Shown here: one piece after another, positions 1-58,892 of the stretch | Position numbering within the stretch: position 1 is the first letter of the stretch | Layout of the letters: each line of letters opens with the position of its first letter | Assembly (NCBI RefSeq): GCF_000430785.1 | Contig: NZ_AUMR01000044.1 | Location: forward strand, 1-58,892 | Reading direction: 5' to 3' | Length of the DNA stretch: 58,892 bases | Source: Ectobacillus panaciterrae DSM 19096 | GTDB lineage: Bacteria; Bacillota; Bacilli; Bacillales; Bacillaceae_G | Position numbers and translations under genes: made by a program | Notes under the pieces: generated by a model | Seen by the model: the letters and a program-made list of their open reading frames with translations, nothing else | Databases searched by the model: none | What the model was told of the DNA's origin: nothing

Positions 1-141
1 CATGAAGCCCCCCTCAAGATGAGATTTCCCATAGCGTCAAGCTAGTAAGATCCCTGAAAGATGATCAGGTTGATAGGTTCGAGGTGGAAGCGTGGCGACA
101 CGTGGAGCTGACGAATACTAATCGATCGAGGGCTTAACCAA
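1..141 (+). rRNA. 23S ribosomal RNA, 3' end (partial)
   Basis: This is the last ~141 nt of a large-subunit rRNA gene. It ends in the conserved 3' segment GAATACTAATCGATCGAGGG followed by CTTAACCAA, as in Bacillus 23S genes. The 5' part lies outside the window. A 5S gene follows after a ~63-nt spacer, so this is the tail of an rRNA operon reading into the ctsR region, the same arrangement as in B. subtilis. The exact mature 3' end is uncertain by a few bases. Confidence 0.95.
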
Positions 142-204
142 TATACACTTTATCTTATGTTATCTAGTTTTGAAGGAATATTAAATTTCCTTATATAACA
201 AGAG

Positions 205-320
205 TCTGGTAATGATGGCGAAGAGGTCACACCCGTTCCCATACCGAACACGGAAGTTAAGCTCTTCAGCGCCGATGGTAGTTGGGACCTTGTCCCTGTG
301 AGAGTAGGACGTCGCTAGGC
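205..320 (+). rRNA. 5S ribosomal RNA
   Basis: About 116 nt with the conserved core CACACCCGTTCCCATACCGA, the AAGTTAAGCTCTTCAGCGCC segment and the closing GTGAGAGTAGGACG. The two ends pair as the terminal helix with several G-U pairs. It forms the last gene of the rRNA operon; no tRNA gene follows before the terminator. Ends are approximate by 1-3 nt. Confidence 0.95.
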
Positions 321-324
321 ACTG

Positions 325-358
325 AAAAAGGATTAGTCATTTGACTGGTCCTTTTTTT
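325..358 (+). terminator. rRNA operon terminator
   Basis: AAAAAGGATTAGTC / GACTGGTCCTTTTT forms a hairpin with a four-base loop and two G-U pairs, followed by a run of seven T. It directly follows the 5S gene and is a typical intrinsic terminator. Confidence 0.9.
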
Positions 359-359
359 G

Positions 360-573
360 TTTTTATAAGTTAACTATTTATCATAAATTAGGCGAGAATG
401 CTCCCAATTCAAGCGTGTGGATGGAAGTAAGTAAGCGGGGGATGTTCATGAATTAAAATCCCAAAGGAAGCCGTATAATGAAAAGATATTGCCGCTAGAC
501 GGTTGAAATAATGCTCTTGCATAAGATTAAACACCTGGAGTTTTGGGGAGGATAAAGTTGAGATGCAAAACAG
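360..573. other. intergenic stretch between rRNA terminator and ctsR promoter
   Basis: No open reading frame with a plausible start and ribosome-binding site, no tRNA and no clear repeat is visible here. An isolated TATAAT at 473-478 has no convincing -35 partner. I see nothing further to annotate. Confidence 0.5.
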
Positions 574-601
574 TTGCAAAATTTATGGAGATGTATATAA
601 T
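574..601 (+). promoter_or_regulatory. sigma-A promoter of the ctsR operon
   Basis: TTGCAA (574-579), 16-bp spacer, TATAAT (596-601). It sits 42 bp upstream of the ctsR start, and the CtsR operator lies just downstream of the -10 box, where a bound repressor would block transcription. No obvious sigma-B promoter was seen. Confidence 0.75.
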
Positions 602-604
602 TAA

Positions 605-626
605 AGTCAAAGATAGTCAAAGTCAA
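605..626 (+). promoter_or_regulatory. CtsR operator (heptad direct repeat)
   Basis: AGTCAAA-GAT-AGTCAAA (605-621) matches the CtsR consensus of two RGTCAAA heptads separated by three bases with central A. A third partial heptad (AGTCAA, 621-626) follows immediately. The position next to the -10 box and the identity of the first gene, ctsR, indicate autoregulation of this class III heat-shock operon. Confidence 0.92.
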
Positions 627-642
627 TAAAGGTGGAAGGTGA

Positions 643-1104
643 ATGAGAAATATATCGGATATTATTGAACAGTACTTGAAGCAGGTTATTGACTTAAGCG
701 GAAACAATATTATTGAAATTAAACGCAGCGAAGTTGCAGATAAGTTTGATTGTGTTCCTTCTCAAATCAACTATGTTATTAATACTCGTTTCACATTGGA
801 GCGAGGATTTATCGTTGAGAGTAAAAGAGGAGGGGGCGGCTATATTCGAATTAGTAAGGTAAAGCTTCATGATGAAATTCACATAATTGATCAAATGATT
901 CACCTTGTTCGAAACAGCATCCCGCAGTCAAGTTCAGAAAGTATTATTCAACGGCTCGCAGAAGAGGATCTCATTACAACTCGTGAAGTCAAAATTATGC
1001 TCAGTGTATTGGACCGCTCTGTTTTACTGGCAGATTTACCGTATCGAGATGAGCTTCGCGCACGTATGTTAAAAGCAATGCTCACTACATTGAAATATAA
1101 GTAG
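643..1104 (+). CDS. ctsR: transcriptional repressor CtsR
   Basis: A 153-residue dimeric repressor of class III heat-shock genes (clp family). The N-terminal half is a winged helix-turn-helix. The glycine-rich wing loop K61-R62-G63-G64-G65-G66 is present; in Bacillus this loop is the thermosensor, and R62 is a target of the arginine kinase McsB. The C-terminal half is the dimerisation/ClpC-interaction region. It is first in the operon with mcsA, mcsB and clpC and has its own operator directly upstream. The ATG start is preceded by GGTGGAAGG. Length is normal for the family. Confidence 0.97.
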   Translation: MRNISDIIEQYLKQVIDLSGNNIIEIKRSEVADKFDCVPSQINYVINTRFTLERGFIVESKRGGGGYIRISKVKLHDEIHIIDQMIHLVRNSIPQSSSESIIQRLAEEDLITTREVKIMLSVLDRSVLLADLPYRDELRARMLKAMLTTLKYK

Positions 1105-1128
1105 TTTTAAAAGGCGGGGGGATGTATT

Positions 1129-1677
1129 TTGATTTGTCAAGAATGTCAAACACGGCCAGCCACATTGCATTTTACAAAAGTGATAAACGGGGAAAAAACA
1201 GAAGTGCATATTTGTGAACAATGTTCTCAAGAAAAAGGTTACAATTCTTTTTTTTCCTCGCAAAACTCTAATTTTTCTTTTCATAACCTTTTAGCGGGAT
1301 TGTTGAATATGGATCAGCCTATCGTTGGAAAAAAAGCGAATTCTGTTTCGCAGCAGGAACAGATTCAATGCCTAAACTGCCATATGACATATCAACAGTT
1401 CACGAAAGCAGGCAGATTTGGCTGTGCGCATTGCTATGAAGCTTTTCAAGAACATTTACAACCCATTTTGCGCCGTCTTCACAGCGGAAATACAACCCAT
1501 TATGGGAAAATTCCGAGACGCGTAGGAGGAAATCTTCATCTTCGAAAAGAATTAGATGAGTTAAGACGTAAAATGCAGCATCACATACAGGCGGAAGAAT
1601 TTGAAGAAGCTGCAGAGGCTCGCGATAGAATACGCGCAATTGAAAAGCAATTAAGTGAGCATAGAAAGGAGGAGTAA
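1129..1677 (+). CDS. mcsA: McsA, zinc-binding activator of McsB
   Basis: A 182-residue adaptor that activates the arginine kinase McsB and helps control CtsR and ClpCP. Four CXXC pairs are visible (C3/C6, C29/C32, C81/C84, C99/C102), as expected for a protein binding zinc and responding to thiol stress. The C-terminus carries a UVR-type coiled segment ([19 protein letters not shown]). The start is a TTG at 1129 after the purine-rich GGCGGGGGGATG; no in-frame ATG gives the conserved N-terminal CQEC motif. It is followed by mcsB after 4 bp. Confidence 0.95.
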
Positions 1678-1681
1678 TTCT

Positions 1682-2755
1682 ATGTCACTCGATCGTATTA
1701 TGAATGACGCTATCAGTCCGTGGATGAAGGAAAATGGTCCTGATTCCGATATTGTGCTAAGCAGCCGTATTCGACTGGCGAGAAACCTACAGACTTACAC
1801 ATTTCCGACTTTGTTGGACCATGAAGAAGCGCTGCAAGCAGTAAATGAGTTTGAAAAGGTAATAAATTTTGGCATAGAAGGACTTGGAAAGCTTGAAATG
1901 GTGAAGATGGGGGATCTGCAGCCAATTCAAAGACGTGTGCTTGTAGAGAAACATCTCATTAGTCCAGATTTAGCTGAAAACTCTCCTTTAGGTGCTTGTT
2001 TATTATCTGAAAGTGAACAAATTAGCATTATGATTAATGAGGAGGATCATATTCGCATACAATGTTTATTCCCGGGCTTTCAATTATCGGAAGCTTTGCA
2101 TCTTGCAAATACCGTGGATGATTGGTTAGAAGAACATATAGAATATGCATTTGACGAGCAGCTTGGTTATCTTACCAGCTGTCCCACAAATGTAGGAACC
2201 GGGCTTCGCGCATCTGTGATGATGCACTTGCCGGCACTTGTTCTTACCCGCCAAATGAATCGTATCGTGACAGCTATTAATCAATTGGGATTAGTTGTAC
2301 GCGGTATATATGGAGAAGGAAGCGAAGCTCTCGGAAACATTTTTCAAGTTTCTAATCAAACTACACTTGGGAAATCGGAAGAGGATATTATTGAAGATTT
2401 GCAAAGTGTAGTACTTCAGCTTATTCAACAAGAAAGAGTCGCAAGAGAGGCTCTTATGAAAACATCAGGTATTCAACTTGAGGATAAAGTATATCGTTCG
2501 TACGGCATCCTTTCCAATAGCCGTCTCATTGAATCAGGAGAGGCGGCTGGCTGTTTATCGGATGTACGTCTAGGTATTGATTTAGGCTATATTCAAAATA
2601 TCTCTCGGAGTATATTAACGGAACTAATGATACTCACTCAGCCAGGCATTTTACAGCAATACGCAGGCAGTCCGCTGCGACCGGAAGAGCGTGATTATCG
2701 AAGGGCTTCTCTGATTCGGGAACGATTGCTGCTTGAACAAAATAAAAATATGTAG
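1682..2755 (+). CDS. mcsB: protein arginine kinase McsB
   Basis: A 357-residue member of the phosphagen-kinase-like family that phosphorylates arginine on CtsR and on damaged proteins, marking the latter for ClpCP degradation. Recognisable are the nucleotide-binding SSRIRLARN (27-35) and the [13 protein letters not shown] segment with the active-site cysteine at about C167. I chose ATG 1682 (MSLDRIMND) because AGGAGG lies 10 bp upstream; an earlier in-frame start at 1655 would overlap mcsA and lacks family support. It sits between mcsA and clpC, 14 bp before clpC. Confidence 0.96.
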
Positions 2756-2769
2756 GAGGCCTGATTCGT

Positions 2770-5205
2770 ATGATGTTTGGAAGATTCACAGAGCGGGCAC
2801 AAAAAGTGTTGGCTTTATCTCAAGAAGAAGCGATCCGCATTGGTCATAACAATATCGGAACAGAACATGTTTTATTAGGACTTGTCCGCGAAGGCGAAGG
2901 AATTGCTGCAAAAGCGCTTGTGGCTCTTGGTTTAAGCCCTGAAAAAATTCAAAAAGAAGTAGAAGCGTTAATTGGACGCGGCACAGAAGCTACACAAACG
3001 GTTCATTATACGCCTCGCGCGAAAAAGGTAATTGAGCTGTCCATGGATGAGGCCAGAAAGCTTGGACATTCTTATGTGGGAACAGAGCATATCCTTTTAG
3101 GATTAATCCGTGAAGGCGAAGGTGTAGCTGCACGCGTGTTAAATAATCTTGGTGTAAGCTTAAATAAAGCAAGACAGCAAGTACTTCAGCTGTTGGGAAG
3201 CAATGAAGCATCCTCCGGTCATCAGGGAGGAGCTGCAGCTAATGCAAATACACCAACGCTTGATAGCTTAGCGCGTGATTTAACAGCAATTGCACGTGAA
3301 GGACGCTTAGATCCAGTGATCGGCCGAAGCAAAGAAATTCAGCGTGTAATTGAGGTGCTAAGCCGCAGAACAAAGAACAACCCGGTATTAATCGGTGAAC
3401 CTGGGGTCGGTAAAACAGCGATTGCTGAAGGATTAGCACAGCAAATCGTAAATAATGAAGTGCCGGAAACTTTGCGTGATAAGCGCGTTATGACGCTTGA
3501 TATGGGTACAGTTGTTGCCGGTACAAAATATCGCGGTGAATTTGAAGATCGTTTAAAGAAAGTAATGGATGAAATTCGCCAAGCCGGCAATATTATTCTA
3601 TTTATTGACGAGCTGCACACACTGATTGGCGCAGGCGGCGCAGAAGGTGCAATTGATGCATCTAACATCCTGAAGCCGTCATTGGCTCGCGGTGAACTGC
3701 AGTGCATTGGCGCTACAACACTTGATGAGTATCGTAAATATATTGAAAAGGACGCAGCGTTAGAGCGCCGCTTCCAGCCGATTCAAGTAGATGAACCGAG
3801 TGCAGAAGAGTCTGTTCAAATTTTGAAAGGATTGCGTGACCGCTATGAAGCGCATCACCGTGTATCCATCTCTGATGAAGCAATTGATGCAGCGGTAAAA
3901 TTATCTGACCGTTATATCACAGATCGTTTCTTGCCGGATAAAGCTATTGACTTAATTGACGAGGCAGCATCTAAAGTTCGTTTACGCTCTTATACAGCTC
4001 CGCCAAACTTAAAAGAGTGCGAGCAAAAGCTGGAAGAAGTACGAAAAGAAAAAGATGCGGCTGTACAAAGCCAAGAGTTTGAAAAAGCAGCTTCTTTACG
4101 CGATATGGAGCAGCGTCTTCGTGAACAATTAGAAGATACGAAGCGCCAGTGGAAAGAACAGCAAGGCAAAGAAAACTCCGAAGTCACAGTGGAAGACATC
4201 GCAAGCGTTGTATCCACTTGGACACGTATTCCAGTTTCTAAGCTTGCACAAACAGAAACTGATAAGCTATTGAACCTTGAGCAAATTCTGCATGATCGTC
4301 TGATTGGTCAAGATGAAGCGGTCGTAGCAGTAGCGAAAGCAGTTCGCCGTGCAAGAGCGGGGTTAAAAGATCCGAAGCGTCCGATTGGTTCCTTTATCTT
4401 CTTGGGGCCGACAGGTGTGGGTAAAACAGAGCTTGCTAGAGCGTTAGCTGAATCCATGTTTGGCGATGAAGATGCATTGATTCGCATCGACATGTCAGAA
4501 TACATGGAGAAACACTCTACATCCCGTCTCGTTGGGTCGCCTCCAGGATATGTAGGATACGAAGAAGGCGGTCAATTAACGGAAAAAGTTCGCCGTAAGC
4601 CATACTCTGTAATTTTATTGGATGAGGTAGAAAAAGCACATCCGGATGTATTCAACATTTTGCTTCAAGTACTGGAGGACGGCCGTTTAACAGATTCTAA
4701 AGGCCGTACAGTAGACTTCCGCAATACAATTGTCATCATGACATCAAACGTAGGTGCGGATACATTGAAACGCAATAAGCATATGGGCTTTAACGTACAA
4801 GATGAGAGCCGCGACTATGCAGATATGAAAGGGAAAGTGATGGATGAGCTGAAGAAAGCGTTTCGTCCTGAGTTCCTGAACCGTATTGATGAAATTATCG
4901 TGTTCCACCCGCTAGAGAAGAAACATATTAAAGAGATTGTAACGCTTATGGCAAATCAGCTGAAGAAGCGTTTAGTAGAACAAGAAATTGAGCTACACAT
5001 TACAGATACAGCGCTTGAGCTGCTTGCTGATAAAGGATTTGATGCCGAGTACGGAGCACGTCCATTGCGCCGAGCTATTCAGAAACATGTAGAAGACAGA
5101 CTGTCTGAAGAGCTTCTAAAAGGTGTTATTGAGAAAGGGCAGAAGGTTATCTTTGATGTAGAAGGAGAATCATTTGTCATTCATAGTGCAGAAAAGGTAA
5201 AATAG
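2770..5205 (+). CDS. clpC: ClpC, AAA+ chaperone/unfoldase of the ClpCP protease
   Basis: An 811-residue HSP100 protein. Two N-terminal Clp repeats (about 1-150) bind adaptors (McsB, MecA) and phosphoarginine. AAA domain 1 has Walker A GEPGVGKT (209-216). A UVR-containing coiled middle domain lies near 415-470. AAA domain 2 has Walker A GPTGVGKT near 545, followed by the family C-terminal region. It unfolds substrates and feeds them to ClpP. The start ATG 2770 (MMFGRF) follows AGGAGG; MMFGRF matches the B. subtilis protein. It is the last gene of the CtsR operon, followed by a terminator. Confidence 0.98.
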
Positions 5206-5213
5206 CAGTAAAG

Positions 5214-5243
5214 AGAAAAGGGGCTAGTTAGTAGCCCTTTTTC
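5214..5243 (+). terminator. terminator after clpC
   Basis: A hairpin AGGGGCTA / TAGCCCTTT (one G-U) with flanking A and T runs follows the clpC stop by about 10 nt. It probably ends the stress operon, with some read-through possible into radA. Confidence 0.75.
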
Positions 5244-5316
5244 TTATATAATCAAAAGCTGCATACTGGATATGATAGTGATACATAATCATAATAGATT
5301 TAAAGTGAGGAAAACC

Positions 5317-6696
5317 ATGGCGAAGAAGAAAACGAAATTTGTTTGTCAGGAATGTGGCTATGAGTCACCGAAGTGGATGGGGAAATGTCCTGGCTGCGGT
5401 GCATGGAATACATTTACAGAAGAACTAGCAGCTCCCGTATCCTCGCGCCGTCTAACCTTTGCGACCGGTTTTCAGACTGAGGCGGCAAAGCCGCGTCCCA
5501 TCACAGACGTAGAGACGAAAAATGAAGCGCGCATTACAACGCGCTATCAAGAGCTGAACCGCGTGTTAGGAGGGGGCATTGTAAATGGGTCGCTTGTTTT
5601 AATCGGCGGTGACCCGGGAATAGGCAAGTCCACTTTGCTGCTGCAAGTATCAGCGCAGCTCGCTGAGAGTTCTTATCAAGTTTTATATATTTCAGGAGAG
5701 GAATCGCCAAAGCAAATTAAGCTGAGAGCGGACCGCTTGGATGTCAGCAGCAGTAATCTTTATGTATATTCTGAAACCGATTTACAGCGCATTGTACAAT
5801 ATATTGAAGATATGAATCCCTCATTTGTCGTAATTGACTCTATTCAAACGATTTATATGCCCGAGGTTACTTCAGCGCCCGGCAGCGTATCGCAGGTGCG
5901 CGAATGTACGGCAGAGCTTATGAAGCTTGCAAAAACAAAAGGTATTCCCATTTTTATTGTCGGACATGTTACGAAGGAAGGGAATATTGCCGGACCCCGT
6001 TTACTTGAGCATATGGTAGATGCCGTTTTATATTTCGAAGGAGAGCGGCATCATACATATCGTATTTTACGAGCTGTGAAAAATCGCTTCGGTTCTACGA
6101 ACGAGATGGGAATTTTCGAGATGAAGGAGCTTGGTTTGAAGGAAGTATTAAATCCTTCTGAAATCTTTTTGGAAGAGCGTCCGGTAGGAGTGGCAGGCTC
6201 CACAGTTGTAGCTTCCATGGAAGGGACTCGTCCTGTTTTAGTAGAAGTACAGGCTCTTATTTCGCCGACTAGCTTTGGAAATCCGCGCCGAATGGCTACA
6301 GGTATTGATCATAACCGTGTATCCTTAATCATGGCTGTACTTGAAAAGAGGGCAGGACTGCTTCTGCAAAATCAAGATGCTTACCTGAAAGTAGCGGGTG
6401 GTATAAAGCTGGATGAGCCGGCTATCGACTTGGCTGTTGCCATGAGTATTGCTTCTAGTTTTCGGGATAAACCGACTTCCCCTACTGATGCAGTTATCGG
6501 TGAAGTCGGACTGACAGGTGAAGTACGAAGGGTTTCGCGCATTGAGCAACGTGTACAAGAAGCAGCGAAGCTGGGCTTTCACAGAGTTATTATTCCAAGC
6601 AAGAATTTAGGCGGATGGACAATCCCAGAAGGAATTGAAGTTGTCGGGGTATCCAACATCGGAGAGGCTCTTCGATATACGCTAGGAGGGGCGTAG
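5317..6696 (+). CDS. radA: DNA repair protein RadA
   Basis: A 459-residue RecA-like ATPase/helicase that assists branch migration in homologous recombination. In order: a C4 zinc finger (C10, C13, C24, C27), a RecA-type core with Walker [11 protein letters not shown] near residue 95, the RadA-specific KNRFG motif near residue 255, and a C-terminal Lon-protease-like domain. The start is ATG 5317 (MAKKKTK) after GTGAGGA; an in-frame ATG 45 bp upstream has no ribosome-binding site and would add residues not found in the family. disA follows after 2 bp, so both are co-transcribed. Confidence 0.96.
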
Positions 6697-6698
6697 TA

Positions 6699-7775
6699 AT
6701 GGAGGAAAATAAACAGCGATCAAAAAGTATTATTAGTATATTACAGCTTGTGGCGCCCGGAACGCCTTTAAGGGAAGGCATTGATAATGTGCTTCGTGCG
6801 CAAACAGGCGGGCTTATCGTGCTGGGCTATAACGATCAAATAAAAGGGATTGTAGACGGGGGCTTCCATATTAACTGTCCGTTTTCTCCTGCGAGCTTAT
6901 ATGAATTGGCGAAAATGGACGGCGCCCTCATCCTGAATGAAACAGGAAGCAAAATCTTGCTTGCGAATGCCCAATTGATGCCCGAAGCGGCCATTGAATC
7001 TATGGAAACAGGCATGCGCCATCGTACAGCGGAGCGGGTCGCCAAGCAAACAGGAAATCTTGTTATTGCAATTTCACAACGGCGGAATGTTATTACGCTC
7101 TATCAGGGAATCCTTCGTTATACATTGAAAGATATCGGCGTTATTCTAACAAAAGCAAATCAAGCTATCCAGACATTAGAAAAATATAAAGCTGTTTGGA
7201 GTGAGGGCATTACAAACTTGGGTGTTTTGGAATTTGAAGAGGTTGTAACGATTGCGGAAGTGCTTCATGTGCTGCATAGTGTAGAAATGGTGCTCCGTAT
7301 TAAAAATGAGATTTTCAGCTATATTCACGAGCTGGGCACGGAAGGCAGACTCATTCGATTGCAGTTGGATGAGCTCCTGGCAGATTTAGAAGAGGAAGCC
7401 GCACTTCTTATTAAAGATTATTATCATGAAAAAACACAAGAACATTATCAAATTTTGAAAAAGCTGCAGGAGTTATCTAATATAGAATTACTAGAGGACA
7501 GTGACTTGGTAAAGCTGCTCGGATATTCAGGTCAAATCAATTTAGAGGAAAAAAGCGTAACACCGCGGGGGTACCGTATTCTTGGAAAAATCTCTCGCCT
7601 GCCGCCGCTCATCATTGAAAATCTTATTAATCGTTTTAAAAACCTGCAAGGCATTTGCCGGGCTACTATGGATGACTTAGATGAGGTAGAGGGAATCGGC
7701 GAGGTACGTGCAAAGAAAATTCGCGACGGTTTAAAACGTATCCAAGAGCAGCTGTATATAAGTAGGCATAATTAA
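6699..7775 (+). CDS. disA: DNA integrity scanning diadenylate cyclase DisA
   Basis: A 358-residue enzyme making cyclic di-AMP from two ATP while scanning DNA for branched structures. The N-terminal DAC domain shows the signature DGALIL and RHRTAERV motifs (residues ~70-110). A central helical spine follows, and the C-terminus carries a helix-hairpin-helix DNA-binding segment ([19 protein letters not shown]). It is translationally linked to radA (2-bp gap, AGGAGGGG within the end of radA). The neighbour is informative, since RadA modulates DisA activity in B. subtilis. Confidence 0.97.
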
Positions 7776-7825
7776 AAAATTAACAAAAATTAACAATATT
7801 GCATTCGTGTAACAATATCCTGTCG

Positions 7826-7853
7826 TTCACACCTTTACAAGATATGGTATGAT
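7826..7853 (+). promoter_or_regulatory. promoter upstream of yacL
   Basis: TTCACA (7826-7831), 16-bp spacer, TATGAT (7848-7853), 90 bp before the yacL start. This is a reasonable sigma-A match in an otherwise AT-rich gap after disA. Not experimentally supported. Confidence 0.5.
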
Positions 7854-7943
7854 ATATTGGAAAGCAAATTAAATAAAATCTCGCTTTTGCATTCGACGTT
7901 TTCAATGAGAGAGTACTGTCTATAATGAGTAGGAGGTGGTTGA

Positions 7944-9041
7944 ATGTTAAAACGGATTGTACAGCTGTTCTTTTTAGTAATAGGAGGGGCATTAGGGATT
8001 TTCCTAATTCCAAAAGTGATAGATGTATTAAACGTTGGCTCCATTCCATGGCTGGAAGAGTCTTATATTCGTGCGATCATCGGTGCAATCGTCTTATTTA
8101 TTACAACATTCTGGCTGGTAGATTATATTGTTCATTTGATTAAATATGTTGAGGAAGCCATGGTAAAAGCACCGGTTACGGATGTTTTATTTGGCAGTTT
8201 AGGACTTATCTTCGGACTTATAGTAGCTTATTTAATTCTTCTTCCCATCAAATCGATTACCATTCAGGTAATTAGCACCGTATTGCAAATTTTTGTAACG
8301 ATATTGCTTGGTTATCTTGGTTTTCAGGTTGGATTTAAGAAACGAAATGAGCTCGTAGCGCTCTTTTCTTTACCGCAGCGCGGAGGCAAAAAGAAGAACT
8401 CTCACGAAGAAGCAGAAGAAGAAATGCCGCCAGCGAACTTTAAGTTATTAGATACAAGCGTAATTATTGATGGACGTATTGCGGATATTTGTCAAACTGG
8501 TTTCTTTGAGGGAACCATTCTAATCCCGCAATTTGTATTGGAAGAATTGCAGCATATCGCAGATTCATCAGATACGCTGAAACGTAATCGAGGCAGACGC
8601 GGGCTGGATATATTAAATAAAATTCAAAAAGAGCTTGCTATTAAGGTAGAGATTTATGAAGGTGACTTTGAAGATATTCAAGAAGTAGACAGCAAGCTTG
8701 TCAAATTGGCGAAAGTTATGAACGGAGCTGTCGTCACAAATGATTTTAACTTAAATAAAGTTTGTGAACTGCAAGGCGTAAAGGTGTTAAACATCAACGA
8801 TTTAGCCAATGCTATTAAGCCGGTCGTATTGCCAGGCGAAGAGCTAAGTGTGTACGTAGTAAAAGATGGTAAAGAGCATAATCAGGGAGTTGCTTATCTT
8901 GATGATGGTACGATGATTGTTGTAGAGGATGGAAGAGAGTATATTGGCTCTCAACTTGAGGTGCTTGTCACAAGTGTTCTTCAAACCTCAGCCGGCCGTA
9001 TGATTTTTGCGAAGAGAAAGCAGCTTGAAAAAGCGTTATAG
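7944..9041 (+). CDS. yacL: YacL, membrane-anchored PIN/TRAM domain protein
   Basis: A 365-residue protein with about four N-terminal membrane segments (residues ~4-135) and a cytosolic PIN nuclease-like domain beginning LLDTSVIIDGRIADI near residue 170, with conserved acidic residues. The C-terminal part has the TRAM RNA-binding fold found in this family. The architecture suggests a membrane-tethered RNA-cleaving enzyme; the physiological substrate is not known to me. ATG 7944 follows TAGGAGGTGG. ispD starts 9 bp after its stop. Confidence 0.93.
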   Translation: MLKRIVQLFFLVIGGALGIFLIPKVIDVLNVGSIPWLEESYIRAIIGAIVLFITTFWLVDYIVHLIKYVEEAMVKAPVTDVLFGSLGLIFGLIVAYLILLPIKSITIQVISTVLQIFVTILLGYLGFQVGFKKRNELVALFSLPQRGGKKKNSHEEAEEEMPPANFKLLDTSVIIDGRIADICQTGFFEGTILIPQFVLEELQHIADSSDTLKRNRGRRGLDILNKIQKELAIKVEIYEGDFEDIQEVDSKLVKLAKVMNGAVVTNDFNLNKVCELQGVKVLNINDLANAIKPVVLPGEELSVYVVKDGKEHNQGVAYLDDGTMIVVEDGREYIGSQLEVLVTSVLQTSAGRMIFAKRKQLEKAL

Positions 9042-9050
9042 GAGTTTAAC

Positions 9051-9734
9051 ATGAAATATATATTGGTCATTCCCGCAGCTGGACAAGGAAAGCGGATGGG
9101 AGCGGGAAGGAACAAGCTGTTTTTACCCATCTCCTCTGTTCCTCTTATTATTCATACTTTACAAGTATTTGAGAAGGATGAACAATGCGCACAAATCATT
9201 CTTGCGATTAATGAAGAAGAACGTGTGTTATTTCAGCAGCTGATTGAAGAGTATCGTTTAAAGAAGGATATTATCCTGATACAAGGCGGAGCGGAACGGC
9301 AGGATAGTGTGTATAATGGCATTCTTCATGCTGCAGATGCTGAGTATGTGCTTGTGCATGATGGCGCACGCCCTTTTGTTACACAAGCGATTATTAATGA
9401 TGTACTACATATGGCAAAAGAAAAAGGAGCTTCCATTTGCGCTGTTCCTGTAAAAGATACAATTAAACGGGTGCGTAATCAGGTAGTGGAAGAGACGGTA
9501 GAACGTTCCAGCCTCTGGGCGGTACAAACCCCGCAAGGCTTTCAACTGTCTGTGTTGCGTGAGGCTCATGAGCAGGCACATCGTCACAGTTTTTTAGGAA
9601 CGGACGATGCCAGTCTCGTGGAGCGTCTTGGAAAAGAAGTGGGAGTTGTACAGGGCAGCTATTACAACATTAAAGTGACAACGCCAGACGACTTAGTAGT
9701 GGCAGAAGGCTTCCTGAACAGAGAGAGAACGTAA
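9051..9734 (+). CDS. ispD: 2-C-methyl-D-erythritol 4-phosphate cytidylyltransferase
   Basis: A 227-residue enzyme of the MEP isoprenoid pathway, transferring CMP from CTP to methylerythritol phosphate. The N-terminal nucleotide-binding motif [15 protein letters not shown] (residues 8-22) and the VHDGARPF motif near residue 103 are present. Start ATG 9051 follows ATAGGAG. It is followed 12 bp later by ispF, another enzyme of the pathway, and lies in one operon with yacL. Confidence 0.97.
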
Positions 9735-9746
9735 GGAGGATATAAG

Positions 9747-10226
9747 ATGTTTCGAATCGGACAAGGATTTGATGTGCATGCATTTGCAGAAGGAAGACCG
9801 CTTATTATCGGCGGGATTACCATTCCTTATGAGAAGGGTCTGCTTGGTCATTCAGATGCAGACGTATTGCTTCATACGATTGCGGATGCATGCTTAGGAG
9901 CAATTGCAGCAGGAGATATCGGTAAGCATTTTCCTGATACAGACCCGGCATTCAAGGACGCGGATTCCGCTGTTTTGCTTGAAAAGGTTTGGGAGATTGT
10001 CGAGCGGCACGGATATGAGCTGGCAAACTTGGATTGTACGATTATTGCACAAAAGCCGAAAATGGCTCCATATATTGAAGACATGAGAAAGCGTATCAGC
10101 GACTTATTACAAACATCTGCTGAAAATGTAAATGTAAAAGCAACAACAACAGAAAGGCTCGGATTTACAGGAAGAGAAGAAGGAATTGCTTCCCAAGCCG
10201 TTGTACTGTTGAAAAAAAAGCAATAA
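9747..10226 (+). CDS. ispF: 2-C-methyl-D-erythritol 2,4-cyclodiphosphate synthase
   Basis: A 159-residue trimeric zinc enzyme forming the cyclodiphosphate in the MEP pathway. Metal ligands are visible as D8 and H10 in GFDVHAF and the histidine of [12 protein letters not shown] near residue 42. The C-terminal [17 protein letters not shown] motif closes the active site. Start ATG 9747 follows AAGGAGGATATAAG. Length is normal. Confidence 0.97.
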
Positions 10227-10274
10227 CGCTATAAAATTTGGATAGTGACAAATTAAGACGGAAGGTGTCCACAC

Positions 10275-11732
10275 ATGACAAACAAGGTGAGACTGCGTTA
10301 TGCTCCAAGTCCAACGGGGCATTTGCATATTGGCAATACAAGAACGGCATTGTTTAACTATTTATTCGCGAAGCATCACGGCGGCGACTTTATTATCCGT
10401 ATTGAAGATACAGACTTAAAGCGTAACGTGGAAGGCGGCGAAAAAAGTCAGTTGAAATATTTGAAGTGGCTTGGAATTGAATGGGATGAGAGCGTTGATA
10501 TCGGCGGTCCGTACGGCCCATACCGCCAAACAGAGCGTTTGGATATCTATAAGGAATTGTACGAGCAGCTGCTAGAGCGCGGATTAGCATATAAGTGCTA
10601 CGTGTCGGAAGAGGAACTAGAGGCAGAGCGTGAAGTGCAAATCGCGGCAGGTGAAACACCTCGCTACTCCGGAGCGCACCGTGAGCTTTCAGAAGAACAA
10701 ATGAAGGCATTTGAAGCAGAAGGGCGTGTACCAAGCATTCGCTTCCGTGTTCTTGAAAATAGAGAGTATAAATTTAATGACCTTGTAAAAGGCGAAGTAA
10801 AGTTTGACTCTGAGGATTTCGGTGATTTCGTTATTGTCAAAAAAGACGGTATTCCGACATACAACTTTGCGGTTGCGGTGGATGACTACATGATGAAAAT
10901 TTCTCATGTCCTTCGCGGTGAAGAACATATCTCTAACACGCCAAAGCAATTGATGATTTACGAAGCGTTCGGCTGGGAAGCGCCGAAATTCGGTCACATG
11001 ACATTGATTGTGAATGAGAACCGCAAGAAATTAAGCAAGCGTGATGAATCTGTTATCCAATTCATCCAGCAATACGAAGAGCTTGGATACTTACCGGAAG
11101 CATTGTTAAACTTCATCGGTCTTCTTGGCTGGTCTCCGGTCGGCGAAGAGGAAATTTTCACGAAGGAACAATTCATTGAAATGTTTGATGCTGATCGTTT
11201 ATCCAAATCTCCGGCTGTATTTGATACGCAAAAGCTGAAATGGATGAATAATCAATATATGAAGAAGCAATCGGTTGATCGTGTAATGGAGCTAAGCTTA
11301 CCGCATCTTGTCAAAGCAGGACGCGTAAGTGAAAGTATGAGTGAGCAAGAGCTGGTTTGGGTGCGCAATTTAGTTGCTTTATATCATGATCAAATCAGCT
11401 ACGGAGCTGAAATTGTCGAGCTTTCCGACGTGCTTTTCAAGGACGAAATCAGTTATGATGAAGAAGCGCAAGCAGTCATCAGCGAAGAGCAAGTGCCGGA
11501 AGTGCTTGCTGCATTTGTAGCAGAACTTGAAGCATTAGAAGAGTTTACTCCTGAAGCAGTACAGGCTGCGATTAAAGCCGTTCAAAAGAAAACGGGTCAA
11601 AAAGGCAAGAAACTATTTATGCCAATCCGTGTCGCAACAACAGGCCAAACACACGGTCCCGATCTTCCAAAAGCAATCGCGCTTCTTGGAAAAGATAAAA
11701 TTTTAGCAAGGATTAACAAAGCAATCCATTAA
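10275..11732 (+). CDS. gltX: glutamyl-tRNA synthetase (GluRS)
   Basis: A 485-residue class I aminoacyl-tRNA synthetase. The HIGH motif appears as HIGN in [12 protein letters not shown] (residues ~11-22) and the KMSKS-equivalent as KKLSKRDES near residue 255. In Bacillus GluRS is non-discriminating and also misacylates tRNA-Gln, which GatCAB then corrects. Start ATG 10275 is preceded by GGAAGGTG. Its stop codon overlaps the -35 box of the cysE-cysS promoter. Confidence 0.97.
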
Positions 11733-11757
11733 CATTTTGCTTTCTTTGCAATATAAT
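11729..11757 (+). promoter_or_regulatory. promoter of the cysE-cysS operon
   Basis: TTAACA (11729-11734) overlapping the gltX stop codon, 17-bp spacer, TATAAT (11752-11757). It directly precedes the T-box leader, so initiation would be near 11764. Confidence 0.7.
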
Positions 11758-11763
11758 AAGAAT

Positions 11764-12016
11764 ACTCTAATACAACGGAATATATAAAGCGACGAGAAGG
11801 AAGAGTAAGAAGTCCCGTTCTTTACAGAGAGAACTATCACCAGCTGAAAGTAGTTCAAGAACAGATTTCCGAAGTGCGCCTTTGAGTCTTCTGTTGAAAC
11901 GTTTAGTAGGCAGAAGCGGTGAAGAGCCGTTATCCAAGCATGAGTTGAGGCCTTATTGGGCTTAAACAGAGTGGAACCGCGCTTTGGCGTCTCTGTCTAT
12001 ACAGAGACGCCTTTTT
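11764..12016 (+). promoter_or_regulatory. T-box riboswitch, tRNA-Cys specific
   Basis: A ~250-nt leader with a stem I region containing the AGAGA and CAGCTGAAAG elements, a specifier-like GAAGTGCGCC with Cys codon TGC at 11875-11877, and the T-box sequence CAGAGTGGAACCGCG at about 11967-11981. It ends in a strong intrinsic terminator, GGCGTCTCTGT / ACAGAGACGCC plus TTTTT (11986-12015). Uncharged tRNA-Cys would stabilise the antiterminator and allow cysE-cysS transcription. The same arrangement controls cysES in B. subtilis. Confidence 0.93.
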
Positions 12017-12103
12017 ATTTTGGCATAAAAAGCAGACTCAGACTGATTGCACCGCGCGGGATACTTTCTACGGGGCTGTAAATTTTCTTGGAGGGGATAG
12101 AAA

Positions 12104-12166
12104 ATGTGTTGTAAGTGTCGCAGCAAGCTGAATTTAGTTAGAAAGAGCAGTTTAGTTGGCAGATAA
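12104..12166 (+). CDS. short Cys-rich leader ORF upstream of cysE
   Basis: A 20-codon ORF, MCCKCRSKLNLVRKSSLVGR, with Cys at codons 2, 3 and 5. It has a strong ribosome-binding site, GGAGGGG at 12090-12096, 7 bp before ATG. It lies after the T-box terminator and 50 bp before cysE. The position and Cys codons suggest a leader peptide that could sense cysteinyl-tRNA by ribosome stalling, but I do not recognise the peptide. No obvious alternative hairpin pair was found by eye. It could also be a chance ORF. Confidence 0.4.
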   Translation: MCCKCRSKLNLVRKSSLVGR

Positions 12167-12216
12167 TTTTGTTCCAGTTGAAAGTAGCTTAACAAATAAG
12201 GGGGGGGAAACAGGGA

Positions 12217-12882
12217 ATGTTTAAGAGGCTTCGCGAGGACATAGAAGTCGTCTTTGAACAAGATCCGGCAGCGAGAAGCTACTTGGAAGTGATTCTAACG
12301 TACTCAGGGCTGCATGCGATCTGGGCACATCGTATAGCACATGCTTTTTATAAAGGACGTTTCTTCTTTTTAGCTCGTGTTATCTCACAGATAAGCCGCT
12401 TTTTTACCGGCATTGAAATTCATCCAGGGGCTAAAATCGGCAGACGATTTTTTATCGACCACGGCATGGGAGTAGTGATTGGAGAAACGTGTGAAATTGG
12501 TGAGAATGTAATCGTGTTTCAAGGGGTAACATTAGGCGGAACAGGGAAAGAAAAGGGGAAACGGCATCCGACTATTCAAGATAATGTGCTGATTGCAACA
12601 GGTGCTAAAGTACTGGGTTCTATTACGGTAGGAGAGAACTCAAAAATCGGTGCAGGTTCTGTCGTATTAAAAGAAGTGCCTCCTCATTCTACTGTAGTCG
12701 GTATTCCAGGGCGTGTCGTAATTCGAGACGGCATCAAAATTAAGCATGATTTGAATCATACAGATTTACCAGATCCAATTGCCGATAAGTTAAAAGCAAT
12801 GGAAGCTGAAATTCAAAAACTCAAACAAGAAATAGAGACATCGAAAGAAGGGAAAGATTCTCATGGCCATTTATCTGTATAA
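12217..12882 (+). CDS. cysE: serine O-acetyltransferase
   Basis: A 221-residue enzyme acetylating L-serine with acetyl-CoA to O-acetylserine, the committed precursor of cysteine. A short N-terminal helical region is followed by left-handed beta-helix hexapeptide repeats, with the signature [20 protein letters not shown] (residues ~68-87). The C-terminal tail (about 190-221) is charged and helical. ATG 12217 follows a long G tract (AAGGGGGGGGAAACAGGGA). It overlaps cysS by 20 bp and is controlled by the upstream T-box. Confidence 0.97.
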
Positions 12883-14260
12883 TACGTTAACGCGCAAGAA
12901 GGAAGAGTTTATTCCTCTTGAAGAAAATAGGGTAAAGATGTATGTATGCGGGCCGACCGTGTATAACTACATCCATATCGGAAATGCAAGACCGGCCATT
13001 GTATTTGATATGGTACGCCGCTATTTAGAATATAAAGGATATGAAGTGAACTACGTATCCAACTTTACAGATGTAGACGATAAGCTCATTAAAGCGGCAA
13101 ATGAGCTCGGAGAAGATGTGCCGACCATCGCTGACCGTTTTATTAAGGCGTATTTTGAAGATACTTCAGCGCTGGGATGCCGCCATGCTAATGTTCATCC
13201 GCGTGTAACGGAAAATATGGACATTATTATCGAATTCATTCAAGAGCTGATCGATAAAGGCTATGCGTATGAATCAGCTGGCGATGTTTATTATAAAACG
13301 AAAGAGTTTACGGAGTATGGCAAGCTGTCTCATCAATCTATTTCTGAGCTTCGCCATGGCACACGCATTGAAGTAGGAGAGAAAAAGCAAGACCCTCTCG
13401 ATTTTGTGCTTTGGAAAGCTGCAAAAGAAGGGGAGATTTATTGGGATAGTCCATGGGGCCAAGGACGCCCGGGCTGGCATATCGAATGCTCTGCGATGGC
13501 AAGAAAGTATTTAGGAGATACAATTGATATTCACGCAGGCGGTCAGGACCTTGCATTCCCTCACCATGAAAATGAAATTGCGCAATCTGAGGCGTTAACA
13601 GAAAAGCAATTTGCACGTTACTGGATGCATAATGGTTATATTAATATTGATAATGAGAAAATGTCGAAGTCATTAGGCAACTTTATTTTAGTTCACGATA
13701 TCATTAAGCAATACGATCCGCAGCTTATCCGTTTCTTTATGTTATCGGTTCATTATCGTCACCCTATTAACTTCAGCGAATCACTTCTGCAAAGTACGCA
13801 AAAAGGATTAGAACGCATACTTACAGCGTACCATAATCTGAAGCATCGTATGGAAAGCAGCACGGATTTAACAGAAAATGATGAAAAGTGGATAGCTGAG
13901 GTAAAAGCATTCCGTGCAGCATTTGAAGAAGCGATGGATGACGACTTCAATACGGCAAATGCCATAACAGAGCTTTATAACTTGGCGAATCATGCAAATC
14001 AATATTTGTTGGAGCAGCATACATCTAAAGCTGTTATTGAAGAGTATGTAAAAGAGTTCGAGGACTTGTTCGGCGTAGTAGGGTTAACGCTCAGCAAAGA
14101 AGAGTTGCTTGATGAAGAAATTGAAGCGCTCATCCAAAAGCGGATTGAAGCTCGTAAAAACCGTGATTTTGCAATGTCAGATCAAATTCGCGATGAGTTG
14201 AAGGAACGAAATATCATCCTCGAAGATACACCGCAAGGAACACGATGGAAAAGAGGATAA
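12863..14260 (+). CDS. cysS: cysteinyl-tRNA synthetase
   Basis: A 465-residue class I synthetase. The HIGH motif is HIGN within [17 protein letters not shown] (residues ~29-45), and KMSKSLGN lies near residue 267. Zinc ligands are likely the Cys of CGPTVY, the Cys of HIECSAM and the His of HHENE. Translation starts at ATG 12863 inside the end of cysE, so the two are translationally coupled. Co-location with cysE behind a Cys-specific T-box couples cysteine synthesis to charging. Confidence 0.97.
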
Positions 14261-14262
14261 GT

Positions 14263-14670
14263 ATGATTGATGTAAAGCAGTTAAACAGCTTAGCGTTAGC
14301 TTATATGGGTGATGCGGTCTACGAGAAGTATGTCCGTCATCACCTGTTATTGAAAGGAAAGGTGCGCCCGAACCAGCTGCATCGCTTAAGTACACAGTAT
14401 GTGTCTGCAAAAGCGCAAGCGAAGGTCATTCTTTCTTTGCTGGATGCGTCTATATTAAACGACGAAGAAACGGCTGTTGTGATGAGAGGAAGAAATGCAA
14501 AGTCCGGAACAGTTCCGAAAAACACGGATGTGCAGACATACAGGTATAGTACGGCATTTGAAGCTCTCATCGGCTATCATTATCTTTTGGACAACGATGA
14601 CAGGCTTAGGGAAATTGTAGAAAAATCTATTGCAATTTCTGAGGATAAGGAAGGAGGAGAAAAACGTTGA
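14263..14670 (+). CDS. mrnC: Mini-ribonuclease III
   Basis: A 135-residue RNase III catalytic domain without the double-stranded RNA-binding domain, which matures 23S rRNA in Bacillus. The motif [11 protein letters not shown] near the N-terminus carries the catalytic acidic residues, and [20 protein letters not shown] is a family hallmark. I chose ATG 14263 with AGAGGA 5 bp upstream; an ATG 18 bp earlier lies inside cysS and has no ribosome-binding site. Its last codon overlaps the TTG start of rlmB. Confidence 0.95.
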
Positions 14671-15410
14671 ATCAGGAATACATTATCGGAAGAAACCCTG
14701 TTATTGAAGCGCTCAAATCCGGACGGGATATTAATAAGATTTGGGTCGCAGAGGGAGCAGGCAAAGGACAAATTCAAACCGTTTTACATCTGGCAAAGGA
14801 GCATGGGGTGATTGTCCAGCAGTCTCCGAAGAAGAAGCTCGACCAAATGGTGGAAGGAAATCATCAAGGGGTTATTGCCCAAGTAGCCGCCTACCAATAT
14901 GCAGAAGTAGATGACTTATTTAAGGCAGCGGAAGAAAGAGGGGAAGCACCGTTTTTCTTATTGCTCGATGAGATTGAAGATCCGCATAACTTAGGCTCCA
15001 TTATGAGAACGGCAGATGCCGTCGGCGCGCATGGTATTATTATTCCAAAGCGAAGAGCAGTGGGTTTAACTGCAGCAGTAGCCAAATCTTCAACCGGCGC
15101 TATTGAATATATACCAGTAGTACGCGTAACCAATTTAGCTCGTACAATTGAAGAACTGAAAGAGCGCGGTGTTTGGATTGCGGGTACCGATGCAAAAGGA
15201 AGCGATGATTATCGCAATTTAGATGGAACGATGCCTTTAGGTTTGGTTATTGGAAGTGAAGGAAAGGGAATGAGCCGCCTTATAGGAGAAAAGTGCGATT
15301 TCCTTGTGCGTTTGCCTATGGCTGGAAAAGTCACATCGCTCAATGCATCAGTTGCAGCGGGTTTGTTAATGTATGAGGTGTATCGAAAGCGGCATCCTTT
15401 CGGTGAGTAA
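14667..15410 (+). CDS. rlmB: 23S rRNA (guanosine-2'-O-)-methyltransferase RlmB
   Basis: A 247-residue SPOUT methyltransferase of the TrmH family acting on 23S rRNA G2251 (E. coli numbering). An N-terminal L30e-like substrate-binding domain is followed by the SpoU core with motifs [25 protein letters not shown] and [14 protein letters not shown], which form the trefoil knot. The start is TTG 14667, overlapping the mrnC stop (TTGA), with AAGGAGGAG upstream. It lies next to another rRNA maturation gene. Confidence 0.96.
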
Positions 15411-15412
15411 AA

Positions 15413-15925
15413 ATGAAGGAAATTTTACTCGTAGACGGATATAACATTATAGGGGCCTGGGAAGCATTGCGAAAGCTCAAAGAGGAGGAGTTGCAAGCTG
15501 CCCGGGATCTCCTTATTGATAAAATGGCAGATTACCAAGGATATACCGGTACAAAAGTTATTATTGTTTTTGATGCTCATTTTGTACAAGGCATTGAAAA
15601 AAAAACAAAGCAAGCGCGAGTGGAAGTAATTTTTACTAAAAAAAATCAAACCGCTGACGAGAAAATTGAACAGCTTGCTATTGAACTGCGTAAAATTGAT
15701 ACGCGCATTCATGTAGCAACATCTGATTATACAGAGCAATGGGCTATTTTTGGCCAGGGGGCGCTGCGCAAATCCGCTCGTGAGCTGGAATTGGAAGTAC
15801 AAACGATGGAAAAACAAGTGCGGCGGAAAATTACAGAAAAAATAACGTCAAAAGGAACATTTGAACCTCGATATAGCAAAGAAATCACAGAAAAATTAGA
15901 AAAATTACGGCGCGGAGAGCGTTGA
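15413..15925 (+). CDS. rae1: Rae1 (YacP), ribosome-associated endoribonuclease
   Basis: A 170-residue NYN/PIN-like nuclease. The N-terminal LLVDGYNIIGAW carries the first catalytic aspartate; IIVFDAH and NQTADEKIEQLA supply further acidic residues, and ATSDYTEQ is also typical. In B. subtilis the protein enters the ribosomal A site and cleaves specific mRNAs between codons. A basic C-terminal tail follows the domain. It starts 2 bp after rlmB, so it belongs to the same transcript. Confidence 0.93.
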   Translation: MKEILLVDGYNIIGAWEALRKLKEEELQAARDLLIDKMADYQGYTGTKVIIVFDAHFVQGIEKKTKQARVEVIFTKKNQTADEKIEQLAIELRKIDTRIHVATSDYTEQWAIFGQGALRKSARELELEVQTMEKQVRRKITEKITSKGTFEPRYSKEITEKLEKLRRGER

Positions 15926-15929
15926 GTTA

Positions 15930-15959
15930 TTGACGCTCTTCAAACGCTTGCTGTATAAT
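15930..15959 (+). promoter_or_regulatory. promoter of sigH
   Basis: TTGACG (15930-15935), 18-bp spacer, TATAAT (15954-15959), 34 bp upstream of the GTG start of sigH. An inverted repeat GAGCGT/ACGCTC overlaps the -35 region. In B. subtilis sigH has a sigma-A promoter repressed by AbrB; an AbrB site cannot be recognised by eye. Confidence 0.75.
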
Positions 15960-15992
15960 ATTTCTATCTAACTAGCGGTCGGGGGGATAAGA

Positions 15993-16649
15993 GTGGAATC
16001 AGACTTCTTAAGTGGACACAACGCGCAGTTTATTGGGTTAGAGGACGAAGAAATAGTCGAAATTGTAAGACAAGGGGATATTTCGGCACTAGAATACTTG
16101 ATTAACAAGTACAAAAACTTCGTACGCGCAAAATCAAGATCTTATTTTTTAGTTGGAGCTGATCGAGAAGATATTATTCAAGAAGGCATGATTGGACTGT
16201 TTAAGGCTATTCGTGATTACAAGGAAGACAAGCTGTCATCGTTTAAAGCTTTTGCGGAGCTGTGCATTACCCGTCAGATCATTACGGCTATCAAAACAGC
16301 AACAAGACAAAAGCATATTCCTTTAAACTCGTATGTTTCATTGGACAAGCCTATTTATGATGAAGAGTCTGATCGCACTTTATTAGACGTCATTTCCGAA
16401 TCAAAAGTAACCGATCCGGAGGAAATGATTATCAGCCAGGAAGAATATGTAGATATAGAACTTAAAATTTCTGAATTATTAAGCGATTTAGAAAGAAAAG
16501 TACTTTCCTTATATTTAGACGGCCGTTCCTATCAGGAGATATCTGAACAGCTGAACCGTCATGTGAAATCAATTGACAATGCTTTACAGCGTGTAAAAAG
16601 AAAGCTGGAACGCTACGTGGAGATGAGAGAGAGCACTGCGTTAAATTGA
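15993..16649 (+). CDS. sigH: RNA polymerase sigma-H factor (Spo0H)
   Basis: A 218-residue sigma-70 family factor that directs transition-phase and early sporulation genes. Region 2 (about 30-110) contains REDIIQEGMIGLFKAIRDY, the core-binding and -10 recognition segment. Region 4 near the C-terminus has the helix-turn-helix DGRSYQEISEQLNRHVKSID. Start is GTG 15993 with CGGGGGGATAAGA upstream. It has its own promoter and is followed by a terminator. Confidence 0.97.
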   Translation: MESDFLSGHNAQFIGLEDEEIVEIVRQGDISALEYLINKYKNFVRAKSRSYFLVGADREDIIQEGMIGLFKAIRDYKEDKLSSFKAFAELCITRQIITAIKTATRQKHIPLNSYVSLDKPIYDEESDRTLLDVISESKVTDPEEMIISQEEYVDIELKISELLSDLERKVLSLYLDGRSYQEISEQLNRHVKSIDNALQRVKRKLERYVEMRESTALN

Positions 16650-16651
16650 TC

Positions 16652-16690
16652 AATAAAATGAGATGGGGGAACCTGTCTCATTTTATTTTT
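16652..16690 (+). terminator. terminator after sigH
   Basis: AATAAAATGAGA / TCTCATTTTATT, a 12-bp perfect stem with a 12-nt loop followed by T-rich sequence. It begins 2 nt after the sigH stop. Confidence 0.85.
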
Positions 16691-16711
16691 TACTGCATTT
16701 AATGGGTGTGA

Positions 16712-16741
16712 TTGACATGTTCTTTTATTGTATGTTACATT
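16712..16741 (+). promoter_or_regulatory. promoter of rpmG-secE
   Basis: TTGACA (16712-16717) with an extended -10-like TGTTACATT; the -10 TACATT at 16736-16741 is 18 bp away. It lies between the sigH terminator and rpmG. Confidence 0.55.
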
Positions 16742-16776
16742 TTTAAGGACATAGTTTCATAAGGCTGGTGTAAGAA

Positions 16777-16923
16777 ATGCGCAAAAAAATTGTACTCTCA
16801 TGTACGGAATGTAACAGCAGAAACTACTCCACGATGAAAAAAGCAGGCTCTGCGGAGCGTCTTGAGATGAAAAAATTTTGCAAAGCGTGCAATGATCATA
16901 CTATTCATAAAGAAACAAAATAA
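16777..16923 (+). CDS. rpmG: 50S ribosomal protein L33, zinc-binding form
   Basis: A 48-residue protein beginning [17 protein letters not shown]. Two CXXC pairs (C9/C12 and a second in KKFCKACN) make this the zinc-containing C+ paralogue; Bacillus usually also has a zinc-free copy that takes over in zinc limitation. The ribosome-binding site is weak (GGCTGGTG), 10 bp before the ATG. It is first gene of the transcript leading to secE. Confidence 0.95.
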
Positions 16924-16953
16924 GAATTGCTATTCATACTGGAGGTCCCATAG

Positions 16954-17133
16954 ATGCGTTTAACTAACTTTTTCGGCGATGTAGGTCGCGAGATGAAGAA
17001 AGTAAGTTGGCCGAAACGAACTGAACTTGTTCGTTCTACCATTACAGTTATTGCAACAGTTGTATTTTTTGCTATCTTCTTTGCATTTCTGGATATGGGT
17101 ATTTCTTCATTAATTCGCTTAATTCTTGAATAA
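16954..17133 (+). CDS. secE: protein translocase subunit SecE
   Basis: A 59-residue single-span membrane protein of the SecYEG channel. The cytosolic amphipathic helix with EMKKVSWPKRTEL (residues 13-25) is the conserved SecE signature, and one membrane helix follows (about 30-52). ATG 16954 is preceded by TGGAGG. Lies between rpmG and nusG as in other Bacillus. Confidence 0.96.
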   Translation: MRLTNFFGDVGREMKKVSWPKRTELVRSTITVIATVVFFAIFFAFLDMGISSLIRLILE

Positions 17134-17178
17134 GATGCGCTTGTACATGATATAATGATATCTATACGAACTGTGTTG

Positions 17179-17202
17179 AAAACCCGGTGAACGGGTTTTT
17201 TC
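17179..17202 (+). terminator. terminator/attenuator between secE and nusG
   Basis: AAAACCCG / CGGGTTTT with a 5-nt loop followed by TTT. A TATAAT at 17151-17156 lies just upstream with only a poor -35 (TTGAAT, 19-bp spacing). The hairpin may therefore separate rpmG-secE from nusG or attenuate nusG. Confidence 0.7.
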
Positions 17203-17254
17203 ATTTGAGCAAAAATAGTAGAATCGGGGAGGGAAGGACGTTCGTCCTAACGGA

Positions 17255-17788
17255 ATGGAAAAACGTTGGTATGTTGTACATACTTATTCTGGATACGAGA
17301 ATAAAGTAAAAACGAACTTGGAGAAGCGTGTGGAAACAATGAACATGCAGGATAAAATTTTCCGTGTTGTCGTCCCAGAAGAAGTAGAAGTTGAAATGAA
17401 AAATGGGAAAGAAAAGCTGACAAAGCGAAAAGTGTTCCCAGGTTATGTGTTAGTAGAGTTAATCATGACGGATGATTCTTGGTACGTGGTGCGCAATACG
17501 CCTGGCGTAACTGGATTCGTTGGCTCTGCAGGCTCCGGTTCTAAACCAACTCCTTTATTAGAGGAGGAAGTAGCTGTAATCCTGAAGCGCATGGGTGTAG
17601 AGAGCGAGAAGGTTGACTTTGATTTTGAATTGAACGAAACGATTCGGGTAAAAGAAGGTCCATTTGCAAATTACACAGGTATAATTGAAGAGATTGATAC
17701 TGAAAAGCAAAAAGTAACTGTATTAGTGGATATGTTCGGCCGTGAAACACCGGTGGAACTTGATTTTACCCAAGTTGAAAAATTATAA
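17255..17788 (+). CDS. nusG: transcription termination/antitermination factor NusG
   Basis: A 177-residue elongation factor. The N-terminal NGN domain (about 1-110; RWYVVHTYSGYENKVK at the start) binds the RNA polymerase clamp, and the C-terminal KOW domain begins at GPFANYTGIIEEID. In Bacillus NusG promotes sequence-specific pausing. The start ATG 17255 matches the family but the G-rich ribosome-binding site (17227-17238) is ~16 nt away, with a small GGAC/GTCC stem between them. Confidence 0.96.
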   Translation: MEKRWYVVHTYSGYENKVKTNLEKRVETMNMQDKIFRVVVPEEVEVEMKNGKEKLTKRKVFPGYVLVELIMTDDSWYVVRNTPGVTGFVGSAGSGSKPTPLLEEEVAVILKRMGVESEKVDFDFELNETIRVKEGPFANYTGIIEEIDTEKQKVTVLVDMFGRETPVELDFTQVEKL

Positions 17789-17798
17789 GAATAAAGCC

Positions 17799-17827
17799 TT
17801 GAAATGAATCACAAAAAGTGATAATAT
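17799..17827 (+). promoter_or_regulatory. promoter of rplK-rplA
   Basis: TTGAAA (17799-17804), 17-bp spacer, TAATAT (17822-17827), just after the nusG stop. Confidence 0.65.
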
Positions 17828-17955
17828 CTTTAAGGTCAGTATGTCTTCAGACAGAAGACACTAATTTGGATGCTTTTATCTTGCAAAAAGATAAAAGATA
17901 GAGTGGGAGGGCTAACGCCCATTTACCACATCACGGACTTAAGGAGGTGTGTCTC
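17828..17955 (+). promoter_or_regulatory. structured rplK leader
   Basis: A ~128-nt untranslated leader. It holds a 10-bp perfect hairpin CTTTTATCTT / AAGATAAAAG (17873-17897) without a T tract and a second GGGAGGGCTAACGCCC stem near 17906-17923. L1 represses its own operon in many bacteria by binding a leader mimic of 23S rRNA. Whether this leader is that target is inference. Confidence 0.45.
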
Positions 17956-18381
17956 GTGGCTAAAAAGGTAATTAAAGTTGTTAAACTACAAATTCCTGCA
18001 GGTAAGGCTAACCCAGCTCCACCGGTTGGTCCGGCACTAGGACAAGCGGGTGTTAACATCATGGGCTTCTGTAAAGAGTTCAACGCTCGTACAGCTGACC
18101 AAGCTGGATTAATTATCCCTGTTGAAATTACGGTATTTGAAGACCGTTCCTTCACTTTTATTACAAAAACTCCGCCTGCTGCTGTTCTTCTTAAAGTAGT
18201 AGCTGGTATTCAGTCTGGTTCTGGTGAACCAAACCGTAATAAAGTGGCAACTGTTAAGCGTGATAAAGTACGCGAAATCGCTGAACAAAAAATGCCTGAC
18301 CTAAACGCAGCTAGCGTAGAAGCTGCTATGCGCATGGTCGAAGGTACTGCACGCAGCATGGGTATCATTATCGAAGACTAA
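17956..18381 (+). CDS. rplK: 50S ribosomal protein L11
   Basis: A 141-residue protein of the GTPase-associated centre, needed for RelA stimulation and thiostrepton binding. The proline-rich N-terminus ([19 protein letters not shown]) and C-terminal RNA-binding domain are normal. I chose GTG 17956 (VAKKVIK) because AAGGAGGTG lies 10 bp upstream; an in-frame GTG 9 bp earlier overlaps that site. Confidence 0.97.
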
Positions 18382-18403
18382 TTCGATTTGTTTGTTGTAA
18401 AAG

Positions 18404-18435
18404 AAGGTTGCGGGTCTTAAAACATTCGCAACCTT
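18404..18435 (+). other. hairpin between rplK and rplA
   Basis: AAGGTTGCG / CGCAACCTT, 9 bp with a 14-nt loop, followed by TATTATCG rather than a T run. It is more likely a processing or stability element or a weak attenuator than a full terminator, since rplA belongs with rplK. Confidence 0.5.
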
Positions 18436-18552
18436 TATTATCGTAAATACGTTTGCTTTTTTATATACAAGGATGCGTGCCTCATCCTCTAAAACTCAGG
18501 CATATACGTGGGAGGTTATTCCGCTAAAACCACATTCAAGGAGGAAATTGAA

Positions 18553-19245
18553 ATGGCGAAAAGAGGTAAAAAGTATCTAGAAGCTGCAAAGCTTGTAGAT
18601 CGTGCAACTGCTTACTCTGTAACAGAAGCAATTGAGCTTGTAAAGAAAACAAACCCAGCTAAATTTGATGCAACTGTAGAAGTTGCATTCCGTTTAGGCG
18701 TAGACCCTAAGAAAGCTGACCAACAAATCCGCGGCGCAGTAGTACTTCCAAACGGTACTGGTAAAGTGCAAAGCGTGTTGGTATTTGCTAAAGGTGAAAA
18801 AGCGAAAGAAGCAGAAGCTGCTGGCGCTGACTACGTAGGAGATGCTGACTTCATCAACAAAATCCAACAAGGTTGGTTTGATTTTGATGTAGTAGTAGCA
18901 ACTCCAGACATGATGGGTGAAGTTGGTAAGCTTGGCCGCGTATTAGGACCTAAAGGCTTAATGCCAAACCCTAAAACTGGTACAGTTACTTTTGACGTAA
19001 CAAAAGCAGTTAACGAAATCAAAGCTGGTAAAGTTGAATACCGCGTTGATAAAGCTGGTAACATCCACGTTCCAGTTGGTAAAGTATCTTTCGAAAACGA
19101 AAAGCTTGCTGAAAACTTGCAAACAGTATACGATACTATGCTAAAAGCTAAGCCGGCTGCTGCAAAAGGTACTTATGTGAAGAACGTAACTGTTGCTTCT
19201 ACAATGGGACCTGGCGTAAAAGTAGACGCTTCTACTTTCGCATAA
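18553..19245 (+). CDS. rplA: 50S ribosomal protein L1
   Basis: A 230-residue protein forming the mobile L1 stalk that handles deacylated tRNA at the E site. The start [13 protein letters not shown] and central [11 protein letters not shown] motif are typical of the family. ATG 18553 follows CAAGGAGGAAATTGAA; an upstream in-frame ATG at 18508 is not supported. Codon use is strongly biased, as for the other ribosomal genes here. Confidence 0.97.
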
Positions 19246-19255
19246 AAATTGGAAG

Positions 19256-19284
19256 TTGACTTCATCACGAAGTTTTTATATAAT
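19256..19284 (+). promoter_or_regulatory. promoter of rplJ-rplL
   Basis: TTGACT (19256-19261), 17-bp spacer, TATAAT (19279-19284), upstream of the L10 leader. Confidence 0.85.
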
Positions 19285-19291
19285 CAATGAT

Positions 19292-19426
19292 GTTGTGAAT
19301 TTAATACCTGTACCGTAGACAGTAGGTGCCTATATGGCTTAATTTCCTGCCGAGGTGTTTGAATAGAAACGGAAATTTTCTGTGACTATAAAACCTCCAT
19401 GTCTACTTGGCGTGGAGGTTTTTTTA
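19292..19426 (+). promoter_or_regulatory. L10 leader (ribosomal protein autoregulatory RNA)
   Basis: The segment ACCTGTACCGTAGACAGTAG...GGTGCC...CCTGCCGAGGT matches the known Firmicute L10 leader that mimics the 23S site of the L10-L12 complex. It ends in an intrinsic terminator, AAAACCTCCA / TGGAGGTTTT plus T run (19390-19426). Excess L10(L12)4 is expected to favour termination before rplJ. Confidence 0.9.
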
Positions 19427-19471
19427 TCGCGCACGGTATCGGTACAATCCAGTTCTACAGGAGGTGTAACG

Positions 19472-19972
19472 ATGAGCAAAGCAATTGAAGCAAAACAAGT
19501 CGTAGTAGCTGAGATCGCTGGCAAACTTAAGGAAAGCAAATCAACAATCGTTGTGGACTACCGCGGTTTGACAGTATCTGAAGCGACTGAACTTCGTAAG
19601 CAATTACGTGAGGCAGGTATCGAGTTCAAGGTTTACAAAAACACTTTAACTCGCCGCGCTGCAGAAGAAGCTAGCATGGCAGACTTAAACGAATACCTAA
19701 CAGGACCAAACGCTATCGCATTCAGCAATGAAGACGTAATAGCTCCTGCAAAAGTATTAAACGATTTCGCTAAAAAGCATGAAGCTTTAGAAATCAAAGC
19801 TGGTGTCATCGAAGGTAAATTAGTAAGCGTAGAAGAAGTAAAAGCAATCGCTGAACTTCCATCTCGCGAAGGCTTACTTTCTATGTTGCTTAGCGTTCTT
19901 CAAGCTCCAATCCGCAACCTTGCACTTGCTGCAAAAGCTGTGGCGGACCAAAAAGAAGAACAGGGCGCTTAA
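19472..19972 (+). CDS. rplJ: 50S ribosomal protein L10
   Basis: A 166-residue protein that anchors L7/L12 dimers at the ribosomal stalk. The N-terminal globular domain carries [19 protein letters not shown], and the C-terminal helix that recruits L12 is present. ATG 19472 follows ACAGGAGGTGTAACG; an in-frame upstream ATG at 19382 lies within the leader terminator and is rejected. rplL follows in the same transcript. Confidence 0.97.
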
Positions 19973-20035
19973 TTGTCGACCTAAACTAATTGTTTTATAC
20001 ATTTAAATTCTATGTAAATAAGGGAGGATCTCCAA

Positions 20036-20395
20036 ATGACTAAAGAACAAATCATTGAAGCGGTTAAAAATATGACTGTATTAGAACTTAACGACCTAGT
20101 TAAGGCGATCGAAGAAGAATTCGGCGTAACTGCTGCTGCTCCAGTAGCTGTAGCTGCTGGCGGTGCTGTTGAAGCTGCTGAACAAACTGAATTCGACGTA
20201 GTACTTGCTAACGCAGGCGCTCAAAAAATCAAAGTTATCAAAGTGGTTCGTGAAATCACTGGCCTTGGCTTAAAAGAAGCTAAAGAACTAGTTGACAACA
20301 CTCCTAAAGCAGTTAAAGAAGGCGCTTCTAAAGAAGAAGCTGAAGAAATCAAAGGCAAACTTGAAGAAGTTGGAGCAGTTGTTGAAGTTAAGTAA
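20036..20395 (+). CDS. rplL: 50S ribosomal protein L7/L12
   Basis: A 119-residue acidic stalk protein recruiting translational GTPases. It has an N-terminal dimerisation domain, an Ala/Val-rich hinge (about residues 38-52) and a C-terminal domain with [23 protein letters not shown] 20036 follows AAGGGAGGATCTCCAA. A strong terminator follows. Confidence 0.98.
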
Positions 20396-20412
20396 TTTCA
20401 CTTATGCTGCAT

Positions 20413-20446
20413 AAAAAAAGCTCGCTCTTATGCGGGCTTTTTTTTA
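20413..20446 (+). terminator. terminator after rplL
   Basis: AAAAAAAGCTCGC / GCGGGCTTTTTTT (one G-U) with a 6-nt loop and an eight- to nine-T tail. Confidence 0.9.
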
Positions 20447-20457
20447 TCCCGCTCTAA

Positions 20458-20690
20458 CTGTCCGTAGCGCAGAAGGAAATACGAGAAGAAAAAACGGACA
20501 GTAAGAGCCCGATTGGCTCAACTAACATCAGCGGAGAAAGGCGTTCCGCTGATGAAGGTTCGCCTTATCCCGCTTGTCCGTAGCGCAGAAGGAAATACGA
20601 GAAGAAAAACGGACAGTAAGAGCCCGATCGGCTCAACTAACATCATGGGACAGGTACCCTGATGAAGTTTCGTTTTATCCAATAAGGTAT
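20458..20690. repeat. two tandem imperfect ~116-bp structured repeats
   Basis: Unit 1 runs 20458-20573 and unit 2 from 20574 to about 20690. Each has three inverted repeats in order: CTGTCCG/CGGACAG (first base changed in unit 2), GAGCC/GGCTC, and a CATCA...TGATG hairpin. The last stem reads CATCAGCGGA/TCCGCTGATG in unit 1 and CATCATGGG/CCCTGATG in unit 2, so pairing is kept despite base changes. The units fill most of the rplL-ybxB gap. No transposase is present; this looks like a dispersed small intergenic repeat. Confidence 0.75.
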
Positions 20691-20794
20691 AAAATAGATG
20701 GGAAAAGGTTTATAACGGAAAGAAGGATAAGCCGCATACAGTCTTTTTTAAAGGAGCGGCAAGTTGCGGTTTGTTTCACGAAAGAGGTGGAAGA

Positions 20795-21394
20795 ATGGCG
20801 GATCATTATTTTTCTAACAGCCCGACGAGCAAAAGTGAACGAAAAAAATGGGAGTTTCAGCTGCGCGGGCATGCATTGACTTTTCTCTCTGACCATGGTG
20901 TGTTTTCGAAAAATGAAGTGGATTTTGGATCTCGTGTGCTCATTGAAACATTTCAAGCGCCGGATGCAGATGGACCGCTTCTTGATGTGGGATGCGGCTA
21001 CGGTCCGATCGGATTATCGCTTGCGAAGGAGTATAATGCGCGGCGCGTTGATATGATTGATGTAAACGAACGAGCTTTGGAGCTTTCAAAGGAAAATGCT
21101 GTGCTGAATCGCATTCATAACGTTCGCATTTTTCAAAGCAGCATATACGAACATGTAACAGATCAATATGCCGCGATTTTATCTAACCCTCCTATTCGTG
21201 CCGGAAAACAGGTTGTGCACGAAATTTTGGAAAAAGCACATGATTATCTGGTGCCTGGAGGAGAGCTTTGGATTGTTATTCAGAAAAAGCAAGGTGCACC
21301 ATCTGCTATTTCTAAAATGGAGGAAGTATACTCCTCTGTGGAAATCGTGGAAAAGAAAAAAGGATATTATATCATAAAATCAAAAAAACGTTGA
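20795..21394 (+). CDS. ybxB: class I SAM-dependent methyltransferase, RsmC-like (YbxB)
   Basis: A 199-residue protein with an SAM-binding motif I LLDVGCGYGPIGLSLA and a catalytic SNPPIRAG motif, the NPP(Y/F)-type signature of N-methyltransferases acting on guanine or adenine in RNA. RsmC methylates 16S rRNA G1207 in E. coli; the exact target here is inferred. ATG 20795 follows AAAGAGGTGGAAGA. It lies upstream of rpoB as in B. subtilis, and its stop overlaps the rpoB promoter -35. Confidence 0.9.
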   Translation: MADHYFSNSPTSKSERKKWEFQLRGHALTFLSDHGVFSKNEVDFGSRVLIETFQAPDADGPLLDVGCGYGPIGLSLAKEYNARRVDMIDVNERALELSKENAVLNRIHNVRIFQSSIYEHVTDQYAAILSNPPIRAGKQVVHEILEKAHDYLVPGGELWIVIQKKQGAPSAISKMEEVYSSVEIVEKKKGYYIIKSKKR

Positions 21395-21419
21395 CGGTTA
21401 TTTTTGGTTGTGTTAACAT
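21391..21419 (+). promoter_or_regulatory. promoter of rpoB-rpoC
   Basis: TTGACG (21391-21396) overlapping the ybxB stop codon, 17-bp spacer, TAACAT (21414-21419). A further weak candidate, TTGTAT - 16 bp - TAAAAT, lies near 21471-21495. The main start is not certain. Confidence 0.55.
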
Positions 21420-21518
21420 TATACAATGCCAATATATGATTTTCTGAGTTTGTGTATATGTATAATTTTGTATAACTTGGAAATGATAGTAAAATCGGTA
21501 AAAGATTGAAATAGAATG

Positions 21519-21552
21519 ATGGTTTTCTGATGAGAAACCATTTTTCTTTTTT
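21519..21552 (+). terminator. terminator-like hairpin in the rpoB leader
   Basis: ATGGTTT / AAACCAT with a 9-nt loop (extendable with one bulge) followed by TTTTCTTTTTT. It lies ~120 nt before the rpoB start and downstream of its promoter, so it would act as an attenuator of rpoB-rpoC rather than as the end of ybxB. Confidence 0.65.
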
Positions 21553-21671
21553 GCACGTGAAGAAATCACGTTTATGACAAGGCTGCGCTTAGGATGCGTT
21601 AGCCGTCTTTAGTTTGTTGTTTTTGCACTTTAGTGCATTTTATAATACTCATGATTTGAGGGGTGAAGCAG

Positions 21672-24600
21672 TTGACAGGTCAACTAGTTCAATACGGACG
21701 CCACCGCCAACGAAGAAGTTATGCCCGTATTAGTGAAGTATTGGATTTACCAAATCTTATTGAAATTCAGACCTCTTCTTATCAATGGTTTCTTGATGAG
21801 GGTTTACGAGAGATGTTTCAGGACATTTCCCCAATTGAAGACTTCACAGGGAATCTATCTCTTGAATTCATCGACTACAGCTTAGGTGAACCTAAGTACT
21901 CTGTAGAGGAATGTAAAGAGCGTGACGTTACATACGCTGCGCCGTTGCGTGTAAAGGTACGCCTTATCAATAAAGAGACAGGTGAAGTAAAAGAGCAAGA
22001 TGTATTCATGGGAGACTTCCCATTAATGACAGAGACGGGAACTTTTGTGATTAACGGCGCAGAGCGCGTTATCGTTTCCCAGCTTGTTCGTTCACCGAGC
22101 GTGTACTACAGCGGCAAGATAGACAAAAACGGAAAGCGCGGATTTACAGCTACTGTAATTCCAAACCGTGGTGCATGGCTGGAGTATGAAACAGATGCAA
22201 AGGATGTCGTATACGTACGTATCGATCGTACGCGTAAACTTCCTGTAACGGTATTGCTGCGTTCCCTTGGATTCGGCTCTGATCAAGAAATCGTTGATCT
22301 TTTGGGCGAGAACGAATACTTGCGGAATACATTAGAGAAAGACAATACAGACAGCACAGAAAAAGCATTGCTTGAAATTTACGAGCGTCTTCGCCCAGGC
22401 GAGCCGCCTACAGTAGATAATGCAAAGAGCTTGCTTGTTTCTCGCTTCTTTGATCCAAAGCGCTATGATTTAGCGAATGTAGGACGCTATAAAATCAATA
22501 AAAAGCTTCATATTAAAAACAGACTGTTCAACCAGCGTTTGGCAGAAACATTGGTAGATCCAGAAACAGGAGAAATTCTAGTTTCAGAAGGAACTATCTT
22601 GGATCGCCGTACATTGGATCGCATCCTTCCTTACTTAGAAAAGAACATCGGTTTCAAAGTTGCAAAGCCGATGGGCGGCGTAGTAGATGAAGATGTGAGT
22701 ATGCAATCTATCAAAATTTATGCTCCGGATGCAGATGGCGAGCATGTAATTAATGTAATCGGTAATGCAAACATCGACCGTAATGTAAAGCATATTACGC
22801 CGGCTGACATTATTGCATCTATCAGCTACTTCTTCAATCTTCTTTATAAAGTAGGAGATACAGACGATATCGACCACTTAGGAAACCGTCGTCTTCGCTC
22901 CGTAGGAGAATTGCTGCAAAATCAATTCCGAATCGGTCTTTCTCGTATGGAACGCGTTGTTCGCGAGAGAATGTCCATTCAAGATACAAATGCAATTACA
23001 CCGCAAGCGTTAATTAATATCCGCCCGGTTATTGCATCTATTAAAGAGTTCTTCGGAAGCTCCCAGCTATCTCAGTTCATGGACCAAACAAACCCGCTTG
23101 CAGAGCTAACGCATAAGCGTCGTCTTTCTGCACTCGGTCCGGGCGGTTTGACGCGTGAGCGTGCAGGCTTTGAAGTGCGTGACGTTCACTACTCTCACTA
23201 CGGCCGTATGTGTCCGATTGAAACGCCAGAGGGTCCAAACATCGGTTTGATTAACTCCTTGTCTTCCTTCGCAAAGGTAAATGAGTTCGGTTTTATTGAA
23301 ACACCTTACCGCCGCGTTGATCCGGAAACAGGACGTGTTACAAACCGCGTAGATTACCTGACAGCGGACGAAGAAGATAACTATGTAGTGGCACAGGCAA
23401 ATATGCGTCTTTCTGAAGAAGGAGAGTTTCTTCATGAAGATATCATCGCTCGTTTCCGCGGTGAGAACACCGTTGTAAACCGCGATCGTGTAGATTACAT
23501 GGATGTTTCTCCGAAGCAGGTAGTATCTGCCGCAACAGCATGTATTCCATTCTTAGAAAACGATGACTCCAACCGTGCGCTTATGGGTGCGAACATGCAG
23601 CGTCAAGCAGTTCCATTGTTAAACCCGGAAGCTCCTATCGTAGGTACTGGTATGGAGTACGTATCCGCAAAAGACTCTGGTGCTGCAGTAATCTGTAAAC
23701 ACCCGGGCGTTGTAGAACGCGTAGAAGCAAAAGAAGTTTGGGTACGCCGTTATGTAGAAGTAGATGGTCAAAAGGTAAAAGGTGATCTAGACCGCTACAG
23801 AATGTTGAAATTTATCCGTTCCAATCAAGGAACATGCTATAACCAACGTCCGATCGTGAGCGTTGGAGACCAAGTAGTAAAAGGAGAAATCCTTGCTGAC
23901 GGTCCTTCCATGGAGAAAGGCGAGCTTGCGCTTGGCCGCAACGTGCTTGTAGGCTTCATGACATGGGACGGTTATAACTATGAGGATGCAATCATCATGA
24001 GCGAGCGTCTTGTGAAAGATGATGTTTACACATCTGTTCATATTGAAGAATATGAATCGGAAGCTCGTGATACAAAGCTTGGACCAGAAGAAATTACACG
24101 CGATATCCCGAACGTAGGGGAAGACGCGCTTCGCAACCTGGATGAGCGCGGCATCATCCGCATCGGTGCTGAAGTAAAAGACGGAGATCTTCTTGTTGGT
24201 AAAGTAACGCCAAAAGGTGTAACAGAACTGACTGCAGAAGAGCGTCTCTTACATGCAATTTTCGGTGAAAAAGCACGTGAAGTCCGCGATACATCCTTAC
24301 GTGTTCCGCATGGCGGCGGCGGTATTATCCTGGATGTGAAAGTGTTCAACCGTGAAGACGGAGATGAGCTTCCGCCAGGAGTTAACCAACTTGTTCGCGC
24401 ATATATCGTGCAAAAACGTAAAATTTCTGAAGGTGACAAAATGGCGGGCCGACACGGTAACAAGGGTGTTATCTCCCGTATTTTACCGGAAGAAGATATG
24501 CCGTACCTTCCAGACGGCACACCGATCGATATCATGTTAAACCCATTGGGAGTACCTTCCCGTATGAACATCGGTCAGGTATTAGAGCTTCATATAGGTA

Positions 24601-25205
24601 TGGCGGCACGCTACCTAGGCATTCATGTAGCGTCTCCAGTATTTGACGGTGCTCGTGAGGAAGATGTGTGGGCAACGATTCAAGAAGCAGGCATGGCTCG
24701 CGATGCAAAAACAGTCCTTTATGACGGGCGTACTGGTGAACCGTTTGATAATCGTGTATCTGTAGGTGTTATGTACATGATCAAGCTTGCGCACATGGTT
24801 GATGATAAGCTCCATGCTCGTTCTACTGGACCTTACTCACTTGTAACGCAACAGCCTCTAGGCGGTAAAGCGCAGTTCGGCGGACAGCGCTTTGGTGAGA
24901 TGGAGGTTTGGGCGCTTGAAGCTTACGGTGCTGCTTATACACTTCAAGAAATCTTAACAGTTAAGTCTGATGACGTAGTAGGACGTGTGAAGACATACGA
25001 AGCGATTGTCAAAGGCGAGAACGTTCCAGAGCCTGGTGTTCCGGAATCCTTCAAGGTATTAATTAAGGAACTGCAAAGCTTAGGTATGGATGTTAAGATG
25101 ATGTCCAGCGAAGATAAGGAAATTGAAATGCGCGACGTCGATGAAGATGACGACCATCAATCTGCCGATAAGCTAAATATCGAAGTTGAGACAACGAAAG
25201 AATAA
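21672..25205 (+). CDS. rpoB: DNA-directed RNA polymerase beta subunit
   Basis: A 1177-residue catalytic subunit. The rifampicin-binding cluster reads [15 protein letters not shown] with no known resistance substitution visible. The conserved DGYNYEDAI and [12 protein letters not shown] motifs of the active centre are present. The C-terminus is acidic. I chose TTG 21672 ([13 protein letters not shown]) because it matches the family N-terminus and has GAGGGGTG 8 bp upstream; an in-frame GTG 9 bp earlier overlaps that site. rpoC starts 38 bp later. Confidence 0.98.
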
Positions 25206-25243
25206 TTGGGTATAACCTGTAGATTAAAAGGGAGGTAGGCCCC

Positions 25244-28200
25244 TTGATAGATGTAAACAACTTTGAATATATGAAGATTGGACTTGCTTCACCCGACAAG
25301 ATTCGTTCTTGGTCACACGGTGAAGTAAAGAAGCCAGAAACGATTAACTATCGTACGTTAAAGCCTGAAAAAGACGGTTTATTCTGTGAGCGCATTTTCG
25401 GTCCTACAAAGGACTGGGAATGCCATTGCGGTAAATATAAGCGCGTCCGTTATAAAGGCGTAGTTTGTGACCGATGCGGTGTGGAAGTAACTCGTGCGAA
25501 AGTACGCCGCGAGCGCATGGGCCATATCGAATTAGCTGCTCCTGTATCGCACATTTGGTATTTCAAAGGCATCCCGAGCCGCATGGGACTTGTATTAGAC
25601 ATGTCCCCTCGTGCGCTTGAGGAAATTATCTACTTCGCTTCTTACGTTGTCACAGAAAGCGGAGATACGCCGCTTGAGAAGAAGCAGCTTTTATCCGAGA
25701 AGGAATACCGTGCGTATCGTGAAAGATACGGCAGCACTTTCCAAGCATCTATGGGTGCAGAAGCTATTAAAAAGCTATTGCAAGATATCGACTTGGATAA
25801 AGAAGTAGATCATTTGAAAGAAGAATTAAAGACGGCACAAGGCCAACGTCGTACACGTGCTATTAAGCGTTTGGAAGTATTAGAAGCATTCCGCGGTTCC
25901 GGAAATGAGCCGTCTTGGATGGTATTAGACGTTCTTCCAGTTATTCCGCCGGAGCTTCGTCCGATGGTTCAATTAGACGGCGGACGTTTTGCTACTTCTG
26001 ACTTGAACGACTTATATCGCCGTGTAATCAACCGTAATAACCGTTTGAAGCGTCTTCTTGATCTTGGTGCACCAAGCATTATCGTGCAAAACGAAAAGCG
26101 TATGCTCCAAGAAGCAGTAGATGCGCTAATTGACAACGGCCGCCGCGGACGTCCTGTTACAGGACCGGGCAACCGTCCATTAAAATCTCTTTCTCATATG
26201 CTAAAAGGTAAGCAGGGACGTTTCCGTCAAAACTTGCTTGGTAAGCGTGTGGATTACTCTGGCCGTTCCGTTATCGTAGTAGGACCGAACTTAAAGATGT
26301 ATCAATGCGGATTACCTAAGGAAATGGCTCTTGAGCTATTTAAACCTTTCGTAATGAAAGAGCTAGTGGAAAAAGGATTGGCTCACAATATTAAGAGTGC
26401 GAAGAGAAAAATTGAGCGCGTACAGCCTGAAGTTTGGGACGTTCTTGAATCTGTAATCAAAGAACACCCAGTGCTTCTAAACCGTGCCCCGACTCTTCAC
26501 CGTCTTGGTATTCAGGCGTTTGAGCCAACTCTTGTAGAAGGCCGCGCAATCCGTCTTCACCCGCTCGTATGTACAGCATATAACGCGGACTTTGACGGAG
26601 ACCAAATGGCGGTTCACGTACCGCTTTCTTCCGAAGCACAAGCAGAAGCACGTTTGCTTATGTTAGCGGCGCAAAACATCTTGAACCCGAAAGATGGAAA
26701 GCCAGTTGTTACGCCGTCTCAGGATATGGTATTAGGTAACTATTACCTAACGCTTGAGCGCGCTGATGCAGTCGGCGAAGGTATGGTATTCAAAGATACA
26801 AACGAAGCATTGATTGCATACCATAACGGATATGTACATTTGCATACTCGTGTTGCGGTTGCAGCAGGCTCTTTAAATAACCAAACGTTTACAAAAGAAC
26901 AAAACGGCATGCTGTTGTTAACAACAGTTGGAAAGCTTATATTCAACGAAATCTTGCCAAAATCTTTCCCTTACATTAACGAACCTACGAAGAGCAACTT
27001 AGAGAGAGAAACACCTGCTAAGTATTTTGTTCCAAAAGGTGCAGATGTAAAGGCTATGATTGCTGAGCGTGAAGAAGTAGCGCCGTTTAAGAAGGGGATT
27101 CTTGGTAACGTCATCGCTGAAGTGTTCAAACGTTTCCAAATTACAGAAACATCTCGAATGCTGGACCGCATGAAGAACCTAGGATTTAAGCATTCCACAA
27201 AAGCCGGTATTACAGTTGGTGTGGCAGACATCGTTGTATTAGGCGAAAAAGAACAAATTCTACAAGAAGCGCAAGCGAAGGTAGATAATGTTACAAAACA
27301 ATTCCGTCGCGGTTTAATTACGGAAGAAGAGCGTTACGATCGCGTTATTACTATTTGGAGTAATGCGAAGGATGTTATCCAAGGAAAACTGATGAAGTCC
27401 TTGAACAAGCGCAACCCAATCTTCATGATGAGTGATTCCGGTGCCCGTGGTAACGCATCCAACTTTACGCAGCTTGCAGGTATGCGCGGATTGATGGCAA
27501 ACCCATCCGGCCGTATCATCGAGCTTCCAATCAAATCAAGTTTCCGCGAAGGTTTAACAGTACTCGAGTATTTCATTTCCACGCATGGTGCGCGTAAAGG
27601 TCTTGCCGATACAGCGCTTAAGACTGCTGACTCTGGTTACTTGACTCGCCGTCTCGTTGACGTAGCACAGGATGTTATCGTACGCGAAGACGATTGCGGT
27701 ACAGACAGAGGCTTGCTTGTACGTGCAATTAAAGAAGGAAACGAAGTTATCGAATCCTTATACGATCGTCTCGTAGGACGCTTTGCAAGAAAAACTTTGA
27801 AGCATCCAGGAACGAATGAAGTACTTGTGAGTGAAAATGAGTTAATTACAGAAGATCTTGCAACTGTAATTGTTGAAGCGGGCGTGGAAGAAGTATACAT
27901 TCGCTCTGCCTTCACATGTAACACTCGCCACGGCGTATGTAAGAAGTGTTATGGACGTAACCTTGCAACTGGTACGGATGTAGAAGTTGGAGAGGCGGTA
28001 GGTATTATTGCAGCCCAATCCATCGGTGAACCTGGTACACAGTTGACGATGCGTACATTCCATACAGGCGGGGTTGCAGGAGACGATATCACGCAAGGTT
28101 TACCGCGTATCCAAGAGCTATTCGAAGCGCGTAATCCAAAAGGTCAGGCAGTGATTTCTGAGATTGACGGTTATGTTGCAGCAATCAATGATGTGAAAGA

Positions 28201-28855
28201 TCGTCAAGAAGTTGTTATCCAAGGTGACGTAGAGAGCCGTCCGTATACAATTCCTTACGGCGCTCGCCTGAAAGTGGCGGAAGGTCAGCGTATTATGCGC
28301 GGTCAAGAACTTACAGAAGGTTCTATCGATCCGAAGGAATTATTAAAAGTAAAAGATAACAAAGCGGTGCAAGAGTACTTGCTGCGTGAAGTTCAAAAAG
28401 TATACCGTATGCAAGGGGTAGAAATCGGTGATAAGCACGTTGAGGTAATGGTTCGCCAAATGCTTCGCAAGGTGCGCGTAATGGACGCTGGAGATACAGA
28501 CGTATTGCCAGGAACATTGCTTGATATTCACCAATTCACGGATGCAAACGCAAAAGTATTACTAGAAGGCAAGCAGCCGGCAACAGCTCGTCCTGTACTT
28601 CTCGGTATTACAAAAGCATCCCTTGAAACTGATTCCTTCTTGTCTGCTGCTTCGTTCCAAGAAACAACTCGTGTTCTTACAGATGCAGCAATTAAAGGTA
28701 AACGCGATGAGCTTCTAGGTCTGAAAGAGAATGTAATTATCGGTAAGCTTGTTCCGGCCGGTACAGGTATGAGCCGCTACCGCAAAGTAGAGCTTACGAA
28801 GCAATCTCCGGAAGATGCAATTGTGCAAAACACTGAGGTTTATGTAGAAAGCTAA
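25244..28855 (+). CDS. rpoC: DNA-directed RNA polymerase beta' subunit
   Basis: A 1203-residue catalytic subunit. The Mg-binding NADFDGDQM motif is intact, the N-terminal zinc ribbon has CHCGKYK followed by CDRCGVE, and the second zinc site shows CGT...C..CYGR. Start is TTG 25244 ([19 protein letters not shown]) with GGGAGGTAGG upstream. No clear terminator follows; the next 290 bp carry a promoter for rpsL instead of the L7Ae-like gene usual in Bacillus. Confidence 0.98.
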
Positions 28856-28897
28856 AATTTTCTAGCATAAATTTTACGTGAAATTGCATTAGGGCAG

Positions 28898-28930
28898 TTG
28901 ACATTGCACTCGGCAAGATGTTAATATAAT
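28898..28930 (+). promoter_or_regulatory. promoter of the rpsL (str) operon
   Basis: TTGACA (28898-28903) is followed by overlapping -10 candidates: TAATAT (28922-28927, 18-bp spacing) and TATAAT (28925-28930, 15 bp from TTGCAC at 28904-28909). The leader to rpsL is ~210 nt and contains GAGAGC/GCTCTC (near 29050-29066) and ACCAC/GTGGT (29100-29118) hairpins. Confidence 0.65.
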
Positions 28931-29146
28931 CAAGGTTGCTCCTAAAGGGATATTTTCGGACGATGTATAAAGCACGTTGCGATAATCTCTGGGTGTTGAG
29001 CAAGGAGCTTCAAAATATTTATAATCGGTTAAAACTGTTTTTGTGAGGCGAGAGCGTGCGGCTCTCCCTTGCAAGAACTTTGTTTTCAACTAATAATGAA
29101 CCACCTGGATATGTGGTCATACAAAGATGTGAAGGGAGGATAAACC

Positions 29147-29569
29147 ATGCCTACTATTAACCAATTAGTAAGAAAAGGTCGTACTGATAAAGTATGGAAA
29201 TCCAAATCACCTGCGTTAAACAAAGGTTTCAACTCTTTGAAGAAAAAATCAACGGATCTATCTGCTCCACAAAAACGTGGCGTATGTACTCGTGTTGGTA
29301 CAATGACTCCAAAGAAACCAAACTCCGCGTTGCGTAAATACGCTCGTGTACGTTTAACAAACGGTATTGAGGTTACTGCTTATATCCCAGGTATCGGACA
29401 TAACTTACAAGAGCATAGCGTAGTATTAATTCGCGGTGGTCGTGTAAAGGACTTACCAGGGGTACGTTACCACATCGTTCGCGGTGCGCTTGACACAGCT
29501 GGTGTTAACAACCGTGCGCAAGGACGTTCTAAATATGGTACTAAGAGACCAAAAGCTGCTAAAAAATAA
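29147..29569 (+). CDS. rpsL: 30S ribosomal protein S12
   Basis: A 140-residue decoding-centre protein. The conserved [17 protein letters not shown] and [11 protein letters not shown] loops carry the lysines whose substitution gives streptomycin resistance; both are wild type here. ATG 29147 follows AAGGGAGGATAAACC. First gene of the str operon. Confidence 0.98.
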
Positions 29570-29601
29570 TAGACATTCTGCTTTGAAAGGAGGAACTAAA
29601 C

Positions 29602-30072
29602 ATGCCTCGTAAAGGACCTGTTTCTAAAAGAGACGTATTACCAGATCCGCTTTACAACTCTAAGCTTGTAACTCGTCTAATCAACAAAATGATGATTGAC
29701 GGTAAAAAAGGTACATCTCAAGCTATTCTTTATAATGCATTTGATATCGTACGCGATCGTGCAGGCAAAGATCCTATGGAAGTATTTGAACAAGCGCTTA
29801 AGAACATCATGCCAGTTCTTGAAGTTCGTGCTCGTCGTGTCGGCGGTGCTAACTACCAAGTTCCAGTAGAAGTTCGCCCAGAGCGTCGTACTACATTAGG
29901 TCTTCGCTGGTTAGTAAACTACGCTCGTCTTCGTGGTGAAAAAACTATGGAAGAGCGTCTAGCTAACGAAATTCTTGATGCTGCTAACAACAGCGGTGCA
30001 TCTGTTAAGAAACGTGAGGACACTCACAAAATGGCAGAAGCGAACAAAGCGTTTGCTCACTACCGCTGGTAG
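29602..30072 (+). CDS. rpsG: 30S ribosomal protein S7
   Basis: A 156-residue primary 16S-binding protein that organises the 30S head. It begins [20 protein letters not shown], and the C-terminal arm [15 protein letters not shown] is intact. ATG 29602 follows AAAGGAGGAACTAAAC, 32 bp after rpsL. Confidence 0.98.
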
Positions 30073-30114
30073 AATTAAAATAGTAGTTGTATGCATAAAG
30101 CTGCTGAGCTTGTT

Positions 30115-30162
30115 GTTCATGAAAAGTAGAGAGAGGGAGAAATTCCTCTCTCTTCAATGAAC
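30115..30162 (+). other. hairpin in the rpsG-fusA spacer
   Basis: Outer stem GTTCAT/ATGAAC and inner stem GAGAGAGG/CCTCTCTC (30129-30136 with 30145-30152) enclose an 8-nt loop. There is no T tract. It may be an mRNA processing or regulatory structure in the 207-nt spacer before fusA. Confidence 0.45.
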
Positions 30163-30279
30163 GTCCCTTTTACATAATTAGGGTGTCTTTGGATATACTC
30201 ACCATGTATGATGAGCAGGCAGCTTTTATGCTACCCATAAAAAATCCAATCCAACTAAAGGAAGGAGAAAAAATACCAT

Positions 30280-32358
30280 ATGGCAAGAGAGTTCTCCTTA
30301 AACAACACTCGTAATATCGGTATCATGGCCCATATTGATGCTGGTAAAACAACTACGACTGAGCGTATTTTGTTTTACACTGGCCGTGTACACAAAATCG
30401 GTGAAGTGCACGAAGGTGCTGCAACGATGGACTGGATGGAGCAAGAGCAAGAGCGTGGTATTACAATCACGTCCGCTGCGACAACTGCTCAATGGAAAGG
30501 TCATCGCGTAAACATCATCGATACTCCTGGACACGTAGACTTTACTGTAGAGGTAGAGCGTTCCCTTCGTGTACTTGATGGTGCTGTTGCTGTACTTGAT
30601 GCTCAATCCGGTGTAGAGCCGCAAACAGAAACTGTTTGGCGTCAAGCAACAACTTACGGAGTTCCTCGTATCGTGTTCGTTAACAAAATGGACAAGATCG
30701 GTGCAGACTTCCTTTACTCCGTAAAAACATTGCATGAGCGCTTACAAGCAAATGCTCATCCAATCCAATTACCAATTGGTGCGGAAGATCAATTCAAAGC
30801 GATTATTGACCTTGTAGAAATGAAGGCTCATTTCTATACAAACGATCTAGGTACTGACATTCAAGAAGGTGAAATTCCTGCTGAATATCAAGATAAAGCA
30901 GAAGAACTTCGCGGTTCTTTAATCGAGGCACTTGCTGACCACGATGAAGAGTTAATGATGAAGTATCTTGAAGGCGAAGAAATTACAGTTGAAGAATTAA
31001 AAGCGGCTATCCGTAAAGCTACGCTAAGCGTAGAATTCTTCCCTGTAGTAGTTGGCTCTGCCTTCAAAAACAAAGGTGTTCAGTTAATGCTAGATGCAGT
31101 AATTGACTACCTTCCATCTCCGGTTGACGTTCCGGCTATCACAGGTATCGTTCCTGATACTGATGAAGAAGTGACTCGTCCAGCTGATGATGAAGGTCCA
31201 TTCTCTGCATTGGCATTCAAAATCATGACTGACCCTTATGTAGGTAAGTTAACGTTCTTCCGCGTTTACTCCGGTAAAGCTGAAGCAGGTTCTTACGTAA
31301 TCAACTCTACAAAAGGCAAGCGTGAGCGTTTAGGCCGTATCCTGCAAATGCACGCAAACTCTCGTCAAGAGATTTCTGTATGTTACTCCGGTGACATCGC
31401 GGCTGCTGTAGGTTTAAAAGATACTACAACTGGCGACACTTTATGTGATGAAAAGAATCGCGTGATTCTTGAATCCATGACGTTCCCAGAACCAGTTATC
31501 TCTGTAGCTATCGAGCCTAAATCTAAAGCTGACCAAGATAAAATGGGTACAGCTCTAGTGAAGCTTTCTGAAGAAGATCCAACATTCCGTGCTCATACGG
31601 ACCAAGAGACTGGTCAAACAATCATCTCCGGTATGGGTGAGCTTCACCTTGACATCATTGTTGACCGTATGCGTCGCGAGTTCAAAGTAGAAGCAAATGT
31701 TGGTGCTCCGCAAGTAGCTTACCGTGAAACTTTCCGCGCTGCGGCTAAAGTTGAAGGTAAGTTCGCGCGTCAATCCGGTGGTCGCGGACAATTCGGTCAC
31801 GTATGGATTGAGTTCGAACCGAACGAAGAAGGTAAAGGTTTCGAGTTCCAAAACAAAATCGTGGGTGGGGTTGTTCCACGTGAATACATCCCGGCTGTAG
31901 AAGCAGGTCTTAAAGATTCAATGCAAAATGGTGTACTAGCTGGTTATCCACTAGTAGACGTAAAAGCTGCATTAGTTGACGGATCTTACCATGATGTAGA
32001 CTCTTCTGAAATGGCGTTTAAAATCGCTGCATCTATGGCATTGAAAGCTGCTGTTTCTAAATGTAACCCAGCTCTTCTTGAGCCGATGATGAAGGTTGAA
32101 GTTGTAATCCCTGATGAGTACCTAGGTGACATCATGGGAGATATCACTTCCCGCCGCGGTCGCGTAGAAGGTATGGAAGCACGCGGTAACGCGCAAGTAG
32201 TTCGTGCGTTGGTTCCGCTTTCTGAAATGTTCGGTTATGCAACGTCTCTTCGTTCTAATACGCAAGGACGCGGAACATTCTCTATGGTGTTTGACCATTA
32301 TGAAGAAGTTCCACGCAGCATTGCTGAAGAAATCGTTAAGAAAAATAAAGGTCAATAA
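30280..32358 (+). CDS. fusA: elongation factor G
   Basis: A 692-residue GTPase driving translocation and, with RRF, ribosome recycling. G1 [10 protein letters not shown]3 DTPGHVDF and G4 NKMDK are intact. Domains II-V follow, with the conserved domain IV loop region near the C-terminal third. ATG 30280 follows AAAGGAAGGAGAAAA. The stop directly abuts the tuf promoter. Confidence 0.98.
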
Positions 32359-32387
32359 TTGATTTTTATCAATTGTTCAAGTATAAC
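32359..32387 (+). promoter_or_regulatory. promoter of tuf
   Basis: TTGATT (32359-32364), beginning the base after the fusA stop, 17-bp spacer, TATAAC (32382-32387). This gives tuf its own promoter in addition to str operon read-through. Confidence 0.65.
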
Positions 32388-32400
32388 TACTATGTAAGCC

Positions 32401-32436
32401 TAGAAAGCGGACAGGCATCCATCTTTCCGCTTTCTA
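32401..32436 (+). other. hairpin in the tuf leader
   Basis: TAGAAAGCGG / CCGCTTTCTA, a 10-bp perfect stem with a 16-nt loop and no T run. It probably lies at the 5' end of the tuf mRNA, where it may protect the transcript from decay. Confidence 0.5.
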
Positions 32437-32487
32437 TCCTATATAACTATATAAACATAAACAATGATTGTTAAGGAGGATATTATA

Positions 32488-33675
<1,188 letters not shown>

Positions 33676-33684
33676 TTGAACAAC

Positions 33685-33716
33685 AAGAACTCAGGAGAAA
33701 TCCTGGGTTCTTTTTT
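33685..33716 (+). terminator. terminator after tuf
   Basis: AAGAACTCAGGA / TCCTGGGTTCTT (one G-U) with a GAAA loop and a T tail. Ends the str operon. Confidence 0.93.
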
Positions 33717-33754
33717 GTTCCAAAATCTACTTCCAAAAACGGTACTGCCATTGC

Positions 33755-33783
33755 TTGAAATCAGTAGAGTGTCCGTGTATAAT
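33755..33783 (+). promoter_or_regulatory. S10 operon promoter P1
   Basis: TTGAAA (33755-33760), 17-bp spacer, TATAAT (33778-33783). Confidence 0.8.
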
Positions 33784-33823
33784 ATGAAAAGTACAATAAA
33801 AAAGGCAAAAACCTAATTTTCTA

Positions 33824-33852
33824 TTGCGTATCTGATTAGGATATTATATAAT
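33824..33852 (+). promoter_or_regulatory. S10 operon promoter P2
   Basis: TTGCGT (33824-33829), 17-bp spacer, TATAAT (33847-33852). It is a second, downstream promoter in tandem with P1. Confidence 0.65.
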
Positions 33853-34295
<443 letters not shown>

Positions 34296-34328
34296 ATGTA
34301 ATTTAAAACAATGCAGGAGGTGTGACTC

Positions 34329-34961
34329 ATGACCAAAGGAATCTTAGGAAGAAAGATCGGTATGACTCAAGTATTTGCTGAAAACGGCGCGCTAATTCCG
34401 GTAACTGTTATCGAAGCAGCTCCAAACGTCGTTCTTCAAAAGAAAACTGCTGAAACTGACGGCTACAACGCTATCCAATTGGGTGCTGAAGACAAGCGCG
34501 AAAAGCTTGCAAACAAGCCGGAACAAGGTCATGCAGCTAAAGCAAATACTGCTCCTAAGCGCTTCATTCGCGAATTACGCGATGCAAACGTAGAAGAGTA
34601 CGAAGTTGGTCAAGAGGTTAAAGTAGAAATTTTCGCTGCTGGTGAAACAGTAGATGTAACAGGTACTTCTAAAGGTAAAGGTTTCCAAGGTGTAATTAAA
34701 CGTCACGGACAATCTCGCGGACCTATGTCTCACGGTTCCCGTTACCATCGTCGTCCTGGTTCTATGGGACCTGTTGCTCCAAACCGCGTTTTCAAAGGTA
34801 AAAAATTGGCTGGACGCATGGGCGGAGACCAAATCACTGTACAAAACCTTGAAATCGTTAAAGTAGATGCGGAACGCAACTTACTATTAGTAAAAGGCAA
34901 TGTTCCAGGTGCTAAGAAATCACTCGTAGTGGTTCGCGGTGCTGTTAAGGCTGGAAAATAA
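34329..34961 (+). CDS. rplC: 50S ribosomal protein L3
   Basis: A 210-residue early-assembly protein of the 50S. The extended loop near the peptidyl transferase centre includes [22 protein letters not shown] 34329 follows GCAGGAGGTGTGACTC. rplD follows after 22 bp. Confidence 0.98.
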
Positions 34962-34983
34962 TCAATAGAAAGGAGGACATCCA

Positions 34984-35607
34984 ATGCCAAAAGTAACGTT
35001 ATTTAACCAAGCAGGAACTCAAGTTGGTGAAATGGAATTAGCAGAAGCTATTTTCGGTATCCAACCAAATGAAGCAGTACTTTTTGATGCAGTAATCATG
35101 CAACGTGCATCTATGCGTCAAGGTAATCATAAAGTAAAAGGTCGTTCTGAAGTGCGCGGTGGCGGACGTAAGCCATGGCGTCAAAAGGGAACTGGACGTG
35201 CTCGTCAAGGTTCTATCCGTTCCCCACAATGGCGCGGCGGCGGTATTGTGTTCGGTCCTACTCCTAGATCTTACGCTTATAAATTACCTAAAAAAGTTCG
35301 TCGTTTAGCTATTAAGTCTGCATTGTCTACTAAAGTTTTAGAGAACAACATCATCGTTCTTGACAGCTTAGCATTAAATGCTCCGAAGACAAAAGAAATG
35401 GTAGCTGTATTAAAAGGTTTATCTATCGAGAAGAAAGCTCTTATCGTAACTGCTGATGCGGATGAAGCGGTAGCGCTATCTGCTCGTAACATTCCTGGAG
35501 TAACAGTAATCACTGCTGGCAGCGTGAACGTATTAGACGTTCTTGGTCATGAGAAATTAGTCATGACAAAAGCGGCAGTGGAAAAAGTAGAGGAGGTGCT
35601 TGCATAA
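34984..35607 (+). CDS. rplD: 50S ribosomal protein L4
   Basis: A 207-residue protein whose extended loop ([19 protein letters not shown]) reaches the exit tunnel. ATG 34984 follows AAAGGAGGACATCC. Its TAA overlaps the ATG of rplW by one base. Confidence 0.98.
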
Positions 35608-35897
35608 TGAGAGATCCTCGTGATATCATTAAGCGCCCGGTTATCACTGAACGTTCTATGGAAATGATGGCTGAAAAGAAATACACATTTGATGTGGACG
35701 TAAAAGCTAACAAAACTGAAGTGAAAGATGCTATTGAAGCAATCTTCGGTGTGGAAGTTGATAAAGTAAACATCATGAACTATAAGCCAAAGTTCAGACG
35801 TGTAGGTCGCTACTCCGGTTTAACAAACCGTCGTAGAAAAGCTATCGTTAAATTAACTGCTGACAGCAAAGAAATCGAAATCTTCGAAGGCGTTTAA
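35607..35897 (+). CDS. rplW: 50S ribosomal protein L23
   Basis: A 96-residue protein at the tunnel exit, docking site for trigger factor and SRP. It begins [20 protein letters not shown]. The ATG shares a base with the rplD stop (TAATG), so it is translationally coupled; GAGGAGGTG lies upstream within rplD. Confidence 0.98.
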
Positions 35898-35906
35898 TTC
35901 TAATAG

Positions 35907-36755
<849 letters not shown>

Positions 36756-36765
36756 CGGGGTTGTA

Positions 36766-36787
36766 GTACGGTTCATTAGAACCGTAC
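36766..36787 (+). other. hairpin in the rplB-rpsS spacer
   Basis: GTACGGTTC / GAACCGTAC, a 9-bp perfect stem with an ATTA loop and no T tract. It is one of few long spacers within the S10 cluster and may be an RNA processing or stability element. Confidence 0.5.
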
Positions 36788-36812
36788 CTCAATCACGAAG
36801 GGAGGTACAAAA

Positions 36813-37091
36813 ATGGCTCGCAGCTTAAAAAAGGGACCATTTGTCGATGATCATTTAATGAAGAAAATCGAACAATTAAACGAAAAAGAGGCTAAGCAAG
36901 TTGTAAAAACTTGGTCTCGTCGTTCTACTATTTTCCCACAGTTCATTGGTCATACAATCGCTGTGTATGATGGTCGTAAACACGTTCCAGTATTCGTTAC
37001 TGAGGATATGGTTGGCCACAAACTAGGTGAGTTTGCACCTACTCGTATGTACAAAGGCCATGTTGCCGACGATAAGAAAACAAGAAGATAA
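36813..37091 (+). CDS. rpsS: 30S ribosomal protein S19
   Basis: A 92-residue protein of the 30S head contacting S13 and the A-site finger. It begins [20 protein letters not shown] and ends with the basic tail. ATG 36813 follows AAGGGAGGTACAAAA. Confidence 0.98.
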
Positions 37092-37108
37092 TGAGAGGAG
37101 GCACTCCA

Positions 37109-37450
37109 ATGCAAGCTAAAGCAGTAGCGAGAACAGTTCGTATTGCTCCTCGTAAGGTTCGTCTAGTATTAGATTTAATCCGAGGAAAGCAAGTTGGTGA
37201 AGCAATCGCAATTCTTCGCCACACGCCAAAAACTGCTTCTCCAGTTGTAGAGAAAGTTTTAAAATCTGCAATTGCAAATGCAGAGCATAACTATGAAATG
37301 GATCCAAATAGCCTAGTTGTTAGCGCAACTTTTGCTGATGAAGGTCCAACACTAAAACGTTTCCGTCCACGCGCAATGGGACGTGCAAGCCAAATTAACA
37401 AACGCACAAGCCACATCACAATCGTGGTATCAGAAAAGAAGGAGGGATAA
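37109..37450 (+). CDS. rplV: 50S ribosomal protein L22
   Basis: A 113-residue protein with a beta hairpin lining the exit tunnel ([20 protein letters not shown]). I chose ATG 37109 ([16 protein letters not shown]) with AGAGGAGGCACTCCA upstream; an ATG at 37091 overlapping rpsS would place the start before the ribosome-binding site. Confidence 0.97.
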
Positions 37451-37453
37451 TCG

Positions 37454-38740
<1,287 letters not shown>

Positions 38741-38762
38741 AAATTGAGGGGAGGTTTGCATT

Positions 38763-39026
38763 GTGAGCGAACGTAACCAACGTAAAGTTTATACTGGACG
38801 CGTTGTGTCTGATAAAATGGACAAAACGATTACAGTTTTAGTTGAGACTTACAAAACTCATTCATTATATGGTAAGCGTGTTAAGTACTCCAAAAAGTAC
38901 AAAGCGCATGATGAGCAAAACCAAGCAAAAGTTGGCGATATCGTAAAGATTATGGAAACTCGCCCGCTTTCTGCGACTAAGCGTTTCCGTTTAGTTGAAA
39001 TCGTTGAAGAAGCTGTTATTATCTAA
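38763..39026 (+). CDS. rpsQ: 30S ribosomal protein S17
   Basis: An 87-residue OB-fold primary 16S-binding protein. It starts with GTG 38763 ([20 protein letters not shown]) after GAGGGGAGGTTTGCATT. Confidence 0.97.
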
Positions 39027-39071
39027 TAGACGACTCGGATAAATGAGGAATCCGAAGGGAGGTTTCATAGC

Positions 39072-39440
39072 ATGATCCAACAAGAATCTCGTTTAAAAGT
39101 TGCTGACAACTCTGGTGCTCGTGAACTATTAACAATTAAAGTACTAGGCGGTTCTGGTCGCAAGTACGCTAACATCGGTGACATCATTGTTGCTACGGTA
39201 AAACAAGCAACACCAGGTGGCGTTGTTAAAAAAGGTGACGTTGTTAAAGCAGTAGTTGTACGTACTAAGCGTGGTGTTCGTCGTCCAGACGGTTCTTACA
39301 TCCGTTTTGACGAAAACGCAGCGGTTATCATCAAGGAAGATAAGAGCCCTCGCGGTACTCGTATCTTCGGACCAGTTGCTCGTGAGTTACGTGATAGCAA
39401 CTTCATGAAAATCGTTTCTTTAGCTCCAGAAGTTCTATAA
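39072..39440 (+). CDS. rplN: 50S ribosomal protein L14
   Basis: A 122-residue protein at the subunit interface, also the target of the silencing factor RsfS. It begins [23 protein letters not shown] 39072 follows GAAGGGAGGTTTCATAGC. Confidence 0.98.
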
Positions 39441-39478
39441 TTTGAGGTATTGCCTTTCCAAGGAGGTGCACAAGCAAG

Positions 39479-39790
39479 ATGCATGTTAAAAAAGGTGACA
39501 AAGTACAAGTAATCACTGGTAAAGACAAAGGAAAACAAGGCGTTATCCTTGCTGCTTTCCCAAAGCAAAACCGTGTTATTGTTGAGGGTGTGAACATCGT
39601 TAAGAAGCACTCTAAGCCATCTCAATTAAATCCGCAAGGCGGAATTTTAACAAAGGAAGCACCTATCCATGTATCTAATGTTATGGCATTAGATCCAAAA
39701 ACAGGTGAACCTACTCGTGTAGGTTACAGTGTAGTAGATGGCAAAAAAGTTCGTATTGCAAAAAAATCAGGTGAATCTTTAGATAAATAA
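39479..39790 (+). CDS. rplX: 50S ribosomal protein L24
   Basis: A 103-residue assembly-initiator protein with an N-terminal KOW motif ([20 protein letters not shown]). ATG 39479 follows AAGGAGGTGCACAAGC. Confidence 0.98.
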
Positions 39791-39815
39791 TTCTTTTCGA
39801 AAGGAGGTCCCTTCA

Positions 39816-40355
39816 TTGAATCGCCTTAAAGAGAAATTCCAAAAAGAAATTACTCCTGCTCTAGTGAGCAAGTTCAGCTATAAATCTGTAATGCAAGTAC
39901 CTAAGCTTGAGAAGATCGTAATCAACATGGGTATCGGTGATGCAGTTCAAAACTCTAAAGCGTTAGACAACGCTGTAGAAGAACTAACATCAATCGCAGG
40001 TCAAAAACCTATTGTAACTCGTGCTAAGAAATCCATCGCTGGATTCCGTCTTCGTGAAGGCATGCCTATCGGTGCAAAAGTTACACTTCGCGGTGAGCAA
40101 ATGTACGATTTCTTAGATAAGCTTGTATCCGTATCTTTACCACGCGTTCGTGATTTCCGTGGTATTTCTAAGAAGTCTTTTGACGGTCGCGGTAACTACA
40201 CTCTAGGTGTGAAAGAGCAGTTAATCTTCCCAGAGATTGATTATGATAAAGTAAGCAAAGTACGCGGTATGGATATCGTAATCGTAACAACTGCTAACAC
40301 TGACGAAGAAGCTCGTGAGCTTTTAACACAATTCGGTATGCCATTCCAAAAATAA
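39816..40355 (+). CDS. rplE: 50S ribosomal protein L5
   Basis: A 179-residue 5S rRNA-binding protein. It starts with TTG 39816 ([19 protein letters not shown] when initiated) after AAAGGAGGTCCCTTCA. The C-terminal [22 protein letters not shown] is typical. Confidence 0.97.
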
Positions 40356-40574
<219 letters not shown>

Positions 40575-40603
40575 TACCCGAAAATGGGAAGGAGGTAAAA
40601 CAA

Positions 40604-41002
40604 ATGGTGATGACAGATCCAATTGCAGATATGCTTACTCGCATCCGTAATGCGAACATGGTACGTCACGATAAATTAGAAGTTCCTGCTTCTAAAATCA
40701 AGAAAGAAATTGCAGAAATCTTAAAGCGTGAAGGTTTCGTTCGTGACGTAGAATTGATCGAGGATAACAAACAAGGTATCCTTCGTATTTTCTTGAAATA
40801 TGGTCCAAACAACGAGCGTGTTATTACTGGACTAAAGCGCATCAGTAAGCCTGGCTTGCGCGTATATGCAAAAGCTGATGAAGTACCACGTGTACTTAAC
40901 GGATTAGGTATCGCGATCGTTTCTACATCTAAAGGTGTTATGACTGACAAAGATGCTCGTCAAGCGCAAACAGGTGGAGAAGTAGTAGCGTACGTTTGGT
41001 AA
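40604..41002 (+). CDS. rpsH: 30S ribosomal protein S8
   Basis: A 132-residue 16S central-domain binding protein and, in E. coli, translational repressor of the spc operon. I chose ATG 40604 ([18 protein letters not shown]) with GAAGGAGGTAAAACAA upstream; a GTG/ATG reading 36 bp earlier overlaps rpsN and is rejected. Confidence 0.98.
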
Positions 41003-41028
41003 TATTGAAACGAACGGAGGTGTGACAA

Positions 41029-41568
41029 ATGTCTCGTATTGGTAAAAAGATTCTTGAAATCCCTGCAGGCGTAACAGTTACAGTTAGCGAAGATAATACT
41101 GTGACTGTTAAAGGTCCTAAAGGCGAATTAACTCGTACTTTCAATTCTGATATGGCTATCAAAATTGAAGATAATACATTAACTGTAGAGCGCCCTTCTG
41201 ATCAGAAGAATCACCGTGCTCTTCACGGCACAACTCGTGCATTGATCGGAAACATGGTTGAGGGTGTAACAAACGGCTTCCAACGCGGCCTTGAGTTAAT
41301 CGGGGTTGGTTACCGTGCGCAAAAGCAAGGTAACAAGCTTGTATTGAACGTAGGTTACTCTCACCCAGTTGAGATCACACCTGAAGCAGGCATCGAAATC
41401 GAAGTTCCTGCAAACACAAAAATCATCGTAAAAGGTATCGATAAACAACGTGTTGGTGAATTAGCTGCTAACATCCGTGCCGTACGTGCTCCAGAGCCTT
41501 ACAAGGGCAAAGGTATTCGCTATGAAGGCGAAGTTGTACGTCGCAAAGAAGGTAAAACAGCTAAGTAA
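41029..41568 (+). CDS. rplF: 50S ribosomal protein L6
   Basis: A 179-residue protein near the sarcin-ricin loop with two similar domains. It begins [19 protein letters not shown] and ends with the conserved [22 protein letters not shown] 41029 follows GGAGGTGTGACAA. Confidence 0.98.
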
Positions 41569-41600
41569 GCCCATTAGGTGAAAGGAAAGGAGTGACATAA

Positions 41601-41963
41601 ATGATCACTAAACCTGATAAAAATGCGGTTCGTAAGAAAAGACATGCGCGTGTACGTGCAAAGCTTACAGGTACTGCTGAGCGTCCACGTTTAAACGTAT
41701 TCCGTTCTAATCAACACATTTACGCTCAAGTAATTGACGATGTGAACGGTGTTACATTAGCAAGTGCATCTACTCTTGATAAAGAACTTTCTTTTGAAGG
41801 TACTAGCAATGTTGCTGCTGCTACTCAAGTTGGCGAGCTAGTTGCTAAACGTGCTGTTGAGAAAGGTGTTAAAGAAGTAGTATTCGATCGCGGCGGTTAC
41901 TTATACCATGGTCGTGTTAAAGCGTTAGCTGAAGCTGCTCGCGAAGCTGGATTACAATTTTAA
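41601..41963 (+). CDS. rplR: 50S ribosomal protein L18
   Basis: A 120-residue 5S rRNA-binding protein with a basic N-terminus ([16 protein letters not shown]). ATG 41601 follows AAAGGAGTGACATAA. Confidence 0.98.
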
Positions 41964-41984
41964 TGGTCAAAGGAGGGAAAATAG

Positions 41985-42485
41985 ATGCGTCGCATTGACC
42001 CAAGCAAATTAGAACTTGAAGAACGTGTAGTAACGATTAACCGTGTTGCGAAAGTTGTTAAGGGTGGACGTCGTTTCCGCTTCGCTGCATTGGTTGTAGT
42101 TGGAGACAAAAATGGTCATGTTGGATTCGGAACTGGTAAAGCGCAAGAGGTGCCAGATGCGATCCGTAAGGCTATTGAAGATGCTAAGAAGAATCTAATC
42201 CGCGTACCTCTAGTGGGTACAACAATTCCACACACAGTACTTGGTCAATTTGGAGCTGGTGAAGTATTCTTAAAGCCTGCTGCTGAAGGTACTGGAGTTA
42301 TCGCTGGTGGTCCAGTTCGTGCGGTACTTGAACTAGCTGGTGTACAGGATATTCTTTCTAAATCTTTAGGATCTAACACACCTGTCAACATGGTACGCGC
42401 TACAATGAACGGATTAAGCCAATTAAAGCGTGCTGAAGAAGTAGCGAAATTGCGTGGTAAAACTGTAGAAGAGCTACTAGGCTAA
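41985..42485 (+). CDS. rpsE: 30S ribosomal protein S5
   Basis: A 166-residue protein at the mRNA entry site affecting accuracy. The [18 protein letters not shown] loop, where spectinomycin-resistance changes occur, is wild type by eye. ATG 41985 follows AAAGGAGGGAAAATAG. Confidence 0.98.
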
Positions 42486-42504
42486 GAAGAAGGAGGGAAA
42501 ACAC

Positions 42505-42687
42505 ATGACAAAGAAGTTAGAAATTACCCTCACTCGTAGTGTAATCGGTCGTCCGCAAGATCAACGCGCAACAGTAGAAGCTTTAGGCTTACGCAAGCTT
42601 AACCATACTGTAGTGAAAGAGGAATCTCCTGCGATCCGCGGCATGATCACTAAAGTTTCTCACCTTGTAACAGTTAAAGAAGTTTAA
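42505..42687 (+). CDS. rpmD: 50S ribosomal protein L30
   Basis: A 60-residue protein beginning [23 protein letters not shown] 42505 follows GAAGGAGGGAAAACAC. Length normal. Confidence 0.98.
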
Positions 42688-42721
42688 TTATAATCTCATA
42701 TCTATAAGGAGGTGCCTCGGA

Positions 42722-43162
42722 ATGAAACTTCATGAATTAAAGCCTGCTGAGGGTTCTCGTAAAGTTCGTAACCGTGTTGGACGCGGTATCGGTTCTGGTA
42801 ACGGTAAAACTGCTGGTAAAGGTCATAAAGGACAAAACGCTCGTTCTGGCGGCGGTGTTCGCCTCGGATTCGAGGGTGGCCAAACTCCACTATTCCGTCG
42901 TTTACCAAAACGCGGCTTTACGAACATCAACCGTAAAGAGTTCGTAGTCGTTAACCTAACAGCATTGAATCGCTTTGAAGACGGTACAGAAGTAACACCT
43001 GAATTATTGCTTGAAACTGGCGTAATCAGCAAAGTAAACAACGGTGTGAAAATTCTTGCTAACGGTAAGTTAGAAAAGAATCTGACTGTTAAAGCTCATA
43101 AGTTCTCTTCAACTGCGAAAGAAGCAATTGAAGCGGCTGGCGGAAAAACTGAGGTGATTTAA
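42722..43162 (+). CDS. rplO: 50S ribosomal protein L15
   Basis: A 146-residue protein with the Gly-rich basic N-terminus ([20 protein letters not shown]) that threads into 23S rRNA. ATG 42722 follows AAGGAGGTGCCTCGGA. Its stop overlaps the secY start by one base. Confidence 0.98.
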
Positions 43163-44460
43163 TGTTTCGCACAATCTCCAACTTTATGCGCGTTGCTGAG
43201 ATAAGAAATAAAATTCTTTTCACCTTTGCGATGTTGATCGTGTTTCGCATCGGTACCTTCATTCCGGTGCCTCACGTCAACGCAGATGTTCTAAAAGCAC
43301 AGGATTCATTAAATGCTTTGGGTATCCTTAATACGTTCGGTGGAGGGGCCTTAAAAAACTTCTCGATCTTCGCAATGGGGATTATGCCTTACATTACAGC
43401 ATCCATCATTATTCAATTGCTACAGATGGATGTTGTTCCTAAGTTTACTGAATGGTCAAAGCAGGGTGAGATGGGACGTCGTAAACTAGCTCAGTTCACT
43501 CGCTACTTTACAATTGTTCTAGCTTTCATCCAAGCTATTGGAATGTCAATCGGGTTCAACAACTTGGCTAACGGACAGTTAATCGTAGACCCAGGCTGGA
43601 CAACCTACTTGTACATTGCTACTGTTCTGACTGCCGGGACAGCATTTTTAATGTGGCTCGGTGAGCAGATTACAGCAAAAGGTGTGGGAAATGGTATTTC
43701 CATTATCATCTTTGCTGGTATCGCAGCAGCGATTCCAAACATAGTTAGTCAAGTATACGTTCAGCAGTTCCAAGATGCAGGTGATGATTTGTTCATTCGC
43801 CTTGTAAAAGTTGCACTTATTTTGCTTGCTGTATTGGCAGTTGTTGTGGGTGTTATTTACATTCAACAAGCAACTAGAAAAATCCCGATTCAGTATGCAA
43901 AACGTACTACAGGAAACAACAGTTATGCTGGTGCACAAAACACGCATTTACCGTTAAAGGTAAATAGCGCCGGTGTAATTCCAGTCATTTTCGCTGTTTC
44001 TTTCCTGATTACGCCACCAACCATTGCTCAGTTTTTTCCGAAACACGATGTTTCGCAATGGATTATACAAAACTTTAACTATAATCACCCTGTGGGAATG
44101 ATTGTATATGTTGCGTTAATCGTTGCCTTCACGTACTTCTATGCATTTGTTCAAGTCAATCCTGAACAGATGGCTGAAAATCTGAACAAACAAGGTGGAT
44201 ACGTTCCTGGTATTCGTCCGGGTAAGAATACGGAACAGTATTTAACAAAGGTTTTGTATCGTTTAACGTTCGTAGGTGCAATTTTCCTAGCTGCAATCGC
44301 GATTCTGCCTGTGTTATTCATTAAAATAGCAAATCTCCCAAATTCTGCCCAAATTGGTGGAACGAGTTTACTAATCGTAATTGGGGTAGCTTTAGAAACA
44401 ATGAAGCAGCTCGAGAGTCAGTTAGTAAAGCGCCATTATAAAGGCTTTATTAAACAATGA
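43162..44460 (+). CDS. secY: preprotein translocase subunit SecY
   Basis: A 432-residue ten-span membrane protein, the pore of the Sec channel. It begins [20 protein letters not shown]; the early hydrophobic segment and plug region ([20 protein letters not shown] area) are present. The ATG is shared with the rplO stop (TAATG). It partners with SecE, encoded at 16954. A GGGAAG/CTTCCC hairpin lies after the stop (44467-44484). Confidence 0.98.
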
Positions 44461-44487
44461 GCAGTCGGGAAGAGTGATCTTCCCTAA

Positions 44488-45161
<674 letters not shown>

Positions 45162-45162
<1 letters not shown>

Positions 45163-45908
45163 TGATTATTTGCAAAACGCCTCGTGAAATTGAGATCATG
45201 CGAGAAGCGGGGAGAATTGTGGCCTTGACTCATAAAGAGCTAAAGAAGCACATTACTCCAGGGATTACAACGAAAGAGCTTGACTCGATTGCGGAAAAAA
45301 CAATCCAAAAATATGGCGCTGTGCCATCATTTAAAGGATATAATGGTTTTCCAGGAAGCATATGTGCTTCCGTAAACGAAGAGCTTGTACATGGAATCCC
45401 GGGCAATCGCAAGCTCGAGGACGGCGATATTATCAGCATCGATATCGGTGCGAAATATAACGGGTATCATGGAGATTCTGCATGGACGTATCCGGTCGGA
45501 AAGATTTCAGAATCTGTTCAGAAGCTGCTTGATGTCACAGAGAAATCATTGTATCTTGGTTTAGAGCAAGCAAAGCCAAGTGAACGGCTGTCCAATATCT
45601 CGCATGCGATTCAAACGTATGCAGAAGGTGAAGGATTTTCGGTTGTAAGAGAGTATGTAGGGCATGGAATTGGGCAAGACTTACATGAAGCTCCGCAAAT
45701 TCCGCACTACGGACCTCCTAATAAGGGACCGAGATTAAAGCCGGGAATGGTGCTTTGCATAGAGCCGATGATTAACCAAGGACATCGATATGTGAAAACA
45801 TTGTCCGATAACTGGACAGTGGTGACTGTGGATGGCTTATGGTGCGCTCACTTCGAGCATACGATTGCCATTACAGAAACAGGATATGAAATCCTGACAA
45901 CTGAGTAG
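45162..45908 (+). CDS. map: methionine aminopeptidase, type I
   Basis: A 248-residue dinuclear metalloenzyme removing N-terminal Met. Metal-ligand segments are visible: [18 protein letters not shown] (two Asp), [12 protein letters not shown] (His), and two Glu in LCIEPM and [11 protein letters not shown] 45162 overlaps the adk stop. infA follows after a 64-bp gap; the small KOW-protein gene found here in B. subtilis is absent. Confidence 0.97.
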
Positions 45909-45972
45909 CTTACCTCTCCGAGATTTCAGAGCAGTCTCAAAGGTTACTGATTTGAAGAAGGGAGAACATTGA

Positions 45973-46191
45973 ATGGCTAAAGACGATGTAATTGAAATTG
46001 AAGGTACAGTTATAGAGACATTGCCGAATGCTATGTTTAAAGTAGAACTAGAAAATAAGCATGTCGTATTAGCTCATGTTTCTGGTAAAATTCGCATGAA
46101 CTTCATTCGTATTTTACCTGGAGACAAAGTTACGGTAGAATTATCTCCGTACGATTTAAATCGTGGTCGTATTACGTACCGTTTTAAATAA
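45973..46191 (+). CDS. infA: translation initiation factor IF-1
   Basis: A 72-residue OB-fold protein occupying the A site during initiation. It begins [20 protein letters not shown] and ends [11 protein letters not shown] 45973 follows AAGGGAGAACATTGA. Confidence 0.98.
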
Positions 46192-46196
46192 TATAG

Positions 46197-46340
<144 letters not shown>

Positions 46341-46344
46341 TTGA

Positions 46345-46725
<381 letters not shown>

Positions 46726-46743
46726 TTAAGTAAAGGAGGTTGA

Positions 46744-47139
<396 letters not shown>

Positions 47140-47227
47140 TTTTTCTGTATAGATTTTCTAACATTGTCTATAATGGGATATGATACATTCATTTTGAAAA
47201 TTTCTTACAGAAACATCGCTTGTTGTT

Positions 47228-47999
47228 GTGCACAATCGGGAACTGCCTAAGGGGGACTTTCGGTTAGACAATACAGCATTGTCTAGCCGGGGTTTCGCCG
47301 CTGTAACATCAATCCAAATCGATGGCGTACTGCACGAGTTTTCTACAATCGAGGGCGTTGTGGAAGATGTCACAACGATTATCTTAAACATAAAGAAACT
47401 TGCTCTTAAGATTTACTCTGATGAAGAGAAAACGCTTGAGATTGATGTACAGGGCGAAGGTGTTGTCACAGCTGCTGATATTACTCACGATAGCGATGTC
47501 GAAATCTTAAATCCGGATTTACACATTGCAACGTTAGCAAAGGATGCGCATTTGCGTATGCGTTTAACTGCAAAGCGTGGTCGTGGGTATACGCCAGCTG
47601 ATGCAAACAAGAGAGAGGATCAACCAATAGGCGTTATTCCTATTGATTCCATTTTCACTCCAGTGTCACGCGTAACATACCAAGTGGAGAATACGCGTGT
47701 AGGGCAAGTAACGAACTTTGATAAACTGACGCTTGATGTATGGACGGATGGAAGCATCGGGCCGAAGGAAGCAATTTCGTTAGGCGCTAAAATTTTAACT
47801 GAGCATTTAAACATCTTTGTTGGTCTGACTAACGAAGCACAAAATGCTGAGATTATGGTAGAAAAAGAAGAAGATCAAAAAGAAAAAGTTCTTGAAATGA
47901 CAAGATATGATGAAAGTTCGTAACTTAGGACGTAAATCCTTAGAGGAAGTAAAGCATAAGCTTGAAGAGCTTGGCTTAGGCTTACGCAAGGACGACTAA
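47228..47999 (+). pseudogene. rpoA: rpoA, RNA polymerase alpha subunit, disrupted at both ends
   Basis: Alpha assembles the polymerase core and contacts UP elements and activators. Normal Bacillus alpha is ~314 residues. Here homology begins only at [20 protein letters not shown] (from 47297), about residue 51; the start codon and ~50 codons are missing, replaced by a short sequence with an 11-bp hairpin (47262-47288). The body continues to KEKVLEMT, after which ~31 codons of the C-terminal domain are missing and the frame shifts, ending RYDESS-stop at 47923. The true C-terminus ([19 protein letters not shown] ... LGLRKDD-stop) survives in another frame at 47904-47999. The longest open frame, GTG 47228-47923, encodes 231 residues and should not be functional. 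Because the gene is essential, an assembly error or an intact copy elsewhere is likely. Confidence 0.88.
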
Positions 48000-48043
48000 G
48001 GTTTCTTTGTTTTGTTAAAAACCAACGAAGGAGGGAACTACGA

Positions 48044-48406
48044 ATGGCATACAGAAAATTAGGCCGTACAAGTGCACAACGTAAAGCTATGTTACGTGAC
48101 TTGACTACTGACTTAATCATCAACGAGCGCATCGAAACGACTGAAACTCGTGCGAAAGAGCTTCGTTCCGTAGTAGAAAAAATGATTACTCTAGGTAAAC
48201 GTGGAGATCTTCATGCTCGCCGTCAAGCAGCTTCTTACGTTCGTAACGAAGTAGCAAACGCTGAGACGAAGGAAGATGCATTGCAAAAATTATTTGCAGA
48301 TATCGCTCCTCGCTACACAGACCGTCAAGGTGGATACACTCGTATCGCTAAGATTGGTCCTCGTCGCGGTGACGGTGCTCCAATGGTTATCATTGAATTA
48401 GTGTAA
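48044..48406 (+). CDS. rplQ: 50S ribosomal protein L17
   Basis: A 120-residue tunnel-exit protein. It begins [20 protein letters not shown] and ends with the conserved [19 protein letters not shown] 48044 follows GAAGGAGGGAACTACGA. Last gene of the ribosomal protein cluster. Confidence 0.98.
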
Positions 48407-48413
48407 TGACAGC

Positions 48414-48462
48414 AAAAGGGCAGGACAGTGCTTTTTAAGTAACTGGTCGTGGCCCTTTTTTT
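48414..48462 (+). terminator. terminator after rplQ
   Basis: AAAAGGGC / GCCCTTTT base plus an inner GGACAGT/ACTGGTC stem with one mismatch, followed by a T run. Ends the S10-spc-alpha transcript. Confidence 0.8.
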
Positions 48463-48465
48463 GTA

Positions 48466-48590
48466 TGTCTAGCTCCACCGGCTAGCTCCCGTCTGAAAAA
48501 TAACCTTCCCCATATAAAGCCAAAAAGCGGCTTTAATGGTGAAGAACATTTTCCAGAGGGAGCTGAACGAGCCGGTTGCGCTTTTCTTGA
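48466..48590. repeat. structured intergenic repeat, copy 1
   Basis: A 125-bp unit beginning TGTCTAGCTCCACCGGCTAG and ending GCCGGTTGCGCTTTTCTTGA. It folds as a long interrupted hairpin: CCGGCT/AGCCGG, GCTCCC/GGGAGC, and apical AAAGCC/GGCTTT. First of four tandem units between rplQ and ecfA1; no ORF or transposase. Confidence 0.85.
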
Positions 48591-48713
48591 TGTCTAGCTC
48601 CACCGGCTAACTCCTCCTGTCAAATAACCTTCCCCTAAAAAGGCAAAAAGCGCCTTTGTGTGTGAAGAACATTTGCCATCCGGAGTTGAACGAGCCGGTT
48701 GCGCTTTTCTTGA
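48591..48713. repeat. structured intergenic repeat, copy 2
   Basis: A 123-bp unit, identical base for base to copy 3. Stems: CCGGCT/AGCCGG, AACTCC/GGAGTT, apical AAAGGC/GCCTTT. Compared with copy 1 the second and third stems differ at both sides, keeping pairing. Confidence 0.9.
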
Positions 48714-48836
48714 TGTCTAGCTCCACCGGCTAACTCCTCCTGTCAAATAACCTTCCCCTAAAAAGGCAAAAAGCGCCTTTGTGTGTGAAGAACATTTGCC
48801 ATCCGGAGTTGAACGAGCCGGTTGCGCTTTTCTTGA
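48714..48836. repeat. structured intergenic repeat, copy 3
   Basis: A 123-bp unit identical to copy 2, so the duplication is recent or kept homogeneous. The 3' end GCGCTTTTCTT resembles a terminator tail. Confidence 0.9.
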
Positions 48837-48959
48837 TGTCTAGCTCCATCGGCTAGGTGCTGCCACCAGAGGTTCTCTGCCGCACAAAGGCAAAAAGCGC
48901 CTTTGAGGGCGGAGAACCTCTGGTTCTGCACCTAAACGAGCCGATTGCGCTTTTCTTAA
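48837..48959. repeat. structured intergenic repeat, copy 4 (divergent)
   Basis: Same frame of conserved ends but stems are ATCGGCT/AGCCGAT, GGTGC/GCACC, a 12-bp perfect CCAGAGGTTCTC/GAGAACCTCTGG and apical AAAGGC/GCCTTT. Every stem differing from copies 1-3 keeps pairing. Lies 62 bp before ecfA1. Confidence 0.88.
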
Positions 48960-49021
48960 GTATATCGAATTGTAAGAGAATACAATATTTCTTAGGAAAT
49001 AAAACGAGAAGGTGTCGATTG

Positions 49022-49864
49022 GTGAAACAGGAGAAGCTTCGCATAGATCATTTATCGTTTCAATATCCGCACGCTCGTTCTGCTGCCCTGCAGGATGTTT
49101 CACTCTCAATTTATGAAGGCGAATGGGTATCTATTATTGGACAAAATGGTTCAGGAAAGTCCACGCTGGCAAAACTATTAACTGGTCTCTTGCTTCCAAA
49201 AGAAGGAACTATTTTTGCAGACGGCAAGATCATTCTATCGGAAGAAACAGTCTGGGATATTAGAAAGCAGATTGGCATGGTATTTCAAAATCCTGATAAT
49301 CAGTTTGTCGGTACAACAGTAAAAGATGATGTAGCATTCGGGCTTGAGAATATGGGAGTCCCGAGAGAGCAAATGATAGAGCGAATGGAGCATTCTCTTT
49401 CTCTTGTCGGCATGCATGAGTTTGCAGACCAAGAGCCGCATTCCTTATCAGGAGGACAGAAACAGCGCGTTGCTATTGCAAGTGTATTGGCGCTGCAGCC
49501 TTCTATTCTCATTCTGGATGAAGCCACGTCTATGCTTGATCCGAAAGGCCGAAAGGAAGTATTAGAAACTGTTCGCAGCCTTGTACGCATAAAAGGCATA
49601 ACTGTGGTTTCCATTACGCATGACCTTGAAGAAGCAGCGCAATCCGATCGTATTATTGTGCTGAATCAAGGAAAAATCATACGCGAAGGTACCCCGCAAG
49701 ATGTATTTGAGCATGTGAAAGAACTGCGTGATATCGGTTTAAACGTTCCTTTTTCGGTAAGAATAGCCGAAATATTAAGAGATAACGACATTCCCATACA
49801 GACGATGCATCTTACAATGGAAAGTTTGGTGAACGCGCTTTGGACATTACATTCGAAAAAGTAG
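49022..49864 (+). CDS. ecfA1: ECF transporter ATPase EcfA1
   Basis: A 280-residue ABC ATPase energising group II energy-coupling-factor vitamin transporters, which share one EcfA1-EcfA2-EcfT module among several S components. Walker [10 protein letters not shown], signature [12 protein letters not shown] and Walker [10 protein letters not shown] are intact. I chose GTG 49022 with AAGGTG 7 bp upstream; a TTG one codon earlier is possible, and longer open frame upstream runs through the repeats and is not coding. Overlaps ecfA2 by 25 bp. Confidence 0.93.
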
Positions 49865-50709
49865 AACACCGCTATCAAAAGAAAACACCGTTTGAGAGGT
49901 TGGCAATCTATGATATAAACCTATCGTTTCCGAGCGGAGGATACTACGCAATTATTGGTCATACGGGCTCTGGAAAGTCTACCGTCATTCAGCATTTGAA
50001 CGCTCTCTTGCAGCCTACATCCGGATTCGTGCGAGTTGGTGACTTTACAATTTCCTCTGTGAAGAAGGAAAGAAAACTAAAGCCTCTTCGCAAGAAAGTA
50101 GGCGTAGTCTTTCAATTTCCAGAGCATCAATTGTTCGAAGAGACGGTGGAGAAGGACATTTGTTTTGGTCCTTTAAACTTTGGTATTGCAGAAGAGACAG
50201 CAAAGAAAAAGGCAAGAGATGCGATTGGCATGGTAGGTTTGTCAGAGGAGCTATTGGACAAATCCCCGTTCGAGCTAAGCGGAGGACAAATGCGCAGGGT
50301 GGCTATTGCAGGGGTGCTTGCCATGGAACCGGAAGTTCTCGTTTTGGATGAGCCGACAGCAGGCTTAGATCCAAAAGGACAGCAGGAGCTTATGGATATG
50401 TTTTATAAGCTGCATAAAGAGCAGAACATTACGGTCATCCTTGTAACCCACAACATGGAGGATGCGGCTCAATATGCGGATGAAGTGATTGTCATGCATA
50501 AAGGAACCGTGTTTTTACAAGGGAAGCCGGAAGAGGTATTTTCCGAAGCGGAGCGATTAGAGGATATAGGTGTGTCGCTGCCAATTTCATTGCAGTATAA
50601 ACAGTTGATAGAACAACGGTTTCATTTAAAAATGGAGGCACCCGTTCTTACGTTAGAAGAGTTAGCGACAGAAATGGTGAAAATCTTGAACAAAGGGGAA
50701 GCCGGATAA
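49840..50709 (+). CDS. ecfA2: ECF transporter ATPase EcfA2
   Basis: A 289-residue ABC ATPase, partner of EcfA1. Walker [11 protein letters not shown]-loop [14 protein letters not shown] (the usual EcfA2 form), signature [12 protein letters not shown] and Walker [14 protein letters not shown] are present. The likely start is TTG 49840 inside ecfA1 ([13 protein letters not shown]). Its stop shares a base with the ecfT ATG. Confidence 0.94.
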
Positions 50710-51503
50710 TGCAGCAGCTTATTATTGGAAAATATATTCCCGGTCAATCTCTTATCCATCGGCTTGACCCTCGGGCAAAGCTATCAATGGTGTTTCTATA
50801 CGTATTTGTTGTCTTTTTAGCTGACAATGCAGTTTCTTATGCACTTTTATTTTTATACATTCTTATTCCATTGATCCTTTCCCGTGTTCCTGTACGTTAT
50901 ATATTATCTGGATTGAAACCCATATTGTGGATATTTTTATTTACCTTTCTTCTTCACGTATTAACAACAAAGGAGGGAGAACTGCTGTTTCAAGCAGGAG
51001 GGTTCTCCATCTATGAGAAAGGGCTGGAGCAGGGTATTTTTATTTCTCTTCGCTTTTTTGTCATTCTTGTTATGACGACACTGCTGACATTAACAACTAC
51101 TCCTATTGAAATTACGGACGGGATGGAGACGCTCTTGCATCCGTTCAAAAAAATAGGATTGCCTGTTCATGAAATCGCATTGATGATGTCTATTTCCCTT
51201 CGATTCATTCCGACTCTTATGGAGGAAACCGAGAAAATTATGAAGGCGCAATCCTCGCGCGGAACAGATTTTGCAGGCGGCCCCATTAAAGACCGGTTGA
51301 AAGCTGTCGTTGCTTTGCTCGTACCTTTATTCATCAGTGCGTTTAAAAGGGCAGAAGATTTAGCAATTGCGATGGAAGCTAGAGGATACCAAGGCGGAGA
51401 CGGAAGAACAAAATTCAGGCAGCTGCTGTGGCAAAGAAAGGATACTCTTGCTGTTCTGAGTTTACTGCTCCTTACTTTACTTTTACTTTGGACACGTTGG
51501 TGA
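50709..51503 (+). CDS. ecfT: ECF transporter transmembrane component EcfT
   Basis: A 264-residue membrane protein linking the two ATPases to S components. About five or six hydrophobic segments are visible, with the two Ala-Arg-Gly-type coupling motifs as AQSSRGTDF and MEARGYQGG in the cytosolic helices. ATG 50709 overlaps the ecfA2 stop. truA starts 5 bp after it. Confidence 0.95.
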
Positions 51504-51508
51504 GAGCA

Positions 51509-52249
51509 ATGGAACGAATAAAGTGTACAATTTCATATGACGGAACATATTTTTCAGGATATCAAATCCAGCAGCAAAAGCGAACTGTTCAGCAAGAAAT
51601 TGAGAATGTTCTGCGAAAGCTTCATAAAGGAGAAGTACGTATTCATGCGTCTGGCAGGACCGATGCGGGCGTTCATGCGTATGGCCAAGTTCTTCACTTT
51701 GACTCTCCTTTGCAAATTCCAGAGGAGCGCTGGGTGGCTGCATTAAACTCTTTGCTGCCGGATGATATTGCTGTACAGCATGTTGAAAAGGCAGCGCCGG
51801 ATTTTCATGCGCGTTTTGATGTAACAAGCAAGGAGTATAGGTATAGAGTTCTGCTTAGTAAAAGAAGCAACGTCTTTTTGCGGCATTATGCGTATTATTA
51901 TCCGTATCAGCTTAATTTGGCTGCAATAGAGGCGGCTATTCCGCATTTTATCGGAACGCATGACTTTACATCATTTTGTTCGGCAAAAACGGAAATAGAA
52001 GATAAGGTGCGTACTATTTATGAGTTAGAGATGCTACAGCAAGAGGAAGAGCTTATTTTTCGTTTTGTCGGCAGCGGATTCTTGTATAATATGGTGCGTA
52101 TTCTCGTGGGAACATTGTTAGATATTGGACAAAACAAATTGCAGCCAAACGACATTCCCGTTATTTTAGAAAAGCGGGATCGGCGCCTAGCTGGCAAGAC
52201 TGCACCAGGGCACGGCTTATATTTATGGCAAGTAAACTATAACAACTAA
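51509..52249 (+). CDS. truA: tRNA pseudouridine(38-40) synthase
   Basis: A 246-residue enzyme isomerising uridines 38-40 in tRNA anticodon arms. The catalytic aspartate lies in [13 protein letters not shown] (about residue 53). I chose ATG 51509 ([19 protein letters not shown]) with GGTGAGAG upstream; longer frames run back into ecfT. Length agrees with the family. Confidence 0.96.
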
Positions 52250-52267
52250 TCCTGGTGTAACATTTGC

Positions 52268-52296
52268 TTGACATTGCTTTCGCAAAGATATATCAT
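52268..52296 (+). promoter_or_regulatory. promoter of rplM-rpsI
   Basis: TTGACA (52268-52273), 17-bp spacer, TATCAT (52291-52296). Confidence 0.8.
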
Positions 52297-52301
52297 AACA
52301 T

Positions 52302-52367
52302 ATGGTATTGTTTCTAAAACCACGATTAGCCCCGGAAATTAATCGTGTTTAAGATAAACAATGAATT
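52302..52367 (+). promoter_or_regulatory. L13 leader (ribosomal protein autoregulatory RNA)
   Basis: The segment GGTATTGTTTCTAAAACCAC, then CACGATTAGCCCCGGAAATTAATCGTG, then AAACAATG matches the known Bacillus L13 leader: an inner CACGATTA/TAATCGTG helix and an outer TTGTTT/AAACAA helix. Expected to let L13 regulate its own operon. Confidence 0.85.
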
Positions 52368-52402
52368 TGGTCTTGAAGAAAACATGTAGGAGGGAAATAA
52401 AC

Positions 52403-52840
52403 ATGCGTACGACTTTCATGGCAAAAGCTAACGAAGTTGAGCGTAAATGGTACGTGATTGACGCTGAAGGTCAAACTTTAGGTCGTCTAGCGAGCGAAGT
52501 CGCTTCTATTTTACGCGGTAAAAACAAACCAACTTTTACACCACACGTTGACACTGGTGATCACGTAATCATCATCAACGCTGATAAAGTTCACTTAACA
52601 GGTAACAAATTAAACGATAAGATTTACTATCGTCACACAATGCACCCAGGCGGATTAAAGCAAAGAACAGCTCTAGAAATGCGTACAAACTACCCTGTAC
52701 AAATGATCGAGCTAGCTGTTAAAGGCATGCTTCCAAAGAACCGTTTAGGTCGTCAAATGGTTAAAAAATTAAACGTATATGCTGGTGCTGAGCATCCACA
52801 CCAAGCACAACAACCAGAAGTTTACGAACTTCGCGGATAA
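52403..52840 (+). CDS. rplM: 50S ribosomal protein L13
   Basis: A 145-residue early-assembly protein. It starts [20 protein letters not shown] at ATG 52403 with AGGAGGGAAATAAAC upstream; an ATG 42 bp earlier lies in the leader. The [20 protein letters not shown] motif is typical. Confidence 0.98.
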
Positions 52841-52861
52841 TTCATTTAAGGAGGGTTTATT

Positions 52862-53254
52862 TTGGCACAGGTACAATACTATGGTACTGGACGTCGTAAA
52901 AGTTCAGTAGCGCGTGTACGTCTAGTTCCTGGCGAAGGACGCGTTATCATCAACGGTCGTGAATTTGAACACTACATCCCATTCGCTGCATTACGTGAAG
53001 TAGTTAAGCAACCTCTAGTTGTTACAGAAACTCTTGGCAACTATGATGTTCTTGTTAACGTAGGCGGCGGCGGTTACACTGGTCAAGCTGGTGCAATCCG
53101 TCACGGTATCGCGAGAGCGTTACTGAAAGCTGATCCAGAATATCGTTTAACTTTAAAACGCGCTGGATTGTTAACTCGTGACGCACGTATGAAAGAGCGT
53201 AAGAAATACGGTCTTAAAGGCGCTCGTCGTGCTCCTCAGTTCTCAAAACGTTAA
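52862..53254 (+). CDS. rpsI: 30S ribosomal protein S9
   Basis: A 130-residue 30S-head protein whose C-terminal tail RRAPQFSKR reaches P-site tRNA. It starts with TTG 52862 ([15 protein letters not shown]) after AAGGAGGGTTTATT. Paired with rplM as in most bacteria. Confidence 0.97.
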
Positions 53255-53264
53255 TCTTGTTCTC

Positions 53265-53296
53265 AAAACCCAAGCTATATGGCTTGGGTTTTTTAT
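53265..53296 (+). terminator. terminator after rpsI
   Basis: AAAACCCAAGC / GCTTGGGTTTT, an 11-bp perfect stem with a 6-nt loop and T tail. Confidence 0.93.
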
Positions 53297-53298
53297 TT

Positions 53299-53440
53299 GT
53301 GTCCAGAAAAATTGCCACGCTTCAGTACTAAATAATTTTCCCTACATAAAAGTTAAAAATTCTTTAGGGGAAAGAACCTTTGCCCTCTGGAGCTGACCAA
53401 GCCGGTTGCGCTTTTCGGTGGTGTCTAGCTCCGCCTTTCG
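53299..53440. repeat. degenerate fragment of the rplQ-ecfA1 repeat family
   Basis: Contains GGGGAAAGAACCTTTGCC, then CTGGAGCTGACCAAGCCGGT, TGCGCTTTTC and a new TGTCTAGCTCCGCC start (53422-53435). These match the 3' half and the first bases of the tandem repeat at 48466-48959. The 5' half (53299-53360) has diverged beyond clear alignment. Confidence 0.7.
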
Positions 53441-53507
53441 TATTGGAATATTTTAAATCGCATGTTCCTTTTAGAGTCGTTCAGACTACCAAGTAGGGAG
53501 GTGCGAT

Positions 53508-53948
53508 ATGACAGTTATTATTACCCTTAAAGAAAAACGAAGAGAAAAACAATTGAAATACGAAAAGAGATTACTGCGTGAGCTTTCTTTACAAGCTCTT
53601 CGCAAGAAAATACACAATTACTTTCTTAGCTATACAACAGCTCCGCGGTTTGCTCATCATCTCGAGGATTATTGCTTGGAGCTTGCAATAGAATCTTATT
53701 TATTGGGGGCGCGTTACAGCAAGTTCGGCTATTACGGCGAACCTCTTACAGAAGTTAAACAGCGTTCTTTATCTGAAGAACAAGGTTTAACGGATACATT
53801 ATTCCAGTTTTTATCCGGAATACCGACAGGAGAAATGTCAGAGGAATGCCGTGAGGAGCTGTATGAAACGTGCCAAGCCTTTATTTCTTCTTGGTGGGAG
53901 GAAGGGTACGAAAAAGGTGAAAGAAGATATCGTCTCCGATTGCGTTAA
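53508..53948 (+). CDS. ybaK: YbaK family protein of unknown function
   Basis: A 146-residue protein matching the small Bacillus YbaK family (DUF2521) by sequence and position between rpsI and cwlD. It has a basic N-terminus (LKEKRREKQLKYEKRLL), a tryptophan-rich C-terminal region (ISSWWEEGYEKGERR) and no membrane segment. The biochemical function is unknown. ATG 53508 follows AGGGAGGTGCGAT. Confidence 0.85.
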   Translation: MTVIITLKEKRREKQLKYEKRLLRELSLQALRKKIHNYFLSYTTAPRFAHHLEDYCLELAIESYLLGARYSKFGYYGEPLTEVKQRSLSEEQGLTDTLFQFLSGIPTGEMSEECREELYETCQAFISSWWEEGYEKGERRYRLRLR

Positions 53949-53952
53949 ATAT

Positions 53953-53981
53953 TCATAATCCTGCTTCTTGTCCCATATAAG
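53953..53981 (+). promoter_or_regulatory. candidate sigma-E promoter of cwlD
   Basis: TCATAAT (53953-53959), 14-bp spacer, CATATAAG (53974-53981). It resembles the sigma-E consensus (ATA-rich -35, CATACA-like -10), and cwlD is a sporulation gene. The same -10 and spacing recur upstream of pdaB. Inferred from pattern only. Confidence 0.5.
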
Positions 53982-54010
53982 TAAGTAGAGGACTAGCAGG
54001 AGGGAGAGGC

Positions 54011-54724
54011 ATGAAAAAAATTAAATTATTTTCCTTTATGACGGCAGCGGTCATACTCTTTTTTCTTGTACAGCACGAATTTCAGATTACAAAATCATGG
54101 AAGGCGTGGAATTTGCCGTTAGCAGGGAAAATCATTGTGCTGGATGCCGGTCATGGAGGCCCCGATGGGGGAGCAGTAGGCGGAGACGAAATCGTTGAAA
54201 AAGAAATTACACTGGAAATTACAAAAAAAGTGCAGGATTATCTGCAGGAACAAGGGGCTCTCGTCATTTTGACAAGAGATGAAGACGAAGATTTAGCGTC
54301 GGAGGATACAAAAGGATACAGCCGGCGAAAAGCAGAAGATTTGAAGAAGCGGGTAGCGCTTATAAATAATTCGGGGGCAGACCTTTTTGTGAGCATTCAT
54401 TTGAATGCCATTCCTATCAGCAGTTCAAAAGGAGCACAAACCTTTTACTATCGCTCCTTAATTGAAAACGAACGAGCGGCAAAATTCATTCAGGCTGAGC
54501 TAAGAACAAGTTTGGAGAATACAAACCGCTCAGCAAAAACAATTGGCCGCGTATACTTACTAAAACATGCTAAGGTGCCGGGAGTACTTGTAGAAGCAGG
54601 CTTTCTATCCAATGTAAATGAAAGATACCTATTGAACTCAGAAAAATATCAGCAAAAAATTTCTGCAGCTGTATATCGCGGAATATTGCGCTACTTCACA
54701 GAAAAAGGAAGCCCTCCTGAGTAA
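54011..54724 (+). CDS. cwlD: N-acetylmuramoyl-L-alanine amidase CwlD
   Basis: A 237-residue amidase_3 enzyme that, with PdaA, makes muramic-delta-lactam in spore cortex, needed for germination. An N-terminal hydrophobic signal/anchor (residues ~5-22) is followed by zinc-ligand motifs LDAGHGG and VSIHLNAI and catalytic Glu in VEAGFLSN; a Glu in EIVEKEITL supplies another ligand. ATG 54011 follows AGGAGGGAGAGGC. Confidence 0.96.
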   Translation: MKKIKLFSFMTAAVILFFLVQHEFQITKSWKAWNLPLAGKIIVLDAGHGGPDGGAVGGDEIVEKEITLEITKKVQDYLQEQGALVILTRDEDEDLASEDTKGYSRRKAEDLKKRVALINNSGADLFVSIHLNAIPISSSKGAQTFYYRSLIENERAAKFIQAELRTSLENTNRSAKTIGRVYLLKHAKVPGVLVEAGFLSNVNERYLLNSEKYQQKISAAVYRGILRYFTEKGSPPE

Positions 54725-54740
54725 AATAAAGGAGGGTTTT
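54711..54740 (+). terminator. terminator after cwlD
   Basis: CCCTCCT / AGGAGGG stem, 11-nt loop and TTTT tail. The 5' arm lies within the last codons of cwlD. Confidence 0.8.
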
Positions 54741-54763
54741 CATTATTTCAGCAAGTCAGAATA

Positions 54764-54772
54764 TGTTATACT
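54764..54772 (+). promoter_or_regulatory. extended -10 promoter of salA
   Basis: TGTTATACT forms an extended -10 (TG-n-TATACT). A -35 is poor (TTATTT at 54743-54748). Located 43 bp before the gene. Confidence 0.5.
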
Positions 54773-54815
54773 GAAGGTGAAAGCGCATTTATTTCAAACA
54801 GGTGGTGGAACTAGT

Positions 54816-55871
54816 ATGATTACAAAAGAGCAAGTCGTACAAGCACTTGAACAATTAACAGACCCGTTTTTATATAAAACGTTAAAAGAAACAAATGCAA
54901 TTCAAGAAGTAACAATAAAGCCGGAAAAGGCGCATGTAAGCATAAAAATTGCAATCGCAAAGACAGGAACGGCTGAACAAATGCAGCTTCAGACCGCTGT
55001 TGTCAAGCTTATCAAGGAGCTTGGCGCCCAAACAGTCGGTCTTCGTTTTACAGAGCTTACAGAAGAGGAATTAAAGGCATTTGAAGTGCCGCAAAGCGAA
55101 GCTCCTAAAACATTGTTATCCCCTGGTACAAAAACAGTATTCCTTGCAGTGGCCAGCGGAAAAGGCGGCGTAGGGAAGTCTACAGTTTCTGTTAACCTTG
55201 CAGTGGCTTTAGCACGCCTTGGCAAAAAGGTAGGAATCATTGATGCCGATATCTACGGATTCAGCGTACCGGATATGATGGGCATTACAAAGCGTCCTGT
55301 TGTCCGCGGTGAACGTATCATTCCAGTGGAACGCTTTGGTGTTAAGGTTATCTCTATGGGCTTTTTTGTAGAAGATAATGCGCCTGTTATTTGGCGCGGT
55401 CCGATGCTTGGGAAAATGCTCAATCATTTCTTTACGGAAGTAGAGTGGGGAGACCTCGACTACTTAGTTCTAGACTTACCGCCAGGGACTGGTGATGTAG
55501 CTCTTGATATTCATGCGATGCTTCCGGCTTGCAAGGAAGTAATTGTAACGACACCGCATCCGACAGCTTCTTTCGTTGCTGCTCGCGCAGGTGCTATGGC
55601 GCTCCGCACAGAGCATGAAATTATTGGTGTTGTGGAAAATATGTCTTACTTTGAAAGCAAGCTGACAGGGGAGAAAGAATACGTATTTGGTCAAGGTGGC
55701 GGTCAAAAGCTGGCTGAAGAGCTGCAGACGAAGCTGCTCGGTCATATTCCTCTCCAGCAGCCTGATTGGAATAAAGAAGATTTTGCTCCGTCTGTATATG
55801 AAGAAGAGCATCAGATTGGCAAGATTTATAACCATATTGCAGGGCAAATTATTGATATTACAATCCAATAA
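54816..55871 (+). CDS. salA: SalA/Mrp family P-loop ATPase (Fe-S carrier-like regulator)
   Basis: A 351-residue protein. An N-terminal MIP18/DUF59 domain (about 1-85) precedes an Mrp/ApbC P-loop NTPase with ASGKGGVGKSTVSVNLA, IDADIYGFSVPDMMG and DLPPGTGDVALD. In B. subtilis SalA represses scoC; relatives carry Fe-S clusters, but the CXXC of classical Mrp is not evident near the C-terminus here. ATG 54816 follows CAGGTGGTGGAACTAGT. Confidence 0.93.
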   Translation: MITKEQVVQALEQLTDPFLYKTLKETNAIQEVTIKPEKAHVSIKIAIAKTGTAEQMQLQTAVVKLIKELGAQTVGLRFTELTEEELKAFEVPQSEAPKTLLSPGTKTVFLAVASGKGGVGKSTVSVNLAVALARLGKKVGIIDADIYGFSVPDMMGITKRPVVRGERIIPVERFGVKVISMGFFVEDNAPVIWRGPMLGKMLNHFFTEVEWGDLDYLVLDLPPGTGDVALDIHAMLPACKEVIVTTPHPTASFVAARAGAMALRTEHEIIGVVENMSYFESKLTGEKEYVFGQGGGQKLAEELQTKLLGHIPLQQPDWNKEDFAPSVYEEEHQIGKIYNHIAGQIIDITIQ

Positions 55872-55881
55872 TAAAGACAAG

Positions 55882-55903
55882 CCTCTTCAAAAGAAGAGGT
55901 TTT
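55882..55903. terminator. bidirectional terminator between salA and gerD
   Basis: CCTCTTC / GAAGAGG with an AAAA loop, T-rich on the plus side and A-rich upstream. It serves two converging genes and touches the gerD stop codon. Confidence 0.7.
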
Positions 55904-56525
55904 ACTTTTGTTGCTGATCGCTGCTTTGTGAACCGCCGCCTTCGCTGCTAGAAGATTTAGAGGAGCTGCCTCCGCCCCCGCCTTTTTCTGCCTTTTGAAT
56001 CGCTTTGCTGATTACATCAATCATTTTAGCTTGGAATAACGGACTTTCTGCTGTTTCTGTCAAAACCTGCTGCAGATACTTTTTGTACTCCTTGCTTTTC
56101 ATAGCTTGCATCATTTGTTTTTCTACTTCCGGGTTTTTCATGATATCCATTACCCCCGCTTGATACTCAGGGTCTTTCAGCAAGGTTTTTACAAGTTTGG
56201 CTTGTTCTTTTTCCATGCTCTTTGCGAAGCTGGCTGCAAATTTTGGATCGCTGAAGACATGCTGCCAAAACTGCTGACCTTTGTCTGACAGCATCACATC
56301 TTCTATCGTTTTTTTAACAACAGCTTCATCCAAAACTAAGGCTTGTTTTACTTTTTCATCTGCCAGCACTTGCTGAATTGCCTTTTTTCCTTCATCCGTT
56401 TTCAAAATATCCACAATCATTTTTTTCGTTTGGTCATAGTTCAGCTCAGATTTAGCTGCTTTTTGCTGAGCACAGGCAGTGGTAAGAAGGAGAAAACATA
56501 ATAACAGTAACGGAATCCGTTTCAT
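55902..56525 (-). CDS. gerD: spore germination lipoprotein GerD
   Basis: A 207-residue lipoprotein of the spore inner membrane that clusters nutrient germinant receptors into the germinosome. A lipoprotein signal peptide MKRIPLLLLCFLLLTTAC ends at lipobox Cys18. The middle (about 40-175) is heptad-rich helical, matching the trimeric rod of GerD. The tail is Gly/Ser-rich (KGGGGGSSSKSSSSEGGGSQ). Start is preceded on the minus strand by AAAGGGG. Likely sigma-G controlled. Confidence 0.95.
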   Translation of the reverse strand: MKRIPLLLLCFLLLTTACAQQKAAKSELNYDQTKKMIVDILKTDEGKKAIQQVLADEKVKQALVLDEAVVKKTIEDVMLSDKGQQFWQHVFSDPKFAASFAKSMEKEQAKLVKTLLKDPEYQAGVMDIMKNPEVEKQMMQAMKSKEYKKYLQQVLTETAESPLFQAKMIDVISKAIQKAEKGGGGGSSSKSSSSEGGGSQSSDQQQK

Positions 56526-56556
56526 CAGCCGGAGCCCCTTTCACTACTTTTTCTTT

Positions 56557-56586
56557 TAATATAAATCTCTTGATAAAAATTATGCA
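56557..56586 (-). promoter_or_regulatory. candidate sigma-G promoter of gerD
   Basis: On the minus strand TGCATA (56586-56581), 17-bp spacer, TATATTA (56563-56557). It fits the sigma-G/F pattern TGMATA - N17-18 - CATACTA well. gerD is sigma-G dependent in B. subtilis. Confidence 0.6.
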
Positions 56587-56616
56587 TATTCGCGTCTAGC
56601 TTTTTACAAGGGGGCT

Positions 56617-56625
56617 TGCTACAAT
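56617..56625 (+). promoter_or_regulatory. extended -10 promoter of kbaA
   Basis: TGCTACAAT (56617-56625) is an extended -10 without a good -35. It lies 38 bp before the GTG start. Confidence 0.4.
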
Positions 56626-56662
56626 TTAAATAGAACTACGGAAAATAATGGGGGATTATGTC

Positions 56663-57265
56663 GTGAACAGCCGAAAGTGGGTACGTTTATTTTTTTCAAC
56701 TTTGTTTCTGGGCGGCATTGGTACCATTTTAATCGGATTCACATTAAGATGGGATCAGTATGGGAAGTTTTTTCAGAATTTTGATACAAAAGAAATTCTT
56801 TCTATTTCATTCTGGCTGCTTGGTGTAGGATTTATTTTTAGCGTTATCAGTCAAGCGGGATTCTTTGCTTATTTAACGATTCATCGCTTCGGATTGGGAA
56901 TGTTCCGTTCCGCTTCACTTTGGAATGGAGTGCAAATTCTTTTAGTAGTGTTTGTTCTGTTTGATTTTGTATACTTGCGCTCTGTACTTTTTAATAATGC
57001 TAACGCTTCCATTGGGAATAACATTTTGATGGCGGTAGTGCTTCTCGTTGTCGCAGCATCAATAGCTTATATTAAGAGCAGGGAGACTAATAAACAGGCG
57101 TTTGTTCCGGCGCTCTTTTTCATGATAGTGGTTACGATTATAGAATGGGTTCCAGCATTGCGTGTCAATGATCGAGACTGGCTGTACTTAATGGTTGGAC
57201 CGCTCCTGCTCTGCAATGCTTATCAAATGTTAATTTTACATCGTCTCGTAAAAAAAGAAAGCTGA
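56663..57265 (+). CDS. kbaA: KbaA, KinB-signalling pathway activator
   Basis: A 200-residue integral membrane protein with about six hydrophobic segments, needed for KinB activation of the Spo0A phosphorelay in B. subtilis. I chose GTG 56663 (VNSRKWVRLFF) because GGGGGA lies 7 bp upstream; an in-frame ATG at 56648 has no ribosome-binding site. Biochemical role unknown. Its stop lies inside the terminator stem. Confidence 0.9.
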   Translation: MNSRKWVRLFFSTLFLGGIGTILIGFTLRWDQYGKFFQNFDTKEILSISFWLLGVGFIFSVISQAGFFAYLTIHRFGLGMFRSASLWNGVQILLVVFVLFDFVYLRSVLFNNANASIGNNILMAVVLLVVAASIAYIKSRETNKQAFVPALFFMIVVTIIEWVPALRVNDRDWLYLMVGPLLLCNAYQMLILHRLVKKES

Positions 57266-57288
57266 CTCTATGGTCAGCTTTCTTTTTT
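57257..57288. terminator. bidirectional terminator between kbaA and pdaB
   Basis: GAAAGCTGAC / GTCAGCTTTC, a 10-bp perfect stem with a 6-nt loop, flanked by A6 upstream and T6 downstream. It contains the kbaA stop and abuts the pdaB stop. Confidence 0.93.
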
Positions 57289-58051
57289 ACTCGGTATCTT
57301 TGCTTTTTGCGTTTGTATTGGAAATCAGTTCAGAAACTGAGGTGTTTGAGTAACCCGCTGTTTGTATCTTTTGAAGGAGTAGCGGCAGTGCTTTATTTGT
57401 TTGCAGTGCAGAGTCTGAAGCGTGAAGAAGGATAATATCTCCTGCACGAAGATCTTTTGTTACTTTTTTTACGATATTGTCTGCTCCTTCGTTTTTCCAG
57501 TCATCTGAATTATTGCTCCAATGGACAACCGTGTAGCCTAGAGATTCTGCAATTTTTAAAACAGTCTTGTCAAAGCTGCCGCTTGGCGGGCGGAGCAATT
57601 GCACTTGTTTTATTCCCAGTTTTTGAAATACTTCTTGGGCTTTTACTAAATCTTGTCTCACTTCGTTTGGTTTTAAAGAAGTATAGTCTTTATAGTTGTA
57701 GCCCATACTGCCGATCTCGTGACCATCCTTCATAATACGCTCTACAATGTTTGGATGTCGCTCAGCCCATGCAGCTGAGAGAAAGAAAGTAGCATTTTTG
57801 ATATTTTGCTGTTTGAGTGTATCTAAAATTGGCATGGCTTTTTCATCGCCCCAGCTGATATCAAAGGTTAACGCAACTTGATTTTTAGCGGCATCCCCTT
57901 TATAGATTGCTTTTGGTCCGGTTGCTGTGGAAAAAACAGATTGCTGAGAATATGTTCCTAAAAATAAAAACCACGCTGTAAACAAGGAAAGCAAAACAAT
58001 AAGCATCGTTTGTTTTAATTTATTTTTACTTGTTACAAAGAAGAAAAACAT
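57287..58051 (-). CDS. pdaB: polysaccharide deacetylase PdaB, spore maintenance
   Basis: A 254-residue protein of the NodB deacetylase family required to keep spores intact after late sporulation. A hydrophobic signal/anchor (about 10-32) precedes the NodB domain with [28 protein letters not shown] and the late [19 protein letters not shown] chose the ATG at 58051 with GAGGAGT 7 bp upstream; an ATG 24 bp earlier lacks a site. Confidence 0.94.
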
Positions 58052-58088
58052 AGGCAACTCCTCTCCCTTGTCCAATCCTTTTCAGTTA

Positions 58089-58132
58089 CTTATATGCTGA
58101 AAAACTATAAAAGATGACCAAGGTTTTATTCA
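58089..58132 (-). promoter_or_regulatory. candidate sporulation promoters of pdaB
   Basis: Two overlapping patterns on the minus strand: TGAATA (58132-58127) - 17 bp - TATAGTT (58109-58103), resembling sigma-G/F; and TCATCTT (58117-58111) - 14 bp - CATATAAG (58096-58089), resembling sigma-E and matching the cwlD site. Inferred only. Confidence 0.45.
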
Positions 58133-58188
58133 TAAAAATAAAGATATAGGAAATGATTAACATATATTTACAAATCAGAGGTGGGTAT

Positions 58189-58404
58189 ATGTTGGGTTTT
58201 ATGGTAAATGAAAAAGAATTAAAAGAACTGGAGTATTTATTAAAAAGAGAAATGGATGAAATTTTATTTGATTTTGAAGATGAGAGAATTGATTACGTAG
58301 TGAAGCGGGCGATGGAGGAAAGGTATATCATTTTATTCCGGTTATTTTCCAGGGTTACATCTCCGGCAGAATGCGTTCGATATACAAGAAAAAGAATGCA
58401 TTAG
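58189..58404 (+). CDS. small conserved-looking protein of unknown function
   Basis: A 71-residue charged, mostly helical protein (start MLGFMVNEKELKELEYLLKR), with no membrane segment or metal motif. ATG 58189 has AGAGGTGGG 5 bp upstream; an ATG at 58153 lacks a site. I recall similar small proteins downstream of pdaB in the B. cereus group but cannot confirm. Its reading frame has normal Bacillus codon use, which supports it being real. Function unknown. Confidence 0.75.
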   Translation: MLGFMVNEKELKELEYLLKREMDEILFDFEDERIDYVVKRAMEERYIILFRLFSRVTSPAECVRYTRKRMH

Positions 58405-58423
58405 AAATAGTTATAAAAAAGTA

Positions 58424-58453
58424 TTGACTCTTTGTGAATAAGTATGGTAAATT
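58424..58453 (+). promoter_or_regulatory. rRNA operon promoter P1
   Basis: TTGACT (58424-58429), 18-bp spacer, TAAATT (58448-58453). It lies ~175 bp upstream of 16S and before a stronger P2. Confidence 0.5.
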
Positions 58454-58507
58454 TATATTCGTCGCCAGTGAGCGAACGAAACGAAAATGAAAAGCAAAAA
58501 TAAATGT

Positions 58508-58536
58508 TTGACATTGAGTTTTGGAAATGATATTAT
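58508..58536 (+). promoter_or_regulatory. rRNA operon promoter P2
   Basis: TTGACA (58508-58513), 17-bp spacer, TATTAT (58531-58536). A boxA-like antitermination segment, AGTTCTTTGAAAACT (58563-58577), follows in the leader, as in other Bacillus rrn operons. Confidence 0.85.
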
Positions 58537-58626
58537 GATTAAGTCGCCTTGAAGCGATGATGAGTTCTTTGAAAACTAAACAAAATGCGAAACGTCAATT
58601 TTTATTTTAAAGCTAGACAAACACTT

Positions 58627-58892
<266 letters not shown>

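Follow-up and report, generated by a model that had tools for sequence, protein, structure and literature searches.

The DNA analysed here (the window) is a stretch of 58,892 nt, positions 1 to 58,892 of contig NZ_AUMR01000044.1 of Ectobacillus panaciterrae DSM 19096. As read directly and from alignment to relatives, the interval between rpsK and rplQ holds only the remains of rpoA (Table 1). For comparison, we used a genome of the same genus (G003), which is a single contig and carries an intact rpoA of 314 codons. Relative to G003, the final 25 nt of the rpoA leader, including the Shine-Dalgarno sequence, are missing from the window together with the start of the gene. The ORF that holds the longer remnant scores 256.9 bits with TIGR02027, which is over the cut-off. 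In the alignments, the first junction has 1 nt and the second 2 nt in common with both sides. The ORF is listed at 47228-47923 with a GTG start. This GTG is no gene start because it falls within the leader that relatives also carry.

The first-pass annotation had described a gene without its first ~50 codons and without ~31 codons of the C-terminal domain, with a frameshift and between intact flanking genes. This description proved accurate, and the alignment to rpoA of relatives, which it had suggested, confirmed the losses of 175 nt and 92 nt.

Table 1 Features of the rpoA interval in the window and their basis
Feature	Position	Strand	Basis
rpsK (ribosomal protein S11), intact	46750..47139	+	ORF; NCBIfam PRK05309.1 and uS11_bact over cut-off; 99% identical to G003
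5' leader of rpoA, conserved in relatives	47140..47297	+	Alignments; exact match to G003 stops at 47297
First junction, 175 nt absent vs G003 (25 nt of leader, start codon and codons 1-50)	47297..47298	+	Alignment
rpoA remnant, codons 51-252, strong constraint	47297..47902	+	202 codons, PF01000 E 5.3e-42
Second junction, 92 nt absent vs G003 (codons 253-282), frameshift	47902..47903	+	Alignment
rpoA remnant, codon 283 to stop, end of C-terminal domain	47902..47999	+	tblastn 283-314; PF03118 positions 44-67
rplQ (ribosomal protein L17), intact	48044..48406	+	ORF; NCBIfam TIGR00059 over cut-off; 97.5% identical to G003

The rpoA leader (window 47230-47297; positions 1180-1350 of locus L004) is conserved across Bacillaceae. 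In G003, it contains a hairpin and folds better than shuffled sequences (z -2.16; 5 of 200 shuffles were as good). It may be a regulatory leader. Rfam gave no match up to E 1 at the leader (window 47100-47350). The frame just 5' of the first junction reads LVVVHN, which recalls an intein end. An intein at this junction was dropped as a candidate, as the leader DNA is untranslated in relatives and the frame is interrupted by a stop only a few codons further 5'.

To place the lesion in its surroundings, the ORFs of G003 with 60 aa or more, across the matching 59.9 kb, were compared with the window. In this comparison, rpoA is the sole recognisable gene from which internal stretches are lost. A few other G003 ORFs align over 0.87-0.98 of their length and are short at one end, and several short ones, mostly antisense, have a poor match or none in the window. 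infA is intact. Downstream of rplQ and before the next gene, a 123-nt unit is repeated in tandem about four times (window 48457-48957); it has at least 83 matching pieces genome-wide (40 of 166 candidates scored).

What is left of rpoA is strongly conserved at the protein level. Codons 51-252 differ from G003 by 1 amino acid in 202 codons (dN 0.0064, dS 0.371), and the 31 codons 3' of the second junction show no amino-acid difference, so that both remnants together carry 1 change in 233 codons. The relaxed constraint expected of a pseudogene was not found in the remnant by comparison with G003, and a very recent break would look alike. A gene long out of use would not show such full constraint, which speaks against a decayed pseudogene. 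An rpoA pseudogene accompanied by a functional second copy would likewise leave a fragment in the original position, flanked by rpsK and rplQ, but here no second copy was found, and the full constraint also sets the remnant apart from such a case. A shortened alpha that still works had been called implausible in the first-pass annotation, which we judge to be right.

The search for a second rpoA covered the full source assembly (G000; 5.41 Mb, 189 contigs, completeness 100, contamination 4.03). None was found in the assembled sequence with two Pfam families, the RpoA protein or the missing 5' DNA as queries. RNA_pol_A_bac gave a single match in G000, which is that of the window, and the RpoA protein query matched just the two window fragments. 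The family of the C-terminal domain matched the window remnant over the cut-off; its two other matches were weak and fell short of the cut-off. With the missing 5' DNA from G003, the matches were the flank and short chance matches. The same held beyond this strain: among the other genomes with low rpoA scores described below, searches of 14 at E 0.01 gave no second copy and at most weak matches, and G005 likewise showed none.

Across the order, 16 of 299 Bacillales genomes stood out by low rpoA values, as read from the best E-value and the match count in the complete per-genome table (G000, G005, G049, G080, G082, G089, G126, G128, G130, G153, G160, G174, G193, G197, G263 and G280). This count is a lower bound, since G142, which has the coordinates of the genome of the damaged locus L036, was no outlier. 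In 12 of the 16, the damage takes a form of missing coverage. Ten of these are contig ends inside rpoA, called where the match stops 0-5 nt from the end of the fetched stretch. The other two are N runs, one of 10 N in G126 (coordinates of the genome of L058) and one of 902 N in G089, at a place where G003 has ~926 nt. The latter is as for a scaffold gap spanning a gene of normal length. The remaining four (G000, G005, G082 and G128) are joined deletions without N. G049 has an additional 1-nt frameshift in rpoA. The break points group at codons ~26-50, ~94-108 and ~230-290. In the window, the two lesions belong to the first and third of these clusters, and the joined 5' losses in G128 and G005 are much like its own.

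SecY (432 aa), which is encoded in the same gene cluster, was taken as a control. It matched in 298 of 299 genomes with 0 low outliers, a count which small SecY losses would escape. The lone genome without a SecY match (G227) is 62% complete. The difference between rpoA (16/299) and secY (0/299) is significant (Fisher p 1.2e-5). In a sample of the phylum with 3 of its 249 genomes from Bacillales, 243 matched TIGR02027. Six had no match and one (G467) had a very weak match; of these seven, G482 alone reaches a completeness of 90% or more. Damage is concentrated in rpoA and in Bacillales and is rare outside the order. G482 itself is a 1.2-Mb genome rated 100% complete, for which the phylum search gave no TIGR02027 match.

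Among 80 named loci, five were damaged in rpoA. Anoxybacillus tepidamans (type strain DSM 16325; L033) has two stops in the gene. In A. mongoliensis (L036) and in Aeribacillus composti (type strain KCTC 33824; L058), a run of 10 N falls within the first cluster; the protein check did not flag L036, which was detected by its N run. In Cytobacillus oceanisediminis (L040) and Bacillus pakistanensis (L098), a contig ends inside rpoA. In B. pakistanensis (L141; G043 contig C10), the contig ends in ~76 nt of foreign, AT-rich sequence after rpoA codon 244. Among other records, a 128,740-bp "plasmid" of Bacillus subtilis NA05 (L002, NZ_AP028965.1) holds infA-rpmJ-rpsM-rpsK-rpoA-rplQ. The ribosomal gene cluster, rpoA included, also stands in further plasmid-filed records, such as NZ_CP030101.1 and several of Clostridioides difficile; one of these records has 2.9 Mb, and some look like chromosomes or chromosome pieces.

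The titles of 11 named loci carry what we take to be JGI-style labels. With labels recognised in this way, rpoA is damaged in 5 of 11 labelled loci vs 0 of 69 other named loci (p 1.9e-5). When four possible JGI records, all with intact rpoA (L086, L102, L103 and L108), are added, the proportions become 5/15 vs 0/65. Of the other labelled loci, L083 has 10 N outside rpoA, and L057 has an intact rpoA that differs by one base in the key stretch. L098 carries two odd bases at columns without variation among the unlabelled relatives (69 of 69), and one stop-making change in L033 lies at a column of this kind. For an essential gene, such bases are compatible with a consensus drawn from aberrant reads at places that normal reads fail to cover. 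Some N runs could be stretches masked by operators.

The first and the third break stretch differ in how widely their DNA is shared. Over the 3.3-kb region, the most widely shared 25-mers lie just before the rpoA start codon, at codons 5 and 36 and at the infA start. First-cluster 25-mers are present in up to 25-29 of the 80 loci. The median number of loci sharing 25-mers is 40 for the first cluster, 11 for the third, 14 for rpsK and 22 for infA. The first break stretch is exceptionally conserved DNA, and the third does not surpass rpsK or infA in sharing. Counts of shared 25-mers over the 5' and C-terminal stretches did not set the JGI group apart; this grouping comprised the 15 possible JGI loci, and the later label tests used the 11 explicit labels. 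The 21-mer with which the most conserved part opens occurs in 18 of 69 other loci vs 0 of 11 labelled ones, and further 21-mers from there occur in L057, in some cases together with L110; both observations are descriptive, as the 21-mers were chosen after seeing the alignments.

From these sequence comparisons, the rpoA lesion is very probably an artefact of genome assembly, and the cell would have an intact rpoA at the same place. This reading is favoured because rpoA is hit in other Bacillales drafts at similar spots and the neighbouring secY is spared. The damage takes forms that missing reads would give, namely contig ends, N gaps, joined deletions and a consensus from aberrant reads. The lack of a second copy in G000, the full constraint on the remnant and the JGI-style labels of all five damaged named loci also count in its favour. 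The first-pass annotation had left three options, namely an assembly error, an intact rpoA at another place or an unexpected way for the cell to make alpha. Its first option is strongly favoured by the order-wide damage to rpoA with secY spared; as to its second, no other rpoA was found in the assembly. In draft genomes, read loss and misassembly, for example through contaminant screening, likewise produce contig ends, N gaps, false joins and an error-bearing consensus at particular stretches. We know of no description of rpoA-specific loss in Bacillales, and the literature listings covered here gave no report of it.

An article on a yeast project describes a JGI data step in which reads aligning to common microbial contaminants are set aside (PMC6256683). 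By a contaminant or reference screen of this kind, most likely, rpoA reads would have been removed or gone missing before assembly. The two gaps in G000 would then have been closed by rare surviving reads that bear deletions or by false joins made by the assembler. Such bridging of clean joins is assumed here as the most economical reading. The joins in G000, G005, G082 and G128 speak against an artefact, as they are clean and without N, a form which a plain read gap alone does not give. Given an artefact, we put a read screen as its cause at about an even chance. Against it stand the labelled yet intact rpoA of L057, the unremarkable third cluster and the failure of the JGI group to stand apart in the 25-mer count. 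The infA start is also widely shared, yet infA is intact in the window.

An artefact could also arise without a read screen, from stretches that are hard to amplify or sequence or from contigs edited after assembly. This variant falls a little short of an even chance. The fold of the G003 leader could hinder sequencing near the 5' break, and contig ends and N gaps are compatible with any local loss of coverage. The hairpin, however, does not explain the breaks at codons ~94-108 and 230-290, and many drafts with a similar leader have an intact rpoA. Editing after assembly, in turn, does not explain the bases at otherwise invariant columns.

It is very unlikely that the break is real and that alpha is made from a second rpoA which the assembly lacks or whose sequence has diverged beyond detection. 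We regard a real break as equally improbable when alpha encoded in separate pieces is admitted next to a diverged or unassembled second gene. The clean joins of the window with their 1 and 2 shared nt are such as real deletions can show, and a recent break would leave a remnant as constrained as this one. Against this, family, protein and DNA searches gave no second copy in an assembly rated 100% complete, and a real break would need many repeats in the order, in rpoA alone.

The grouping of break points at three stretches across genera would suit a mobile element (insertion sequence, intron or integrative element) that targets conserved rpoA sites and leaves the breaks as insertion sites or scars, but we give this hardly any credence, as the ten contig-end cases carry neither element ends, inserted sequence nor foreign tails at the break points (the lone tail being that of L141), and N gaps and changes at invariant columns are no insertion scars. 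A site-specific element at rpoA was dropped for these reasons.

With an assembly artefact as the favoured reading, the biological interest that the first-pass annotation had seen in the broken gene is not supported. The finding may matter for data quality, with damaged rpoA in 16 of 299 Bacillales genomes; as biology, it most likely does not. rpoA is used in phylogeny and in completeness checks. Because the damage falls on rpoA and not on secY, trees, lists of essential genes and pseudogene scans can go astray when built on assemblies of this kind. A single shared cause could be traced and eliminated. If the break were real, its recurrence would mean a repeated attack on, or a relocation of, an essential polymerase gene. 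Most likely, however, the broken rpoA is no feature of the organism.
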